Positions 1 through 64,000 of a DNA stretch of 64,000 nt are shown here, in pieces. The position numbers and the translations under genes are program-made. Every line of letters begins with the position of its first letter. The stretch's first letter is position 1. Location of the stretch: NCBI GenBank assembly GCA_003170825.1, contig PMYL01000019.1, forward strand, positions 114,717 to 178,716, given 5' to 3'. The notes below the pieces were generated by a model that worked only from the letters and a program-made list of their open reading frames with translations, was not told where the DNA came from and did no database searches. This stretch comes from Acidobacteriaceae bacterium. Lineage in GTDB: Bacteria; Acidobacteriota; Terriglobia; Terriglobales; Acidobacteriaceae.

Positions 1-1
1 C

Positions 2-1090
2 GGGCGTCAGGAGTTAGGCAGCCGCACGGTGGCGGCGTTCGGCTACCGGCGGCATACGGACGAGTTTGTTTTGCTGCGCGATGACCCGGCCGTCTATGAA
101 AACAACCACATCGATGGCTCCTGGCAGGCGTCTTTGCGCCGGACTGTTCCTATCGCGACCACATCCCTGATTCTGTTCGGGCTTGAATCGGATGGCGACA
201 GCATCCAGAGCAACAATCTTGGCCTTCATGCCCGCAATCGCGGCGCGGGCTATATGGATCTTGACTGGCGGCCCGCGAAGAAGCGTTGGAACCTGTCGGC
301 AGGCCTGCGCGAAGAGATATTTTCAGGCGGCGCGCTGTCCGTGCTATCGCCCCATCTGGCAGGGAGTTTGCGGCTGACGGATAAGATCAAGCTGCGGGCG
401 AGCGGCGGGTATGGATTCAGGATTCCTACTTATACCGACCTTTATTACTCCGATCCGGTCAGCCATGGCAATCCCAGCCTCAAGCCTGAGTCTGCCTGGA
501 GCGGCGATGGAGGCGTGGATTGGGTTCCATCCAGCCGTCTTTCGCTCTCCGCCACCGGGTTCTATTCCCGCGAGCATGACACGATCGACTTTGTGCGCGC
601 CACGATCCTCCCTAACTCTCTTCTTCCCGCGTCGTGCCCTGTCAACATATGGTGCGCGACCAACCTTAGCGGCTTGCATTTTGCGGGTGTAGAGTCTTCC
701 GCAACCTGGATAGCCGCAAAGGGGCAAACAGTCCAGGTCGCGTGGACCGGGCTTATCGGCGCGCAGCCGCCCTTGAACGGCCTGCAATCGGAGTACGCCC
801 TCAACTATCCGGTCGATAACATCCATGCGACATGGACGGCAGCGCTGGGACACAGTCTTACCGTGACCAATGCGGTGCAGATCGCAAAGCCCTATCAGCA
901 GCCGGGCCAACTGCCGTGGAATGCTTCCCCCTATCCCGTGTGGAACGCTTCGCTGACCCGTGACTCGGGAAAGCTCCGCCCCTATCTGCGGCTCGGAAAT
1001 CTGAGTAACACCGGGTACCAGGAGATCAATGGAGTCGCTATGCCCGGTCGGTCGATCAGCGGCGGAGTTTCCCTGTGGCTTGGCCGCTGA
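2..1090 (+). CDS. TonB-dependent receptor, BtuB/Cir-like, C-terminal part
   Basis: This is the C-terminal beta-barrel portion of an outer-membrane TonB-dependent receptor that would import a scarce nutrient such as a cobalamin or siderophore. The frame is open to the left edge, so the plug domain and start lie outside the window. The stretch GFRIPTYTDLYY followed by GNPSLKPE is the hallmark of BtuB/Cir-type barrels, and alternating amphipathic strands run to the C-terminus. The last residue is Arg instead of the usual aromatic. The downstream symporter operon has its own promoter, so the receptor is probably a separate unit. Receptor class is secure; the ligand is not determined. Confidence 0.85.
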   Translation, partial: GRQELGSRTVAAFGYRRHTDEFVLLRDDPAVYENNHIDGSWQASLRRTVPIATTSLILFGLESDGDSIQSNNLGLHARNRGAGYMDLDWRPAKKRWNLSAGLREEIFSGGALSVLSPHLAGSLRLTDKIKLRASGGYGFRIPTYTDLYYSDPVSHGNPSLKPESAWSGDGGVDWVPSSRLSLSATGFYSREHDTIDFVRATILPNSLLPASCPVNIWCATNLSGLHFAGVESSATWIAAKGQTVQVAWTGLIGAQPPLNGLQSEYALNYPVDNIHATWTAALGHSLTVTNAVQIAKPYQQPGQLPWNASPYPVWNASLTRDSGKLRPYLRLGNLSNTGYQEINGVAMPGRSISGGVSLWLGR

Positions 1091-1253
1091 TTCCGAGCGA
1101 AAATTACCTGGTGTCGCATTCAGGGCGGATAAGGTAGACTTCGTCCGGTAGACGCTTACGCGATCGCGGAAGCGGTCCATTCTCCTTGACATCGGGTTTT
1201 GCCACGGACGTTGAGCCGTGATCGAAGGATTTTCCCCGAGGGCAGTTTGACGC

Positions 1254-1283
1254 TTGACAACCATTGCAGTAAACCCATTTACT
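1254..1283 (+). promoter_or_regulatory. Promoter with operator-like dyad for the symporter/isomerase operon
   Basis: A consensus -35 TTGACA (1254-1259) is followed after 18 bp by TTTACT (1278-1283) as a possible -10. The -10 is one arm of a perfect dyad, AGTAAA-CCCA-TTTACT (1268-1283). Such a dyad over the -10 is what a LacI- or GntR-type sugar repressor would use. No regulator gene is adjacent. The promoter and operator roles are inferred from spacing and symmetry only. Confidence 0.5.
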
Positions 1284-1339
1284 AAGGGCGAACGTCCAAA
1301 GGATTCGCGGACGAATTCACCCATGTTCAGGTGACAAGA

Positions 1340-3136
1340 ATGTTCGTTTTGGTCTCAAACTCCATCGCCGCTGCCGGCTCGCCTACGGCTGCCGCGGCGT
1401 TCCTTGCGCTCGGCGCCCCCTCGCTGGCGCACTTGAGTCCGCTCGACATTGCAGTGATCGCCATCTACTTCGTGATGGTGATTTGGATCGGCTTCTACCT
1501 GAAGCAGAAAGCCAACACCAGCGAAGAGTTCTTTATGGCCGGGCGCGAGATGACCGCCTGGATTGCGGGTTTGAGCTTCGTCGCGGCCAACCTGGGATCG
1601 CTCGAACTAATGGGCTGGGCAGGCTCGGCCTACCAGTACGGCATTCTCGCCGCGCACTGGTACTGGGTGGGAGCTATTCCCGCCATGCTCTTTCTGGGCA
1701 TGGTGATGATGCCCTTTTACTACGTCTGCAAGACGCACTCCGTGCCCGGATATCTCAAGCTCCGCTTCGGCCAGGGAACCAGCATCGTTGCCGCCTTCTC
1801 GTTCGCCTTCATGACCGTGCTGATGAGCGGCGTAAACATGTTTGCCATGGCGGAAGTGATGAAGGTGGTGCTTGGCTGGGACATGAACTTCTCCATCATT
1901 GTCTCCTCGCTAGCCGTGGCGGCGTATGTGGCGCTGGGCGGGTTGCGTTCGGCCATCTTCAACGAGGTTTTGCAGTTCGTGCTCATTTGGGGAGGCGCGC
2001 TGCTGGTGCCGATTCTCGGCCTCATCGAGGCCGGTGGCTGGAACGGGCTCAAGGCCAAGATCGCGCACAACATCGCCACCGGCGCAATCGCTCCCGGCGA
2101 CTACACGCACCTGTGGCGCAGCATGGGCCACTTTGCCGACAACCCGATGGGCATTCACTGGACGGGCATCGTCTTCGGCCTGGGATTCGCCATCAGCTTC
2201 GGCTACTGGACCACGGACTTCCTGGTGGTGCAGCGGGTACTGGCCGCCAACAGCCTCCGTTCGGCGCGCATGGCGCCGGTGATCGGATCTTTCTTCAAAA
2301 TGGCTGTACCGTTCATCGTGATCCTGCCCGGCCTGCTGGGCCTTGTGGTGCTGCAGAATTCAGACGGCAGCCTGATGAAGCTGGTGGGCGAGAATGTGGT
2401 CGCGGCAAACCCAGGGGCGGGCTTGCACAGCTACAACGAAGTGCTGCCGCTGATGCTGGTGCGCTACTGTAGCCCCGGCCTACTGGGGCTGGGGATTACC
2501 GCGCTGATTGCCGGTTTCATGAGCGGCATGGCCGGCAACGTAAGCGCCTTTTCCGCGGTGTGGACTTACGACATCTATCAGCCCCTGATCAACAAGAAGG
2601 CGCGCGACGAGCACTACGTAGCGGTTGGGCGTTGGGCCACGATTCTCGGCGTGGTCATCTCCATCGGCGCTGCCTACCTGGTCATGAACGCCAAGGGCAT
2701 CATGGATTACGTGCAGGCGCTGTTCAGCTTCTTCATTTCACCTCTGCTCGGCGCGGTGCTGATGGGCATGTTCTGGAAGCGCGCCACCAGGGCGGGCGGC
2801 TTCTGGGGCCTGTTGATCGGCACGCTTACCTCGATCAGCTTGTGGGCCTGGGTCAAGATTGATCCATCGGCGCTGCGTTATGTGGCGATCTCTCCGGATG
2901 CCAAGGATATGGCGGAGAATATGTACCGCGCCCTCTGGTCGGTGAGCGTCACAGTGATCGTCGTCTTTGTGGTCAGTCTCTTCGGCAAGGCTCGCCCGGT
3001 GGCGGAGTTGAATGGATTGGTCTATGGGGCCACAAAACTGCCCGCGGAAGAGCCGGTGCCATTTTACAAAAACGAGTGGTTCTGGACGGCGCTGGCGATC
3101 GTACTCTTCCTTGCCCTTAACATTTACTTTTGGTAG
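1340..3136 (+). CDS. SSS-family sodium:solute symporter
   Basis: A 598-residue inner-membrane protein of the sodium:solute symporter family (SLC5-like, LeuT fold), expected to use the sodium gradient to import an organic solute. About 13-14 hydrophobic helices are readable. The conserved segments are EEFFMAGREM after helix 1, GGLRSAIFNEVLQ in the middle, and the late GFMSGMAGNVSAFSAVWTYDIY. The ATG at 1340 is chosen because AGGTGA lies 6 bp upstream; a GTG at 1331 is the alternative. It heads a run of four co-directional genes with a sugar-isomerase-fold enzyme, so a sugar or sugar-like substrate is likely. Transport class is sure; substrate is inferred. Confidence 0.9.
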   Translation: MFVLVSNSIAAAGSPTAAAAFLALGAPSLAHLSPLDIAVIAIYFVMVIWIGFYLKQKANTSEEFFMAGREMTAWIAGLSFVAANLGSLELMGWAGSAYQYGILAAHWYWVGAIPAMLFLGMVMMPFYYVCKTHSVPGYLKLRFGQGTSIVAAFSFAFMTVLMSGVNMFAMAEVMKVVLGWDMNFSIIVSSLAVAAYVALGGLRSAIFNEVLQFVLIWGGALLVPILGLIEAGGWNGLKAKIAHNIATGAIAPGDYTHLWRSMGHFADNPMGIHWTGIVFGLGFAISFGYWTTDFLVVQRVLAANSLRSARMAPVIGSFFKMAVPFIVILPGLLGLVVLQNSDGSLMKLVGENVVAANPGAGLHSYNEVLPLMLVRYCSPGLLGLGITALIAGFMSGMAGNVSAFSAVWTYDIYQPLINKKARDEHYVAVGRWATILGVVISIGAAYLVMNAKGIMDYVQALFSFFISPLLGAVLMGMFWKRATRAGGFWGLLIGTLTSISLWAWVKIDPSALRYVAISPDAKDMAENMYRALWSVSVTVIVVFVVSLFGKARPVAELNGLVYGATKLPAEEPVPFYKNEWFWTALAIVLFLALNIYFW

Positions 3137-3147
3137 AGAGGCCACAC

Positions 3148-3363
3148 ATGCATTCCTCAGGAATTTCGATCTGGTTCTTCATTGGAGTCCTCCTCACCAT
3201 CTATGGCGCAATGATCCTGGGCTATGGATTGTTTGAGCTGGCCACCGGGCATACGGCCAACGTGATCCTCGCCAACCTGCACGCGCCGGTCTGGTGGGGT
3301 GGTTTGATTCTGGCGCTCGGCCTGTTTTACGGCGTGCGCTTTCGCCCGCGCCGCAACGGTTGA
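3148..3363 (+). CDS. Small two-helix membrane protein
   Basis: A 71-residue peptide with two predicted transmembrane helices (roughly residues 8-28 and 46-64) and a basic C-terminal tail FRPRRNG. The ATG at 3148 follows GAGAGG by 7 bp. The gene sits 11 bp after the symporter stop and 31 bp before the isomerase, so it is part of the same transcription unit. I do not recognise the family. Position suggests an accessory subunit or stabiliser of the symporter, but nothing in the sequence proves this. Confidence 0.7.
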   Translation: MHSSGISIWFFIGVLLTIYGAMILGYGLFELATGHTANVILANLHAPVWWGGLILALGLFYGVRFRPRRNG

Positions 3364-3394
3364 TCGATATGCGGCAACAAGGAGCAAGTGAAAG

Positions 3395-4822
3395 ATGACA
3401 GCGCAACGAACAATGACTTTTGGGATTGTGGTGGGCAACCGCGGGTTTTTCCCCGACCATTTGGCCAAGACCGGCCGCGAGGAGATGATTGCGGCAGTCG
3501 AAGCGGCAGGCGCGAAGGCGCTGGTCCTCGGTCCTGAGGATTCAAAGCACGGCGCGGTGGAAACCTTTGCAGAGGCAACCCGCTGTGCGGAGTTCTTCAA
3601 GGAACATGCGGCGGAGATCGACGGGATTATTGTCACGCTGCCGAACTTTGGCGACGAGCGCGGCGTAGCCGATGCTCTGCGTCTCTCAGGGCTCAAGGTT
3701 CCGGTGCTGATCCAGGCCACGCCCGACCGCTCGGACGCCATGACCATCGCCACCCGACGCGACAGCTTCTGCGGCAAGATGAGCGCCTGTAACAACCTGA
3801 TGCAATACGGCATTCCCTACTCGCTGACCAAGCTGCACACCGAAAGCCCTGAGTCGCCCGCGTTCAAGGCCGATCTGGAGTGGTTCTCGGCGGTTTGCCG
3901 CATCGTGAAGGGGCTCAAGAATCTGCGCATCGGCGCCATCGGAGCGCGTCCGGCGGCTTTCAATACGGTCCGCTACTCGGAGCGCATTCTGGAGACCCAC
4001 GGCATCTCCGTGGAGCCCATCGATCTCTCGGAAATCTTCGGCCGCATCCAGCGCATGAAAGACACGGACGACGCCGCGCAGGCCAAGCTCGCGGCTATCA
4101 AAAACTATGTCACTACTTCCGGCATTCCCGACGAAGCGCTGCTCAAGATGGCCAAGCTGGGCGCGGTTATCGATGGCTGGATGAAGCAGACCGCCGTAAC
4201 CATCAGCGCCGTGCAGTGCTGGACTTCGCTCGAAGAGTTCTTCGGCGTGGTGCCCTGCACCATCATGAGCATGATGAGCAACGATCTGATTCCCTCGGCC
4301 TGCGAAGTGGACGTGCCCGGCACGCTCAGCATGTACATGCTCGCCCTGGCCAGCGGCACCCCCTCGGCGCTGTTGGACTGGAACAACAACTACGGCAATT
4401 ACCCCGACAAGTGCGTCTGCTTCCACTGCTCCAACCTGCCCAAGCATTTCTTCAAGGAAGTCAAGATGGACTTCCAGGAGATCATCGCGGGCACGGTGGG
4501 CAAGGAAAATACGTTTGGCACCTGCGTGGGCCGCGTGAAGGCCGGCGCCATGAGCTTTGCGCGCTACTCCACCGACGACCGCCGCGGCGTGATGCGCGGA
4601 TACACCGGCGCGGGCCGCTTCACCGACGATTCGCTGGAGACCTTCGGCGGCGCCGGCGTGGCCGAGATTCCGCAACTGCAGAAGCTGCTCAAATACATCT
4701 GCCGCGAGGGCTTCGAGCACCACGTAGCCGCCAACTTCAGCGACGTATCGAAGGCCGTGCACGAGGCCGCCGTCCGCTACCTGGGCTGGGAGAGCCACTA
4801 CCATCCGGAACTCGAGGACTAA
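3395..4822 (+). CDS. FucI/AraA-fold sugar isomerase-like protein
   Basis: A 475-residue cytoplasmic protein of the L-fucose/L-arabinose isomerase superfamily, which interconverts aldoses and ketoses with a divalent metal. Candidate metal ligands are Glu304 (in CEVDVPGTL), Asp328 (in LLDWNNNYG), His344 (in FHCSNLP) and His442/443 near the end. The 24-residue Glu-to-Asp spacing matches E. coli FucI (E337/D361), and the later His positions resemble AraA. The N-terminal half is a Rossmann-like domain (GIVVGNRGFFPDHL). It is co-directional with the symporter, so the two may import and isomerise one sugar. It is shorter than E. coli FucI, so the substrate need not be fucose. Superfamily is fairly certain; substrate unknown. 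Confidence 0.85.
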   Translation: MTAQRTMTFGIVVGNRGFFPDHLAKTGREEMIAAVEAAGAKALVLGPEDSKHGAVETFAEATRCAEFFKEHAAEIDGIIVTLPNFGDERGVADALRLSGLKVPVLIQATPDRSDAMTIATRRDSFCGKMSACNNLMQYGIPYSLTKLHTESPESPAFKADLEWFSAVCRIVKGLKNLRIGAIGARPAAFNTVRYSERILETHGISVEPIDLSEIFGRIQRMKDTDDAAQAKLAAIKNYVTTSGIPDEALLKMAKLGAVIDGWMKQTAVTISAVQCWTSLEEFFGVVPCTIMSMMSNDLIPSACEVDVPGTLSMYMLALASGTPSALLDWNNNYGNYPDKCVCFHCSNLPKHFFKEVKMDFQEIIAGTVGKENTFGTCVGRVKAGAMSFARYSTDDRRGVMRGYTGAGRFTDDSLETFGGAGVAEIPQLQKLLKYICREGFEHHVAANFSDVSKAVHEAAVRYLGWESHYHPELED

Positions 4823-4841
4823 GCAAAGAATGGATACCGCT

Positions 4842-4881
4842 CGGGCGTTGACGAACACAAGTCAACGCCCGAAATTCTTTT
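4842..4881 (+). terminator. Intra-operonic terminator/attenuator hairpin
   Basis: A perfect 11-bp stem (CGGGCGTTGAC, 4842-4852, with its complement at 4861-4871) with an 8-nt loop is followed by AAATTCTTTT. It lies between the isomerase stop and the next gene's start. It fits an intrinsic terminator or a processing hairpin lowering expression of the M24-like gene. Confidence 0.65.
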
Positions 4882-4909
4882 GGGCGGCAGAAGAAAAGGA
4901 AGCGCAATC

Positions 4910-6064
4910 ATGAACAAGAGAATCGGCAAGAGCCTGGTGGTAAACGGCGCTACGCTGGTGACGGAAGACAAGTGGAATGCGGAGCTGGACGCGAAGCACG
5001 AACAATTGGTGGAATGGCTGCGCGGCCAGGGCCTGGCGGGCATTCTCATCCGGCGCAACGAGAATGTGGCCTGGCTGACGGGCGGCGCGGTGGAGCTGCG
5101 CGTGCTCACGCCCTGCGAAACCGGCGTGGCTTCGCTGCTGGTGACCGCGGCGGGCAAACGATACTACTTCACCACCGAGAACGAAGCGCCGCGCCTCAAC
5201 GACGAGGAGTTTGGCGCGCTGGATTTTGAGCCGGTGCTGTTTCCCTGGTACGCGGACGATACTGCGGCCGCTGCGGCGCGACTGGCCGGCGGGCCACTCG
5301 GCTCGGATACGCCGGGCGCGGGCCTCACGCCGGTCAACCTCTATCCCTTGCGCGCGGCGCTCAGCGAGACGGAGATTGCGCGCTATCGTTGGCTGGGCGC
5401 GGAAACCGCGGCCGCCACGGTGGAGGCGCTCAACCAGGTAGAGCCCGGCCTGAGCGAGTACGACCTTGAGGCCATCACGGCCGCCGGCCTGTTGCGCCGA
5501 GGCATCCTGCCCTCGGTCTATCTCTTCGCGGTGGACGATCGCATCCTGAAATACAAGCACGCCGTGGCGCGGGGCAAGAGGCTCAAGCAGTACGCCATGC
5601 TGAACTTGTGTTCGAGGAAGTGGGGGCTGGCCATCTCCATCACGCGGTTCGTTCACTTCGGCGCGCTGCCGGCGGAGCTTGGGGCGCGCTTTGAAGCCGC
5701 TGCCCAGGTGAACGCGGCGCTGCTGAACGCAACCCGCGTGTGCGCCACTTCGGCTGAGCTGTTTGGCGTGGCCCAAGCGGCGTATGCGAAGCAGGGTTTT
5801 CCCGGCGAGGAGCAGTTCCATCACCAGGGCGGAGCTACCGGCTACTGGGAGCGCGAGTGGGTGGCGACGTCTGCGGGCACAGAGACCGTGGTCAACAGCC
5901 AGGCCTTTGCCTGGAACCCCAGCATCCGCGGCGGCAAGACCGAGGACACCGTTCTGCTGCGCGATGGAGTGATCGAGAACCTGACTCCGACGCCGGAGTT
6001 GCCGGTGATTGCAGCCAGCGTGCAGGGCAGCACGTACGAGGCGACTGGCGTGCTGGTGAGGTAA
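4910..6064 (+). CDS. M24 (creatinase/prolidase-fold) protein lacking most metal ligands
   Basis: A 384-residue protein with the M24 'pita-bread' layout: N-terminal creatinase-like domain (about 25-145) and C-terminal domain (about 150-360). Against aminopeptidase P the ligands align as Asp to Asn232 (MLNLC), Asp to Ser243 (ISITR), His kept (His304/305, FHHQGG), Glu to Asn336 (WNPSI) and Glu345 kept (TEDTVLL). Three of five ligands are thus replaced, so a dimetal peptidase is unlikely; creatinase shows the fold can hydrolyse C-N bonds without metal. The ATG at 4910 has AAGGA about 9 bp upstream. It follows the isomerase after a hairpin. The alignment was made by eye; the reaction is unknown. 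Confidence 0.8.
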   Translation: MNKRIGKSLVVNGATLVTEDKWNAELDAKHEQLVEWLRGQGLAGILIRRNENVAWLTGGAVELRVLTPCETGVASLLVTAAGKRYYFTTENEAPRLNDEEFGALDFEPVLFPWYADDTAAAAARLAGGPLGSDTPGAGLTPVNLYPLRAALSETEIARYRWLGAETAAATVEALNQVEPGLSEYDLEAITAAGLLRRGILPSVYLFAVDDRILKYKHAVARGKRLKQYAMLNLCSRKWGLAISITRFVHFGALPAELGARFEAAAQVNAALLNATRVCATSAELFGVAQAAYAKQGFPGEEQFHHQGGATGYWEREWVATSAGTETVVNSQAFAWNPSIRGGKTEDTVLLRDGVIENLTPTPELPVIAASVQGSTYEATGVLVR

Positions 6065-6114
6065 AGCAGGGAACAGGGAATAGGGAAAAGCGGCTGTCCG
6101 CCGCAGCTGGCTGC

Positions 6115-6166
6115 TTGAATTGTGGACTGCATCGGGCATACAATCTGTCTTACCTGGAGGTAAGAC
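6115..6166 (+). promoter_or_regulatory. Promoter and operator of the first vapBC pair
   Basis: A -35 TTGAAT (6115-6120) and -10 TACAAT (6139-6144) are 18 bp apart. Just downstream is a perfect inverted repeat GTCTTACC-TGGA-GGTAAGAC (6147-6166), whose loop and right arm contain the GGAGG Shine-Dalgarno sequence for the ATG at 6170. Antitoxin binding would block transcription, and the transcript hairpin could also hide the ribosome site. The autoregulatory role is inferred. Confidence 0.6.
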
Positions 6167-6169
6167 GCT

Positions 6170-6433
6170 ATGGGGCAGATGGCGACGGTCAGCTCGAAGG
6201 GGCAAGTGGTGATTCCAGCCGCGCTTCGAAAAAAATTCCGGATAAAGGGTGGCACCCAGGTTGCGGTGGGTGAACGGGACGGACAGATTACGCTCACTCC
6301 CAACCCATATGACGCGATGCTCGCCTTGTGCGGGATACTGAGCGACGTGGAGGAAGACGTCGAGGCGTGGTGGATAGGGGAAAAACGCAAAGAACGTGAA
6401 CGCGAGGATGCCAAGATCGAGGAATTCCTGTGA
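6170..6433 (+). CDS. vapB: AbrB/MazE-type antitoxin (VapB)
   Basis: An 87-residue antitoxin with an N-terminal swapped-hairpin AbrB/SpoVT DNA-binding domain (ATVSSKGQVVIPAALRKKF, then a GG turn). Its acidic, helical C-terminal tail would wrap the toxin's active site. It is the first gene of a two-gene unit; its stop overlaps the toxin start as GTGA. GGAGG 9 bp upstream supports the ATG at 6170. The family is clear from the SSKGQVVIP motif; cognate toxin neutralisation is inferred from the arrangement. Confidence 0.88.
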   Translation: MGQMATVSSKGQVVIPAALRKKFRIKGGTQVAVGERDGQITLTPNPYDAMLALCGILSDVEEDVEAWWIGEKRKEREREDAKIEEFL

Positions 6434-6840
6434 AGGAATATGTACTGGACGCAAATGCGCTGGTGCGCTATTTTCGGCGAACGCCTGGATTTGCAGCTGT
6501 TGAGAATCTTTTCCAACAGGCCAAAGCAGGGCGGGCGCATTTGTCTATCTCTGTGGTGAATTTGAGTGAAGTGATTTATGTGCTTGCTCGTTATTTTGGC
6601 CAGGAACAGACCTTCCGGTATATCGAAATTTCGCGCCGTGCCGTTGAGTCCGCGGCGGTAAGCGAATCAGTGGCGATGGATACAGCGATCCTGTGCATTC
6701 GTTACAAGCTGGGTTTGGCTGACTGCTTTGCCGCTGAATTGGCGATGCGCACAGGAGCCACGCTCGTGACCGCCGACCGGGAGTACGCCAAGTTCGGCAA
6801 ACAATTGAAAATCCTGGCCCTGCCGCGGCATTCCGCATAA
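6430..6840 (+). CDS. vapC: PIN-domain toxin (VapC)
   Basis: A 136-residue PIN-domain ribonuclease of the VapC class, expected to cut tRNA or rRNA when the antitoxin is degraded. All four acidic positions are visible: Asp in YVLDANALV, Glu in NLSEVIYVLA, Asp in GLADCFAAELA and Asp in VTADREYAKF. The GTG start overlaps the antitoxin stop, indicating translational coupling. Length is normal for the family and the reading frame is intact, so the module is likely functional. Confidence 0.88.
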   Translation: MKEYVLDANALVRYFRRTPGFAAVENLFQQAKAGRAHLSISVVNLSEVIYVLARYFGQEQTFRYIEISRRAVESAAVSESVAMDTAILCIRYKLGLADCFAAELAMRTGATLVTADREYAKFGKQLKILALPRHSA

Positions 6841-6963
6841 TTGCACAGCAGGGACGGCTATCGCAACAGAAGATGGCCGCCAGTGGCCCGGATGCACCGT
6901 TACGCGACGTGGACGAAGAACGCGCAGCGGCGCTGGCGGGCCGCTGATCTGTCCGAAGACATC

Positions 6964-7006
6964 CACTCGTTGCCTTCGATGAGCACCCCGTCGAAGGCAA
7001 CGAGTG
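6964..7006. repeat. Perfect 16-bp-stem inverted repeat
   Basis: CACTCGTTGCCTTCGA (6964-6979) and its exact complement (6991-7006) flank an 11-nt loop. It lies between vapC and the cupin gene. No T-run follows on the + strand, so it is not a standard terminator. It may stabilise or attenuate the cupin leader, or be a short palindromic element. Confidence 0.7.
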
Positions 7007-7047
7007 CAACGGAATCAACTCTGTGGACGCATACGAAGGAGGGGCTT

Positions 7048-7383
7048 ATGGACTATACATTTCTTGCCAATCTGCAACAGGAGTTCGCACTACCGGAAAA
7101 GGGAATCTTGAGTCGCGTTCTGCACAAGGACGATCACGTGAACGTCACACTATTCGGCTTCTCGGCAGGGCAGGAACTCTCCGCACATTCAGCGCCGACG
7201 CCAGCCATTCTCTACTTCCTGGAGGGAGAAGCCGAAGTCCAATTGGGAGAGGACAAGGTCAATGCCCAACCAGGCTCATTTGTCTATATGCCCCCGATGT
7301 TGCCTCATGGCATCGCCGCCAAGACCGCGCTTCGCATGCTGCTCGTTCAAATTACTCCGCCAGCAGCCGCACCACGTGGTTGA
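7048..7383 (+). CDS. Small single-domain cupin
   Basis: A 111-residue cupin with a recognisable double-stranded beta-helix: GFSAGQELSAHSAPTPAIL (motif 1), YFLEGEAEVQLGE, and PGSFVYMPPMLPHGI (motif 2). Motif 1 reads H-S-A where metal-binding cupins usually have HxH, so one ligand is missing while the motif-2 His remains. AAGGAGGGG ends 3 bp before the ATG at 7048. The last 32 bp overlap the end of ackA on the opposite strand (7352-7383). Possible roles include small-molecule sensing or isomerisation; the substrate cannot be told. Confidence 0.85.
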   Translation: MDYTFLANLQQEFALPEKGILSRVLHKDDHVNVTLFGFSAGQELSAHSAPTPAILYFLEGEAEVQLGEDKVNAQPGSFVYMPPMLPHGIAAKTALRMLLVQITPPAAAPRG

Positions 7384-8548
7384 CGATGATCAGATCCTCG
7401 GCGGGCGGAATGACGCGCACGGTGACGGGCGAGTTGCCGGCGGAGATGAGGGCTTCGCCGCGGACATTGTTGCGGGCCGGGTCGAGCACAATGCCCAGAG
7501 CGCCCAGGCCGGCGCAAATCTCGGCGCGGCTGGCGATGTCGTTTTCGCCGATGCCGCCGGTGAAGACCAGCATGTCGAGCCCATTCAACTCAGCCACATA
7601 GCTGCCGATCCAGCGGGCGATGGTCCAGGTGAACTTGTCCACCGCCAGCCGCGCCTTGGCGTTGCCTTCTTTGATGGCCTCGCGCAAGTCGCGCATGTCG
7701 TTGGAGAGATCGCTGACGCCCAACAGACCCGCCTTCTTGCTGGCCACGGTTTCCAACTGGTCGGCGGCCTCTGAAGCGCTTTTTACGGTTTCCGCAATCT
7801 TGCGCAGGATGAACAGCAGGACGCCGGGATCGATGTCGCCGGTGCGCGAGCCGCTGATGATGCCTCCCGTGGGGGTGAGGCCCATCGAGGTGGAAAGGCA
7901 CTTGCCCTTGCGGATCGCGGAGATGGAGGCGCCGTTGCCGAGATGGGCGACGATCAGCTTCTCCGGCACATTGGGCTGCAACTGATAGACGATCGATTCG
8001 TACGAGATGCCGTGCGCGCCGTAGCGCCTGACGCCCATCGCGGAATACTCCTCGGGGATGGGCATGTGCGTGACTACTTCGGGCATGGTGCGATGGAAGT
8101 AAGAGTCGAGGCAGACGAAGTTGGGAACGCCAGGGAAGAGGCGGAGGGACTCGCGCATGATGTAGACGGCGATGGGGGTGTGCAGCGGCGCGAAGGCCGT
8201 ATAGCGCTCCATCTCGTCGATCAGTTCGGGCGTAATGAGCTGATTGTCCAGTACCGTGGGTCCGCCGCAAACCATGCGATGGCCAATGGCCGCCGGAGCG
8301 GGGAAATCGCCGGAGTGGAGCGCATCGGCGACCAGCTTGAAGGCGACGGCCCGATTGGGCAGCGCCGGGTTCTGATCCACCAGCTTGTTGCCCTCGGCGT
8401 CCTTGATCCAGAACTTGCCCAGATCGGTGCCGATGCCGTCGACCGCGCCCTCGTGAAGCTTGCACCGTTCACCTTCGCCGGCTTCATAGACTGAAAACTT
8501 GATGGAAGAAGAACCGCTATTCAAAACCAATACGGGCAAAGACGCCAT
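7352..8548 (-). CDS. ackA: Acetate kinase
   Basis: A 398-residue acetate kinase converting acetyl-phosphate and ADP to acetate and ATP in the cytoplasm. Signature segments are VLVLNSGSSSIKFSVYE at the N-terminus, DSYFHRTMPEV, RRYGAHGISY, AHLGNGASISAI, TPTGGIISGSRTGDIDPG and VFTGGIGEND near the end. The start at 8548 is chosen because the protein then begins directly with the conserved first strand; the frame stays open for 40 more codons upstream without family similarity. It lies downstream of phosphoketolase on the same strand, whose product it uses. Its 3' end overlaps the cupin gene tail to tail. Confidence 0.96.
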   Translation of the reverse strand: MASLPVLVLNSGSSSIKFSVYEAGEGERCKLHEGAVDGIGTDLGKFWIKDAEGNKLVDQNPALPNRAVAFKLVADALHSGDFPAPAAIGHRMVCGGPTVLDNQLITPELIDEMERYTAFAPLHTPIAVYIMRESLRLFPGVPNFVCLDSYFHRTMPEVVTHMPIPEEYSAMGVRRYGAHGISYESIVYQLQPNVPEKLIVAHLGNGASISAIRKGKCLSTSMGLTPTGGIISGSRTGDIDPGVLLFILRKIAETVKSASEAADQLETVASKKAGLLGVSDLSNDMRDLREAIKEGNAKARLAVDKFTWTIARWIGSYVAELNGLDMLVFTGGIGENDIASRAEICAGLGALGIVLDPARNNVRGEALISAGNSPVTVRVIPPAEDLIIVNHVVRLLAE

Positions 8549-8604
8549 GAATGAAAACCTCGAAGTTGGGGCTGAACGAGTCAGCGGGCTGGTGGGGTAA
8601 GCGA

Positions 8605-8651
8605 AGTTAGCAAGTTGGCGGGTTAGCGAGTTAGCAAGTTGGCGGGTTAGC
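8605..8651. repeat. Tandem 24-bp repeat at the xfp 3' end
   Basis: Two adjacent copies of a 24-bp unit (8605-8628, and 8629-8651 lacking the final base) are built from octamers such as GTTAGCAA and GTTGGCGG. The second copy overlaps the xfp stop codon. The same octamers recur near 15.4 kb. Confidence 0.75.
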
Positions 8652-11025
8652 TTTGGGACCAGCGCCAATTTTTTATTTCGGGCAGGTCGTCGCCGTTTTC
8701 GGCTACATAGAGGCGATGGCGCTGGATGGCCTCAGAGTACCACTGCTGCGCCGCGTCGGCTTGCGCAGCCAGCCGCGGCACGCGCCGGATGGCGTCGAGA
8801 GTCAGTTGGAACCGGTCGATGTTGTTGAGCACGCACATATCGAAGGGCGTGGTCGTGGTGCCCTCTTCCTTGTAGCCGCGCACGTGGATGTTGTCGTGAT
8901 TGTGCCGCCGGTAAGTGAGGCGGTGAATGAGCCATGGATAGCCGTGGAAGGCGAAGACGACCGGGATGCCGACGGGGAAGAGCAGATCGAACTCCTCGTC
9001 CGGCAACCCATGCGGATGCTCGGATGTGGGCTGCAATGCCATCAGGTCCACCACGTTGACCACACGGATGCGCAGATCGGGCACCTTGGCGCGCAGCAGG
9101 CAAACGGCGGCCAGAGTCTCCAGCGTGGGCACATCGCCGCAGCAGGCCATCACCACGTCGGGGCCACCCTCGTCATTCGAGGCCCATTTCCAAACGCCAA
9201 GCCCGGTGGTGCAGTGAGCGACGGCCTCGTCAATGGTGAGCCACTGCGGAGCCGGCTGCTTGCCCGCTACGATCAGGTTGATGTAATTCTTGCTGCGCAG
9301 GCAGTGGTCGGAGACCGAGAGCAGGGTATTGGCGTCCGGCGTCAGATAGATGCGCACCACGTCGGCTTTCTTGTTCATCAGGTGATCGATGAAGCCGGGG
9401 TCCTGGTGGCTGAAGCCGTTGTGGTCCTGCCGCCACACCAGCGAACTGAGCAGGTAGTTGAGCGAGGCGATGGGTTTGCGCCAGGGAATCTGCCGCGAGA
9501 CCTTCAACCACTTGGCATGCTGGTTCGCCATCGAGTCGATGATGTGGATGAAGGCCTCATAGCAGTTGAAGAAGCCGTGGCGGCCGGTGAGCAGGTACCC
9601 CTCCAGCCAACCCTGGCACATGTGCTCGCTCAGCACCTCCATCACGCGTCCGGTTTCTGACAGGTTCTCGTCCACCGGCAGCGTCTCGGCCATCCAGGCC
9701 TTGCCGGTTCCGGTGATCACGTCCTGGAGGCGGTTGGAGGCCGTCTCATCGGGGCCGAAGACTCGGAAATTCTTTTGGTCCTGGTTTGCTTCCATGACCG
9801 CGTGAAGCAGTTGGCCCAGAATGCGCGTGGATTCTACGTCGGTCTGGCCGCGGCCTTCGATCTTAACCGCGAAGTCGCGGAAGTTGGGCACCTTGAGCGG
9901 TTGCAGCAACAGGCCGCCGTTGGCGTGGGCGTTCATTCCCATGCGCAACCGGCCCTTGGGCGCGATATCCGCCAGATCCTCGCGGAAACGGCCCTTCTCG
10001 TCGAAGAGTTCCTCGGGCTTATAGCTGCGCATCCACTCATCGAGCTGGCGCAGGTGCTCCGGTTTCTCGAAAATCTGGTCCAGAGGAACCTGGTGGGCTC
10101 GCCAGGTGTTCTCCACCGGCTTGCCGTCAACGAATTTGGGTCCGGTCCAGCCTTTGGGCGTGCGCATGATCAGCATCGGCCAAGCCGGGCGCGCCGTCGA
10201 GCCATCTTCACGGGCTGCCTTTTGAATGGCGGCGATGCGGTCCAGCATGGTGTCGAAGACCGCCGCGGCCTGCTGGTGCATCACGGCTGGGTCGTCGCCT
10301 TCCAGCGTGAAGGGCTCATAGCCGTAGCCGCGCATCAGGCTCTCCAACTCGGCATGGGGAATGCGCGCCAGGATGGTGGGGTTGGCGATCTTGTAGCCGT
10401 TCAGGTGGAGAATGGGCAGCACCGCGCCGTCGGTTAAGGGATTGAGAAACTTGTTGGAGTGCCAGCTTGTGGCCAGGGGGCCGGTTTCGGCCTCGCCATC
10501 GCCGACGACGCAGGCCACGATGAGGTTGGGATTGTCAAAGGCAGCGCCGTAAGCGTGCACCAGCGAATAGCCCAGTTCGCCGCCCTCGTGGATGGAGCCC
10601 GGCGTCTCCGGGGCCACGTGGCTGGGAATGCCGTAGGGCCAACTGAACTGGCGGAAGAGGCGCTTGATGCCGTCCTTGTTCTGCTCGATGTGAGGGTAGA
10701 TCTCGCTGTACGAACCCTCCAGATAGGTGTTGGCCACCAGGCCCGGCCCGCCGTGCCCAGGGCCGATGATGTACAGCATGTCCAGGCCGCGCTCGCGGAT
10801 CAGGCGGTTCCAGTGCACATAGAGGAAGTTGAGCCCCGGCGTGGTGCCCCAGTGGCCCAGCAGACGCGGCTTCACGTCGTCCAGGGTGAGCGGGCGCTCC
10901 AGCAGCGGATTATCTTTCAGGTAGATCTGGCCGACGGAAAGATAGTTGGCTGCGCGCCAGTAGGCGTCCATTTTGGCCAACAGTTCCGGGCTAAGGGGGC
11001 TATTGCTCGCTGTTTCTTCGCTCAC
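8647..11025 (-). CDS. xfp: Xylulose-5-P/fructose-6-P phosphoketolase
   Basis: A 792-residue thiamine-diphosphate phosphoketolase that splits xylulose 5-phosphate (and often fructose 6-phosphate) with phosphate into acetyl-phosphate plus glyceraldehyde 3-P or erythrose 4-P. Visible signatures are [40 protein letters not shown] (cofactor binding), TPKGWTGPK and [13 protein letters not shown]. Length is typical. The start is a GTG at 11025 with GAGGTG a few bases upstream. With ackA just downstream it forms a short ATP-yielding branch to acetate. The 98-bp gap between them holds a tandem repeat but no obvious promoter, so co-transcription is likely. Confidence 0.96.
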
Positions 11026-11180
11026 ACTGCACCTCGCATGGGGAGTTTGCGTGCCACTGAAAGCCTAGCAGCCGCGGGTTACAGCAGCGGGTGATCGAAG
11101 TCACAAGCGGATGAGACGGCGGCTTACTTTATGGGATTCGCGGGCGCCGATGCCGCTTTTGCAATTCGGATCGCGAAGCA

Positions 11181-11198
11181 TAGGCCGCATCCGGCCTA
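11181..11198 (-). terminator. Hairpin at the end of the VWFA gene
   Basis: TAGGCCG-CATC-CGGCCTA forms a perfect 7-bp stem that overlaps the stop codon of the upstream minus-strand gene. There is no T-run, so it is either a weak terminator or a short palindromic element. Confidence 0.35.
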
Positions 11199-13007
11199 CT
11201 TTGCCGCCTCCGTCACCGGGATTTCCAGCGAGCCGGCACGACCGGCGGCCAGATCTTGGACCGCGATGCGCAGAAAACCCTCGCTGGAAGGGAGATCGAG
11301 CGCCATGCGCACGCGGATGCCATTGGCCATGATCTGTGCATATTGCGCAGGATCGAGTTGCAGAGCGACGCTGCGTCCCAGGTAATTTACACGCTTGCCA
11401 GCCGCATCGAAGCCCACCATCGCGAACTCCAGGTTGACCTTGCGTTGGTCATCCGGCAATGTGTCGAAAGCGATGCTGGATGGGTCCACTGTAACTTCTG
11501 CGATGTAACGGCGCACCGGCTCTTTCAGGGTTGCCGCCATCTCGCCCGCAGGGCCTTCCGGCAGCTTGATACCCTTGAGCGACGGGTCGGTTGCGTCCAG
11601 CACCCGCGCCTTGAAAAGTACCTGCGTCGCGGGCGGAGCGCCGTGCAAAGCCGCTGCTGCAAGCAGGCTTGTCGCTCCCCGATTGCCCGCGTCGATTTGA
11701 TTTGCGGGAACGGCGTAGTAGCCCTTCCGGTAGGCCAATGCATAGCCGCCACTTTCCAGCCGGATCTGAATTCTGCGGAACTGCCCATCGGATGGATTCG
11801 TGGGCGGAACATAGCCGATCGTGTAATAGCTGGAGCCATTTTCGACGGCCTTCTCCACGGCTTTCTTCAGATCGTTGGTGTTTGTATACGCCTTTCCTCC
11901 GGTTGCATCGGCGATCCGCTCCATCGAGGCGTGTTCGCTCTCCGTATGCTTCTGGAGTGTACTGTCATCCTTGGCGGCGACGGGCAGATTCGCCCGTCCA
12001 AAAGCAACATTCGGCGCTGGCTTATAGGATGCGTCGGCGGAGGTCTGCGTCATAATTCCTCGCGCGTCCACCGGATACACGGCAACCCGCGCGGCTGTAA
12101 GCAGATCGCTCGTCTCCCGCAACTCGTCGGTGTAGCGCCTCGCGGCTTTGAGCGGGTCGATCAGTTGGTCATTGGGATCGAGCGCAATGGGAAACGAGCC
12201 TGAGAACCAGATCAGGTTCTTGCGGCCGGGGATGGCGCTGAGATACCGGGCCAGCCGCCGCAGGGCATCGTGTGTCATCCTCACGCGCTGATCCGTCATA
12301 TCAGCGGTTATATCGGCCAGATTCTGTTGTTCAGAGGCGAGCGCCTTCGTGTTTGTGAGCATTTCGGCGGTCGCCGGGGAAAGGTTCAATGCACTTTGTG
12401 CGTCAAGCAGGACTGACTGCTGTGATCCGGTTTTCCGGTTCTCCACGGCATCCCTCAGTTCAGACGCGTTGGTGGTGAATCCTTTGATCATCTGCAGTTG
12501 CGTTGCGAGCGTGAAGATCGCCATCGAAGTGCTGGGTGGGGCCTTGCTGAGATACTCGACCACCTGGCGGCGCACGTCCCCCTGGTTCTCGAGCGGGGTG
12601 TTCAGGCCATCCAGCAACAGCACGCTGAAAGCGCCGGCATCCGGATAAAGCTGGGCATTGCTGTAGGTATGGGGCGGCAACGCGGCCTGCATGCCCGCAA
12701 CACCGGCAGCCGGCTTATCGTTGGGCCTGTGCTCATCAAAGGAGACAATGGTCTGCTCGCGGCCGTCCTCGAATACATGGAACCGGCTCCGGTCGAGACC
12801 ATGCACGGCGTTGTCTCGTTCAGTGACAACCACGTCCACCAGGACAAGGTTCGCGTGAGCGTGCAGAACCGTTGTAGCGGCGCCTAAAGCGGAATCTGAA
12901 GCTGAAGCCGGCGCCGGCTGCGCTTCCTGGCCTGCCGCACCGGTCGCGGACACGGAAATCAACAGTGCGCCAAACGTGAGGTGAGCGATGATGCGGAGTG
13001 ATTGCAT
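11196..13007 (-). CDS. Secreted acidobacterial VWFA-domain protein
   Basis: A 603-residue exported protein of the group named 'VWFA-related Acidobacterial domain'. A signal peptide is visible (LTFGALLISVSATGAAGQE). Next comes a beta-rich segment (about 50-90, VDVVVTERDNAVHGL), then a von Willebrand A domain (about 125-350) whose metal site starts with LLLDGLNT, and a C-terminal beta-rich region (about 430-600). AAAGGA lies 8 bp upstream of the ATG. Such proteins are abundant in Acidobacteriota and are presumed to bind extracellular or envelope ligands; no function is established. It follows another secreted protein gene by 78 bp on the same strand, so the two may be co-transcribed. Confidence 0.88.
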   Translation of the reverse strand: MQSLRIIAHLTFGALLISVSATGAAGQEAQPAPASASDSALGAATTVLHAHANLVLVDVVVTERDNAVHGLDRSRFHVFEDGREQTIVSFDEHRPNDKPAAGVAGMQAALPPHTYSNAQLYPDAGAFSVLLLDGLNTPLENQGDVRRQVVEYLSKAPPSTSMAIFTLATQLQMIKGFTTNASELRDAVENRKTGSQQSVLLDAQSALNLSPATAEMLTNTKALASEQQNLADITADMTDQRVRMTHDALRRLARYLSAIPGRKNLIWFSGSFPIALDPNDQLIDPLKAARRYTDELRETSDLLTAARVAVYPVDARGIMTQTSADASYKPAPNVAFGRANLPVAAKDDSTLQKHTESEHASMERIADATGGKAYTNTNDLKKAVEKAVENGSSYYTIGYVPPTNPSDGQFRRIQIRLESGGYALAYRKGYYAVPANQIDAGNRGATSLLAAAALHGAPPATQVLFKARVLDATDPSLKGIKLPEGPAGEMAATLKEPVRRYIAEVTVDPSSIAFDTLPDDQRKVNLEFAMVGFDAAGKRVNYLGRSVALQLDPAQYAQIMANGIRVRMALDLPSSEGFLRIAVQDLAAGRAGSLEIPVTEAAK

Positions 13008-13085
13008 CGGAGATTCCTTTCATTTCAGCGGCGATTGGCATATTTCCGCTTGCTTTCCCGGTCCGCAGTCCAAGCGGACGTGAGT

Positions 13086-14222
13086 TCATGGATTCGACTC
13101 GGGAGGTTTCCCGTCATCTCCGGTCAAGATGCGGGACTCTGCGCGAAAGAGGTGATAGCCCTCGAACGAAACGTCATTCAATTGTGTTTTCAAAGGAGCA
13201 GTCGGGGCTTGCACGCCTTTGGGCGCTTCGTCGACCGGCATTCTTGTAAGAGACACGCATTTTACTGGGCAAATATAGCTTCGTCCCCCGATGTCCACCG
13301 GACCGTATTCCACCAGGATGTTGGCCTTGGCCACGCGACAAGTGGGATTCATATCCGCCACAATCGTCAAGCGCAGAATGCTTCCACCCGCGGGGTCGAC
13401 GGCAATCTCCCCATGGTATGCGGGAAACTCCTGGTCAATGCCAGCCTGGCACGGCGACACTACTTTGTAGCGCGACTTCTCCTGGGGCACCGCATAGTGC
13501 AAAACGGCCTGCGGCCCGGTAGCACCCTGCTCCCAATGGCTCCAGGTCACCGTGCCGCGAATGGCGTCTCCTACGACAATAGCGAGAATCGGCCCAAACT
13601 CTCCGGTAGTGGTCAACCAATCCGATTGCGTGCCCGGCTTGTGGTCCTTCTGCGTTCCTGCATCCAACACCTCGCGGCCATCGCGGTAAGTCACAGCGAC
13701 GCTGGACTTGCCCACAACGTGCAGTGGCCGGTATTCCGTTAGTCCTAGTCCTCCAGTCGGAAGGTCCGGGTTGAAGTATGGCTCTGACGGGCTATCCTCA
13801 AAGTACGCCGTTTTCCTCGTAGCCAGAAAGTTCGGTAACTGAGGTATGACTTTGCTTACGTACTCCGCGGCCAAGGACATAATGCGGCGCTGCTCGTCGA
13901 GACCGGGTACGGAGAGGTCGCGAATCTCCGCCGCGGGAGAATCGAGAAAGGCCGAGACATCGGCCAGCGCAACGAGCGCATCGCGGGTGCGGCGGCCCGG
14001 GAAATCCGTCTCCCACCGCAAGAGCCTGACCGAGCTCGCGCGCTCTGTCAGCACCAGACCGGAGAGTTGCTCGGCCACTCGTCCATCCGGCTTGCCGTGA
14101 GCAGCGATCAACAGTTCGTCCAACTGCTTCACAGTTACGCGCTTTGCCGCAAATGCCGGCAAGGCTATTCCCATCAACAGGCCGGCGACAGCGAGCGCGG
14201 CAATGGAACAGGGTTGACGCAT
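13086..14222 (-). CDS. Secreted protein of unknown function
   Basis: A 378-residue protein with a clear signal peptide (IAALAVAGLLMGIALPAFA) and an AAGGTGAG ribosome site before the ATG. The N-terminal quarter is helical and rich in Arg/Glu; the C-terminal two thirds look beta-rich, with a segment (about 185-345) spanning YRDGREVLDAG to VEYGPVDIGGRSYICPVKC. Five cysteines could form disulfides outside the cytoplasm. I recognise no catalytic motif. It is the first gene of a probable pair with the VWFA protein, suggesting a shared envelope or extracellular role. Confidence 0.75.
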   Translation of the reverse strand: MRQPCSIAALAVAGLLMGIALPAFAAKRVTVKQLDELLIAAHGKPDGRVAEQLSGLVLTERASSVRLLRWETDFPGRRTRDALVALADVSAFLDSPAAEIRDLSVPGLDEQRRIMSLAAEYVSKVIPQLPNFLATRKTAYFEDSPSEPYFNPDLPTGGLGLTEYRPLHVVGKSSVAVTYRDGREVLDAGTQKDHKPGTQSDWLTTTGEFGPILAIVVGDAIRGTVTWSHWEQGATGPQAVLHYAVPQEKSRYKVVSPCQAGIDQEFPAYHGEIAVDPAGGSILRLTIVADMNPTCRVAKANILVEYGPVDIGGRSYICPVKCVSLTRMPVDEAPKGVQAPTAPLKTQLNDVSFEGYHLFRAESRILTGDDGKPPESNP

Positions 14223-14312
14223 CGAAACTCACCTTCTTGCCGGTGACGATTGCGGAAGCTCCGGGACTCGTTTCCGATCACATCTATATTGCATCCGATT
14301 AGCCGGCCGTCG

Positions 14313-15389
14313 TCAAAAATACCGCTTCAATTTGAGAATTTGCGACTCGAAGCCGTACCACAGCGCCGTGGCCACAGCGGTTGTGGCCACCAGCCGGAAG
14401 CCCACTACGGCCAGGTTGCCGGCGATGCCGTAAGGGTCCATGCGCAGATCGAACCAGCCAAAGTAAATGAAGACCATAATGTGGGTCATGTAAAGGCCGT
14501 AGCTGATGCGGCCATAGAAGGGAAGCGGTCCCCGGCGCAGCGCGGCGCTCAGCGGGTTGCGCGCACCGGTGGAGGCGATCGAGGCCAGCACCGCGCCGGC
14601 AAACGCAACCGCCAGCGCGGAATCGAGAAACGCGGTGCCGCCGGCCACGGTGGCGGCAGCCCACAAGCCCAGCGGAATGGCGCCCAGGCCCATCCACAGC
14701 CAGACGCGGCGGCTGAGCGGGAGCGTGTGCAATCCAAGCGCCAGCAGGCTGCCCCAGGCGATGCCGTCCAGGTGAGTCAGCGTGTGGGTGGGCGTGATCC
14801 AGGCCCAATAGGTCAGGCGCAGCAGAGGCGAGGCAACCAGCGCGGCAGTCAGAACGGCGCTCAGCATCCAGGGCCGGCGCAGGAAGCGCACCAGCGGCGC
14901 CCAGAGAAAGTAGTACTGCTCCTCGATGGCCAGCGACCAGGTGGGGCCGATGGCCGGCGGCAACGCCAGGTGAAACAGGTTCTGCACAAAAAAGATGTAG
15001 GCCAGCCAGGGCGAGGCCTTGATGGCTTCCCACGGGCTTGGGCCGATGAACCAGTCGGACTGCGCATAGCAGACCGCCAGCAACAGCACATAAATCGGCC
15101 AGATGCGCAGCGCCCTGCGCATATAGAAGTTGCGGAAGTAGCGAGGCTTTCCCCGCGCCTCCAGCAGAATCGAGGTAATCAGAAAGCCGGAGAGAACAAA
15201 GAAGAGATTGACTCCCGTCCATCCCCACAGGCTGGCGGAGTGAACCCATGTGCCTTCGAGCCGCGGATGGCAGTGATAGAACAACACACCCAGAACCGCG
15301 AGGCCGCGCAGCCCTTGCAGTTCCGGGATATAGGAGGGCAGCCAGGATGGGCGTTGGATGGGCAAGATATCAAGTCGGCAAGTTAGCAA
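14313..15389 (-). CDS. Acyltransferase 3 family membrane protein (OafA/YrhL-like)
   Basis: A roughly 358-residue, multi-helix inner-membrane acyltransferase that typically O-acetylates polysaccharides or lipids. Diagnostic segments are PELQGLRGLAVLGVLFYHCH, FFVLSGFLITSILL, RRALRIWPIYVLLL and the catalytic-region motif WSLAIEEQYYFLW. About ten hydrophobic segments follow. The start is uncertain: there is no ATG before the conserved PELQGLRGL, so a TTG at 15389 or 15365 must be used, and the first overlaps an octamer repeat. It lies downstream of proC on the same strand with no functional link. The acceptor substrate is unknown. Confidence 0.9.
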   Translation of the reverse strand: MLTCRLDILPIQRPSWLPSYIPELQGLRGLAVLGVLFYHCHPRLEGTWVHSASLWGWTGVNLFFVLSGFLITSILLEARGKPRYFRNFYMRRALRIWPIYVLLLAVCYAQSDWFIGPSPWEAIKASPWLAYIFFVQNLFHLALPPAIGPTWSLAIEEQYYFLWAPLVRFLRRPWMLSAVLTAALVASPLLRLTYWAWITPTHTLTHLDGIAWGSLLALGLHTLPLSRRVWLWMGLGAIPLGLWAAATVAGGTAFLDSALAVAFAGAVLASIASTGARNPLSAALRRGPLPFYGRISYGLYMTHIMVFIYFGWFDLRMDPYGIAGNLAVVGFRLVATTAVATALWYGFESQILKLKRYF

Positions 15390-15441
15390 GTAAGCGTGGA
15401 GGTCCCGTGCGCCGGGACCCCCACGGTTAGCAAGTTAGCGG
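15373..15441. repeat. Palindrome flanked by octamer repeats
   Basis: An imperfect palindrome (15396-15424, GTGGAGGTCCCG... CGGGACCCCCAC) is flanked on both sides by runs of the GTTAGCAA octamer. Both elements recur elsewhere: octamers at 8.6 kb, and GGGGTCC-type palindromes at 27.6, 40.6, 40.9, 45.6 and 53.4 kb. The element overlaps the acyltransferase start. Confidence 0.6.
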
Positions 15442-15449
15442 GGTGCATG

Positions 15450-16304
15450 CTAGCCGGCCGCCAGTTGCTTGGCTCGTTCGGTGGCGCGCATGACCGCCTT
15501 GATGAGGGTGACGCGCAGGCCGCCTTCCTCCAGTTCCAGGATGCCGTCGATGGTGCAGCCGGCGGGGGTGGTCACGGCGTCCTTCAGCAGGGCCGGATGA
15601 TAGCCGGTTTCCAGCACCATCTTGGCGGCGCCGAAGGTGGTCTGCGCGGCCAGTTGCGTGGCAATTTCGCGGGACAGGCCCACCTTGACTCCGGCCTCGG
15701 CCAGGGCCTCGATGATGATGTAGATGTAAGCCGGTCCCGAGGCCGAGAGCCCGGTCACGGCGTCCATGTGCTTCTCGTCCACGGTCACCGTTCGGCCCAC
15801 GGTCTCAAAGATGCGCTCAGCCAATTCCATTTGCGCGGTGGAGACGAAGCGCCCCCTGCAGAGGCCGGCCGCTCCCGCTCCCAGCGCCGAGGGCGTATTG
15901 GGCATGGCGCGAATGACAGCGATCTCCAGTCCCGCTGCGTCCTCAATGGCGCGGGTCTTTACCGAGGCCGCAAAGGAGACCAGTGTCTTGGCTGTGGTGA
16001 GCGCGGGACGAATCTCCTCAATCAGGCCTGGCACCTGGAAGGGCTTTACGCCCAGCAGGATCAGGTCGGCCTTCTTGGCCGCCTCCAGGTTGTTGGTGCT
16101 CACGTCCACGCCCCACTGGGTGCTGAGCGCAATCGCCCGCTCGGCGTGGCCCACGGTGGCGTGAATCTGATCGGGGGCAAACAGGTTTTGCTTCAGGAAG
16201 GCCTGCAGCAGGATGCCGCCCATCTTGCCGGCGCCCAGAACGGCGACGCGGACGTTGGGCAACTGCGCAGTTACTTCGGTGGCCTCAACGGCTATTTCCG
16301 CCAT
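15450..16304 (-). CDS. proC: Pyrroline-5-carboxylate reductase
   Basis: A 284-residue reductase catalysing the last step of proline synthesis, NAD(P)H-dependent reduction of pyrroline-5-carboxylate. The Rossmann motif RVAVLGAGKMGGILL lies near residue 20. Further family segments are RAMPNTPSALGAG, SGPAYIYIIIEALAEAGVKVG and HPALLKDAVTTPAGCTI near the end. The start at 16304 is chosen for AAGGA 6 bp upstream; the open frame extends 30 codons further without similarity. Length and motifs are normal, so the enzyme should be active. Confidence 0.95.
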   Translation of the reverse strand: MAEIAVEATEVTAQLPNVRVAVLGAGKMGGILLQAFLKQNLFAPDQIHATVGHAERAIALSTQWGVDVSTNNLEAAKKADLILLGVKPFQVPGLIEEIRPALTTAKTLVSFAASVKTRAIEDAAGLEIAVIRAMPNTPSALGAGAAGLCRGRFVSTAQMELAERIFETVGRTVTVDEKHMDAVTGLSASGPAYIYIIIEALAEAGVKVGLSREIATQLAAQTTFGAAKMVLETGYHPALLKDAVTTPAGCTIDGILELEEGGLRVTLIKAVMRATERAKQLAAG

Positions 16305-16633
16305 GTTTTTCCTTGTCTTGAATGAGAGTGGTGGTACAACTTTCCAGAATACTCCGAGCCAATGCGGGAGGGAAGCGGTCTCCTCCCGCTCCACAGTGGG
16401 TCAGCCGCGACTGAGCCTCTTTTGCAGCCAGTAGACGACTACCTGGCAACGGGGTTTCAGTTCTCTCGCGTGGGACTCACCTTTTGGTTCCAGCCGTCAT
16501 GGAGTGGAAATGGGGCGCCGCGCGCTGCGGGTGGCGGAATGGAAGGCGCCTGGTTGGCGAAAGGGGGGCAACATCCTAGCCGAGACTGTTGAAACCCGGG
16601 CCCCGGGCATGGAGCGCCAAGCCTTCCCGTTTC
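16305..16633. other. Intergenic region between proC and the first GGDEF gene
   Basis: This 329-bp gap has no credible gene. It holds a hairpin, GCGGGAGG (16364-16371) with CCTCCCGC (16382-16389). It also holds remnants of the repeated unit that separates the GGDEF paralogs: GGTTCCAGCCGTCATGGAGT near 16490 and a GCCAAGCCT...GTTTCTTATG tail near 16617. It therefore marks the outer edge of the GGDEF tandem duplication. Confidence 0.6.
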
Positions 16634-19048
16634 TTATGTTTGGTTTTTTGGAATAAGTTTGGGGTTTTGGTTGCCGGCCGGGGCTTGCCCGCTTTGTTTT
16701 TTGGCGTTTTTTGTCTTGTACATGGCGGCGTCGGCGGCGCTCAGGATGCCGTCCCTGGTGGCGCTGTCCTCGGGGTAAAGGGCAATGCCAAAGCTGGCCG
16801 AGCCTTGCAGGGTGAGCCCTTCGAGGGCAAACGGCTCGTCGAGGCAGCGTTCCAGCCGCTGAGCGATCTCCTCGACACTGGCGCGGTTGCGCACCTTCGG
16901 AAGCAGCACGGCAAACTCGTCGCCGCCCAGCCGCGCCAGCAGCTCGTGGGAGCGGAGCTGCTGCTTCATGCGCTGTGCTGCCTCCTGCAGATAGAGGTCT
17001 CCGATGCGATGGCCGTACAGATCGTTCGCCTGCTTGAACTCATCGAGGCCGATGTAGATCAAGCCGAAGATGGCGGCATTCTGGCGCGCCTCTTCAATCT
17101 GGGCGTTTATATGCTTCTCCAGGGAGAAGCGGTTGTGAATGTCGGTGAGCAGGTCGAACTCCGAGTGGTGCAGAAGCTGGTCGGGATAAAGCCGCAGGGT
17201 CTCGATGGCCAGGGTGGCCAGTCCAGCGCCCATGGAGAGGGCCTCCGACTCGACGGTGCCGGGTTTGGCAAGCGGGTCGAGCGCGGCGAAGAGCGTGCCC
17301 AGCGGCGGCCCGGAACGGGCAGGAATCTCCTCGCGGACGATGCACAAGGCAGTGAGCTCCGGCGGACAGTTTCCCAGCCTTGCTCCATCGGCGATCTGGC
17401 ACCAGCAGGGAGCGCCGTTGAGGGTGAAGGAGACCAGTTCCGCGATCTCTTCAATGACCTCAGCGAGTGGACGAGAACCGTTGATGTCCTCGAGGATGTG
17501 GCTGCGCATCTGTTCGAGCTGGGCCGACCACCGCTGTAGCGCGGCTTTCGCCTCGACGCTGACGGCCAACTCGGCCGTTTTCTGGTGCACTTTGCGTTCG
17601 AGGGTCCATCCCCTTGCGCTGGCGGCGACCACCAGCACGAGCAGCAAGCCGACGACGAGGATCAGGTTGCCGATGCTGAGCAGGGACGGTCCGGCGACGA
17701 CCGCAATATCGTCGAAGGAACGCAGCAGAATATCGAATTCCACCGGGCCGCTCAGCGGATCGGAACTATGGGGCGTGCAGATGCCGATGACACGAACTTT
17801 GGACCCCAATGGAATCATCTTCATCTTCGGAAGCGGAATCGCGCTGGCCGCATCCGGGTGGTGGTGAATGGCGGAAAACAGATGGCCGTCGGCGGTCAGA
17901 ACATACTTGTCTTGCGCGGCCTCCCGGACCTCCGTCACCACTTGTCCTTCGGTGGAGACCAGGTCGAAGAGGTGCCCAGCCGGTGTGTTGTCGGTTAGGG
18001 CCAATTGCCGCCAGGTAACCGCCAGGGGCTTGATGGGCGCCTGGATGTGGCTATCCTGGAACTCGCCATGGGCCAGGGTCAAAAAGCCATCATGCAAGTC
18101 GGGAATTCCCGTTGCATCCACCAAGTCGCCGATTTGCAACGGGATGTAGGTTTCGGTCATGATCCGCAGGCTTTTCGCGCCTTCTTGCAGCACGACGGCC
18201 GCGCCGGGCTGGTAATACGTGACGGTTCCGTGGACCCGGACTCTCTGGGTAAGATTGTTTACGCGATAGCCACTGAGGATCTGGTCCATGGCCGTGGCCG
18301 GCATCGACCATGGATTGGAGCCGGCGCGCTTGATAATCTTGACGTTTGCCATTGAGGAAACGAATAGCCTGACTCCGGTCAACTGCATCTTGTCGTCGAA
18401 GGTTCCCCCGGCAACGCCGGTGACCTCGACCTCGGCGTCGAGCAAATCCGTGAGCGCGCTCGCATCTTCGCTTGAGACGGAGACATCAATGTAACCCCCG
18501 TCCGTGAGCAACTGCAAGGTCGTGCCGGAAACTGGATCCACCGGGCTCCGAACCAGGTCGGCGGCGCGAACCACGCCGTGAACGGTGACCAGCATACAGT
18601 CGAGCTGGGCGCGGACCAACTCATCGAAGGTGGCGGGCACGGGTTTGGGCAAGGCGCCGTGGCGGAGCAGGGTTACGTCATTGCTGATCACGATGGGGCG
18701 GAAGCTGTCTCGCGTCGTTCCCCGCACCAGGACGTGATCGCCGGGAACCAGCTGAGTCTCCGTTGCGGCCAACACAAAGAGGCCCAGGCCGTCCTCCTGC
18801 ATGAAGATACTGTTCAGCCCCTTGCGGTAGTAGGTAACCGTGCCCTCGAAGACGACCGGCAGCTCGCGGCGGGCCTCGGCGTTGGTGAGGAGGCGAATGG
18901 CGCGCAGCGTGGCAGGCGCAGCGGCCCAGGCAGCCGAGGCGCATCCGAGAATGATAGCGAAAGCGGGAATCAGTCTCTTCATCGGAAAAATCCGGGTTGC
19001 ACGGGTGTCGTCTGGCCCCTGAAAGTTCTTATCGGCAGGGCTGGCCAT
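16634..19048 (-). CDS. Membrane GGDEF protein, paralog 1 (probably degenerate)
   Basis: An 804-residue protein: N-terminal hydrophobic signal/anchor (LIPAFAIILGCASAAWA), a long periplasmic region of about 430 residues with OB-fold-like repeats (EGTVTYYRKG, HGTVTYYQPG, VRVIGIC), a transmembrane helix (LILVVGLLLVLVVAA), a short coiled coil, a GAF-like linker (CWCQIADGARLG) and a GGDEF domain. GGDEF is intact (LARLGGDEFAVLL), but the metal-binding Asp of the DxD motif is Gly (IYIGLDEFK; GGC codon at 17048-17050) and the inhibitory site is RSHE, not RxxD. Weak or lost cyclase activity is likely. The ATG at 19048 has a GAGGTGA site; a methionine at 18982 directly before the signal is the alternative. 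Confidence 0.88.
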   Translation of the reverse strand: MASPADKNFQGPDDTRATRIFPMKRLIPAFAIILGCASAAWAAAPATLRAIRLLTNAEARRELPVVFEGTVTYYRKGLNSIFMQEDGLGLFVLAATETQLVPGDHVLVRGTTRDSFRPIVISNDVTLLRHGALPKPVPATFDELVRAQLDCMLVTVHGVVRAADLVRSPVDPVSGTTLQLLTDGGYIDVSVSSEDASALTDLLDAEVEVTGVAGGTFDDKMQLTGVRLFVSSMANVKIIKRAGSNPWSMPATAMDQILSGYRVNNLTQRVRVHGTVTYYQPGAAVVLQEGAKSLRIMTETYIPLQIGDLVDATGIPDLHDGFLTLAHGEFQDSHIQAPIKPLAVTWRQLALTDNTPAGHLFDLVSTEGQVVTEVREAAQDKYVLTADGHLFSAIHHHPDAASAIPLPKMKMIPLGSKVRVIGICTPHSSDPLSGPVEFDILLRSFDDIAVVAGPSLLSIGNLILVVGLLLVLVVAASARGWTLERKVHQKTAELAVSVEAKAALQRWSAQLEQMRSHILEDINGSRPLAEVIEEIAELVSFTLNGAPCWCQIADGARLGNCPPELTALCIVREEIPARSGPPLGTLFAALDPLAKPGTVESEALSMGAGLATLAIETLRLYPDQLLHHSEFDLLTDIHNRFSLEKHINAQIEEARQNAAIFGLIYIGLDEFKQANDLYGHRIGDLYLQEAAQRMKQQLRSHELLARLGGDEFAVLLPKVRNRASVEEIAQRLERCLDEPFALEGLTLQGSASFGIALYPEDSATRDGILSAADAAMYKTKNAKKQSGQAPAGNQNPKLIPKNQT

Positions 19049-19162
19049 AGGAATCACCTCTGCGTGAAGAAGCAGTTTACTCCCTTTGAGGGTGCGGTGT
19101 CCGGCTGCATATTGGTTCCAGCCGTCATGGAGTGGGCAAGGAGAGCCAAGCCTGGCCGTTTC
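18983..19162. repeat. Duplicated leader/intergenic unit, copy 1
   Basis: This 180-bp segment is closely similar to 21470-21649, and each lies between neighbouring GGDEF paralogs. It contains the ribosome site, the extended start region and the tail beyond the next gene's stop. The unit length (gene plus leader) shows that the cluster arose by tandem duplication. Confidence 0.8.
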
Positions 19163-21535
19163 TTATGCGCGGTTTTTGGGGATAAGTTCGGGGTTCTGAT
19201 GGGCGACCGGGGCTTGCCCGCTTTGTCTTTTGGCGTTTTTTGTCTTGTACATGGCGGCGTCCGCGGCGCTCAACAGGCCGTCTTTGGCGAGGGCGTCCTC
19301 CGGGTAGACGGCAATGCCCACGCTGGCCGAACCATGCAGGACAAACCCCTCTACGGCAAAGGGCTCGTCGAAGCTGCGCTCGAGCCGCTGGGCGATCTCC
19401 TCGACGCCTGCGCGGCTGCGAACCACCGGAACCAGGGCGGCAAATTCGTCGCCGCCCAGCCGGGCCAGCATGTCGTGGGAACGAAGCTGACGCTTCATGC
19501 GGATGGCCACTTCCTGCAGATACAGGTCTCCGGCCTGGTGCCCACAAACGTCGTTTACCTGTTTGAACTCATCGAGGTCGATGTAGATCAAGCCGAAGAT
19601 GCCGGCTTTTTGGCGGGCTTCTTCAATGAGGGCTTCCAACTGCTTGTCCAGGGAGAAGCGGTTGTGAATGTCTGTGAGCAGGTCGAAGTCCGAGCGGTGG
19701 CGCAGATCGGAATAAAGCCGCCGGGTCTCGATGGCCAGGGTGGCCAGTCCAGCGCCCATGGAGAGCGCCTCCGACTCGTTGGCGCCGGGTTTGGCGAGCG
19801 GGTCGAGCGCGGCGAAGAGTGTGCCCAGCGGCTTGCCGGAACGGGCAGGAATCTCCTCTTGGACGATGCGCGAGGCAGTGAGCTCCGGCGGACAGTTTCC
19901 CAGCCGAGCTCCATCGGCGATCTGGCACCAGCAGGGCGCGCCGTTCAACTTGAAGGAGACCAGTTCCGCGATCTGCTCGACGATCTCGGCGAGCGGCCGG
20001 GAGCCATTGATGTCCTCGAGGATGCGGGCGCGCCGCTGTTCGAGGGCAGCCATTGAGGCGGTTTGGCGGTGCACTTTTCTCATCAGAACCGCGCCCCATG
20101 CGCCCACCGCAATCACCATCAGCAGCAGCAGGATGACGATGCCGGCGAGGTTGCGAATGTTCAGCCAGGAAGGTCTGGCGACGACCGTGATGTCGTCGAA
20201 GGAACGCAGCAGAATGTCGAAGGGCACGGGGCCGTTCCATGAATTGGAACTCAGTTCGACGCAAACCCCGGAGACACGAACTTTGGAGCCCAGTGGAATC
20301 ATCTTCATTTCTGGAAGCGGAATCAGACTGGCCTTGTCCGAGTGGTAGTAAATCGCGGTGAACAGGTGTCCATCGGAGTTCAAAACATACTCGTCCCGCG
20401 CGGCTTCCCGGGTCTCCGTCACGACTTGTCCTTCGATGGAGACCAGATCGTAGATGTGTCCAAATTGTATGTTGTCGCTCGATGAGAGGCTCTGCCAGGT
20501 CGCCGGCTGCGGCGCGATGGGCGCTTGCACGTGGCTATCCTGGATTTCGCCGCGCACCAGGTTCAGAAAACCATTGCTGACATTGGGAAAGCCGTATGCG
20601 TCGGCAACATCGCCGATCTGCAAGGGGTCGCTTGTCTCGGTCGTGATCCACAGGCTCTTGGCGCCGTCTTGCAGCACAACGGCCACGCCGGGCTGGTAGT
20701 AGGTGATGATTCCATGAACCCGGACTCTGGCCGTGAGATCGCGCACCCGGTAGTTGGCTAGTATTGTGTCCATGGGCGTGACCGGGAGGGTCCACGGACT
20801 GGCGCCGGCGCGCTTGAGAACCTCCACGTCGGCCATGGTGTTGGCGTGGAGCATGACTCCGGTCTGCTGCATCTTGCTGTCGAAGATTGCCGAGGCCACC
20901 CCGGTGACTTCCACTTCGGCATCCAGTAGGCCTTTGAGTCCGCTCGCGTCGCCGCTCTCCACGGTCGCATCGATGGCGCCCTCGTCGACAAGCATGTGCA
21001 GGTAGGTGCTGGGCACATTTTGTCTGAATATCAGATCGGCGGAGCGAACCACGGCATGCACGGTGACCAGTTGAGCGTCGTACAGGTTGTGGATCAATTC
21101 GTCGTAGGTGGCAGGTATGGGTTTGGGCAGGTCGCCATGGTAGAGCACTGTGATGTCGTTGCTTTCCACGAGGGGGCGGAAGCTCGCTTGCGTGGTTCCC
21201 CGCACCAGAACGCGATCACCGGGCGCCAGCTTGGTGTCCTTGGTGAGAAACACATAAATGGCCGCGTCGCCGTCCTGCACAAACAGTTCTCGTGTGTAGC
21301 CGCGGAAGTAAGTAACCGTGGCCTCGAAGGCTACAGGCAGCGCATGACTGGCCTCGGCGTTGGTGAGGGCGTGAATGGCGCGCAGCGTGGTCAGCGTGGC
21401 GGGCGCGGCGGCCCATGCAGCCGAGGTGCATCCGAGAACGATCGCAATTGCGAGAATCAGTCTTTTCATCGGGAAAATCCGGTCGTATCTGGTGTTGTCT
21501 GGCCCCTGAAAGTTCTTATCGGCAGGGCTGGCCAA
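19163..21535 (-). CDS. Membrane diguanylate cyclase, paralog 2
   Basis: A 790-residue paralog with the same layout: hydrophobic N-terminus (LAIAIVLGCTSAAWA), periplasmic OB-fold-like repeats, one transmembrane helix (AGIVILLLLMVIAVGAW), a GAF-like linker and a C-terminal GGDEF domain. Catalytic features are complete: IYIDLDEFKQVND and LARLGGDEFAAL. The product-inhibition site is RSHD, a proper RxxD five residues before GGDEF, so this copy should make cyclic di-GMP with feedback control. GGAGGTGA lies 8 bp before a TTG at 21535, which I take as the start; the ATG at 21469, right before the signal sequence, has no visible ribosome site. The ligand sensed by the periplasmic part is unknown. Confidence 0.9.
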   Translation of the reverse strand: MASPADKNFQGPDNTRYDRIFPMKRLILAIAIVLGCTSAAWAAAPATLTTLRAIHALTNAEASHALPVAFEATVTYFRGYTRELFVQDGDAAIYVFLTKDTKLAPGDRVLVRGTTQASFRPLVESNDITVLYHGDLPKPIPATYDELIHNLYDAQLVTVHAVVRSADLIFRQNVPSTYLHMLVDEGAIDATVESGDASGLKGLLDAEVEVTGVASAIFDSKMQQTGVMLHANTMADVEVLKRAGASPWTLPVTPMDTILANYRVRDLTARVRVHGIITYYQPGVAVVLQDGAKSLWITTETSDPLQIGDVADAYGFPNVSNGFLNLVRGEIQDSHVQAPIAPQPATWQSLSSSDNIQFGHIYDLVSIEGQVVTETREAARDEYVLNSDGHLFTAIYYHSDKASLIPLPEMKMIPLGSKVRVSGVCVELSSNSWNGPVPFDILLRSFDDITVVARPSWLNIRNLAGIVILLLLMVIAVGAWGAVLMRKVHRQTASMAALEQRRARILEDINGSRPLAEIVEQIAELVSFKLNGAPCWCQIADGARLGNCPPELTASRIVQEEIPARSGKPLGTLFAALDPLAKPGANESEALSMGAGLATLAIETRRLYSDLRHRSDFDLLTDIHNRFSLDKQLEALIEEARQKAGIFGLIYIDLDEFKQVNDVCGHQAGDLYLQEVAIRMKRQLRSHDMLARLGGDEFAALVPVVRSRAGVEEIAQRLERSFDEPFAVEGFVLHGSASVGIAVYPEDALAKDGLLSAADAAMYKTKNAKRQSGQAPVAHQNPELIPKNRA

Positions 21536-21649
21536 AGGAATCACCTCCGCGTGAAGAAGAAGTTTACTCCCTTTGAGGGTGCGATGTCCGGCTGCGTATT
21601 GGTTCCAGCCGTCATGGAGTGGGCATGAAGAGCCAAGCCTGGCCATCTC
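21470..21649. repeat. Duplicated leader/intergenic unit, copy 2
   Basis: The second 180-bp copy of the unit at 18983-19162. It differs by scattered substitutions; for instance the putative start is TTG here and ATG in copy 1. Confidence 0.8.
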
Positions 21650-24004
21650 TTATGTTTGGTTTTTGGGGGTAAGTTCGGGGTTTTGGTTGCCGTCCGGGGC
21701 TTGCCCGCTTTGTTTTTTGGTGTTTTTTGTCTTGTACATGGCGGCGTCCGCGGCGCTCAACAGGCCGTCTTTGGTGAGGGCGTCCTCCGGGTAGACGGAA
21801 ATGCCCACGCTGGCCGAGCCATGCAGGACAAACCCCTCTACGGTAAAGGGCTCGTCGAAGCTGCGATCGAGCCGCTGAGCGATCTCCTCGACCTTGGCAC
21901 GGTTGCGAACCAGAGGCAGAAGCACAGCAAATTCGTCGCCACCGAGCCGAGCCAGCATATCGACGTTGCGCAGTTGGCGCTTCATGCGCAGCGCCACTTC
22001 CTGCAGATAAAGGTCGCCGACCTGGTGGCCATAGAGGTCGTTCACCTGTTTGAACTCATCGAGATCGATGTAGATCAGCCCAAAGATGCCGGCATTCTGG
22101 CGCGCCTCGTCAATTTGCCGATCCAGATACTTGTCCAGCGAGAAACGGTTATGCACGTCTGTGAGCAGGTCGAAGTCCGAGCGGTGGCGCAGATCGGAGT
22201 AGAGGCGGCGGGTTTCGATGGCCAGGGTGGCCAGTCCAGCGCCCATGGAGAGCGTCTCCGACTCGTTGGCGCCGGGTTTGGCAAGCGGGTCGAGCGCGGC
22301 GAAGAGCGTGCCCAGCGGCGGCCCGGAACGGGCAGGAATCTCCTCGTGGACGATGCGCAAGGCAGTGAGCCCCGGTGGGCAGTTTCCCAGCCGCGCTCCA
22401 TCGGCGATCTGGCACCAGCAGGGCGCGCCATTCAACTTGAAGGAGACCAGTTCGGCGATTTCTTCAATGATCTCGGCGAGAGGACGGGAGCCGTTGATGT
22501 CCTCGAGGATGCGGGCGCGCCGCTGTTCGAGGACGGCCATTGCGGAGGTTTGGCGGCGCACCTTGTGCTCGAGGATCCAGCCCCTGGTCAGCACGGCGAA
22601 GACAACCAGGAGCAGCGCGCAGACGACGAGGATGAGATTGCGAATGTTCAGCAAGGAAGGGCTGGCGACGACCGTAATATCGTCGAAGGTACGCAGCAGA
22701 ATATTGAAGGGCACCTCATCGCCGGAGTTGATTGTATTGGCTTCCACGATCATGCAGACGCCGGTGACGCGGATTCTGGAGCCCAGCGGAATCTGCGTCA
22801 TGGGCGGAAGCATACCGATGGTTGCGGACGGGTGACGGTAGACGGCGGTGAACAGCCGGCCATCGGCGGAGAGGACATATTCGTCTTGAGAAGTCTCCCG
22901 GACCTCCGTGACTACTTGCCCTTCGATGGAGACCAGATCGTTCTGGTGTCCATTGAATGAGTTGGTGATCCAGATGCCCAACTGGCGCCAGGTCGCCGGT
23001 TGCGGCGTGATGGGCTGGAAGATGTGGCTATCCTGGATTTCGCCGTCGGTCAGGGTCAAGAGACGCTCGTGAGCGTCGGGAAAACCGGTAGCGTCCGCTT
23101 GATCGCCGATCTGCAAGGGTTCGTGGGTACGGGTTTCAATCCACAGGCTCTTGGAGCCGTCCTGCAGCACGACGGCCAAGTCGGGCTGGTAATAGGTGAT
23201 GGTTCCATGGACCCGGACCCTCGACGTGAGATCGTTCACGTGATAGCCGGCAAGGACCCGGTCCATGGGCGTGACCGGGAGGGACCATGGGCTGGCGGTG
23301 ACGCGCTTGAGAACCTTGATGTCCGCCAGTGAGGAAACGAAGAGCACGACCCCGGTCTGCTGCATCTTGCCGTCGAATTTTCCGGCGGCGATTCCGGTGA
23401 TTTCTACCTCAGCGTCCAGCAGGCCTTTGAGGGCGTTTTCATCGTCGCTGTCCAGGTACACCTCGAAGTGGCCGCCCTCGGTAACCACCTGCAAAATGGC
23501 GCTGCGCACAGGGGGCACGGTGCCGCTCACCACCGAATCCGCGGCACGGATGACGGCATGCACGGTGACGAGCCGACAGTCGTACCGGGCGCGAATCAAA
23601 TCGTCGAAGATGGCCGGCACGGGCCTGGGCGGGGCGCCGTGGCGGAGCAGGGTGATTTTGTTGCTCAATACATTGGTGCGGAAGCTCGGTTGCGTGGTTC
23701 CGCGGACCAGGATGCGATCGCCGGGAACCAGTTTGGCGTCCGCGGTGGGGATCACAAAAACGGCGAAGTCGCCGTCCTGCACGAACATATCGTTTTCATA
23801 TCCGCGGACGTAGGTGACGGTGGCTTCGAAGGCGACAGGCAGTGCCTGGCTGGCCTCGGCGTTGGTGAGGGCGTGGATGGCGCTCAGGGTGGTGAGCGTG
23901 GCGGGCTCCGCGGCCCAGGCAGCGGAGGCCCAACCGAGAATAATCGCGAAAGCGGGAATCAACCTCTTCATCGGGAAAATCCGGTCGTATCTGCGCTGTT
24001 TCAT
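21650..24004 (-). CDS. Membrane diguanylate cyclase, paralog 3
   Basis: A 784-residue paralog with hydrophobic N-terminus (LIPAFAIILGWASAAWA), periplasmic OB-fold-like repeats (FEATVTYVRG, VHGTITYYQPD), a transmembrane helix (LILVVCALLLVVFAVL), a GAF-like linker and GGDEF domain. IYIDLDEFKQVND, RNVD (inhibitory site) and LARLGGDEFAVLL are all present, so it should be an active, feedback-controlled diguanylate cyclase. It is the first of the three in transcription order. Upstream similarity to the other leaders ends after about 20 bp, so its promoter context differs. The ATG at 24004 or the one at 23971 could be the start. Confidence 0.9.
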   Translation of the reverse strand: MKQRRYDRIFPMKRLIPAFAIILGWASAAWAAEPATLTTLSAIHALTNAEASQALPVAFEATVTYVRGYENDMFVQDGDFAVFVIPTADAKLVPGDRILVRGTTQPSFRTNVLSNKITLLRHGAPPRPVPAIFDDLIRARYDCRLVTVHAVIRAADSVVSGTVPPVRSAILQVVTEGGHFEVYLDSDDENALKGLLDAEVEITGIAAGKFDGKMQQTGVVLFVSSLADIKVLKRVTASPWSLPVTPMDRVLAGYHVNDLTSRVRVHGTITYYQPDLAVVLQDGSKSLWIETRTHEPLQIGDQADATGFPDAHERLLTLTDGEIQDSHIFQPITPQPATWRQLGIWITNSFNGHQNDLVSIEGQVVTEVRETSQDEYVLSADGRLFTAVYRHPSATIGMLPPMTQIPLGSRIRVTGVCMIVEANTINSGDEVPFNILLRTFDDITVVASPSLLNIRNLILVVCALLLVVFAVLTRGWILEHKVRRQTSAMAVLEQRRARILEDINGSRPLAEIIEEIAELVSFKLNGAPCWCQIADGARLGNCPPGLTALRIVHEEIPARSGPPLGTLFAALDPLAKPGANESETLSMGAGLATLAIETRRLYSDLRHRSDFDLLTDVHNRFSLDKYLDRQIDEARQNAGIFGLIYIDLDEFKQVNDLYGHQVGDLYLQEVALRMKRQLRNVDMLARLGGDEFAVLLPLVRNRAKVEEIAQRLDRSFDEPFTVEGFVLHGSASVGISVYPEDALTKDGLLSAADAAMYKTKNTKKQSGQAPDGNQNPELTPKNQT

Positions 24005-24305
24005 TCGGTCCCCGACAACTCCTACCGACAGGGCTCAATCCACCCGTCACTCCAGCATGAAAAGCCATCCGGGCGCCAGCGAGCAAGCGGAATCCGCCGG
24101 AATTCGATATGTACCAATTTTACTCTCATGTACATCTGGCTTAATGACCCTTTTGGGGCAGATGGCGGCATCTTGCCGGCCCCGGATTGCCGGTGGACTC
24201 CGATCCGGCCGGATTTTGCGCGGCCGCAGGAACGGCGCTTTCGGCAAGGATGCTGCGGTTGCGACGTGCTCTTTCCACCTGATAGAGCCGCTGGAAAAAA
24301 CCTGC
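24005..24305. other. Intergenic region upstream of the GGDEF cluster
   Basis: No gene is supported here. On the minus strand a weak promoter can be proposed: -35 TTAAGC (24139-24144) and -10 TAAAAT (24117-24122), 16 bp apart, in a locally AT-rich patch. This could drive the GGDEF array. Confidence 0.3.
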
Positions 24306-24797
24306 TCAGAACTTCTCCCAGTGCAGCACTTCCGCCAGCGGCCGCTTCGGCTTTTGCGGGGATTCCGCCGGGTATCCGAACGGAACAAGGCTCACAACCT
24401 TGTATCCGTCCGGCGCCCCGACTTGCTTCCGAACCGTCTCCGCATACGGCTTCTTATCGCCAGCCACCCAGCACGCGCCGAGTCCATGCGCCGTCGCCGC
24501 AAGCAGCATGTTCTCGCTCGCGTTACATCCGTCTTCGAGATAGTACTTCGTATCTTTGCACAAGACGACCACGCAGGCTGCGGCATCAGCGATGAACTTG
24601 CCGTAGTCGGTCAGGCCGGCGATTCTTCGCAACGCCTCGCGTTCCGTTACGGCAACAAACTCCCACGGCTGCTCGTTCCGGGCCGTCGCAGCCAGACGAG
24701 CACAGTTGACAATGTCCTCGATTACATTTCGCGCCACAGGTTCGGCTGTGTACGCACGAATACACCGGCGTGTCTTTAAGGCTTCGATTGCATCCAT
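24306..24797 (-). CDS. Nitroreductase-family FMN protein
   Basis: A 163-residue nitroreductase-fold flavoprotein that would reduce nitro compounds or quinones with NAD(P)H. The N-terminal KTRRCIRAYTAEP is the typical FMN-phosphate-binding start. NEQPWEFVAVT contains the usual Asn-x-x-Pro-Trp, and AHGLGACWVAG forms the glycine-rich segment near the flavin. It is shorter than classical NfsB (about 215), matching the compact nitroreductase clade. It is divergent from the TonB receptor and upstream of the GGDEF genes on the same strand, with no clear functional link. The physiological substrate is unknown. Confidence 0.9.
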   Translation of the reverse strand: MDAIEALKTRRCIRAYTAEPVARNVIEDIVNCARLAATARNEQPWEFVAVTEREALRRIAGLTDYGKFIADAAACVVVLCKDTKYYLEDGCNASENMLLAATAHGLGACWVAGDKKPYAETVRKQVGAPDGYKVVSLVPFGYPAESPQKPKRPLAEVLHWEKF

Positions 24798-24980
24798 GAT
24801 TTCATCTCGTGAACAGAATTATAGAACTTACGATTTGTAGATGGGCGCTTTCACTTAGACTTTGAGCGCGGGACGTTTGTTTGGCAGTATGCTCCGGCGT
24901 ATAGTTGGGCTGTCGCTTCCGGCGGGATAGCAGCCGCGGAAATATAGTGCGATGGAATCCCTGATTGAGAAGGTATAAGC

Positions 24981-27494
24981 GTGGGCTGTTGGGAGATAAA
25001 ACGGAAATTCCGGTTTTTCTCCATGCCGCGTCTTGACTGCGCGAAGAGGGTCATCCCCGGCCTGCTTCTTCTCTTCTGCACAGTCCTTGCAGACGGGCAG
25101 CCGCCAGCCGTTCGCGCGCCGGTCATCTTAACGGTCGTGGACGAAAATGGCCTGGCGGTTTCCGGCGCGCAGGTTACTGTTCTTGAGCCGGGACTCACGG
25201 CCGTCCGGCTGTGGACCGACTATGCCGGCCATTGCGCCTACATCCCTCGCCAGGACGCGCCTTACCGGATTCGCGTGGAGAAGCCCGGATTTTATCAGAC
25301 CGTGGAGATCGAGGTGGACGCGCGCCTGAACAGCGTCCAGGCGGTGCTGAACCACGAACAGATCGTACAGCAGCAGGTGAACGTAACCGCGTCGGTTCCC
25401 GGCATCGATACCGAACAGACCTCCGACAAGAGCGCCATGAATACGCCGGAGATCGTGAACGTTCCGTATCCTACCTCCCGCGATATCCGCAACTTGCTGC
25501 CGTTCTATCCCGGCGTGGTGCAGGATGCGACCGGGCAGGTTCATGTGGCCGGAGCGCAAACCTGGGCGACCCTGGCCCTGATGGATGGACTCGATATCCG
25601 CTCTCCGGTGAACGGCACGCTGGATATGCGGATCAGCGCCGACGCGGTTCGTTCCATCGATGCGGAGACAACCCGCTATCCGGTGGAATTCGGCAGAACC
25701 ACCGGGGGCGTGCTCGGGTTATACACCGGAATGGGCGACAACAAGTTCCGCTTCAATGCGACAAACTTTATTCCGTCTTTCCGCGACCTCAACGGGATTC
25801 GCTTCGACAAGTTTGTTCCCCGCCTCACCTTTTCCGGACCTCTGGCACGCAACCGCGCGTGGTTCTTCGACGGCCTGGAGGCGGAATACGACAACATCTA
25901 TATCACTGAGCTCCCAGCCAACGCCGATACGAACGAGTTGCTGCGAGGCAGCAACCTGGTGAAGATGCAGGTAAATCTGGCCCCCGCCAACATCCTGACC
26001 GGCGGCCTGCTGTTCAACGATTACCATTCGCCCTACGAGGGCATCTCTTCGCTGAGGCCGCAACAGAGCACCACAAAACGCGATACCATCGCCTGGCTCC
26101 CCTATCTGCGCGACCAGTGGAGCTTCGGCTCCGGCGCGCTGCTGGACGCCGGCATCGGGGTGATGCGTTTCCGCGACGGCTACGAACCGCATGGAGACAG
26201 TCCTTACGAAATCACGCCGGAACTTCCCATAGGCAGCTATTTCGAGAACCTTACCGGACGTTCGCAGCGGATCGAAGGAACCGCAGCCTTGTATCTGCCT
26301 CCGCTGCACTGGGCCGGACGCCATGATCTGAAGCTCGGCATCGATTCAGACCATATCGGCTTTGACGAAAACGTCACGCGCGCGCCGGTCGGTTATCTGC
26401 GCGAGGACGGAACACTGTTGCGCCAAAGCGTCTTCCCGCAGACAGCGCCGTTTACACGCCACAACGTCGAAGTGGGCGCGTACGCTCAGGACCGCTGGCT
26501 GGCGCGGCCGGGACTGCTTGTCGAGCCGGGCCTGCGCCTGGACTGGGACGAGATCGTCCGGCGCCCACTCTTATCGCCGCGGATTGCCGCCACCTACTCG
26601 CCGCCAGGCAGCGAAGGCACGACCAAACTGTCGGCCGGCGTTGGGCTTTATTACGAGCACACGCAACTGGAATACCTTGTGCGCGCGCTGGCGGGAGTCC
26701 GCTACGACACGTACTTCGCAGCGGACGGGGTGACTCCTGCCTGCGCGCCGGAAGAGACGAATTTCACTGCCAACGATGCCTCCCGGCGGCAGGCCCGGGC
26801 CGTCAACTGGAGCCTTGGCGCGGAACAAAAACTTCCCGGCTCGATCTTTGCCGGAGCGAACTTCCTTGAGAAGCGCGGATCCAATGGCTTCGTGTATGCG
26901 AATGAAAGCGGGCCCGCGGCGCTGTGGGGAAACTATGTGTTGACCAATGCGAGACAGGACCACTACGACTCCGTGGAGTTCGACGCCCGGCGCTTGTTTG
27001 CGAACGGATATACGCTGTTTGTGTCGTATACACGCTCCTCGGCGCGCACCAACGCGGCGCTCGACTACTTGCCCACCGTATCGCAACTCGGTCCGCAACA
27101 GAGCGGGCCCCTGGCCTGGGATGCGCCCAACCGCGTGATTTCCCGGGGTTGGCTGCCCTTGCCGCTGCCAAAATTCAAGAAGAACTGGGACTTTGTTTAC
27201 ACGCTCGACTGGCACACCGGGTTTCCGTTCACCTCAGTCAACGCAAACCAGCAGGTGATTGGAGCGGCGGGATCGCAACGGTTTCCGGATTATCTCAACT
27301 TCAGTCCGGGGCTGGAATTGAGATTTCACTTCCGCGGCGCATATTATGGATTGCGCGGCGTGCTGGAAAATGCTACCGGCAGCGCAAATCCGCTGATCGT
27401 CAACAATGTGGTGGATTCACCGGAGTACCGGACCTTCAGTGAATTCCAGGGCAGAGGCTTGACGGCGCGCATTCGGCTGATCGGGGCGAAGTAG
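24981..27494 (+). CDS. TonB-dependent receptor with carboxypeptidase-regulatory-like domain
   Basis: An 837-residue outer-membrane receptor. Order: signal peptide (VIPGLLLLFCTVLADG), beta-sandwich CarboxypepD_reg-like domain (about 45-120, VILTVVDENGLAVSGAQVTV), plug (about 155-240, with LALMDGLDIR and VEFGRTTGG), then a large barrel. This 'OAR-like' architecture is greatly expanded in Acidobacteriota and is usually linked to uptake of large organic molecules. The GTG at 24981 has AGAAGG 7 bp upstream; an ATG at 25023 would give a shorter leader but lacks a ribosome site. No TonB box is obvious to me. The gene stands alone, so the substrate cannot be inferred. Confidence 0.88.
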   Translation: MGCWEIKRKFRFFSMPRLDCAKRVIPGLLLLFCTVLADGQPPAVRAPVILTVVDENGLAVSGAQVTVLEPGLTAVRLWTDYAGHCAYIPRQDAPYRIRVEKPGFYQTVEIEVDARLNSVQAVLNHEQIVQQQVNVTASVPGIDTEQTSDKSAMNTPEIVNVPYPTSRDIRNLLPFYPGVVQDATGQVHVAGAQTWATLALMDGLDIRSPVNGTLDMRISADAVRSIDAETTRYPVEFGRTTGGVLGLYTGMGDNKFRFNATNFIPSFRDLNGIRFDKFVPRLTFSGPLARNRAWFFDGLEAEYDNIYITELPANADTNELLRGSNLVKMQVNLAPANILTGGLLFNDYHSPYEGISSLRPQQSTTKRDTIAWLPYLRDQWSFGSGALLDAGIGVMRFRDGYEPHGDSPYEITPELPIGSYFENLTGRSQRIEGTAALYLPPLHWAGRHDLKLGIDSDHIGFDENVTRAPVGYLREDGTLLRQSVFPQTAPFTRHNVEVGAYAQDRWLARPGLLVEPGLRLDWDEIVRRPLLSPRIAATYSPPGSEGTTKLSAGVGLYYEHTQLEYLVRALAGVRYDTYFAADGVTPACAPEETNFTANDASRRQARAVNWSLGAEQKLPGSIFAGANFLEKRGSNGFVYANESGPAALWGNYVLTNARQDHYDSVEFDARRLFANGYTLFVSYTRSSARTNAALDYLPTVSQLGPQQSGPLAWDAPNRVISRGWLPLPLPKFKKNWDFVYTLDWHTGFPFTSVNANQQVIGAAGSQRFPDYLNFSPGLELRFHFRGAYYGLRGVLENATGSANPLIVNNVVDSPEYRTFSEFQGRGLTARIRLIGAK

Positions 27495-27548
27495 AGCTAC
27501 GGCATTTTCAGAGATAGCGTGGTGTTTTGAGAGTCGTGCAGGGCCGTC

Positions 27549-27630
27549 GCTCCTTCCACTCCAGCGACGGAGACCTGTCCTCACCCCAGCGACGAGGAGT
27601 CCGCCGCGGCGGACCCCTGAGGGAAAGCTC
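27549..27630. repeat. REP-like palindromic element after the TonB receptor
   Basis: Contains CACTCCAGCGAC and CACCCCAGCGAC in direct order, then CCGCCGCGGCGG and GGACCCCTG. The modules match those at 40.9, 53.4 and 57.8 kb. It lies between two convergent genes and may act as a bidirectional transcription or mRNA-end barrier. Confidence 0.6.
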
Positions 27631-27660
27631 AATGCGTAGTGGAACTTAATCAGAGGTTCC

Positions 27661-28425
27661 TTAGCGGGTTCCGTTGCCCGCAGAGGATGCCGCTGAGGCC
27701 ACCGACTGCCTGGCCTGCGCCTCGCGCGCATGCACACGCCGGTTGAACTCGTGAATCACGCGAGCCACGTAGGCCCTGGTCTCGCGGTAGGGAGGAATGC
27801 CGTTGTACTTGTCCACCGCTTCCGGTCCCGCATTGTAGGCCGCCAGCGCCAGGGCCAGGTGGTCGTGGTAGCGGGTGAGCAGCGCGTCCAGGTAGGCCGT
27901 GCCGCCGCGCACATTCTGCTCCGGCTTGAAGCTGTCTTCCACGCCCAGTCCGGCGGCCGTCCCCGGCATCAACTGCATCAGCCCGCGTGCGCCGGCGCGG
28001 CTTACGGCGCGAGCATTGCCGCCGCTCTCGGCCTTCACCACGCTGGCCAGCAGGTCCACGTCCAGGTTATGGTCATTGCCGGCTTTGACCAGCATCTCGT
28101 GCAAGTCTGCCGGGGAAAGCCCGGCGGCCGGGCTGGCGGCCGGTGAGGCTATGGGCGACTCTTCCGCGAAGGTTGGCGGCGCAGGCGGATCGGGAACCTG
28201 CTCGACCCCGGCGATCTCTTGCGGCGCGAACTCGATGTAGCTGTCCTCGCCGGCGCTCAGGTAGAGCCGGACGCGCCCCTCGACCTCAGTGTGATGGTGG
28301 CAGCGCATCTCGAAGCCGTTGCGCAAGGTCACGCTCTCGGCTGCCCGCGCTACCGCCGCAAGGCTCGCCAAGGCCGCCAGGGCCCCTACCGTGATGAAAA
28401 TATTCCCGCGCATTCCCAATCGCAC
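27661..28425 (-). CDS. Lytic transglycosylase (SLT domain)
   Basis: A 254-residue exported murein lytic transglycosylase that cleaves the MurNAc-GlcNAc bond. Signal peptide: GALAALASLAAVARA. The middle is a Pro/Ala-rich spacer; the SLT domain covers about residues 105-235. It shows the catalytic Glu in VVKAESGGNARAVS, then GLMQLMPGTAAGLGV, NVRGGTAYLDALL and LALAAYNAGPEAVDKY. The start is a GTG at 28425 with AGGA 7 bp upstream; an ATG at 28413 is possible. It is 21 bp downstream of the HAD gene on the same strand, so co-transcription is likely. It may serve cell-wall turnover or insertion of envelope machines. Confidence 0.92.
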   Translation of the reverse strand: MRLGMRGNIFITVGALAALASLAAVARAAESVTLRNGFEMRCHHHTEVEGRVRLYLSAGEDSYIEFAPQEIAGVEQVPDPPAPPTFAEESPIASPAASPAAGLSPADLHEMLVKAGNDHNLDVDLLASVVKAESGGNARAVSRAGARGLMQLMPGTAAGLGVEDSFKPEQNVRGGTAYLDALLTRYHDHLALALAAYNAGPEAVDKYNGIPPYRETRAYVARVIHEFNRRVHAREAQARQSVASAASSAGNGTR

Positions 28426-28446
28426 TTCTCCATCCTAACCTTGCGG

Positions 28447-29328
28447 TCACACTTTGGCAGCAGAAAACTTTGCCACGGCAGCTTCCAGCACCACGGCCAC
28501 GCCATCCTCGTCATTGGGCGGGGCTTGCTCCCAGCCGCGCACCCTGGCCATGGCGCGCAACTCGCCGGCCGCGTTGCCCATCATCACGCCCTGGCCGGCC
28601 CACTCCAGCATACCCACGTCGTTCCAGTTATCGCCAATGGCCATGGTCTCCTTGCGGTCCACGCCCAGCCGGGCGGCAAGTCTTTCGAGCGCCCAGCCCT
28701 TGGAGACTCCCGGCGGCAAGAGGTCCAGGATCGACAGGTCGCGCTCCGGATACTCGGTCTTGATGCACTCGCAACTGCCGCTCCACTCGCTGGCCTTGAG
28801 CGCTTTCTCAGCCTCTCTCATCTTTCCCAGATTTCCAGTCACCATGCCCTGAATGGGGTCTTCGCCGTCCGTGAGCGCCCGTTCCAGCGGCTTGACCACC
28901 TCAATGGCGTTGCGGTTGGCCTCGACCCAAAGAGCGATTCGCCCTTGCGCCTGTTCCAGGTCTTCGAGAACCAGTTCGCCGCGTCCCGGCTTGTCAAACG
29001 TGAAAACCATGGTCCCGAACTCCCTGAGCAGCTGGCACAGCCCGCGCGCGACTTGAGCCTGGAGCTGGCAGCGGTCGATCGGCTCGCCGCTCAGAGTTCG
29101 GGTCACTGCACCATTGGACGTAATAAGGGGCGTATCCGCTCGCAGGCCCAGGCCCTCGAGCAGCGGCGCCGTATAGGCCGTGCGCCTTCCGGTAGCGATG
29201 GCCACCGCGATTCCGGCCTCCTGCGCGGCCTTGAGCGCCTGCGCAGTCCGCCGGCTTATCTCCCGCGCAAAGGTCGGCAGCAGGGTGCCATCCATGTCAA
29301 TTGCTACCAGCCGGAGCGGAGGGTGCAT
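28447..29328 (-). CDS. HAD-superfamily (Cof-type) phosphatase
   Basis: A 293-residue cytoplasmic HAD hydrolase of the Cof/YbiV subfamily (type IIB cap), which dephosphorylates sugar phosphates or cofactors. Motif I is VAIDMDGTLLP, motif II is LITSNGAV, the lysine region is near KGWALERLAARLGVD, and motif IV is MAIGDNWNDVGMLEWAG. The start at 29328 places motif I ten residues in, as usual; the frame is open 21 codons further but with no similarity. It precedes the lytic transglycosylase by 21 bp. The substrate cannot be predicted. Confidence 0.93.
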   Translation of the reverse strand: MHPPLRLVAIDMDGTLLPTFAREISRRTAQALKAAQEAGIAVAIATGRRTAYTAPLLEGLGLRADTPLITSNGAVTRTLSGEPIDRCQLQAQVARGLCQLLREFGTMVFTFDKPGRGELVLEDLEQAQGRIALWVEANRNAIEVVKPLERALTDGEDPIQGMVTGNLGKMREAEKALKASEWSGSCECIKTEYPERDLSILDLLPPGVSKGWALERLAARLGVDRKETMAIGDNWNDVGMLEWAGQGVMMGNAAGELRAMARVRGWEQAPPNDEDGVAVVLEAAVAKFSAAKV

Positions 29329-29426
29329 GTGTCCAGTGTATCGGGCGGGAGGGTGGCAGGGATGAACGCAGGTCTCTGTGACGGCGGTCATGCCCAGATC
29401 GGCTGGCGGGTTGATATCGTTGCGCC

Positions 29427-30329
29427 ATGAAAAAGTGCGGGTTAGCTCTCATCGCGCTGCTGTCGATCTGTCCGCTGATGGCCCAAAACGCTGCGCCGAA
29501 GGCTCCTTCTGCCGCAGCGGAGATTTTCCTGGTCGGCAGCGAGCACAACATGCACTTTGAGGAGCGTTATCACTACTCGCTCATCGACTTGCAGGCCCAG
29601 GTCAGGTCGGTGCATCCGGATGTGGTCTGCGGAGAGATTACGCCGGAGGCTTACAACGGGCCGATGGAAGGAAACTTTCCTCCCGAGGTGGCCATGCTGG
29701 CCGAGATGGCTCCGGGCTGGGGCATGCGCTTCATTCCCGCCGACTGGCGAGTGAGTTTCGCCTGGCAGGATCGCGCTACCCGGCAATTGTCCCAAGACAA
29801 GAAGAAATCTGCCGAACTCGATGCCGAAGAGAACAAGGATAAGGCTTATTATGACGGCTTCTCCGGCGTATCGCTCTACGATTCTACGAGTGGTTCGGCG
29901 GAGTTCCTGGCCATGGCCGATCACAAGTTCGAAGAAGTGGCTGGAGAGAACACGGTTGCCGATATTGCCTATGGTGCCTGGCACGAGCGCAACCGGAAGA
30001 TCGTGGAAAACTGCCTGACCGAAGCGGGTCCGGCCAGGCGCATCGTCTTTGTCTTCGGCAGCGGTCACCTTCCGCAACTGCGGCGGCAGTTGGCCGCGCG
30101 GGGGCTCGCGGCACAGATTCCGGCGCGGGCCTTCACTCCGGCGGGACTGGGAAACCTGCCGCCGTCCGTGATCGCCCGTTGGCAACGCAACCTCAAAAAT
30201 CTGGAAGGCATTGCGGACGGAACGGTTGCGGTCTCCGCCGACAATCGGGCCAAGGTGAAGGACACGAATCGGGCGCCTGTGCTGCGGAGCGAGATCGAGT
30301 TGTATCTGGCACGCGGGAAGGCCCGGTAG
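29427..30329 (+). CDS. Secreted TraB/ChaN-like protein
   Basis: A 300-residue protein with a signal peptide (CGLALIALLSICPLMAQ). The mature part begins IFLVGSEHNMHF, followed by VVCGEITPE and later VFVFGSGHLPQLRRQL. This His...Glu...His spacing (an early GxxH-like motif, GE, a late GxGHL) resembles the TraB/PrgY/ChaN/EreA group of putative metal-dependent hydrolases or haem-binding proteins. Similarity is at motif level only. It is transcribed divergently from the HAD gene. Expected location is the periplasm. Function is open; the superfamily call is moderately secure. Confidence 0.65.
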   Translation: MKKCGLALIALLSICPLMAQNAAPKAPSAAAEIFLVGSEHNMHFEERYHYSLIDLQAQVRSVHPDVVCGEITPEAYNGPMEGNFPPEVAMLAEMAPGWGMRFIPADWRVSFAWQDRATRQLSQDKKKSAELDAEENKDKAYYDGFSGVSLYDSTSGSAEFLAMADHKFEEVAGENTVADIAYGAWHERNRKIVENCLTEAGPARRIVFVFGSGHLPQLRRQLAARGLAAQIPARAFTPAGLGNLPPSVIARWQRNLKNLEGIADGTVAVSADNRAKVKDTNRAPVLRSEIELYLARGKAR

Positions 30330-30376
30330 GGTCGATGTTGTACTCGAAGCCGGCCGTATCCGGTAGTCTTTTGAGT

Positions 30377-30580
30377 ATGGAACGGATTTGCAGCCAGTGC
30401 CGTGCCGTGCTGAAACTGGAAGCCGTTGTCGACTGGTGTCCCGCGTGCGGTGGAGCGTTGATTGAGCGGGCCAGCGCGCCCGCACTCGACCAACCCGCCG
30501 GGCCTGCCGCCGAGGTCGATCATCGCGGCATCGTTCTGCCCCGGCGTCATGCGCTGGGCGGGATTATTACGCCGCAGTGA
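30377..30580 (+). CDS. Small zinc-ribbon protein
   Basis: A possible 67-residue protein starting at the ATG at 30377. It has two CxxC knuckles, ICSQC and WCPACGG, separated by 15 residues, which would bind one zinc ion; the tail is Pro/Ala-rich. No strong ribosome site is seen. The gene is convergent with the downstream toxin gene. Zinc ribbons of this kind are usually uncharacterised; the coding call rests mainly on the paired knuckles. Confidence 0.45.
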   Translation: MERICSQCRAVLKLEAVVDWCPACGGALIERASAPALDQPAGPAAEVDHRGIVLPRRHALGGIITPQ

Positions 30581-30598
30581 GTTTTCCGCGGCAGGGAA

Positions 30599-31027
30599 TC
30601 AGGGACTTGTATCAAGTCCAACCGCTTCGGCCAGCCTGGCCTGCCGCTCATCGAAGGTCCAGAAGCGTTGCGCCTTCAATTCCAGCGCGCAGGCAACGTG
30701 CAGCGAGTCCAGGGTGCGGACGCCTAGGGTGGGACCGTACCGCCGGGCGAGATCGGCGCAGGTCTCCCAGGCGTGAGAAGGAAATCCCACCCCAGTCCAG
30801 ACCCCATCGGCGCAATCGCGCTTGAAATCACTCCAGACCTGATCCGCATCTGCCGGGGTGAGTCGCTTCAGAAACACCTGCTGAAAGATCGCGTTTGCCA
30901 GTTCGGCACGATTGAAGTCAGTGAGCCACACGGAGGGGCTGCCAGCCATACACGTGTCAACGCGCACGGAATGCGCGTCCGTGATGTAGCTTGAAACCAG
31001 AAAGCTTGAGTCAACGTAAGCGCTCAA
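30599..31027 (-). CDS. PIN-domain toxin (VapC-like)
   Basis: A 142-residue PIN-domain ribonuclease. Acidic residues expected in the active site are visible: Asp in AYVDSSFLVSS, Glu in NRAELANAIF, Asp in RTLDSLHVACALE and Asp in WTFDERQARLA. It starts with a TTG that overlaps the antitoxin stop as TTGA, so its translation should be coupled to the antitoxin. Full length and intact. The partner is a Phd/YefM-type antitoxin, a common pairing for this PIN subgroup. Confidence 0.85.
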   Translation of the reverse strand: MSAYVDSSFLVSSYITDAHSVRVDTCMAGSPSVWLTDFNRAELANAIFQQVFLKRLTPADADQVWSDFKRDCADGVWTGVGFPSHAWETCADLARRYGPTLGVRTLDSLHVACALELKAQRFWTFDERQARLAEAVGLDTSP

Positions 31028-31266
31028 TAGCGGCTGTTCTCCCGATCGGCAATTAGATCGGCAACCGGGGTCAGCACACGGTCGCCAAATATCGCGCGGC
31101 GGCGCGCTGCGAAGTCCGGCATTTTCACGGGCTCAATCCTCGGTGACTCGGGCACAATGCGGGCCACAACGCGGTTCCGTTTGCGAAGCTCCACAACCTC
31201 ACCAGCCTCTAGCCAGGTGAAAAGCTGTCGAGTATCGCGGAGTTGGCGTGTGTTGATGCTGGGCAT
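31024..31266 (-). CDS. Phd/YefM-type antitoxin
   Basis: An 80-residue antitoxin. The N-terminal half (INTRQLRDTRQLFTWLEAGEVVELRKRNRVVARIVP) has the beta-alpha-beta pattern of the Phd/YefM DNA-binding fold. The C-terminal part, rich in Arg and Asp, would cover the toxin. It precedes its toxin and overlaps it by 4 bp. The ATG at 31266 is just downstream of a TGTGGCACA-AAATGTGGCACA direct repeat (31275-31295 on the + strand), a likely operator. Confidence 0.82.
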   Translation of the reverse strand: MPSINTRQLRDTRQLFTWLEAGEVVELRKRNRVVARIVPESPRIEPVKMPDFAARRRAIFGDRVLTPVADLIADRENSRY

Positions 31267-31274
31267 GATCTAAA

Positions 31275-31296
31275 TGTGGCACAAAATGTGGCACAT
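31275..31296 (-). promoter_or_regulatory. Direct-repeat operator candidate of the Phd/PIN pair
   Basis: Two copies of TGTGGCACA separated by 3 bp sit directly upstream of the antitoxin start. Repeats at this location are typical of autoregulated toxin-antitoxin operons. Role inferred. Confidence 0.45.
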
Positions 31297-31318
31297 TGTC
31301 AACGCCGCTCAGACCGTC

Positions 31319-32569
31319 TCACTCATACCGCAGCGCCTCGGCGGGCAGGATGCTGGCGGCGGCGGATGAGGGGTAGAGCGTGGCCAGCAGCGAAATTCCG
31401 ATGGAGACTGCGGCTACGATGAGGCCATCGAGGGGGCGAGGCGCGAAGGGCAGCGTGTCGATGGAGTAGACCTCGGCGGAGAGATGGATGAAGTGATAAT
31501 GCCCGCCGGCCCATGCGGCCAGGTAGCCGAGCGCGAGGCCCACTGCCGTGCCAATGAGGCTGATGAGGAATCCTTGCAGCAGGAAGATGCGGCGGACCTG
31601 GCCGGGCTCGACGCCGAAGCTCATCATCACGGCGATGTCGCGAGTCTTCTCCATCACCATCATGGTGAGAGCGATGAGAATGTTGAGCGCGGCGACGATG
31701 ACGATGAGGGCAATCACGATGAAAGTGACCACCTGTTCGAGCTTGAGGGCGCGGAAGAGTTCGCGGTTCTGCTCCATCCAGTTGGTGGTCATGTAGCCCT
31801 TACCGGCGGCCTGCTCGATGGCGTGAGCAATCTCCGGAGCGCGATCCAGATCGTCCACCTTGAAGCTGATCACCGACAGCAGGTCCGGCTCGCTGAACAG
31901 ACGCTGCGCATCGGCCAGGCGCAGGAAGCCTATCTGCGCGTCGTACTGGTAAAAGCCGGAGTGGAATGTGCCCGCGAGGCGAAAATGCACGTACTTGGGG
32001 ATGATGCCGAACGGAGTCATCTCCCCCTGCGGGCTGATAATCATCACGGAATCGCCAACGGATGCGCCGACGGTCTCCGCCAGATCTTTGCCCAGGACGA
32101 TCGGCGGAAGTTCCGCGTTCACCGCGGAGGCCGGCTCCAGCTGCGGTTCCAGCGCGCGCACCGAGCCCGGCGTGGCCGTGGTCAGCAAGTCGCTCACTGT
32201 CTGTTCCTCATCGGGCAGAATGCCTTCCAGCAGCGCGCCTCCATCGCGGGCTCCGCGCGCAACCAGCACCTGCTCGTAGAGCCCTGGCGAAGCCGCGGTG
32301 ACGTGAGGCGCCTTGCGCAGCCGGTCGAGCAGCGGCCGCCAGTCGCGGATGCCGTCATCCTTCACGCGCATCAGTTGCACATGCGCGCTGGATCCCAGCA
32401 GCCGGTCCTGCAGGTCGCGTTTCATGCCGTTGGTGATGGCCAGCGCGATGATCAGCGCGGCTACCCCCGCGGCCACCCCGGCAATGGAGATGGTGGTGAC
32501 CACGCCCACCACGGCCTGCCGCCGTTTGGCTCTGAGGTACCGCGCCGCCAGAAAGAGTTCGAATCGCAT
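31319..32569 (-). CDS. LolC/E-type ABC transporter permease
   Basis: A 416-residue inner-membrane permease of the MacB_PCD-FtsX architecture, as in lipoprotein-releasing LolC/LolE. The first helix follows MRFELFLAARYLRAKRRQ; a periplasmic domain of about 220 residues follows; three C-terminal helices begin with VVTFIVIALIVIVAALNIL. The C-terminus LPAEALRYE is typical. The ATG at 32569 is preferred to an adjacent TTG. No ATPase (LolD) gene is adjacent, so it must use one encoded elsewhere. It lies 22 bp downstream of the beta-propeller gene on the same strand. Confidence 0.9.
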   Translation of the reverse strand: MRFELFLAARYLRAKRRQAVVGVVTTISIAGVAAGVAALIIALAITNGMKRDLQDRLLGSSAHVQLMRVKDDGIRDWRPLLDRLRKAPHVTAASPGLYEQVLVARGARDGGALLEGILPDEEQTVSDLLTTATPGSVRALEPQLEPASAVNAELPPIVLGKDLAETVGASVGDSVMIISPQGEMTPFGIIPKYVHFRLAGTFHSGFYQYDAQIGFLRLADAQRLFSEPDLLSVISFKVDDLDRAPEIAHAIEQAAGKGYMTTNWMEQNRELFRALKLEQVVTFIVIALIVIVAALNILIALTMMVMEKTRDIAVMMSFGVEPGQVRRIFLLQGFLISLIGTAVGLALGYLAAWAGGHYHFIHLSAEVYSIDTLPFAPRPLDGLIVAAVSIGISLLATLYPSSAAASILPAEALRYE

Positions 32570-32591
32570 CAAGTCTGCCTTGCTCGCGCGC

Positions 32592-34979
32592 CTACTTCGC
32601 CTGGGCGGCGATCACCGTCTTGGCCACGCCCACGTTGTCGTGCCGGTCGTAGACGCGGACGGCGATCAGGTGCTCGGCGAGTTTGCCTCCGGGCGCGTCG
32701 AGAGAGATGCGCAACTCATAGTGTTCGCGCCTGGAGTCGGAGAGGCCGCCGACCGGTTCGATGAACTGCCAGGGTGCGGCATCAAGCGAGTACTCGGCGT
32801 GGGCGATGGGCGAAAACGCATCCTCGGCGTCAAACGTCACGCGAACCGGCTTCGCGCAGGGCGTGTGCGTGCAATCGGCTTCTCCTTCAACCGCCTTCAG
32901 TCCGCTGATCACTGGCGGCGTGGTATCCACCTCGAACCGCTCGCTCACCTTGGCGCCGGTGAGGGCGTCGCCGGGAGTGTGCGAGGGCGCGTCGGAGGCC
33001 ACGACCTTGATCTGGTAGCCGCCGTCGGGAATCAGCGCCGCGTCAAAGCTGTAGGCCTTGTCGGTGAGCCCGTCTTTGAGCAGCCTCCACACGGTTTCGC
33101 CGTCTCCGCGCAGATAGAGGGCATAGGTCAGGTCGTCGCCGTTGTCGTCATGGGCCGCCCAGCGGACGGTGATTGCGGTCCGGTCCTTGGCGGCCTGCAG
33201 AGGCGCGGCAGCGCCGGCGCCGGCGTCGAAGGTCATTGCGCCGCCCTGGCTCGACGAAGGAAACGCAATGCTAACCGTCGCCGGCTGGTTGCCAGGTTGA
33301 TTCTGAGCATTCACGCGCGCCCCCGGCACGACCATCAGGTCGTCCACCATCGGCGCCGCATTCACGGGCAGATAATTCACGCTCACGCTGCCCACGGTTC
33401 CACCCGCGTTCAACACGGCCTTCCATTGCAAAAAGCGCCCCGCCGGCGAAGCCACTGCGCCGTCCTTCAGCGGCTGCCAGTCGGACCAGCCCCAGTCGCT
33501 GCGGCCGCGCACCGGCTGCTCCACGTTGCCGGAGCGGGTCAGGAGCTCGTAGCCGGCCGAGCCCGGCTCAACCTCGACGCGGCCAAAGCGGGCCAGCGCG
33601 CCGGCATCCAGCACGTCGCTCGCGTACTCGTGCTTTTCTTGGGTTGCGCCAAAGCGGAAGAGCTTGCCGGTATTGCCGCTACCGATGAACAGGCCGTTCT
33701 CAGCGGCCGCCAGGCTCAACCCCTGTTGCGCCTCCAGATGGGCCACGTCGGCGTAGCTGCCGTCGTCCGCAATCCTGAAAACTCGTCCCCGGTTGCCGGT
33801 CAGCGCCAGCAGGCCGTCCGGGCGCGCGGCCAGTGCGTAGACGATCTCGTCCTTGCCGGACCAGAGTTTGCGCGGCGCCTGAGCCGAGTCTCCGAGGTTG
33901 GGGGCCAGTACGTAAATCTCGCTTCCCTCGGGCAGGGCGGTGCTGGTGTTGGCCGCGGCCAGCGATGCCGGCTGGACCACGGTAATGGTGACCGAGGCGA
34001 CTCCCTGCACGGGCAGCGGAGGAAGCGGATTGTGGCTCTTGTCGCCCACGCTGGCCGCGTAGATGGTTCCGTCGGCGGCCACGGCAACGGCCGTGATCTC
34101 GCGCCTTGGAGCCTCGAACAGCACGTAGCCTTTACCCTGCGGACTGATCCGGTAGACCAGCCCCGATCCGTCCGAGCCGGCAATCAGGTTGCCCTTCGCG
34201 TCCCAGGCCAGCGAGCGGATGTGCTGCTCGTCGCTCTTGAAGAACTCCTCCGGTTTCGCGGAGGGCTTAGTCGGATCGACACGATACACCGCTCCCGGTC
34301 CGCCCGTGGCGATGTAGAGCCGCCCGGCCGCGTCGAAGGTCATGTCCCAGATGTAGCGCGACTTCGCATCCGCTTTATCGGCGCCCGCTTTCGCGCCGCT
34401 CGCTTTTTCAGCGGACTTGCCGTCGCCGGTCCCGTCGCCCGTCTTTGCCCCGTCCAGTCCCGTCTTTGTCTTATCCAGTCCAGAGGCGTCGAAGACCACC
34501 GTTGCGCTTCTGTCGTCCTGTTTAGCCGTGGCATCGGCCTTCAGCCGGTAAACTTTGCCGCTGGGCAGCGTGGCCGCGTAGAGCGCTCCATCCGGTCCTA
34601 GCCGCACCACCTGCACGCTCAGGTCCCTGGTCTCGAAGAGCGTAAACGGCTTGCCGTCCTTGCCCACGCGCAGCACCGTGGCCGGCGAAGCGGTTCCCAC
34701 GTAGGCTGTTCCGTTCGCGTCTACGGCAACCGACCATATGAAGGTCGAGGGCGTGGTGACCACCTCGGTCAAGGCCGGCCCCTCGCGCAGATGGCCGTCG
34801 CTCGAGAGCGCGACCCCCTGCGGCGTGCCCTTCTCAAACTCCTCGATCCGGGACTGGGTCCACAAATGAGTCCCCTGGGCCAAGACCGGTTGCAATGCGG
34901 CAATGGCCAGCAAGGCCGTGAGTGCAGGCAGATTCCATGCGGAGCGGAAGCGGCAAATTGTGCGGGTTGAAACAAACAT
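32592..34979 (-). CDS. Secreted beta-propeller protein
   Basis: A 795-residue exported protein (signal LPALTALLAIAALQPVLAQ). Residues about 60-500 contain repeated propeller-blade elements such as VAVDANGTAYVGTAS, LGPDGALYAATLPSGKVYRL, MTFDAAGRLYIATGGPGAVYRV and LAWDAKGNLIAGSDGSGLVYRI. A Lys/Ala/Gly-rich linker interrupts the blades near 160-195. The C-terminal third looks like immunoglobulin/FN3-type beta domains ending in a conserved YDRHDNVGVAK. It could be a scaffold or a sugar-binding protein; no catalytic residues are recognised. Its 5' leader and first codons are duplicated 977 bp upstream. Likely co-transcribed with the permease. Confidence 0.85.
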   Translation of the reverse strand: MFVSTRTICRFRSAWNLPALTALLAIAALQPVLAQGTHLWTQSRIEEFEKGTPQGVALSSDGHLREGPALTEVVTTPSTFIWSVAVDANGTAYVGTASPATVLRVGKDGKPFTLFETRDLSVQVVRLGPDGALYAATLPSGKVYRLKADATAKQDDRSATVVFDASGLDKTKTGLDGAKTGDGTGDGKSAEKASGAKAGADKADAKSRYIWDMTFDAAGRLYIATGGPGAVYRVDPTKPSAKPEEFFKSDEQHIRSLAWDAKGNLIAGSDGSGLVYRISPQGKGYVLFEAPRREITAVAVAADGTIYAASVGDKSHNPLPPLPVQGVASVTITVVQPASLAAANTSTALPEGSEIYVLAPNLGDSAQAPRKLWSGKDEIVYALAARPDGLLALTGNRGRVFRIADDGSYADVAHLEAQQGLSLAAAENGLFIGSGNTGKLFRFGATQEKHEYASDVLDAGALARFGRVEVEPGSAGYELLTRSGNVEQPVRGRSDWGWSDWQPLKDGAVASPAGRFLQWKAVLNAGGTVGSVSVNYLPVNAAPMVDDLMVVPGARVNAQNQPGNQPATVSIAFPSSSQGGAMTFDAGAGAAAPLQAAKDRTAITVRWAAHDDNGDDLTYALYLRGDGETVWRLLKDGLTDKAYSFDAALIPDGGYQIKVVASDAPSHTPGDALTGAKVSERFEVDTTPPVISGLKAVEGEADCTHTPCAKPVRVTFDAEDAFSPIAHAEYSLDAAPWQFIEPVGGLSDSRREHYELRISLDAPGGKLAEHLIAVRVYDRHDNVGVAKTVIAAQAK

Positions 34980-35017
34980 TCTGCCGTTGAGTCTACTAAA
35001 GTTGGGGGCAGTCGGGC
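34966..35017 (-). repeat. 52-bp direct repeat, copy A (leader of the propeller gene)
   Basis: 49 of 52 bases match 35943-35994. It includes the start codon (34977-34979), first codons and 5' leader of the propeller gene. Together the copies flank the methyltransferase gene. Confidence 0.85.
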
Positions 35018-35110
35018 TTCTATCATGCAGCGGCGGTGGAGGGCCGGTGCGAAGAGCCGGTCCAATTGGCGAAGGCGAAGCTTCTTGATACCTGGCCTTG
35101 CAGGCTCGCC

Positions 35111-35887
35111 CTACGCTGACAATCTTGCCAGAACGATGGGCTGATAAAAACCGCTCTCCGGCGGCATAAGCCAACGAATATCTCCAAATCCCGCATCGCT
35201 CAAGACTGCTGAGAGTTCGTATCGAAGCAAACAACGATATTCCGAAACAAAGTGTTGTGTCTTCCATCCCTGGTCCGATTGAACCGTAATGTAAAGGTGC
35301 AGCGAATACCTCGCATTCTCGATCCAGTCCCAGACTTGATGGACGATACGCCGGCTGCCTGGTGCTCCATAGAAAGCCGGCTTTTGGATTGCAGGCTTTT
35401 CGAGGATGAGCTTGTCATAGTCGCGGATGCTTGCCATGAACAGCCCATTTGGCTTGAGCTTGGACGCGATCGCTGTCGCCGCTTGCCCGAGTTGACCGGA
35501 ACTTAAATGCGGCAATGCATTGTCCACGGCTACCACCACATCAAAGCCGCTCTCTGCGACCTCCCGAAGCGAGGTCATGTCGGAGACGTAAAAGGGGATA
35601 TTGAGAGACCGGAGCTGGGCTTCATGCTGCGCGCGATGGACCGCTGCCTCGCTCAGATCCGACGCGACGACTTGATGGCCCATCATGGCAAGCCCGATTG
35701 CCTGAGTCCCGATTCCGCATGCGCAATCAAGAATCCTCAACGGATTCCCCGCAGTCTGTGAGGTCAACAGATCGCCGAGAATTCTGGTGTGACGCTCAAT
35801 CGCGCTGTCCCAATCCTCGAAGATCAGGTGATAGGAATCGGCGAGCGCTTCGTAAAAATCAAGCACATTCCCGGCCATTTTGAACAT
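35111..35887 (-). CDS. Class I SAM-dependent methyltransferase
   Basis: A 258-residue methyltransferase. Motif I is ILDCACGIGTQAIGLA, followed by the acidic VVASDLSEAAV, then FYVSDMTSL and VVVAVDNALPHL. The C-terminal beta-rich part (YITVQSDQGWKTQHFVSEYRCL) resembles the glycine/sarcosine N-methyltransferase group, so a small-molecule N-methyltransferase is possible. The ATG at 35887 follows AAGGA by about 5 bp; GTG 35911 is an alternative. Base composition looks more AT-rich than its neighbours. It is flanked by 52-bp direct repeats derived from the next gene's leader, suggesting insertion. Confidence 0.88.
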   Translation of the reverse strand: MFKMAGNVLDFYEALADSYHLIFEDWDSAIERHTRILGDLLTSQTAGNPLRILDCACGIGTQAIGLAMMGHQVVASDLSEAAVHRAQHEAQLRSLNIPFYVSDMTSLREVAESGFDVVVAVDNALPHLSSGQLGQAATAIASKLKPNGLFMASIRDYDKLILEKPAIQKPAFYGAPGSRRIVHQVWDWIENARYSLHLYITVQSDQGWKTQHFVSEYRCLLRYELSAVLSDAGFGDIRWLMPPESGFYQPIVLARLSA

Positions 35888-35942
35888 CAATCCTTCAACG
35901 GCTTTCCTCACGACCTCATAAAGAAGGCCTGTTCAAGACTTT

Positions 35943-35994
35943 GTTGAGACAAACATGCTGCCGTTGAGTCTACTAAAGTTGGGGGCAGCCGGGC
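35943..35994 (-). repeat. 52-bp direct repeat, copy B (orphan leader)
   Basis: Matches copy A at 34966-35017 except at three positions. Here the start codon opens a frame of only seven codons (ATG at 35953-35955) before a stop, so it is an orphan leader. It sits in the divergent promoter region of the second VWFA gene. Confidence 0.85.
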
Positions 35995-36092
35995 AGGTTA
36001 CGGCCGCGGCGATAGCGCGATTCGACTGCGCCAGGGCTACTGAGAGTCTGGCAGCGCCCGGAAAGCTACACTGACCTATAAGGAACCTGCCA

Positions 36093-37199
36093 ATGAAGTG
36101 GATTGCCGCGATTGCGTTGCTGGGTGCGTCTGTTGCGTTCGCCCAGGTCCCGGCAACGTCTGCGCCGCAGGCGCCGGCGCTACGCACGCAATCCACCGTG
36201 GTGCTTGTTCCCGCGCTGGTGAGGAATGGCCACGGAGAACTGGTCTTCACGCTGAAGGCCGACGATTTCCGGGTTACTGATGATGGCATCGAGCAGAAGC
36301 TCACGCTGGATGAGGACACAGGCAGTGAGCCATTGGCGCTGGTGGTCGCGGTGGAAGTGGGCGGCGCTGGCGCGCGCAGGCTCGACAGCTATCGCAATCT
36401 CGGCGCCGTGATTGCGGCCGTGGTGGGCGGCGTTCCCCACCGGGTTGCGGTGGTGGCCTTCGACAGCGCGCCCAGGCTGGTTCAGGACTTCAACCCCGAC
36501 GTGGATGCAGCCGGAGCCGCGCTCCATGATCTCGATCCGGGAGACAAGGGCGCGGCCATCCTCGACGGCTTGGCGTTTTCAGTGGACCTGTTGCGCAAGC
36601 AGCCGACCGCTTATCGGCGGGCAATTCTGCTGATCAGCGAAACCATCGACCACGGTAGCCAGACGAAGATGGAAGATGCGCTGCGCGCCATCGCCGACAC
36701 CAATACCGCCATCTACACTGTCGCCTTTTCCTCCATCAAAACCGACGCCAAACACGAAGCCTCGCAGACGCTTAGCTCCAGCACCCCCGGTCCTCCCGGC
36801 GGCTGCATGGCCAAGGATCCCAACGAACCCGACCCATCCGCCTCCAGCCGCCTCGCACAGGCTTACGATTGCCTCAGCCTCCTCGCCCCACCGCTGCGCC
36901 TGGCCAAAGTTGCGGCAATCGCCGCCGCCAACGGCCTGCATCGCAACGTCCCGGAGACGGTGGCTCAACTCACAGGCGGGGAGTTTTTCCATTTTGAAGA
37001 CAGCCGCAGCCTGGTGCGCGGTCTATTGACCATCTCCAACCACGTACCCAACCGGTATGTGCTGAGTTTTCACCCGCAGTCGCCGCATCCGGGATTTCAT
37101 TCCGTCGAACTGCGGCTGAAGGATTATCCCGGTCTTCGCGTCACCGCAAGAAGCGGCTATTGGGCAGACAGTGATGCAGTGGCCGCGCCTCACCCTTGA
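36093..37199 (+). CDS. Secreted acidobacterial VWFA-domain protein (short)
   Basis: A 368-residue exported protein with signal peptide (IAALLGASVAFAQ). Residues about 30-75 form the 'VWFA-related Acidobacterial' beta region (STVVLVPALVRNGHGELVFTL). A VWA domain follows at about 85-300: ALVVAVEVGGAG at the usual metal-site strand (the typical DxS is replaced by EVGG), HRVAVVAFDSAPRLV, and RRAILLISETIDHG. A C-terminal strand region ends the protein. AAGGA lies 8 bp before the ATG. It has the same general architecture as the 11.2 kb protein but is shorter, lacking the long C-terminal beta region. Function unknown. Confidence 0.85.
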   Translation: MKWIAAIALLGASVAFAQVPATSAPQAPALRTQSTVVLVPALVRNGHGELVFTLKADDFRVTDDGIEQKLTLDEDTGSEPLALVVAVEVGGAGARRLDSYRNLGAVIAAVVGGVPHRVAVVAFDSAPRLVQDFNPDVDAAGAALHDLDPGDKGAAILDGLAFSVDLLRKQPTAYRRAILLISETIDHGSQTKMEDALRAIADTNTAIYTVAFSSIKTDAKHEASQTLSSSTPGPPGGCMAKDPNEPDPSASSRLAQAYDCLSLLAPPLRLAKVAAIAAANGLHRNVPETVAQLTGGEFFHFEDSRSLVRGLLTISNHVPNRYVLSFHPQSPHPGFHSVELRLKDYPGLRVTARSGYWADSDAVAAPHP

Positions 37200-37213
37200 G
37201 GGCATTGGCCCGG

Positions 37214-37594
37214 CTACCTTCCGCCCCGGAATTGGATGATGCGGCGCCGGTCGCGCTTCGAGGGCCGGTGTTCCGGCAGCGGCGCGAATTCCTGCATCGC
37301 CTTGTGCTCTTCCGCCAGCTTCAGCCGCGCCGCCTTGCTGGTTTCCGTCTCGCGGTAGAGGGTCTGCGCCACCGCCGCCGGGCCGCGCATCTCGCTCAGC
37401 GCGAGCACCTCGACAAGAAACTCGCCACCCTCGTTCCTGACCGTCAGCAGATCGCCGACGCGGACGTCGCGCGCGGGCTTGGCCTGGATGCCGTTCGAGT
37501 GAATGCGGCCCAGATCGCAGGCCTTTTGAGCCAGCGCCCGCGTCTTGAAGAAGCGCGCGGCCCAGAGCCATTTGTCGATGCGGACGTTGGCCAT
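37214..37594 (-). CDS. hslR: S4-domain RNA-binding protein, HslR/Hsp15-like
   Basis: A 126-residue protein with an N-terminal S4 domain: MANVRIDKWLWAARFFKTRALA and GRIHSNGIQAKPARDVRVGD. The basic tail (RPSKRDRRRIIQFRGG) is also typical. Hsp15 binds free 50S subunits carrying a stalled peptidyl-tRNA and helps rescue them; homologs outside Proteobacteria are annotated by similarity only. It is convergent with the VWFA gene (14-bp gap). Confidence 0.85.
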   Translation of the reverse strand: MANVRIDKWLWAARFFKTRALAQKACDLGRIHSNGIQAKPARDVRVGDLLTVRNEGGEFLVEVLALSEMRGPAAVAQTLYRETETSKAARLKLAEEHKAMQEFAPLPEHRPSKRDRRRIIQFRGGR

Positions 37595-37656
37595 CTTTCT
37601 ATCTTCGTACAGAGTGGAAATATCGACCGCGCAGCCAGGCCTACGCGGTCGAGCAC

Positions 37657-38664
37657 TTAATTCGCCAGCACAGCCCGGTAGCGGACCTTGTTCTTCTTCA
37701 CCTTTTCGATGGCTTCGTTGGCCTTGGCCATAGGGAAGGACTCAGTCTGCGCTTTCACGCCGTGGCGGGCGGCCACGTCCAGCATCTCCCTCAGCCGGTA
37801 AGGGCTGCCGGTGGGGTTGCCGCTGATGGAGCGGAGACCGGAGATGAGCGGAAAGGCGTGCACCGCGACCGGCGAGGGCGGAACGCCCACAAAGCACAGC
37901 GTCCCGGTGGGCCGCAGGGCCTGAACGTAGGTTCCCCAGTCCTGGTCGGCGTTGGCGGTGCTCAAAATAAAGTCCTGAGTCCCGGCCACTTCCTTCAGGG
38001 CCTTGGATTCGCGGCTGTTGACAAAGTTGTGCGCGCCCAGCGCGCGAGCCTCTTCTTCCTTGCTTGCCGATGTGGAAAATGCCGTCACCTCCGCGCCGAA
38101 GACCCGCGCGAACTGGATGGCGATGTGCCCCAGCCCGCCGATGCCCACGATGCCTACCCGCGAAGAGGGGTTGACGCCATGGGTGCGCAGCGGGTTGTAG
38201 ACCGTGATGCCGGCGCACAGAAGCGGCGCCGCCTGCTCGCTGTCCAGGGCTTCGGGGATCGGAATCACGAAGCGGGCATTGGCGCGGACGCTGTCCGCGT
38301 AGCCCCCGTTGCGATGGACGCAGGTACCTTCTGCCGCCGGACAAAGGTTCTCCAACCCACGCATGCACCACTCGCATTCGCCGCAGGAGTTCGATTGCCA
38401 GCCCAGGCCCACGCGCTGGCCCACTTCGAGCGAGCGCACTAGGTCACCCACCGCCGCAACGGCGCCGACGATCTCATGGCCGGGAATGAACGGATACTGG
38501 CTGATGCCCCAGTCGTTCGAGATCAGGTGAAGATCGCTGTGACAGATGCCGCAGTGGGTAATGGCGATATCCACCTCCTGCGGGCCTAATTCGCCTGGGT
38601 CATAGCGAAAGGGCAACAATTCTGCTCCTGCCGCGTGAGCTGCAAGTCCTTGAATTTGAGCCAT
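37657..38664 (-). CDS. Zinc-dependent, NADP-type alcohol dehydrogenase (YahK/CAD group)
   Basis: A 335-residue medium-chain dehydrogenase that would reduce aldehydes with NADPH. Catalytic zinc ligands are in CGICHSDLH and PGHEIVG; the structural zinc Cys cluster is in SCGECEWCMRGLENLC. The Rossmann motif is GIGGLGHIAIQFA, followed by FSTSASKEEEA, whose Ser/Thr-Ser favours NADP. The start at 38664 (MAQIQGLAAH) gives the standard N-terminus; the frame extends 17 codons upstream without similarity. Neighbours give no pathway clue. Confidence 0.93.
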   Translation of the reverse strand: MAQIQGLAAHAAGAELLPFRYDPGELGPQEVDIAITHCGICHSDLHLISNDWGISQYPFIPGHEIVGAVAAVGDLVRSLEVGQRVGLGWQSNSCGECEWCMRGLENLCPAAEGTCVHRNGGYADSVRANARFVIPIPEALDSEQAAPLLCAGITVYNPLRTHGVNPSSRVGIVGIGGLGHIAIQFARVFGAEVTAFSTSASKEEEARALGAHNFVNSRESKALKEVAGTQDFILSTANADQDWGTYVQALRPTGTLCFVGVPPSPVAVHAFPLISGLRSISGNPTGSPYRLREMLDVAARHGVKAQTESFPMAKANEAIEKVKKNKVRYRAVLAN

Positions 38665-38761
38665 GATCGTTCCGGAGTCCTCACTAGGGGGTGCAAAGAT
38701 GCCGGCAGAATTCAAACAAGACGCCGACCCGTACGTTGGCGGGAATGAATCCCCGCCAAAC

Positions 38762-40795
38762 CTAGTTTAACCCGCCGCCCGGCTCTATGCGCAGGTTCAG
38801 AATCTGGAATCCGCTCAGCACCCCCCCGGCAGGCGCCTCGCCCGCCACCTCCGCCGACTCCCCATTCAGATTCACATCCTGCGCCGTGCGCAGCGGCTCC
38901 AGTGCATTGGCCATCGAAAGCGGCAAGCTGGTAAGCGTCTGGCCGGCCATGCTGGCCTGGGATTCAGGCACCAGCAGACTCACATAGATGCGGTCTGCCG
39001 GATGCTGCCGGCGGGCTTGCGCCAGCATGGTCTCCAGCTCGGCGGTGTGGCCGGAAAGCCGGGGCTGGTCCATAGTCCGGTCCAGCGTGCCGGAATCTGA
39101 GATCAACAGGCGCAAGTTGCCCGCGCCCAGCCTTGCCGGCAGCGTGACGGGAATGCGCACATTGCGCGCCGGCTGCTGCCAGGGACGGATGGTTGCCTCC
39201 ACCACCACGGTATCGCCGGCGTGGACGAGATCGTTTGAAACCAGCCGCGCTGTCTCCAGTTCCACCTGCACGCGCCGCGGAATGGCCTCTACGCGCAGAT
39301 CGATTCCGCGCACAGCGCCCTGCCGGGCCCCATTCGAGTAGAGCCGGGCAAAACGCTCGCCAGCCTGGAATGCGGCCGTCATGGGCGCGGGCATTGGATC
39401 GCCGGCCGAGGCCCACAGGTCGAGCGGCGCGGGCGGGTATCCGTCCAAAAAGATGCTGCCGGTCAAGTGGTAGCTGGTTTCAAAGGTGCTTTCGTTGGTC
39501 TCCAGCAGCGCTTCATACAGCGTCACCATCACGGCCTGGGGGGTGAGCGACGGCAGGTCCAGAATCTCGACGTTGACCTTCCGTTCGCCTCGCGGCTCGT
39601 GAACGGCGATGTGCACGGGAATCATGCGCGGCTTTGCGCCCAGGACGCCGCGAATGGCGGAGTCGCGGTCCTCGGTAAAGGCGCCGATCGTGTCGCCGGT
39701 GTTGACGATCTTGAAGCCGTTCAACGGCGAGGCCAGGGTGGCAACCACCTCAGCCGTGGTCATGGGCAATGAAACCGGGCCGGCCTGCAGGATCGAATGG
39801 CCGCAGGCCAGCAATTGCTTCGGATCGATGTAGGTTACCGTGCAGGTGGCCGCGATCTCCAGGTCGCCGCGTATCAGTTGCGCGCTCACCGCCGACCCCG
39901 GCACAACCGTGGCCAGTGCCGCGGCTGAGGGCTCCATGGACGGCCCCGCGCCAGACTCGGATGAGCCGCCCATCCCCCCGGCCGCAACCATTTCCAGGCC
40001 AGTGCCGGCCATCTGCTGTTGCCAAAGGCGAATGGCTTCGGGCCGGAATCCGCTCATGACGAGCGGCGTTTCCATCGCCTGAATGGGCGCCTGAAAGTTC
40101 ATGCCGCCCTCCGATTGGCTTCTACCGATGCTTGATTGGCTGCTACCGGCGCTTGCGGGGCTTGAAGACGGGTTCGAAAAGGAGGCCGGGTTCCGGCTGG
40201 AGAAGCCCGTCAGTGCGGTCGAGGCCGTCTGGGCGGCGTCGATCGGCAGGTCGCGCACCTCCAGCATCTGCTCGATGGGCGTGATGCCGGCGATGGGATC
40301 CTTGCTGAACTCGCCGACGCGGAAAGAGAGCGAGCCCAGCAGCCGGTTGCCGATGTACACCGGGCTGCCGCTCATGCCGGCCACCACCCCGGTGTACTCG
40401 GGCTTTGCGCCGTGCAACTGGGCCAGGATCATATCGTGGCCGGGGCCGCGCGCCCCGCGCAGCACGCCCAGGATCTCCACCTCCATCGGCTCGGGCTTGC
40501 TTCCCGTAAAGACCGTCCAGGCAGTCCCGGTCAGCCCCCGATGGACCTCGTTGAGCGGAAAGAACCCGCCGCCGGAGGGTGGAGGACCGGGGTCCCAGCG
40601 GACAGGTCCTTGTCCGTGGGGTGGAGGACCGGGGTCCTCGCGGACAGGTCCTTGTCCGTGGGGTGGAGGACCGGCGGAAACGGGAGTGCTTTGTGCTTGA
40701 AGCAGGCCGGCGAAAAGCAGCACAGCCGAAGCCATGCCCAGCGGGATGAGCGGTGCAGCCAGGCGAAGCCGGATTTCCTTCAGGCAAGTTTTCAC
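38762..40795 (-). CDS. Secreted S55 (SpoIVB-like) serine peptidase
   Basis: A 677-residue exported protein. Signal-like helix at about 12-35, then a Pro-rich tract with 14-residue repeats (PPPHGQGPVRxDPG) encoded by 42-bp DNA repeats. The segment 80-180 (EVHRGLTGTAWTVFTG, ITPIEQMLEV) matches the S55 fold, with the nucleophile motif GMSGSPVYIG at about Ser142. A second S55-like segment, VTYIDPKQLLACGHSIL (His333), comes later. In SpoIVB the His motif precedes the Ser motif; here the order is reversed. A Ser/Ala/Gly-rich insertion separates them, and the C-terminal half is beta-rich. The GTG at 40795 lacks a clear ribosome site; ATG 40735 is possible. Substrate unknown. Confidence 0.75.
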   Translation of the reverse strand: MKTCLKEIRLRLAAPLIPLGMASAVLLFAGLLQAQSTPVSAGPPPHGQGPVREDPGPPPHGQGPVRWDPGPPPSGGGFFPLNEVHRGLTGTAWTVFTGSKPEPMEVEILGVLRGARGPGHDMILAQLHGAKPEYTGVVAGMSGSPVYIGNRLLGSLSFRVGEFSKDPIAGITPIEQMLEVRDLPIDAAQTASTALTGFSSRNPASFSNPSSSPASAGSSQSSIGRSQSEGGMNFQAPIQAMETPLVMSGFRPEAIRLWQQQMAGTGLEMVAAGGMGGSSESGAGPSMEPSAAALATVVPGSAVSAQLIRGDLEIAATCTVTYIDPKQLLACGHSILQAGPVSLPMTTAEVVATLASPLNGFKIVNTGDTIGAFTEDRDSAIRGVLGAKPRMIPVHIAVHEPRGERKVNVEILDLPSLTPQAVMVTLYEALLETNESTFETSYHLTGSIFLDGYPPAPLDLWASAGDPMPAPMTAAFQAGERFARLYSNGARQGAVRGIDLRVEAIPRRVQVELETARLVSNDLVHAGDTVVVEATIRPWQQPARNVRIPVTLPARLGAGNLRLLISDSGTLDRTMDQPRLSGHTAELETMLAQARRQHPADRIYVSLLVPESQASMAGQTLTSLPLSMANALEPLRTAQDVNLNGESAEVAGEAPAGGVLSGFQILNLRIEPGGGLN
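40577..40680. repeat. 42-bp tandem repeat inside the S55 peptidase gene
   Basis: Units begin at 40580, 40622 and 40664 (third partial). Each carries GGACAGGTCC-TTGTCC palindromic modules like those at 45.6 kb. The repeat is in frame and encodes PPPHGQGPVRxDPG, so an intergenic-type palindrome has been absorbed into coding sequence. Confidence 0.85.
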
Positions 40796-41162
40796 GTCTA
40801 TAAGAGTACAGCCGGCCGCATCGCATTGCAGCAGCCTCTGGCTTCCAGCCTGAGCAGTGAAAGGCGGATTTTACTTCCACCCCAGCGACAAAGTGGGCGC
40901 CGGGGTACCTTCCAGGGTCGGGGCATCGCTGGGGACCCCGGTAACCACCCCAGCGACAAAGACCCCGCCGCGGCGGGCTGGGGACCCCGGAAAGGGAAAA
41001 TCCACCTGGCGGTTGTGGCCTCCTCTACACCAACCCGGGAAATGCTATAAAGCCCCGTGGGCGAGAGTTGCCCGAGAGCCGCCGCCAGCCATAGGTCCCC
41101 GGTACACAGAACTCGCGAGCCGGGGGTGGGAGCCGGGGTCGATCGACCGGCAGAACCGCGGC
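40796..41162. other. Intergenic region with REP-like cluster
   Basis: No gene or tRNA is supported in this 367-bp gap. It contains two palindromic modules (see the repeat at 40877-40990) and a GC-rich stretch near 41050-41160 with short complementary segments but no recognisable RNA fold. Confidence 0.5.
40877..40990. repeat. Double REP-like palindromic element
   Basis: Two copies of CACCCCAGCGACAAAG (starting at 40879 and 40946) each run on to GCTGGGGACCCCGG (ends at 40941 and 40990). The arms CCCCAGC and GCTGGGG are complementary, so each copy can fold. It is the fullest version of the dispersed element seen at 27.6, 53.4 and 57.8 kb. Confidence 0.75.
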
Positions 41163-41438
41163 CTATTTGAACTGGTTGTAAATGTCCATTCCGTAGTAGA
41201 CGATGACGACCAGCGTCGCGGCTGCAGCCAGACCCATGGCTACCCGCACCAGGGGCTGCAACTTGTTGACTTTTTCAACGATGGCGGCCTGTTCGGTCTT
41301 CACGCGATCGAACGATTCGTCCAGGATGATCTGGTCATCCTCGTCGCGGGTCAATCTCGACTTGTACAAGTTGAGGGCGATAAGCAACAGGACCAACACG
41401 CCCCAAACCGACCACATTACCGGAACAAATCCCGTCAT
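41163..41438 (-). CDS. Small two-helix membrane protein
   Basis: A 91-residue protein with helices at about 4-22 (VPVMWSVWGVLVLLLIALNLY) and 65-84 (VAMGLAAAATLVVIVYYGM), separated by an acidic, probably coiled-coil loop (RLTRDEDDQIILDESF). The ATG at 41438 is chosen because GGAGGTGGAGT lies immediately upstream; the open frame extends 42 codons further without similarity. I do not recognise the family. The hairpin topology with a charged middle could suit a scaffold in the membrane. Confidence 0.7.
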   Translation of the reverse strand: MTGFVPVMWSVWGVLVLLLIALNLYKSRLTRDEDDQIILDESFDRVKTEQAAIVEKVNKLQPLVRVAMGLAAAATLVVIVYYGMDIYNQFK

Positions 41439-41796
41439 ACTCCACCTCCAGAAGACTTCCTGGTCCCAGATACCGGCGGGTCCGTGAAGGAATCGCGGTC
41501 TCGTGAGCAGAGGGGCCGTAAGATGAATCATCATAGTCCCGAATGGGGCTCTGTGTGGTGACAAAAATCACAGGCATTGTTTGCGGGATGGATCGGCTTT
41601 TCCCCTTGATCCGCATCCGGCCTGAGGCGCCCGATAGCGGACCGCGCCGGGCAGGCAATCGTGCGACTTTCCGGCCTCCGGTTGCATCCTATGGGATAGG
41701 GCCGTGAATGGGGCTTGTATCCCAGCCCCCAGAGCGGTACATTTGGAGCAGTACAGTCAGAGATAACGGCAAGCATTTCACCATTCGGGAGAAACT
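41439..41796. other. Divergent regulatory region with a CRP/FNR-like site
   Basis: This 358-bp gap separates the divergent membrane-protein and erpA genes. GGTGA-CAAAAA-TCACA (41557-41572) fits a CRP/FNR-family half-site pair with one mismatch. No convincing sigma-70 promoter was picked. No gene is supported in the gap. Confidence 0.35.
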
Positions 41797-42168
41797 ATGG
41801 CCACAGCAACCGCTGCACCCGCACAGGAAACTGAAAAGAAGGCGCCCCTCCACCTGACCCCACAGGCCATAGCCAAGGTGCGCGAGATCATGGCTACCCA
41901 GGACCCGCTTCCCGCGGGGCTGCGCCTCGGCGTGGTGGGCGGCGGCTGCTCCGGCTTCCAGTACTCCATGGCCTTCGAGAACCAGAGCGGCATGATGGAT
42001 AAAGTCTTCAAGTTCGACGACTTGCAGGTTTTTGTGGACGCTACCTCGCTGATGTACCTGAACGGCTGCATCGTCGACTACGTGGAGACGCTGGAAGCGG
42101 CCGGTTTCAAGTTTGAGAACCCCCAGGTGAAGAGCACCTGCGGCTGCGGTTCCTCGTTCAGCGTGTAA
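41797..42168 (+). CDS. Iron-sulfur carrier ErpA/IscA-like (HesB family)
   Basis: A 123-residue A-type Fe-S carrier that receives clusters from the assembly scaffold and hands them to apoproteins. The three conserved cysteines are Cys51 (GGGCSGFQY), Cys115 and Cys117 (STCGCGSSF). The N-terminal 15 residues are a variable Ala/Thr-rich extension. GGGAGAA lies just upstream of the ATG. The gene is monocistronic, followed by a good terminator. No other isc/suf genes are nearby, so ErpA rather than operonic IscA is the better guess, but the two cannot be told apart here. Confidence 0.92.
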   Translation: MATATAAPAQETEKKAPLHLTPQAIAKVREIMATQDPLPAGLRLGVVGGGCSGFQYSMAFENQSGMMDKVFKFDDLQVFVDATSLMYLNGCIVDYVETLEAAGFKFENPQVKSTCGCGSSFSV

Positions 42169-42201
42169 CGGCCGCCTTTCAGCCCGATTCTCTCCGGCAT
42201 G

Positions 42202-42240
42202 AGGCCCGTACCCTTTCTGGGGTGCGGGCCTTTTGCGCTT
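42202..42240 (+). terminator. Intrinsic terminator after the Fe-S carrier gene
   Basis: GGCCCGTACCC-TTTCT-GGGGTGCGGGCC forms an 11-bp stem (one G-T type mismatch) followed by TTTTGCGCTTTT. It sits 34 bp after the stop codon and before the convergent pseudopilin gene. Confidence 0.8.
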
Positions 42241-42277
42241 TTGGGCGAAAACAGAGATAGAGAATCGGCTGATTGGT

Positions 42278-43291
42278 CTACTGCTGTGGTTGGGTTGGAG
42301 GCGTAGGGGAAGTTCCCCCTGGACTGGATCCACTGGTACCACCGCCGATTCCGGAACCTCCGCCAATGCCGGAGCCGCCGCCAATTCCAGAACCTCCGCC
42401 AATCCCCGACCCGCCGGCGGGGTTGGGATTCAGGCCATTGTTCCCCAGATTTCCGCCCTGCATCATCATCTGCTCGGCAAGCGGGTCGTAGAAGAACTCC
42501 CACTCGTTGTAGTGCTTCTTCTTCTTGTAAACCAGGATGGATTGCTTGGGGCTGCCGGGCGAGACGCCGATCATGGGTCCGCCGCCGAAGGTCTGTCCGG
42601 TCAGGCCTGTGCTCGATGTAGGGATTGTGCTGCCGTTGGGGGCATTCGGGTCCGTGCTACCTGATGCGGGCGGGGAACCGCCGTTGGGGGCATTCGGGTC
42701 CGTGCTGCCCGATCCGTTGGGGGGATTGGTGGAACTGCCGGTAGTGCCAGAGGTACTGCTGGAACTGCCGGCTGTGCCGGAGGTATCGGTGGGACAGTCG
42801 GCCGCACCAGTGGGAGCGCCGGTCGTGGAGCCTGACGATCCTGAGAACGAACTGCTGCTGCTGGGTGAGCTAGCGGTCGTCGAGGAGTTGTTGAGCCCAT
42901 TTCCCACGCATCCAGGGATGCCTCCGATCGGCACCCCGAAGAAGCCCAGCGTCGGTGTCTTGTTCTGGCCAAAGTGGATGATCTTCCACTCGTCTTTGCC
43001 GGTGGTGGGGTCGATGTACTTCTTGCGCAGGAAGCGCATTTGGTTGGTGTTGACCAGCGCGTCGACGCTGGTCGGATAGGTGCCGAACTTCGTGTAGTAC
43101 ATCTTGACGGCGCGGACGTACTGCTTGCCGCGGTGCATGGTCTCGATCTCGCGGTCGCGCTGAATATCTTTCTTGACAATGGGCGCGGCGAGGGTCAGGG
43201 AGAGCATAAGAATCGCCAGCATGAAGATGACCACAAGCAGAATGTAGCCCTCCTCAGAGGGGCGGGTACGGCGGCGGATTGGGGTGGGCAT
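42278..43291 (-). CDS. Pseudopilin (GspG-like) with low-complexity tail
   Basis: A 337-residue type IV pilin-like protein, the last gene of the assembly operon. The basic leader ends in PSEEG, followed by a hydrophobic helix (YILLVVIFMLAILMLSLTLA), so prepilin peptidase could cut after Gly; the usual Glu at +5 is absent. A short globular part (GspG-like, MYYTKFGTYPTSVDAL) follows. From about residue 120 the sequence is Ser/Thr/Gly/Pro-rich with repeats GSTDPNAPNG and GSGIGG. Typical GspG has about 145 residues, so the tail is unusual. The ATG at 43291 is used; a TTG precedes it by two codons. Confidence 0.82.
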   Translation of the reverse strand: MPTPIRRRTRPSEEGYILLVVIFMLAILMLSLTLAAPIVKKDIQRDREIETMHRGKQYVRAVKMYYTKFGTYPTSVDALVNTNQMRFLRKKYIDPTTGKDEWKIIHFGQNKTPTLGFFGVPIGGIPGCVGNGLNNSSTTASSPSSSSSFSGSSGSTTGAPTGAADCPTDTSGTAGSSSSTSGTTGSSTNPPNGSGSTDPNAPNGGSPPASGSTDPNAPNGSTIPTSSTGLTGQTFGGGPMIGVSPGSPKQSILVYKKKKHYNEWEFFYDPLAEQMMMQGGNLGNNGLNPNPAGGSGIGGGSGIGGGSGIGGGSGIGGGTSGSSPGGTSPTPPTQPQQ

Positions 43292-43313
43292 CTTCAATTA
43301 GCTCCTAGCTCTT

Positions 43314-43391
43314 AGCTTCTAGCTTCTTCTCGCAGAATCCAGCTTTCGCGGCATACTGAAAACTCGCATACAAGCATAAAAGCTAGAAGCT
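43314..43391. repeat. Inverted repeat in the pseudopilin leader
   Basis: AGCTTCTAGCTT (43314-43325) and AAGCTAGAAGCT (43380-43391) are exact complements 54 bp apart, embedded in more TAGCT/AGCTA iterations. It lies between the PilP-like and pseudopilin genes and could form an mRNA stem that separates expression of the abundant pilin from the machinery. Confidence 0.65.
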
Positions 43392-43431
43392 AGCGGCTAG
43401 CAGCTCATAAGCGAACCCCTGGGGCGTCCCG

Positions 43432-44067
43432 CTAATTCGGGGTAAGCGGCAGGGTTTGGGTGTTGTTATAGCCCAGGTCTGTTACCTGGACGCTGGCCGG
43501 CAGGATGGCCCCCACCTTATACCGATGGTCGACAATCTCGCCGGTCCTGGCCATGAAGATGTCGTCCCCATGGACGAGGAAGGCTTTGAGCGACTTGTCC
43601 CTAGCCTGGGCGTAGCCGAAGTATTTCAGATCGATGGGCGGCGGCTTGGGCGGCGGAGGCGGCCCGGACGGAGCCGGGGGCGTGAATACGTTTGGCTGGT
43701 TAGGCCGGGGGCCAGTCGCCAGATTCTCGATATGCGCGGGCGCGGATTCGGCGGAGAAGATGTTCCTGCCGGTACCGGCGTATTCCACATCCTCGCTCTG
43801 CGCCAGCCTGTCGAAGTGCAGCGAGGGGTCGAGGCCGGCGTTGGTCAGCTTTTGGGCATCCTTCCCTTGCGCATTCTGGCCGGCGGGCGCGGACACAGTT
43901 CCCGCCGCCGGTATGCCGCTGGCTGCGATCGGCACAGGCGCCGGCGTGGAAGGTCCTCCGAAAAACGAGCCGTAGAGCTCATAGCCCCCGGCCACGGCGA
44001 TCACCACAAACAGGGCGACGACTATATAGACCTGGCGCTTGTTTTCCATACCCAGACGAAGGGCCAT
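43432..44067 (-). CDS. PilP/GspC-like assembly protein
   Basis: A 211-residue bitopic membrane protein: a short cytoplasmic start, one helix ([20 protein letters not shown]), a Pro/Ala-rich periplasmic linker, and a small C-terminal beta domain ([30 protein letters not shown]). This 'KAFL...GDxIFMARxGE' pattern is that of the PilP/GspC homology region that links the inner-membrane complex to the secretin. It follows the PilO-like gene by 2 bp; GGAAGG upstream supports ATG 44067. No secretin gene lies in the window. Confidence 0.75.
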
Positions 44068-44069
44068 GG

Positions 44070-44714
44070 CTATTCGCCTTCCTTTCCGGCTGTGGAGGGC
44101 GCAGCGCCTGTTTCACCCGGCTTCGGAGTGGGCGGCAATCCGCTGGCCGCGGCGTCGGCCGGCCGCAGCCAGGTGGAAACCCGCAGCCGCAGATTCACCA
44201 GGCCCCCCTGCTGACCGGTCAGAGCCATTGCCCGGATGACAAAGAAGGTCTGGTCGCGCTCCAGGCTGTTCACAAAGCGCATGATCTCGGGATATGCGCC
44301 ACTGATGCCGGCGTCCATGGAGATTTCAGTGAGATCGGAGCCAGGGGGGCCTTGGGTGTAATTGACCCTGGAGAGCCGCACACCCGACTTCACCTGCAGC
44401 TCACCCACGCGGGTTGCGATCGAGGAGTAGTTGGGAGGGATTCGCTTGCCATAGAAGGCCTGAATCTGGGAGCGGGACTCTTCCACGCGCTTGTCCAGGC
44501 CGCGCAGGGGAGCGGTTTCCAGGTCTAGAGCCTTCAGCTCAACCTGCTTGCCGGCCAAGGCGTCAGTGGAGCGTCCATTGGTGGCGGCCCAGTCGAGGCC
44601 AAGCCGGACAGCCAATCCGATCACCACCACAAGCAGCACGACGAACCCGGCAAAGTGCCAGGTGAGCGGGGAGGCAAGGCGCTCGCGCCAGTGGGAGGAT
44701 GGGCGGTTGCTCAT
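44070..44714 (-). CDS. pilO: PilO/GspM-like inner-membrane assembly protein
   Basis: A 214-residue bitopic protein: helix at about 15-36 ([20 protein letters not shown]), then a coiled coil ([20 protein letters not shown]) and a ferredoxin-like periplasmic domain ending around [13 protein letters not shown]. PilO pairs with PilN to form the periplasmic alignment complex of type IV pili. Its start codon overlaps the stop of the PilN-like gene (ATGA). Sequence similarity within this family is low, so the call rests on topology and gene order. Confidence 0.78.
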
Positions 44715-45523
44715 TGCGGGCCTCCGGGCGCTGGATGAAGCGAAGGATTGGGCTTGGGACGGTTCGTAATGGTTCCGGGGGCCGCGTGCTGGTCTGAGCC
44801 GGTATAGGGCGGGCGCTCGGGCCGGTGGGCCGGGGTCATCAGGGCTGGAACCGTGTGGGGCGCAGTCTGGCTGTCAGAATCTTCACTCGTGGGAGCCGGC
44901 TTTTTGGCTGCTTTATGTTCTCCGGGTGAGGCCGGATTGTACTCGGCCAGCAGATCGAAGTCGACGCGGTCCGAGGCGCTCACCGGCTCCAAATGCTTCC
45001 CGGGCCCCTCGGTGGACTCGGCGTTTTCACCCACGATGCGGGGTAGAAAAAAGCGTTTGGAGTGCTCCAGGTTCCGGACCAGTTCGACAGCGAGGTCGCG
45101 GGGGCCAATGACGCGCAGATGCAAGGTGATCACGCCAGTCTTATCGTCGCGAACTGGCTCCAGGGTGGAGACCTGCACCCTGCCGGGCAGCACCGTCTCC
45201 AGGTCTTCCATGGCCAGCGTCCAGGAGAAGGTTTTCTTATCGAAGAGCTTGTTGAGCGCCTCGGCCTGGGCCACCACCTGCACGTTGGCCGGCTGGCGCA
45301 TCATCTCCTGGTAATCCTGCCGTTCCTGGGTGATGCGGGCGATCTGGCCGTCGAGCGAATGGTCGCGGGCCCGTGCCTCATCGGCCTTCTGGTGGAAGGC
45401 GCGCAGACCCAGCCCCAGGCCGATGGCGATGACGGCCAGCACGGCCATGGCGATGCGCAGGCGCTTGATGGCCGGTCCCAGGTCGGCGAAGGGGCGGGTG
45501 GCGAGATTGAGAGTAATGCGCAT
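44711..45523 (-). CDS. pilN: PilN/GspL-like assembly protein
   Basis: A 270-residue bitopic protein. MRITLNLATRPFADL resembles the conserved PilN N-terminus (xNLLPxR-like) that docks into PilM. A helix (RIAMAVLAVIAIGLGLGL), a coiled coil and a ferredoxin-like domain (about 110-170, LPGRVQVSTLEPV) follow; the C-terminal 100 residues are a Pro/Ser-rich tail. The ATG at 45523 lies 4 bp after the PilM stop. The frame is open further upstream but inside pilM. Confidence 0.82.
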   Translation of the reverse strand: MRITLNLATRPFADLGPAIKRLRIAMAVLAVIAIGLGLGLRAFHQKADEARARDHSLDGQIARITQERQDYQEMMRQPANVQVVAQAEALNKLFDKKTFSWTLAMEDLETVLPGRVQVSTLEPVRDDKTGVITLHLRVIGPRDLAVELVRNLEHSKRFFLPRIVGENAESTEGPGKHLEPVSASDRVDFDLLAEYNPASPGEHKAAKKPAPTSEDSDSQTAPHTVPALMTPAHRPERPPYTGSDQHAAPGTITNRPKPNPSLHPAPGGPQ

Positions 45524-45527
45524 CGGC

Positions 45528-46505
45528 CTACCTTGATCCCGCCAGCGCGCCGGCGACGCCGGCAATGCTTGTGGATCCCAGCGCCGGGGTCCCCACGGAC
45601 AGGTCTTTGTCCGTGGGGTGGAGCGTTGTGACCGCTCTGGTTTCGGGGCGTTGCGCCAAATCGACCACGGCCAGTGAGGGGTCGTCGATCCAACGGGCGA
45701 ATTCGCCGGCCCCGTAGTTGCCGGAGAATTGCAACCGGCTGGGGCGGGCGCCCAGCTTGTCCTCATAGTAAGCCGCGGCCACGGCAATGCCGCGTTGGAC
45801 CTCCTGCAGCCGCAGGTCCGGGTCCTCGGGCAGGTCGAGAGTGCGATAGAGCAGCAGGTCCTGGCCGTTGGTGATGAAGGTGGTGAGAGCAAGGCCGCTC
45901 AGATTGGCCCCCAGCACGGCCTCCAGGGAATCGATCGCTTCCAATGCAGCCAGGCTGGAGGGCAGCACCGCGCCGGGCTCGTAGCCGGCAGCGCGCACCG
46001 CGGCCTCATATTCGGCCAGGATGGGACCGGGAATCACGGCTGCAAGCACCTTGCACTCGGTCTTGTCCGCCGCCAGTATCTGGTAGCTGAGCCCTGCGTG
46101 CTCCACGTCAAAGGGGATCATCTTGCGCAGACGGAAGCGCAGCACGGGGTAGGCTTCCGCAGCCCGGCCGGGCAGGGAATCGAAGTCCAGCACAAATACG
46201 CGGACCACCGTGTCTGGCAGCACCACGGTGACGGCGCGAGTGCGCGGCGAAACCTGGCCGAGCGCGGAGCGAATCGCGGCCGCTATGGCCTCCGGCGCGC
46301 GCAGGTTCGGCTCGCCGATTCCGGGCACAAGAAAGCCGGGCGGCAAAGGCTCAAAGGCATACACCGGCGCCTGCCCGCCGTGGTGGGGCTGACCCGGTCC
46401 CGGCGAGGCGGCGGCCAGCACTCCCTGGGGCGAAAGCTCCACGGCCGCAGGCGGACGCGCTCCAAGCTGGGAACCGAGTTTAGCCTTGCTCAGGATCGAA
46501 TTCAC
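45528..46505 (-). CDS. pilM: PilM-like actin-fold assembly protein
   Basis: A 325-residue cytoplasmic protein with the PilM layout: strand AAVELSPQGVLAAA at the N-terminus, VTVVLPDTVVRVFVLDFDSLP in the middle, RKMIPFDVEHAGLSYQIL and later nucleotide-site elements. PilM binds ATP and the PilN tail to couple the inner-membrane complex to the motor. The start is a GTG that overlaps the last base of the upstream ATPase stop. The last 25 residues (LHPTDKDLSVGTPALG...) are encoded by a REP-like palindrome, so the original C-terminus has been replaced or extended. Confidence 0.83.
   Translation of the reverse strand: MNSILSKAKLGSQLGARPPAAVELSPQGVLAAASPGPGQPHHGGQAPVYAFEPLPPGFLVPGIGEPNLRAPEAIAAAIRSALGQVSPRTRAVTVVLPDTVVRVFVLDFDSLPGRAAEAYPVLRFRLRKMIPFDVEHAGLSYQILAADKTECKVLAAVIPGPILAEYEAAVRAAGYEPGAVLPSSLAALEAIDSLEAVLGANLSGLALTTFITNGQDLLLYRTLDLPEDPDLRLQEVQRGIAVAAAYYEDKLGARPSRLQFSGNYGAGEFARWIDDPSLAVVDLAQRPETRAVTTLHPTDKDLSVGTPALGSTSIAGVAGALAGSR
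45577..45621. repeat. Palindromic element at the pilM 3' end
   Basis: CCCCACGGACA-GGTCTT-TGTCCGTGGGG (45591-45618) is a perfect 11-bp stem. The same CACGGACAGGTC/TTGTCCGTGGGG modules build the 42-bp repeats in the S55 gene. Here it codes for the PilM C-terminus. Confidence 0.8.
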
Positions 46506-48139
46506 TAACGGGAAGCCTCAATAAACGTTACCTTGTTGATCTCCTTGAGCGTGGTCAGGCCGCGGCGGACGCGCTCAATCGCCGATTCGCGCAGAAAGCT
46601 CATGCCCTCCTTCTGGGCCAGCTTGCGAATTTCGGAGGTGGGTTTCTTTTCCAGAATGATTTCGCGGATGGAGTCGGTCAAGTCCAGCAGCTCATGAATC
46701 GCCGTGCGGCCGCGATAGCCGGTGCCGCCGCACTCCATGCAGCCCGTGCCCTCGCGGAAGCCGAAGCCGCGCCACTCGGCGGGGTCCATGCCGCTGGCCA
46801 GCAGAGCGTCATCGTCGTAATAGACCGTCCGGGAGCAGTACTCGCAGTTGGTGCGCACCAGCCGCTGGGCCAGGATGCAGTTGAGCGCGGAAACGAAGTT
46901 GTAGGCCTCGACGCCCATATTCAGGAAGCGGCCCAGCACGTCCACCACGTTGTTGGCGTGGACGGTGGTAAACACCAAGTGCCCCGTGAGCGCGGAGTTG
47001 ATGGCGATCTGCGCCGTCTCCTGGTCGCGGATCTCGCCCACCAGAATCTTGTCCGGGTCGTGGCGCAGGATGGAGCGCAGGCCGCGGGCAAAGGTGAGGC
47101 CCTTCTTCTCGTTGACCGGAATCTGGGTGATGCCGCGAATCTGGTACTCGACCGGGTCCTCGATGGTGATGATCTTGTCCTCGTCGCTCTTGATCTCGTT
47201 CAGCGCGGCGTAGAGCGTGGTGGTTTTGCCGGAGCCGGTGGGGCCGGTGACCAGCACCATGCCGTAGGGCTCGCGGATGTAGCGGCGGAAGCGGCGCAGG
47301 TCCTCATCGGCAAAGCCGACTACATCCAGCGTCAGCTTCTTGAACTTCTCGCTCATCGACTCCTTGTCCAGCACGCGCAGCACGGCGTTTTCTCCGTGGA
47401 TGGTGGGCATGATGGAGACGCGAAAGTCGATCAGCCTTCCCTTGTAGCGGACCCGGAAACGGCCGTCCTGAGGCACGCGCCGTTCGGCAATGTCCAACTC
47501 GCTCATGATCTTGATGCGCGAGAGAATGGTGGAGTGGTGCTCGCGGGCGATGGGAGCCATGGCTGGCTGCAGCACGCCGTCGATGCGGTACTTGATCACC
47601 AGCGAATCGTCGTTGGTCTCGATGTGGATGTCGGAGGCGCGGCGCTCCAGAGCGGTGAAGATGGTGGTGTCCACCAGCCGGATGATGGGGCTGATGTCCT
47701 CTTCGCTGGTCAGCTTCTCGATGGAGATGTTCTCGTCGGAGTTCTCGTCGCCCGTGAGCACGTCGAAGGTCAGCCCCTCGCTGGCCTCGTCGAGCACGCG
47801 CTGTGACTGCTCGGTCTTCTTGAGCAGATCGGTGATCTGCGACAGCGTTGCCACGCGCGCAATAATGCGGTGGCCGAGCAGGCCGGCAATCTCATCCAGC
47901 ACCATCAGCCGCGAGGGATCGGAGACCGCAATGACCAGTGCCTCCTGGCGCTGCTCAATGGGCACAAAGTTGTAGCGGAACATCAGCTCGACCGGGACGG
48001 TGCGCAGCAGGTCGTGCTGGATCTTGAAGTTTTTCAGATCCACGAACTCGGCGTGATAGCGCCGCGCCAGCGCTTCAGCCTGTGCCCGCTCGTCCTGACC
48101 CGTGGGAAGCGGAAGCGTAATGAGATTTGCGTCAGCCAT
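46505..48139 (-). CDS. pilB: PilB/GspE-type assembly ATPase
   Basis: A 544-residue hexameric ATPase that powers pilus or pseudopilus extension. N-terminal MshEN-like domain (about 1-140), then the RecA-like core: Walker A GPTGSGKTTTLYAAL, Asp box EDPVEYQIRGITQ, Walker B region LRHDPDKILVGEIRD, His box TTVHANNVVD. A tetra-cysteine zinc knot follows (CEYC ... CMECGGTGYRG), typical of extension ATPases and absent from retraction ATPases. It lies between gspF/pilC and pilM. No PilT gene is present in the window. Confidence 0.95.
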   Translation of the reverse strand: MADANLITLPLPTGQDERAQAEALARRYHAEFVDLKNFKIQHDLLRTVPVELMFRYNFVPIEQRQEALVIAVSDPSRLMVLDEIAGLLGHRIIARVATLSQITDLLKKTEQSQRVLDEASEGLTFDVLTGDENSDENISIEKLTSEEDISPIIRLVDTTIFTALERRASDIHIETNDDSLVIKYRIDGVLQPAMAPIAREHHSTILSRIKIMSELDIAERRVPQDGRFRVRYKGRLIDFRVSIMPTIHGENAVLRVLDKESMSEKFKKLTLDVVGFADEDLRRFRRYIREPYGMVLVTGPTGSGKTTTLYAALNEIKSDEDKIITIEDPVEYQIRGITQIPVNEKKGLTFARGLRSILRHDPDKILVGEIRDQETAQIAINSALTGHLVFTTVHANNVVDVLGRFLNMGVEAYNFVSALNCILAQRLVRTNCEYCSRTVYYDDDALLASGMDPAEWRGFGFREGTGCMECGGTGYRGRTAIHELLDLTDSIREIILEKKPTSEIRKLAQKEGMSFLRESAIERVRRGLTTLKEINKVTFIEASR

Positions 48140-48145
48140 GCCGGA

Positions 48146-49351
48146 TTACCCCCCTTGACTCCCGCCCGCCTGTCCCAGCGAGAAGATGGGCAGGTAAAGC
48201 GAGATGAGAATGAAGACGACGACCAGGCCCATGACGATGAGAATGGCGGGTTCGATGAGCGCCAGCGAGGCGGTGAGCGCCGTAGCCACGTCCTCCTCGA
48301 AGAACTCTGCCACCGAGTTGAGCATCTGCGGCAATGCGCCGGTCTGTTCGCCCACGGTGATCATTTCGGAGGCCAGGTCGGGAAAGATGCCGGTCTGGGT
48401 AAGCGCCTCGGCCAGGCTCTTGCCCTCGCGCACGGTTCCGATCGACGAGAAGACCGCCTTCGACACGCGCCGCGAGGAGATGGAGCGGGCCGCCGTCTCC
48501 AGCGACGGCACCAGCGACAAACCGCCGGTGAGCAGAGTGGAAAGCGTGCGCGCAAACAGCGCCACCTGGTACTTGAGCCAGATCTTGCCGAAGATGGGCA
48601 GCCGGATGCGGAAGCCGTCGATAAAATCCTTGCCCCGCTCGGTGGTGGCGAAACGGTAGACGCCGGCGGCCGTCGCGGCCATGATGAGGAGAATCCAGAG
48701 AATATTGTTGTGCAGAAATTTACCGAAGGCCAGCAGGTTCATGGTCATGGCCGGCAGCTTCGAGCCCATCTGGTCATAGAGCACCGCAAACTGCGGCACC
48801 ACAAACACGAACATGAAGAACATCAGCCCGCCCACCAGCGTCAGCAGCACGCAAGGATAGATGAGCGAGGCGATCAGCTTCTTGCGGAAGGTGAGCGAGA
48901 CCTTCTGGAAGCTGACGTAGCGCTCCAGCACCTCCAGCAGGTTGCCGGAGCGCTCGCCCGCCAGCAGGGTAGTGGTATACATGACCGGAAAACCGCTCTG
49001 CGCCTCGAATGCCGAGGAGAGCGATTCGCCGGTCTTCACGCGGTTGCAGATGTCGTCCAACTGGGCGGAGAAGTGGGCGTTTTTCTGGTTCTTGGCCAGC
49101 ATCCGCAGCGAGCCCAGAATGGGAAGCCCGGCGCGGATCAGGGTGAGGAATTGCTGGTTGAAGATGAGAAACGGCTCCAGCTTGACCTTGCCGCGCTTGA
49201 GCCCGGCAAAACCCGAGCGGGCGCGGATGGAGAAGACGTGGTAGCCGGCATGGGCAAAGCGGGCGCGCAACTCCTCGGCGGTGGCCGCCGTATGCACCTG
49301 CTCCTGCACGCGTCCACGCTCATCGGCCAATTTGATGACGAACTCTGCCAT
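48146..49351 (-). CDS. pilC: PilC/GspF-type inner-membrane platform protein
   Basis: A 401-residue polytopic protein with two GspF domains (about 65-190 and 270-395) and three transmembrane helices. Motifs seen: FLIFNQQFLTLIRAGLPIL, TTTLLAGERSGNLLEVLERY in the first repeat and MITVGEQTGALPQMLNSVAEF in the second. It is the platform the ATPase rotates. As the first gene of the operon its promoter should lie in 49352-49530, back to back with merR. The next gene starts 6 bp downstream. Confidence 0.93.
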   Translation of the reverse strand: MAEFVIKLADERGRVQEQVHTAATAEELRARFAHAGYHVFSIRARSGFAGLKRGKVKLEPFLIFNQQFLTLIRAGLPILGSLRMLAKNQKNAHFSAQLDDICNRVKTGESLSSAFEAQSGFPVMYTTTLLAGERSGNLLEVLERYVSFQKVSLTFRKKLIASLIYPCVLLTLVGGLMFFMFVFVVPQFAVLYDQMGSKLPAMTMNLLAFGKFLHNNILWILLIMAATAAGVYRFATTERGKDFIDGFRIRLPIFGKIWLKYQVALFARTLSTLLTGGLSLVPSLETAARSISSRRVSKAVFSSIGTVREGKSLAEALTQTGIFPDLASEMITVGEQTGALPQMLNSVAEFFEEDVATALTASLALIEPAILIVMGLVVVFILISLYLPIFSLGQAGGSQGG

Positions 49352-49530
49352 AGCTCCGGTCGCCGGGTGGGATCAGCCGGCCTTTTCTTGGTGTTTTCCT
49401 CAGGATTCAGGGTACCAGTTCCCGCCCGCTGTTCTCGTAACGGATAGACGCGAAAGGGGGAAGCAGCGCTCATGGCCGTGCGGGGTTTGCAGCCTGCGGA
49501 TGAGCGCGGCCCACGCAGCAAAAAAAGCAC

Positions 49531-49561
49531 TTGACCTCCGAACCGGTTCGGGGGGTTACAT
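49531..49561 (+). promoter_or_regulatory. MerR-type promoter with 19-bp spacer and perfect dyad
   Basis: -35 TTGACC (49531-49536) and -10 TTACAT (49556-49561) are 19 bp apart. The spacer contains CCGAACCGGTTCGG (49538-49551), a perfect 14-bp palindrome. Over-long 19-20 bp spacers with a central dyad are diagnostic for MerR-family activators, which twist the DNA to realign the elements. It lies 20 bp upstream of the merR start. Confidence 0.85.
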
Positions 49562-49580
49562 TGAGCAGGAGTGAGAAACC

Positions 49581-50084
49581 ATGCAGGCGAACCGTCAACT
49601 GCTTCGTTCCGGTGAACTGGCGTCGCGCGCCGGGGTGAGTACCGACACACTGCGCTATTACGAGCAAAAAGGTGTGTTGTCGCCGCCACCGCGTTCGAGC
49701 AATGGGTACCGCTGTTATCCGGCCGAATCGCTGGGGCGGGTGCAGATGGTCCGTAGCGCACTGCGCATCGGCTTCAGCACCGATGAGCTGTCACATGTGC
49801 TGCGCGTCCGTCAGAGTGGCGGGGTACCCTGCCGCAGCGTGCGTGAGATGGCCTCGGCCAAGCTAAGCGAGCTGCGCCAACAGCAGGTGGAAATTGCGCG
49901 GCTTTGCCAGATGCTGCAAGCGGTGATCCGGCGCTGGGACCACCAGCTGAGCCGCACCGCTCCTGGCGTGTGCGCCCACCTCCTGGATACGCTGGCAGCT
50001 GATGATTCGCCGCTCATGGCCCCACTCACCCCGCCTCCTTTCTTCGGAATGGGGCGGAAACTCAAACGAGGAGCACCCAAATGA
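49581..50084 (+). CDS. MerR-family metal-type transcription regulator
   Basis: A 167-residue regulator: winged helix-turn-helix (about 9-75; RSGELASRAGVSTDTLRYYEQKGVLSPPPRS), a dimerisation coiled coil (about 86-120) and a C-terminal loop. Cys84 (GGVPC), Cys109 and Cys131 (GVCAHL) resemble in placement the three Hg ligands of MerR, so a thiophilic metal inducer is likely. The Pro/Phe/Gly-rich tail is extra. The upstream 19-bp-spacer promoter suggests self-activation. The stop overlaps the next start (ATGA), so it is co-transcribed with a periplasmic CpxP-like protein. Confidence 0.9.
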   Translation: MQANRQLLRSGELASRAGVSTDTLRYYEQKGVLSPPPRSSNGYRCYPAESLGRVQMVRSALRIGFSTDELSHVLRVRQSGGVPCRSVREMASAKLSELRQQQVEIARLCQMLQAVIRRWDHQLSRTAPGVCAHLLDTLAADDSPLMAPLTPPPFFGMGRKLKRGAPK

Positions 50085-50641
50085 AAGTCACAAATGTCGT
50101 ACTTGCACTCGCGCTGTCGGGCTTTCCCGCAGCAGCACAGGAAGCCCACCACGATTGTCCGCAGATGACTGGTTCGAACGAAGCCCATGCCGCGATGAAC
50201 AAATCAGGGGTGCCGGACGAACAGCGCAGTCAATACTTGAACGGCGAAGGCATGGGGTTTGCGAAGGACGCCGAACTCAACCACTATCCCGGCCCGCGGC
50301 ATGTCCTGGACATCGCCGACAAACTCGGGCTCTCGCCCGACCAGCTCGCCGCCACGCGCGCACTGCTCGACGACGTGCATACGAAAGCGCAGGCGCTGGG
50401 CAAACAGCTCCTCGCCCGCGAAGATGAACTCGAGGCCCTCTTTCGCGAACAACACGCCGACGCAGACAAAGTGCGGCAACTGACCGCCGAAATCGCCAAC
50501 CTGCAAGGGCAGTTGCGCGCGCTGCACTTGACCGCGCACGTCCGCGAGCGCGCGCTGCTCTCCGCCGAGCAGGTGACCAAGTACGATGCACTGCGCACTT
50601 ACGTTCCCGGCGACAGTCCCGCGCCGATGCACCATCATTGA
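50081..50641 (+). CDS. Periplasmic CpxP/Spy-like (heavy-metal resistor) protein
   Basis: A 186-residue exported protein: signal peptide VVLALALSGFPAAAQ, then HHDCPQM, and a helical domain with two LTxxQ-type motifs (LGLSPDQLAATRALL and LLSAEQVTKYDALR). This is the CpxP/Spy/ZraP fold of periplasmic chaperones and metal scavengers. His and Cys near the new N-terminus and a terminal HHH could bind metal. The ATG overlaps the merR stop. It is a plausible output of the MerR regulator: a periplasmic metal buffer or chaperone. No efflux pump or ATPase is adjacent. Confidence 0.85.
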   Translation: MKVTNVVLALALSGFPAAAQEAHHDCPQMTGSNEAHAAMNKSGVPDEQRSQYLNGEGMGFAKDAELNHYPGPRHVLDIADKLGLSPDQLAATRALLDDVHTKAQALGKQLLAREDELEALFREQHADADKVRQLTAEIANLQGQLRALHLTAHVRERALLSAEQVTKYDALRTYVPGDSPAPMHHH

Positions 50642-50898
50642 TGGACGAGGCGTCGGGGCGTGCCACAAGCAGGCGTGCCCAGCCGCTAAGGCCGAGTACC
50701 TCTTGCCCGTAGGCTCTGCTTGATTTACTTTGCTTCGTTTTGCTTGCCTGACCCAAATGGAATGTCAAAAGGCCACCGAACGTTATATGCATTTTTGGGC
50801 CACGTCCCTCTAACGTCCGGCTGAATCTACTCTGCCTCTCCGCTAAACCTGTATGCTGATTGCGTCCCATTTTGCGATAGGCAGGGAAGAGGTCTGGA

Positions 50899-52320
50899 AT
50901 GGCGCAGGCAATGGATTGGACGTTACAGGGACGGCGGCGCGGCTCGGGATTCGGCGCAAGGCTCGTGCCCGGCCTGCGCAAGCACTGGCGTCTGGCCAGC
51001 GGCGGCGCATTGCTGCTTGCCGTAACGGCGATCGGCGCGGCCCTGCTGGCCGGCTCCCACGGCAGCCGCCCGGCAGTGGTCGTCGTTCCTTATCCGCACG
51101 AGCTTGCTCAGGTCAGCTTTGCCGTGGCCGGCGATGTGATTCCGCACGAGCCGGTGCGCGCCGCCGCTGCAGCGGCCGGCGAAGGCTCCGAGGGCTGGGG
51201 CGCGCTGTTCAGCGACGTGAGCGACGTCTTCCTGAAGGCGGACTTCGGTTTCGTCAATTTGGAAACTCCAGTTGCCCCGGCGCACTCCCACGGGTCGAAA
51301 CCCTTTATGTTCGACGCGCCCGTTGTCCTGCTTGAAGGCCTGAAGGCCAACGGCATCAAGATCGTCTCACTAGCCAACAACCACGTGATGGACCAGGGCT
51401 GGGCCGGATTCACCGAGACCCGCGAGCACCTGCGCGACGAGGGAATCCTGTTTGTCGGTTCCGGCGATACGGCACAGCAGGCCTGGCAGCCGGTGATCGT
51501 CGAGGCCAACGGCATCAAGGTGGGCTGGCTGGGTATGACGCGCTGGCTCAACGGCAACCGCAACCCCGACAAGGACGACCAGCCGCACGTGAACTTCTTC
51601 CCTTATCCGGGCGAGTCCGGCGGCGCGCCGGGGATGGATGAGGCAGGGGTGCTGGAGGCCATCCGGCAGGCGCGCTCCAAGTGCGATTTGCTGGTGGTTT
51701 CCATTCACTGGGGCATTGAGTATGCGCCCGCGCCGCGAAGCGAAGACATAGAGACGGCGCACAAAATGCTGGAAGCCGGAGCCTCGGTGATCGTTGGACA
51801 CCATCCCCACGTCTTGCAGCCGGTGGAGACCTATCGGACCCAGGACGGCCGCAACACGGTCATCTTCTATTCGTTGGGGAATTTTCTATCGAACCAGTCG
51901 CGCACGTATGTGGATGGCCTGATGCCGGACAAGGACGGCGACCCACGCGACGAGATGATCGGGCTGTTTTCCGCCGTCCGCAAAGACTACGGCCCGGCCG
52001 GAGTGCGCGTCGAGCTGGGCCACGTGGAAATTCTGCCCGTGTGGGGCGAAAACAACCGCAACGATCTGGCCAGCGGCCACGCCAAAACCGCCACCATTCG
52101 TCCTGTGTTGATTGACCGCGAGATGCCGCGACTGCAGGCCCGGCTCGACGAGTTGAACAAGCTGAGCGGCTCTGCAACGCCGCTCACCGCCGTGCAGAAG
52201 CAGGAGTTCATCGACGTAACGAACCGGCTGAAGCTGCTCGATGACCGCCGCAAGCTGTTGCTGGCCCGCACTGGCGATGAGTATGTGACCGATCCGCCCA
52301 AGCTGCCGGCAAAGCCGTAA
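50899..52320 (+). CDS. CapA/PgsA-family metallophosphatase-like protein
   Basis: A 473-residue protein with an N-terminal anchor helix (LASGGALLLAVTAIGAALLAG) and a CapA domain (about 75-345) on the outer face. Signatures: VSFAVAGDVIPH, FGFVNLETPV, SLANNHVMDQGWAG, SIHWGIEYAPAP, GHHPHVLQP and FYSLGNFLSNQS, all parts of the calcineurin-like metal site. In Bacillus CapA takes part in poly-gamma-glutamate export or anchoring; in other bacteria the role is mostly unknown. AGAGG lies before the ATG. No capB/capC genes are nearby, so a capsule role cannot be assumed. Confidence 0.9.
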   Translation: MAQAMDWTLQGRRRGSGFGARLVPGLRKHWRLASGGALLLAVTAIGAALLAGSHGSRPAVVVVPYPHELAQVSFAVAGDVIPHEPVRAAAAAAGEGSEGWGALFSDVSDVFLKADFGFVNLETPVAPAHSHGSKPFMFDAPVVLLEGLKANGIKIVSLANNHVMDQGWAGFTETREHLRDEGILFVGSGDTAQQAWQPVIVEANGIKVGWLGMTRWLNGNRNPDKDDQPHVNFFPYPGESGGAPGMDEAGVLEAIRQARSKCDLLVVSIHWGIEYAPAPRSEDIETAHKMLEAGASVIVGHHPHVLQPVETYRTQDGRNTVIFYSLGNFLSNQSRTYVDGLMPDKDGDPRDEMIGLFSAVRKDYGPAGVRVELGHVEILPVWGENNRNDLASGHAKTATIRPVLIDREMPRLQARLDELNKLSGSATPLTAVQKQEFIDVTNRLKLLDDRRKLLLARTGDEYVTDPPKLPAKP

Positions 52321-52376
52321 AGCGTGCCGAAGCATTGGGGCAGAACGGTAGGCCAGGACTTTAGTCAGAGTGGTTC

Positions 52377-52667
52377 CTATTTTGCTTTGTGCAAGTCGTC
52401 CAGCCACGCAAGGAACCGGCTCCAAAGGGACTTGGCCGAGTCTTGTCTGCCTTCCGGAAGGTGAGCTTGCGCGCCGGGAGCATTGGCGGTCGCTTTCGCG
52501 GCTTCAGATTCTTCCTTGTCGTCGTGCAGAATCTGCCATAACGCCGGACCGCGGACTTCCCAGTCCTCGTAGCCGCAATTGGTGCATTTGTATTCGCGAA
52601 TATCGCGCCCGGAGGAGGTGTCCTTCTCCGTCAGCCGCATCGGTTCACCGCACTTGGCGCAGTCCAT
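52377..52667 (-). CDS. Small zinc-ribbon protein
   Basis: A 96-residue cytoplasmic protein. CAKCGEPM and CTNCGYEDWEV, 22 residues apart, form a zinc ribbon; the C-terminal half is charged and helical, ending in WSRFLAWLDDLHKAK. It follows ribE by about 55 bp on the same strand. I do not recognise a specific function; protein-protein or nucleic-acid binding is the usual role for such ribbons. Confidence 0.75.
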   Translation of the reverse strand: MDCAKCGEPMRLTEKDTSSGRDIREYKCTNCGYEDWEVRGPALWQILHDDKEESEAAKATANAPGAQAHLPEGRQDSAKSLWSRFLAWLDDLHKAK

Positions 52668-52721
52668 AATCTTATCCGCAACCAGTCTGGCCCCATCCGC
52701 GAGTCAAGATCGCGGCAGGCG

Positions 52722-53396
52722 TCAATAGCCGTTCGCCACCAGCCAGGCCTCGGACAACTCCAGTTCCGGCTTCTTCTGGGCCTGCATCTGTGCGAGGGCA
52801 AGTTTGACCAGCACATCGGCCTCCACGTTCACTGGAGCGCCGGGCGCGAGCGTGTGCAGATTCGTCCGCCAATAGGTCAAGGGCAGAATCGCAATGGAAA
52901 TCGACTCGCCGTCGAAGCCGGCGATGGTCAGGCTGATGCCCTCGATGGCCACCGAACCCTTGTGCACCATCCAGGGGCGCACGTTCTCGGGAACGCGAAC
53001 CTTGAGGGTCCAGTCGGTGGTCTCCCGGTCGAAGTTCGGGCTCGACTCTGGAACGACCGGGTCCAGAGCGGTCATCGTGCCGCAGCCGTCCACATGCCCC
53101 TGCACAATGTGGCCGCCCAGCGGACTGCCGGCTGCCGTGGGCATCTCCAGGTTGACCTTGGCGCCGGGGGTGAGCGCGCCGAGCGAGGTACAGTCCAGCG
53201 TCTCCTGGGCCAGATCGGCGTGAAACAGGGTGGGGTTTACGTCCAAAGCGGTCAGGCAGACACCCGAAACGCTCAGCGAATCGCCCTCGCGCAGCCGCGA
53301 CGCTATGCCGGGAGCCTCGACCGTGATGCGCCGAACCCCGCCTCTGCTCTCAAGGCTGACCAGCGTGCCGGTCTGTTCGATGATGCCGGTAAACAT
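52722..53396 (-). CDS. ribE: Riboflavin synthase alpha subunit
   Basis: A 224-residue enzyme that dismutates two 6,7-dimethyl-8-ribityllumazine molecules into riboflavin and a pyrimidinedione. It begins with the canonical MFTGIIEQTG and has two lumazine-binding beta-barrel repeats, with GDSLSVSGVCLTA and KGSVAIEGISLTI as corresponding segments, and GGHIVQGHVDG between them. The C-terminal NVEADVLVKLALAQ helix is the trimerisation element. It lies downstream of ribD with a 90-bp gap holding a REP-like palindrome. I see no FMN riboswitch upstream. Confidence 0.95.
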   Translation of the reverse strand: MFTGIIEQTGTLVSLESRGGVRRITVEAPGIASRLREGDSLSVSGVCLTALDVNPTLFHADLAQETLDCTSLGALTPGAKVNLEMPTAAGSPLGGHIVQGHVDGCGTMTALDPVVPESSPNFDRETTDWTLKVRVPENVRPWMVHKGSVAIEGISLTIAGFDGESISIAILPLTYWRTNLHTLAPGAPVNVEADVLVKLALAQMQAQKKPELELSEAWLVANGY

Positions 53397-53424
53397 GGTT
53401 CTATTCTAAGGGAACAGGGATCAG

Positions 53425-53462
53425 CCACCCCAGCGATAAGGACCCGTCGCTGGGGACCCCGG
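53425..53462. repeat. REP-like palindrome between ribD and ribE
   Basis: CCCCAGCGATAAGGACCC and GTCGCTGGGG form a foldable pair ending in ACCCCGG. It matches the modules at 40.9 kb and lies inside an operon, so it may act on mRNA stability more than on termination. Confidence 0.7.
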
Positions 53463-53485
53463 CACAGGGCACAGGGAACAGATCG

Positions 53486-54610
53486 CTACGTCTCCGCTTG
53501 GGGCCAGGGGTCTTTGAGCAGCGAGCACAGGCCCAGATCGTTGCCGTAGCGCTCGACCTCAACTTCCGCCATGTGAATAGGATGGGCCATGCCGCGAAAG
53601 GCGGGGACAGCGTCGGAGCCCATGATCTGCGGGGAGACGAAGAGGTGAACGCGGTCCACGAGTCCGCCCGCCAGCAGCGCCGTGTTCAGCCGCGTGCCGG
53701 TCTCAGTCAGCAAGGTCAGGATGCCCTCCTCGCCCAATTGATCCAGCACGTTAGCGAGCGGAACACGGCCGGCCTCGGCAGGGAGGACTTCGACGCGCAC
53801 GCCGCGTGTCCGCAACTCGTCGATGCGGTGCATGTCATTGGAAACAGTAAAAATCACTAAATCATTGTGGGCCGTTGCCACCATCTTGGAGTCGAGCGGC
53901 ATGCGCAACGCCGAGTCCAGCACCACGCGCAGCAGGGGCCGGCGGCGGCGCAGGCCGCTGCGGTCGGTGAGCAGGGGGTCATCCGCAAGTACAGTATCCA
54001 CGCCAGTTAGAGCCGCGTCGGCCTGCCAGCGCAGCGGCTGCACGGCCAGCCGCGCGGCTTCGCTGGTGATCCAGTAGGGCTGGTGCAAATTGTGCTCGCC
54101 CGGCGGCGGCGCGATGCGGCCGTCGAGGGTCATTGCCACTTTCATCAACACCAGCGGGCGGCGGTGCTGGCTCCAGCGGGCAAAGCCCTCGTTAAGTCGG
54201 CGGCCTTCAGCCTGACAGACGCCCAGCGCAACTTCAATGCCTGCTTCGCGCAGCCGGTCCAATCCATGGCCGGCGACGGCGGGGTTGGGGTCGATGGTGG
54301 CGGCAACGACGCGGCGCAGTCCGGCGGCGATCAGCGCTTCGGTGCAGGGGCCGGTGCGGCCGGTGTGGTTGCAGGGCTCGAGGGTGACGTAGGCTGTGCC
54401 GCCGCGCGCGTGCTGCTGGGCGGCCTTGAGGGCGACGACTTCGGCGTGGTCGAGGAGGTCGTACTCGTGCCAGCCCTCGCCGGCTACATGGCCGTCGCGA
54501 TCGAGAATCACGCAGCCCACGGCGGGGTTTGGCGAGGTGACGGCGATGCCGCGACGGGCGAGCTCCAGGGCGCGCTGCATCCAGTATTGATCTTGATCCA
54601 AATCGCTCAT
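53486..54610 (-). CDS. ribD: Bifunctional riboflavin deaminase/reductase
   Basis: A 374-residue two-domain enzyme for steps two and three of riboflavin synthesis. The N-terminal deaminase (about 1-145) has zinc motifs HAEVVALKAA and PCNHTGRTGPC and NPAVGCVI. The reductase domain (about 150-370) shows LMKVAMTLDGRIA, ALTGVDTVLADDPLLTDR and LLTETGTRLNTALLA. It begins 21 bp after ftsY, where a 15-bp direct repeat covers the ftsY stop and the ribD start. With ribE it supplies two of the flavin steps; ribBA and ribH are not in the window. Confidence 0.95.
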   Translation of the reverse strand: MSDLDQDQYWMQRALELARRGIAVTSPNPAVGCVILDRDGHVAGEGWHEYDLLDHAEVVALKAAQQHARGGTAYVTLEPCNHTGRTGPCTEALIAAGLRRVVAATIDPNPAVAGHGLDRLREAGIEVALGVCQAEGRRLNEGFARWSQHRRPLVLMKVAMTLDGRIAPPPGEHNLHQPYWITSEAARLAVQPLRWQADAALTGVDTVLADDPLLTDRSGLRRRRPLLRVVLDSALRMPLDSKMVATAHNDLVIFTVSNDMHRIDELRTRGVRVEVLPAEAGRVPLANVLDQLGEEGILTLLTETGTRLNTALLAGGLVDRVHLFVSPQIMGSDAVPAFRGMAHPIHMAEVEVERYGNDLGLCSLLKDPWPQAET

Positions 54611-54639
54611 TCTATTCCAATAGGGCTCATTCTATTCCA
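54605..54639. repeat. 15-bp direct repeat at the ftsY/ribD junction
   Basis: GCTCATTCTATTCCA occurs at 54605-54619 and 54625-54639. One copy covers the ribD start codon and the other the ftsY stop codon. It looks like a small duplication by slippage. Confidence 0.75.
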
Positions 54640-55639
54640 GCAGCGAGTCGACAAACTCGGCGGGAGAGAATTCCAGCAGGTCGGTCATCTGCTCGCCTAC
54701 GCCGGCGAAGCGGACGGGGAGGTTGAGTTCGCGTGCGATGGCGACGGCGATACCGCCCTTGGCCGTGCCGTCGAGCTTGGTGAGCACGATGCCGGTAACC
54801 CCCGCGGATTGAGTGAATTGGCGGGCTTGCTGGAGGCCGTTCTGGCCGGTGGTGGCGTCCATGACCAGGAGGACCTCATGGGGTGCGCCGGGGACCAATT
54901 TTGCAGCCGTGCGGCGCATCTTGTCGAGTTCGTCCATGAGACCGGTTTTGGTGTGGAGGCGGCCGGCAGTGTCGACAATCAACTCGTTGATATGGCGGGC
55001 TTTGGCGGCGGTGGCCGCGTCGTAGAGGACGGCTGCCGGGTCGCCGCCCCGGCGGGTCTTGATCATCTCCACGCCGGAGCGGGAGGCCCAGATTTCAAGT
55101 TGCTCGATGGCGGCGGCGCGGAAGGTGTCGGCGGCGCAGAGGAGAACTGATTTGTTTTGAGCGCGATACCAGGCGGCCAGTTTGCCGGCGGAGGTGGTTT
55201 TGCCGGTGCCGTTGACGCCGACCAGGAAGGTGACTTTGGGCGGGGTTTCGGGGGTGGGAATCTGGTGTTGCGGGGCCTCTAAAATGGCGCGCAACTGGGC
55301 TTTGAGGAGAGCGCGCAATTCGTCGCCGCCTTCGATGGCCTGGCGGCGGGCGCGGTCGCGCAAAGCGGCGAGGATATCGGTGGTGGTCTGCACGCCGATG
55401 TCGCTGGTAAGCAGCGCGGTTTCAAGGTCTTCGAGGGCGGATTCGTCGACGGTTCGGGTGAGGGCGACGATGCCTTCGATCCTGGAGGAAAAGGACTCGC
55501 GGGTGCGGCTGACGGCCTGCTTCATGCGGCTAAAAAAGCCGGATTTGGGGGCCTCGGCCGAGCCTGATTCGGGCGCGGTTTCGGGCTCCGCCGAGGGAGG
55601 GATTTCCGGGTCTTTGTTGGCGCCGAAAAGGCTGATCAT
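54632..55639 (-). CDS. ftsY: Signal recognition particle receptor FtsY
   Basis: A 335-residue SRP-receptor GTPase that docks ribosome-SRP complexes to the Sec translocon at the membrane. A short acidic A region (about 1-40) precedes the N domain (about 40-125) and the G domain with G1 [31 protein letters not shown] (G3), [10 protein letters not shown] (G4) and the closing [12 protein letters not shown]. The acidic region is much shorter than in E. coli. It heads a four-gene run with ribD, ribE and a zinc ribbon. Confidence 0.96.
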
Positions 55640-56085
55640 GAAGTGTTCCAGATTTGAGTTTAGAACAGAGAGACCAGTTGTCAGTTTTCAGTGGTCAGTC
55701 ATCGCCGGTTACCGATTAGTAAACTTTGGCTCCGAGCGCGTGTTGGATGTGGGAAGGTTTGGGCCACTGGATTTGCGCGCAGTGGCGGCTTGTAGGGCAC
55801 GGGTTGGAGACAAAGCGAGAAGGGCCAGGCCACCGGAAATGGAGTTTCGGCGTGCGCGGCGTTGCCAGATTTCATGTCTACAGTGGTTCCGGTCAACCCG
55901 GATTTGGAGCGACTGGAGACATAACCCTGACGGATTCGAGCGACTGGTTGCGTATAAATACCGAAATAAGGCGGAAAATGGTGTTTTAGGGGCCAAATTG
56001 GGGCCTTTTGACGGCTTTTTGAAGGCAAAAGCCGCCCTGGAAGCCTACAAATTGGGGTGGTATCAGGCAAGGAAGGGGAGGAGCG
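55640..56085. other. Intergenic region between ftsY and the HTH gene
   Basis: This 446-bp stretch separates divergent genes. Open frames on either strand have no protein-like composition or starts. GGGGAGGAG at 56073-56081 is the ribosome site of the next gene. It must carry both promoters, but none stands out. Confidence 0.5.
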
Positions 56086-56442
56086 ATGCGAAACGTATTC
56101 ATGACGCATGAGCAGCGAGTGCTGGACCTGGAGACGCGGCACTACCAGGCGGCGCGGCGGGTTCAGCGGCCATTGCGCGGCTGGCTGCGGAAGGTGCGGA
56201 AGACGATGGGGTATATGGCGGCGGATGTGGCGAGTGATCTGGAGGTAAGCCCGTCCATGGTGTTTCAACTGGAGCGGTCGGAGTGGAAGGAAACGATTAC
56301 GCTGAAGCGGCTGAAGGAAGTGGCGTGGTCGATGGAGTGCGAGCTGGTGTATTGCATTGTGCCGCGCGAGGGGAAGTTCGAGGACCAGCTGATGGTGTTT
56401 GCGAAGCGGTTGGCGCGGGGGAAGAAGAGCCGGAGGCGGTAG
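56086..56442 (+). CDS. XRE-type HTH protein, mobile mystery protein A-like
   Basis: A 118-residue DNA-binding protein. The order RPLRGWLRKVRKTMGY, helix-turn-helix (AADVASDLEVSPSMVFQLE), KETITLKRLKEVA, then MECELVYCIVPR matches 'mobile mystery protein A', an XRE-family protein normally found next to a Fic-domain partner (protein B) on mobile DNA. No Fic gene is present here, so it is an orphan. GGGGAGGAG is well placed before the ATG. The basic tail KKSRRR could aid DNA binding. The family call is by motif recall. Confidence 0.78.
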   Translation: MRNVFMTHEQRVLDLETRHYQAARRVQRPLRGWLRKVRKTMGYMAADVASDLEVSPSMVFQLERSEWKETITLKRLKEVAWSMECELVYCIVPREGKFEDQLMVFAKRLARGKKSRRR

Positions 56443-56502
56443 GAGGGAGCGGGGGTTATCTCAGGCCTCAGAAGCGAGCTTCCTGCAGGTATACTTCCTT
56501 CA

Positions 56503-57786
56503 ATGGCGAAATTCGGCAAAAAAACCAGGGAGCTTTTAAAGATAGCCGGTCCTGGGCTCATCACCGGCGCGGCGGATGACGACCCGTCGGGCATAGCGAC
56601 TTATACCCAGACGGGAGCGCAGTTCGGCTACGGGCAACTATGGACGGCGCTTCTTATCTTGCCCCTTCTGACAGCGGTCCAGGAGGCCTGCGCGCGCATT
56701 GGCGCCGTGACCGGAAAAGGCATCGCCGCCGTGGTCAAGGAACGCTATAGCAAGAAAGTGCTGTATGGAACGCTGCTGCTGATCCTGGTTGCCAATACCA
56801 TCAATCTGGGAGCCGATCTGGGGGCCATGGGCGCCGCGGCGCAGCTTATCGTGCCCATCAATTTTGCGGTGCTGGTGCTTTTTTTTACGGCTCTCATTCT
56901 CGTCCTGGAGATATTCACGTCTTACCGGACTTATGCACGGATTCTCAAATGGCTTTGTCTCACCCTTTTTTCTTATGTCATCACGGTGTTTCTGGTGCAT
57001 GAGCCATGGGGAACCATTCTGAAGGCGACGTTTGTCCCGCACATCGAATTCAGCTTCGCGTTCTTTTTTATCATCACCGGCGTGATCGGCACGACGATTT
57101 CGCCGTATATGTTCTTTTGGGAAGCTTCAGAGGAGGTGGAAGAAGAGCGGAGCAAGGGCATGATCCACCATGGAATTCCAAAAGTTACCAAGCCGTTCAT
57201 GAGGCGGCTGCGCATCGACAACTTCCTGGGCATGCTGTCATCGCAGATCGCGACGTGGTGCATCATCGTGGTCGCCGCGACGGTGCTGAATCACAACAAT
57301 ATTACTCACATCACCAGCGCTGCCGAGGCGGCCAAGGCTCTGGAGCCTCTGGTTCATACCTTCCCGCACGCGGGGTTTCTGGCCGAGTTGATATTCGCCA
57401 TCGGGATCATCGGATTGGGGTTTCTGGCCGTGCCTGTCTTCTCAGGATCGGCCTCCTACGCGCTTGCCGAGACATTCAACTGGAAATCAGGCCTGAACCT
57501 GAAATTGAAACGGGCGCATGGATTTTACGGCGTGATCACCATTGCAACGCTCGTCGGCCTGACAATCAACTTTATCGGCATCAATCCCATTCAGGCGCTG
57601 GTGGTGACCGCCGTGATCAACGGAGTGATCGCCGTGCCGTTGATTTTCCTTATCGCCCGGATTGCGCGCAACAAAGATATTATGGGCGAGTATCGGAGCG
57701 GAATGCTCTCGAATGTTCTGGTGTGGGCGACCTTTGTTTTCACGGGAGCTGCGGCGGTTGCAATGTTTGCAACGCTGAAGTGGTGA
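56503..57786 (+). CDS. NRAMP-superfamily divalent metal transporter with altered metal site
   Basis: A 427-residue inner-membrane protein with about 11 helices in the NRAMP (SLC11, LeuT) fold. Helix 1 reads GPGLITGAADDDPSGIAT: the classic DPGN is DPSG (Asp27, Gly30). Helix 6 reads GVIGTTISPYMFF, where MPH is replaced by SPY (Ser200). The Asp is kept but the Asn and Met of the manganese/iron site are lost. Similar changes occur in the NRAMP-related magnesium transporter group, so magnesium is a candidate substrate. It stands alone after the HTH gene. The fold is sure; ion choice is inferred. Confidence 0.88.
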   Translation: MAKFGKKTRELLKIAGPGLITGAADDDPSGIATYTQTGAQFGYGQLWTALLILPLLTAVQEACARIGAVTGKGIAAVVKERYSKKVLYGTLLLILVANTINLGADLGAMGAAAQLIVPINFAVLVLFFTALILVLEIFTSYRTYARILKWLCLTLFSYVITVFLVHEPWGTILKATFVPHIEFSFAFFFIITGVIGTTISPYMFFWEASEEVEEERSKGMIHHGIPKVTKPFMRRLRIDNFLGMLSSQIATWCIIVVAATVLNHNNITHITSAAEAAKALEPLVHTFPHAGFLAELIFAIGIIGLGFLAVPVFSGSASYALAETFNWKSGLNLKLKRAHGFYGVITIATLVGLTINFIGINPIQALVVTAVINGVIAVPLIFLIARIARNKDIMGEYRSGMLSNVLVWATFVFTGAAAVAMFATLKW

Positions 57787-57806
57787 GGATTGAACTATTG
57801 TGGTTT

Positions 57807-57841
57807 CCCAGGTCTCCCGCCGCGGCGGACGAAACCTGGGG
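57807..57841. repeat. Palindrome between convergent transporter and nuclease genes
   Basis: CCCAGGT ... ACCTGGGG arms enclose CCGCCGCGGCGG, like the core of the 27.6 and 40.9 kb elements. It probably serves as a bidirectional terminator-like hairpin here. Confidence 0.55.
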
Positions 57842-57884
57842 TGGCCGGCCAGCCGGCGTCGATCATGGGCGATGATCACTTACC

Positions 57885-59075
57885 TTAAAAGGCAAATCTG
57901 TAAGGCTCCAACGGCGTCTTGCTTCCGATCTTCGATGTATTGATAGCAAGGTTCCCGTTATCGAGAGTCGTTACGGGGACGTGCCAATAGGACCGGTCTC
58001 CGTTTTCCGTCATGTTCAAGTTCTTTTTGTTCGCTGCAAGCCATGAATAGGGCACAGCAAATGCTTCGTTGCGGTCCATACAGGAGAGAACAAAGTATCC
58101 ATCTTCGGCCTCAGCTAAGAATGCGTCCCATTTTGGATGGTACGCATACCAATATGGTTGATAATCGCCTTCATAGCGCTTCGATACTGCGCAACAAATT
58201 CGAAGTTCTTTGTTTGGGCTCCAGAAAAGTGTCCGACTCTGTTTCACCAGCTCCTTTCCCTTTAGGGCAGCGAATGCCTCGACAGCCTGTTGCCGTTTCG
58301 CATTCAATAACTCGGGTGCAGTCCGGATTTGTTTTCCTCCTTCATGCTCATCCTGATCGCTCGGTTCCTCTTGTTCATTTCCCTGTTGATTCTCAACATC
58401 AACGGCGGTTGTAAAGATAACGTCGATTATCTTGTCAATCTTGGTGTACTCGAACGGCTGGAGCAATTGGCGGATTTGGTGAACTGTGGCCGGATCGTCT
58501 GACTTTTCCTTGACCTGTACCAGCTTGATAAGCCGCTCCACGCTGATCAGGCGCATCTCCCATGCGTAACGAGATCCACGGACTTGCGCCTCCAGAGCAC
58601 CCGTATCCTCCCGACCTACAACAATAAGGACGGATGCGTCCTGTTGAACCTTCTTTTCCGCAACCAGCCGTTCTTTGTATTTGGCAAGCTTCTCTAAAGA
58701 AATTGTCACATAATCCGTGGTTTTCGCTTCGATTATTAGGTCAGACTGGTCTTTGTGTCGCCATATCCCGTCGAATCCAATAGAGGTCCTTGTTCCTTGG
58801 TATAGGCCGTCCTCGACATCAAAATCCAGCCGCCGCCCGAGTTCGTTGACAATGTCTTGAAGTACCAAGCCGCCTTTGTTGAATGTCGTTTCCAAACAGT
58901 GTCGCGCGTACCCGAAGAGCTGCTCGCTTGGAACCATCTTGAGAAACTGACGAAACTCCTTGGAACAATCTGTATTATCCCGCAGGCCTCCGTCTCCAGC
59001 GTTTGAGACCACCTGTTCGATGGTTTGTTTTAGAACCTCATCTTTGTTGCTTTTCCAGAAGCTCAGTAAAGCCAT
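57885..59075 (-). CDS. PD-(D/E)xK nuclease-like protein of unknown role
   Basis: A 396-residue protein, visibly more AT-rich than its neighbours. An N-terminal helical part (1-85) leads into GFDGIWRHKDQSDLIIEAKTTD: Asp102, Glu116 and Lys118 form a PD-(D/E)xK nuclease core, with more core strands to about 165 (ASVLIVVGRED). An acidic Gln/Glu-rich linker (about 225-250) follows. The C-terminal domain (about 255-396) has aromatic-rich strands (YWYAYHPKWDAFL, YFVLSCMDRNEAFAVPYSWL). It could be a restriction-like enzyme of a defence system, but no methylase or helicase is adjacent. The domain call is by motif; the biological role is open. Confidence 0.7.
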   Translation of the reverse strand: MALLSFWKSNKDEVLKQTIEQVVSNAGDGGLRDNTDCSKEFRQFLKMVPSEQLFGYARHCLETTFNKGGLVLQDIVNELGRRLDFDVEDGLYQGTRTSIGFDGIWRHKDQSDLIIEAKTTDYVTISLEKLAKYKERLVAEKKVQQDASVLIVVGREDTGALEAQVRGSRYAWEMRLISVERLIKLVQVKEKSDDPATVHQIRQLLQPFEYTKIDKIIDVIFTTAVDVENQQGNEQEEPSDQDEHEGGKQIRTAPELLNAKRQQAVEAFAALKGKELVKQSRTLFWSPNKELRICCAVSKRYEGDYQPYWYAYHPKWDAFLAEAEDGYFVLSCMDRNEAFAVPYSWLAANKKNLNMTENGDRSYWHVPVTTLDNGNLAINTSKIGSKTPLEPYRFAF

Positions 59076-59238
59076 GTGGGACCGTACCTTTCGACTGAAC
59101 TTTCAGGATAGCACTTTGTTCAATTCCTCGATGCACGAGGTTAGTCGTGGTTTCCCACCCTTTCCGCAGGAAAAAGCGGAAAGAATGGGGCACGGGGCTT
59201 CTGTGGGTGGGACGAGGCGAAATGCAAAGCCCGCTGGC

Positions 59239-61743
<2,505 letters not shown>

Positions 61744-61912
61744 GGCAGGGGCGCTCCCGCTCGTTGGCCGCTCAGGAACCTTCCGCGAGCGAGCCGATGG
61801 AGCGGACGAAGAGTCCCAGAGCAGCTTTTATTATCCCTGCCCGGGAGGGGGATTTTGGGCAAAAGAAGGCGGGGGGAACCTTGGTGTGGACCCCCGGCGG
61901 GGGTTGTGGACC

Positions 61913-62329
61913 TTATGTGATGATTCCCACAGTCCGCAAAACCTCAATGCAGCGCATCAGACCCTGGTCATATGTCAATATGCCGTAGTGCAGTCGAGCA
62001 GCAACCGCGCACAGGAGAATATCGACTGGCCCGCACTGCACTCCGTGATCCTGACAGAGATTGAACAGATGCGCGGCCTGGACATAATCGGCGGTTGTAA
62101 CTTCTTCATCGCGAAACGGTTCGAGCAGCTCTTCAGTCTTGGCGAATTGCACTTGATCCCTTATACCGGACAATATCTCCTGGCGGACCGGGCCGATGAT
62201 GGCGGCACGGCGGTCCTGAATAGTTTCCCTAAGCTCCGCGAGCATTTGTTGCTCGTGCGCGTTGATCCGGGTCTTATCCCGGCGCCGAAGCGAAAGCGAC
62301 CATACGCAGGTGTCGACGATCTCTTTCAA
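61913..62329 (-). CDS. vapC: PIN-domain toxin (VapC)
   Basis: A 138-residue VapC ribonuclease. Active-site acids: Asp in EIVDTCVWSLSLRR, Glu in GPVRQEILSGI, Asp in GPVDILLCAVA and Asp in LTYDQGLMRC. This pattern resembles the VapC subgroup paired with short ribbon-helix-helix antitoxins. The start is a TTG overlapping the antitoxin stop (TTGA). Intact and of normal length. It lies 170 bp upstream of ftsK, so ftsK has its own promoter region. Confidence 0.9.
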   Translation of the reverse strand: MKEIVDTCVWSLSLRRRDKTRINAHEQQMLAELRETIQDRRAAIIGPVRQEILSGIRDQVQFAKTEELLEPFRDEEVTTADYVQAAHLFNLCQDHGVQCGPVDILLCAVAARLHYGILTYDQGLMRCIEVLRTVGIIT

Positions 62330-62547
62330 CGTTCATCAACCTCAATTCGGTCGAGTTGCCGCATCTTTTTGTAGTCGTAATTTGGATCGAAGTCGATAGT
62401 TCCGAAATGATCCAGAATCTTCAACTGCTTACGCCAGCGGATATACTCGTCGAGCGCCGCAGTGACGGCTTCCCTCTTGGTTCTGTGGTGGCCGATCCGC
62501 CGCGCCTCATCGATCAATCCGTCGTCGATTGCCAGATTGGTTGCCAT
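62326..62547 (-). CDS. vapB: VapB antitoxin (ribbon-helix-helix)
   Basis: A 73-residue antitoxin. MATNLAIDDGLIDEARRIG with HHRTKREAVTAALDEYIRW is the MetJ/Arc-type ribbon-helix-helix fold; the tail GTIDFDPNYDYKKMR is the typical toxin-binding segment of this VapB clade. GGGAGGTGG lies just upstream of ATG 62547, which is therefore preferred over an earlier in-frame start at 62577. First gene of the pair. Confidence 0.9.
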   Translation of the reverse strand: MATNLAIDDGLIDEARRIGHHRTKREAVTAALDEYIRWRKQLKILDHFGTIDFDPNYDYKKMRQLDRIEVDER

Positions 62548-62574
62548 GATCCACCTCCCGCATGTGTAGAGTAT

Positions 62575-62590
62575 CACACATTAGAGTGTG
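62575..62590. promoter_or_regulatory. Operator candidate for the third vapBC
   Basis: CACAC-ATTAGA-GTGTG is a perfect 5-bp dyad about 28 bp upstream of the vapB start, within a longer AT-rich run that repeats GTGTAGAGT/GTGTGTAG. The position fits autoregulation by the VapBC complex. Confidence 0.5.
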
Positions 62591-62611
62591 TAGCGGCAAC
62601 TGCCCCGGAAT

Positions 62612-63475
62612 TCAGCTGCCGATGAACTTGGCTCCCCAGATCAGCAGCGCGCCGCCGAGGAGGATGCGGTAGACGGCGAACATGACAAAGCCGTGCTTGC
62701 GGACCCAGAAGAGGAACCACTCCACCACGCCGAGGGCGACGAAGAAGGAAACTACCAGGCCGATGAGGAGGACGATCCAGTTGTCGGTGGTCATCACCAC
62801 ATGCGCGGTTGCGCCGCCGCTGGGGAAGACCTCCTTCTTCAGGTCCCAGCAGGTGGCGGCGACCATGGTGGGAATGGAGAGGAGGAAGCTGAACTCGAGG
62901 GCGGTGGGGCGGTCGAGACCGGCCACCTGGCCGGCGGCGATGGTGGACATGGAGCGCGAGGTACCGGGAAAGATGGCCGACAGCGTCTGGCAGAGGCCGA
63001 TCCAGATGGCCTGCGGGAGGGTCATCTGCTCGACATGGAGGATCGTCGACTCGCGGCGGGCCGCCCAGGCATCGATGATCCACATGACGATGCCGCCGAT
63101 GAGCAGAGCCCAGGCCATGGCCGTGATGCTGCCCAGATTTTTTTCGCTCCATTTGTGCAGGAGCAGGGCAGGCGCCGAGGTGACGGCAAAGGCGATGAAG
63201 GTGAGGGAGATGGGATGGGTGAGCCAGTTGCGGTCGCCGTTTTCGCCCCTGGGGAAGGTACGGAGAAAGCCGACAATCCGGCCCAGGAAGAGCAGCAAGA
63301 GCGCCAGAATCGCGCCCAACTGGATGACGATGGTGTACATCTTCCAGTAAGCGTCATCGAGGGGGATGTTCATGAGAGCTTCGGAGATGCGCAGATGCGC
63401 CGTCGAGCTGACCGGCAGGAACTCGGTCAGGCCTTCCACGATGCCGAGAATGATGGACTGAATATAGGGGTTCAA
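62612..63475 (-). CDS. uppP: Undecaprenyl-diphosphatase
   Basis: A 287-residue polytopic membrane phosphatase (BacA/UppP) that recycles undecaprenyl pyrophosphate, the lipid carrier for peptidoglycan, and gives bacitracin tolerance. Conserved motifs are EGLTEFLPVSSTAHL near the N-terminus and FPGTSRSMSTIAAG in the middle. About eight helices are visible. The start is a TTG at 63475 with GGAGG 4-5 bp upstream and no better ATG. Monocistronic by position. Confidence 0.95.
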   Translation of the reverse strand: MNPYIQSIILGIVEGLTEFLPVSSTAHLRISEALMNIPLDDAYWKMYTIVIQLGAILALLLLFLGRIVGFLRTFPRGENGDRNWLTHPISLTFIAFAVTSAPALLLHKWSEKNLGSITAMAWALLIGGIVMWIIDAWAARRESTILHVEQMTLPQAIWIGLCQTLSAIFPGTSRSMSTIAAGQVAGLDRPTALEFSFLLSIPTMVAATCWDLKKEVFPSGGATAHVVMTTDNWIVLLIGLVVSFFVALGVVEWFLFWVRKHGFVMFAVYRILLGGALLIWGAKFIGS

Positions 63476-63796
63476 GAAGCCTCCAGGGAGCGGTTGACAT
63501 AAGGCGGCATGAGAGCGCGATAAATCATATTGATCCGGCCCGATCGAGTTGAATCGGATAAAAGCAAAAGCAGGTCCTTCGACTTCACAGGTCTCAAAAA
63601 ACGAGACCTGCTCCGCTCAGGATGACAGCTTGTATGGTGGTTCAATCCATTGGGACCGGATCGATGATCCGCTTATTCCCGGTCGATACCGTAGACAGGG
63701 ACTCCCTCATCCAATTTGTACACCAGGGCCACGGCCCTCGCGCCAAACTTCGTTCAGGATGACAGATTTGTTGTGATGCGATCGTTTTGGGCCGGA
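63476..63796. other. Intergenic region holding a MITE-like element
   Basis: No gene is supported. The gap is nearly filled by a segment bounded by 12-bp inverted repeats (see the mobile element at 63530-63800). Inside are a hairpin (GGTCTC-AAAAAAC-GAGACC, 63590-63608), a CGGATC-GAT-GATCCG palindrome near 63660 and two copies of a CAGGATGACAG motif. Confidence 0.6.
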
Positions 63797-63800
63797 TCAA
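63530..63800. mobile_element. Possible MITE-like element
   Basis: TTGATCCGGCCC (63530-63541) and its exact complement GGGCCGGATCAA (63789-63800) bound 271 bp with no coding capacity. Next to the ends, CGATCG is also mirrored, with a TTTT insertion in the right arm. Inside, CGCTCAGGATGACAG (63614-63628) and CGTTCAGGATGACAG (63751-63765) form a direct repeat. No target-site duplication is evident. The right end covers the stop codon of the next gene. Confidence 0.4.
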
Positions 63801-64000
63801 TCGTTGAGGGGCTCGGATTCGGTGAGGATTTGGGCGAGCAGCGCGGGGTCCACATTGCCGCCGCTGACCACGGCTACGGCGGTGGCGTAGGGCGGAAGTT
63901 CGGCAGCGTGGAAGAGCAGGGCGGCGGCGGCTACGGCTCCGCTGGGCTCGGGGACGAGGCGCGTGACGGCTACGATGGCGCGCATGGCGGCGCGGATTTC
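63797..64000 (-). CDS. Threonine/serine dehydratase, C-terminal fragment
   Basis: The last 67 residues of a PLP-dependent fold-II enzyme, cut by the window edge. RLVPEPSGAVAAAALLFH followed by AVAVVSGGNVDP is the C-terminal signature of threonine dehydratase, serine racemase and related catabolic enzymes. The PLP lysine lies outside. It would deaminate threonine or serine to a 2-oxo acid and ammonia, or racemise serine. No regulatory ACT domain follows, so it is the short, catabolic type. The stop codon lies within the MITE-like inverted repeat. Confidence 0.85.
   Translation of the reverse strand, partial: EIRAAMRAIVAVTRLVPEPSGAVAAAALLFHAAELPPYATAVAVVSGGNVDPALLAQILTESEPLND

Follow-up and report, generated by a model that had tools for sequence, protein, structure and literature searches.

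The window, as we call the whole stretch of 64,000 nucleotides analyzed here, holds an open reading frame at 4910–6064 (+), with its ATG at 4910 and its stop at 6064, which encodes a protein of 384 amino acids, P0001. Two genes on the same strand precede it, an SSS-family sodium:solute symporter (1331–3136, +), the first gene of a probable operon, and a Fucose_iso_C isomerase (3395–4822, +) 87 bp upstream of the M24-like gene, both named from Pfam and NCBIfam scans; the gene order is symporter–isomerase–M24. Downstream, and facing the operon, lie an acetate/propionate family kinase (acetate kinase; 7352–8668, −; open reading frame as listed) and a phosphoketolase (8647–11025, −). A search of 43 related loci found the isomerase in 20 and the phosphoketolase near the M24-like gene in 11, a recurrence that suggests a pentose route via xylulose 5-phosphate.

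Relatives of the isomerase occur in the Chloroflexota loci L122 (1310–2884), L133 (5002–6423) and L186 (5422–6882), there together with AraB and an AraD-like aldolase. Its sole NCBIfam match, sulfoquinovose isomerase, lies far under the cut-off, and it is possibly an alternative L-arabinose isomerase. Directly 3′ of the M24-like gene (6170–6840, +), a short AbrB-like open reading frame, recognized by eye, precedes the gene of a PIN-domain protein (PF01850, 61 bits), and the two are a probable toxin–antitoxin pair.

Fold and metal site of P0001

The gene for P0001 is real and not an artefact. Pfam assigns its product to Peptidase_M24 (PF00557; 28.2 bits, cut-off 23) and Creatinase_N (24.8, cut-off 22), with no match to PF01263, the GalM domain, and no NCBIfam model matched at E 0.001. 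An AlphaFold2 model built from 56 aligned sequences (mean pLDDT 95.6, pTM 0.93) clearly predicts an M24 fold along the entire length of the protein. Both the fold and the completeness of the protein had been called by a reading of the letters alone (the sequence-only reading), and the Pfam scores and the model bear this out. The solved structures that VIA-align matched to the model include X. campestris prolidase (5cde; Z 32.9, rmsd 2.5, 341 aligned), ectoine hydrolase (6twk; Z 31.2), creatinase (1chm; Z 30.9), DddP (Z 30.3), P. furiosus prolidase (1pv9; Z 28.8) and Spt16 domains (Z 28.6), a ranking of model matches that picks no function. Of the features that mark an M24 enzyme, P0001 has the pita-bread fold and the PF00557 match but lacks the five-ligand set Asp, Asp, His, Glu, Glu.

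The metal site was mapped by profile alignments to the P. furiosus, P. horikoshii and T. maritima prolidases. We take the metal ligands of the P. furiosus enzyme to be D209, D220, H284, E313 and E327; counting along the printed alignment gave the same numbers for D209, D220 and H284. The profile alignments match the first metal Asp with Asn232 (5603–5605, +), the second with Ser243 (5636–5638, +), the metal His with Gly308, and the last Glu (P. furiosus Glu327) with Glu345 (5942–5944, +). Asn336 (5915–5917, +; within AWNPS) probably occupies the first metal-Glu position, as it stands at the Glu of EPG in the T. maritima alignment and also by motif (NPS in P0001 versus EPG in prolidase), although both Pyrococcus alignments put the EPG Glu inside an insertion. 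In the P. furiosus alignment, His304 and His305 of the HHQGG motif (residues 304–308; 5819–5833, +) stand at H280, which is not a ligand, and at S281, and are thus the His four residues ahead of the ligand position plus its neighbor. Three canonical M24 proteins from the same phylum carry HSTGHG where the M24-like family has HHQGG, with Asp at column 243 and His at columns 308 and 315; the automatic alignment leaves columns 232 and 336 unresolved for these three. Outside the ligand set, His217 (5558–5560, +) aligns with P. furiosus prolidase His192, and Arg315 (5852–5854, +) replaces the second active-site His (P. furiosus His291).

By these alignments, four of the five metal ligands are replaced in P0001 (Asn232, Ser243, Gly308 and Asn336 for Asp, Asp, His and Glu), and only Glu345 is kept. 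The sequence-only reading had proposed the loss of three, with His304/305 and Glu345 retained. Ligand loss as such stands, together with the changes of Asp to Asn232 and Ser243, seen in both Pyrococcus alignments, and the retention of Glu345; the change of Glu to Asn336 holds by motif and by the T. maritima alignment. The number must be raised to four because ligand H284 stands at Gly308, not at His304/305, and the prolidase alignments together with the same-phylum canonical proteins rule out these two histidines as metal ligands of the normal site. The further claim that the normal dimetal center is gone is supported, and the loss is shared by bacterial and haloarchaeal homologues.

Across the family, the 56 sequences of alignment A3 are invariant at Trp55, Glu92, Trp113, His217, Arg246, His304, His305, Gln306, Gly308, Tyr312, Arg315 and Glu345. 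Because the source loci of A3 were picked by the motif A[WF]NP..G.K, the invariance of Asn336 in it is a product of selection. We therefore cite for Asn336 three sets assembled free of the motif (20 sequences from Chloroflexota, 23 from Acidobacteriota and 8 from plasmid loci, with no letters in the later columns for one plasmid sequence), in which it is found in 49/50, alongside Gly308 (50/50), Glu345 (50/50), His217 (50/51), His304 (47/50), His305 (49/50) and Arg315 (49/50). Positions 232 and 243 are variable: the former is N32/V21/A3 of 56 in A3 and V28/N14/T5/S1/A1/H1 of 50 in the motif-free sets, the latter S37/A18/C1 of 56 and S24/A19/N7 of 50, and neither is Asp or Glu in any sequence of A3 (56) or of the motif-free sets (50). 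Conservation of an Asn/Ser/Asn set, the check suggested at the outset, thus holds for Asn336, while Asn232 and Ser243 are not kept as such. The near-fixation of Gly308, Asn336 and Glu345 in bacteria and archaea indicates an old loss, and the conserved pattern in homologues rules out chance or decay as its source.

One member, L046, deviates at several of the conserved positions. On a 4775 bp contig of one Acidobacteriaceae MAG (L017/L084), the gene copy lies in pieces in different frames, one with an internal TGA.

Sugar genes around the family

Several arrangements tie members of the family to aldose pathways. Among Chloroflexota, L122 reads LacI–isomerase–M24–AraB–aldolase (class II, AraD-like), L133 has the isomerase farther off, followed by GH42–M24–AraB–aldolase, and L186 reads AraB–aldolase–isomerase–M24. 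M24–GalT occurs on two contigs from different phyla (L087 and L194). The gene adjoins GalK in L033 and L193 and, by coordinates, in G398 and G513; L104 and L105 have M24–DUF5107–SSS–GalK, and L085 the same with one extra gene between. GH42 adjoins the M24-like gene in some loci, Thermus has XylA–XylB–M24, and in haloarchaea the gene sits in arabinofuranosidase and sugar-ABC loci. As to a context of the creatinase or ectoine-hydrolase type, every neighbor that could be identified was either a sugar gene or an unrelated one.

A labeled sugar-family gene lies within 300 bp in 36/96 loci outside Acidobacteriaceae and in 24/33 inside; 37/96 and 5/33, respectively, have no labeled neighbor within 5 kb or up to the locus end, many loci being short enough that their neighbors are visible only in part. 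In three of those 37 (L049, L052 and L053) the annotation of the locus itself names sugar genes, which shows the labels to be incomplete. Outside Acidobacteriaceae, labeled sugar genes make up 51/149 genes at 300 bp or less and 6/87 at 7.5 kb or more, an enrichment owed in part to the choice of these families from among recurrent neighbors, a fault that the genome-level tests below do not share. The sugar context is thus strong for some members of the family and uninformative for others.

Other neighbors have no evident place in sugar use. An SMC-like ATPase, unrelated to sugars, lies downstream of the M24-like gene in L112, L113, L116, L119, L125 and L134 (only the L119 copy was put through the Pfam scan), and Chloroflexota loci also show Rce1-like, AMP-binding, PQQ, nucleotidyltransferase and beta-eliminating lyase proteins. 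NuoF-like, GAPDH, carboxyl transferase and aldehyde dehydrogenase proteins and an NTP transferase/radical SAM pair do not fit either. A DUF6807 protein (PF14100), possibly linked, is encoded directly upstream in L035, L103 and L117, and some plasmid loci have Gfo/Idh and GMC oxidoreductase neighbors.

One recurrent partner bears on function. A DUF5107 protein of about 325 aa is encoded within 300 bp of the M24-like gene in 11/96 loci. The DUF5107 profile matches aldose 1-epimerases weakly (E 9.5e-5), and two His and one Glu are invariant in 10/10 sequences of alignment A4 (L105:11199–12146 and nine relatives), as they are in aldose 1-epimerases. The protein thus looks like a divergent aldose 1-epimerase. 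PF01263 does not detect DUF5107 proteins (the L085 copy has DUF5107 only in Pfam, and those of G356 and G361 were likewise missed by PF01263), and no NCBIfam model matched the L105 copy. Because PF01263 is blind to DUF5107, an epimerase may be present in some genomes scored as having none, and part of the apparent replacement of GalM may be owed to DUF5107.

Co-occurrence with sugar kinases and with GalM

Mutarotases accelerate the anomer exchange needed by single-anomer enzymes, hence their place in sugar pathways (PMC5902678). If the M24-like protein were a mutarotase, its gene would be expected together with sugar kinases and in genomes where GalM (PF01263) is missing. Gene context prompted the idea before any search for PF01263 was made, and the conditioning on kinases was our own choice.

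The gene co-occurs with kinases. AraB is found in 11/32 Chloroflexota genomes with the M24-like gene and in 8/169 others (p 1e-5), and GalK in 20/24 versus 95/273 Acidobacteriota genomes (p 4e-6) and in 26/32 versus 90/169 Chloroflexota genomes (p 0.003), p-values that, like all those below, ignore phylogeny beyond the genus step and come from genomes that are not independent. GalM likewise accompanies GalK in Chloroflexota (49/64 genomes with PF01263 versus 67/137 without, p 2e-4), and no association was seen there between PF01263 and AraB (7/64 versus 12/137, p 0.6). The AraB link is mostly genome-wide and not local: only 2/11 AraB-bearing genomes with the M24-like gene hold it within 3 kb of AraB, and only 1/6 AraB-bearing genomes with PF01263 and no M24-like gene hold the epimerase within 5 kb of AraB.

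Among kinase-bearing genomes, GalM tends to be absent where the M24-like gene is present. PF01263 was detected in 1/11 AraB-bearing Chloroflexota with the gene versus 6/8 without (p 0.006), in 6/26 versus 43/90 GalK-bearing Chloroflexota (p 0.026), and in 6/20 versus 77/95 GalK-bearing Acidobacteriota (p 1.7e-5). The AraB result keeps p 0.013 when G539 is left out (1/19 AraB matches, under the family cut-off), collapsing five look-alike Chloroflexota genomes gives p 0.04, and omission of three Acidobacteriota genomes with the DUF5107 arrangement gives p 2.7e-4. By genus majority, the GalK-bearing Acidobacteriota stand at 5/12 versus 39/50 (p 0.029). Unconditioned on kinases, the difference persists in Acidobacteriota (6/24 versus 134/273, p 0.03), and in Chloroflexota the anticorrelation is not significant (7/32 versus 57/169, p 0.22).

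The complementarity is partial. Neither the M24-like gene nor PF01263 was found in 47/116 GalK-bearing Chloroflexota, PF01263 matches twice in the genome from which the window comes, once next to its GalK, and in one operon M24 and GalT are accompanied by a PF01263 fragment. Two control genomes, those of Thermus composti and Haloferax volcanii, gave matches to GalK and none to PF01263.

A proposed role in aldose use

Given the ligand loss and the frequent sugar-gene neighbors for arabinose, galactose and xylose, P0001 is probably a sugar enzyme mislabeled as a peptidase. That it is a non-peptidase with a role in aldose catabolism is, in our judgment, very likely, and the gene context and genome-level tests point to an aldose-related, probably isomerase-type (mutarotase-like) role, while the hydrolase or lyase first guessed from sequence keeps a lesser probability. 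We propose that the protein is an M24-fold enzyme of aldose use that has lost its metal site and is most likely a mutarotase, a reading to which, taken whole, we give a probability of about 0.38. The mutarotase assignment taken by itself is tentative. More tentative still is the broad form of the proposal, in which a metal-free M24-fold aldose mutarotase, its dimetal site emptied for a free sugar, takes the place of GalM across many bacteria and perhaps haloarchaea.

In the mechanism that we envisage, an old and widespread M24-fold family lost its dimetal center and was recruited to aldose catabolism, the ligands being swapped mostly for small or uncharged residues (N/V/A/T, S/A/N, Gly and Asn). 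Peptidase activity would have been lost in P0001, and metal would be absent from it. A conserved polar set (His217, Arg246, His304, His305, Gln306, Tyr312, Arg315, Asn336, Lys343, Glu345 and Asp346) is predicted to line the old metal space, with Trp55, Glu92, Arg95, Glu99 and Trp113 of the N-terminal domain contributing to the same pocket. A free aldose could bind in this vacated pocket, where acid–base catalysis, by residues whose assignment as acid and base is provisional, would most likely open and reclose the ring. The anomer so formed would be supplied to the next enzyme, an isomerase or a sugar kinase. Such a reaction would be that of an aldose 1-epimerase on a fold other than that of GalM.

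Comparison with known enzymes places P0001 in this light. It has the whole-length fold of the prolidases of P. furiosus and X. campestris (M24B), along with His217/His192 and Glu345/Glu327, and differs from them in the four replaced ligands, in Arg315 for the second active-site His, and in coming from a family whose genes often neighbor those for sugar use. Creatinase and ectoine hydrolase (EutD/DoeA), at 12–17% identity, likewise have the M24 fold in non-peptidase enzymes, as does the DMSP lyase DddP, which binds metal. GalM, with the same function as we propose here, has a fold other than M24.

The nearest competing explanation keeps catalysis but changes the reaction. A hydrolase (or lyase) resembling creatinase or ectoine hydrolase could act on a lactone, a glycosylamine or another conjugate derived from a sugar in the course of aldose use, His217 and Glu345 serving as its acid and base. 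Those two non-peptidase M24 enzymes are among the good structural matches (Z 30.9 and 31.2), the sugar gene context fits, and where an operon already encodes a GalM-like protein, as some do, the M24-like protein could serve a different reaction. Prolidases match equally well, however (Z up to 32.9), the partners GalK, GalT, AraB and XylB belong to phosphorylation pathways, which need no lactonase, and the PF01263 complementarity in kinase-bearing genomes would be unexpected for a hydrolase. We regard this explanation as somewhat unlikely; its lactonase form, to which the Gfo/Idh and GMC oxidoreductase neighbors might point, we rank lower, given that the partner genes include those for kinases and GalT. 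Loss of catalysis altogether, leaving a sugar-binding regulator or scaffold, is unlikely. It would accord with the loss of four ligands and with the match to the Spt16 domains (Z 28.6), and an EBP1 homologue is described as an M24 pseudoenzyme that is no peptidase (PMC3888471). Against it, about a dozen polar residues are near-fixed in bacteria and archaea, which is more enzyme-like, and several loci already have labeled LacI or ROK regulators. Spt16 and EBP1 share with P0001 an M24 fold with no metal site; the M24-like family differs from them in being prokaryotic, often adjoining sugar genes and strongly conserving many polar residues.

Metal could also have moved within the protein. His304, His305, His217 and Glu345, conserved in 47/50, 49/50, 50/51 and 50/50 sequences, might form a relocated, probably mononuclear site, but the sequence gives no sign that the four residues reach one metal, and we hold this to be distinctly improbable. 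Least credible by far is an ordinary prolidase or aminopeptidase with misaligned ligands, or a decaying pseudogene. The public label for the family is M24 family metallopeptidase in 8/8 plasmid regions examined, with a proteolysis GO term in 4/8, but the profile alignments and the same-phylum canonical proteins fix the positions expected of the ligands and show them missing there, in a pattern kept in two domains of life; for P0001 the metallopeptidase label is doubtful.

Were the mutarotase proposal correct, the label 'peptidase' would hide a galactose, arabinose or xylose step in several phyla, perhaps including haloarchaea, and some of the genomes concerned are ones where no canonical aldose epimerase was detected. 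The M24 fold would also gain a new type of reaction, with a vacated metal site turned into a pocket for an organic substrate, and pathway reconstructions and peptidase counts in such genomes would change. A literature search of titles and abstract openings gave, among the matches listed, nothing on an M24-like family devoid of its metal site, and the passages searched in PMC8551123, PMC3102087 and PMC8579813 contained nothing relevant to the family. The words 'metallopeptidase M24' do occur in one genome paper among those matches (PMC2405808).

The gene is present in 24/297 sampled Acidobacteriota genomes, in 32/201 Chloroflexota genomes and in 37 plasmid records, including those of Pantoea, Thermus, haloarchaea and cyanobacteria; the names of the two phyla are taken here from titles of related contigs. 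Viral spread was considered and rejected, as 0 of 26 pattern matches in viral contigs were confirmed as relatives. A contig scan by motif found at least 588 relatives, and the best 80 of these, which were retained, include members from Armatimonadetes, Ignavibacteria, Calditrichota, Neomarinimicrobiota, Bacteroidetes, Nitrospirota and Desulfobacterales.
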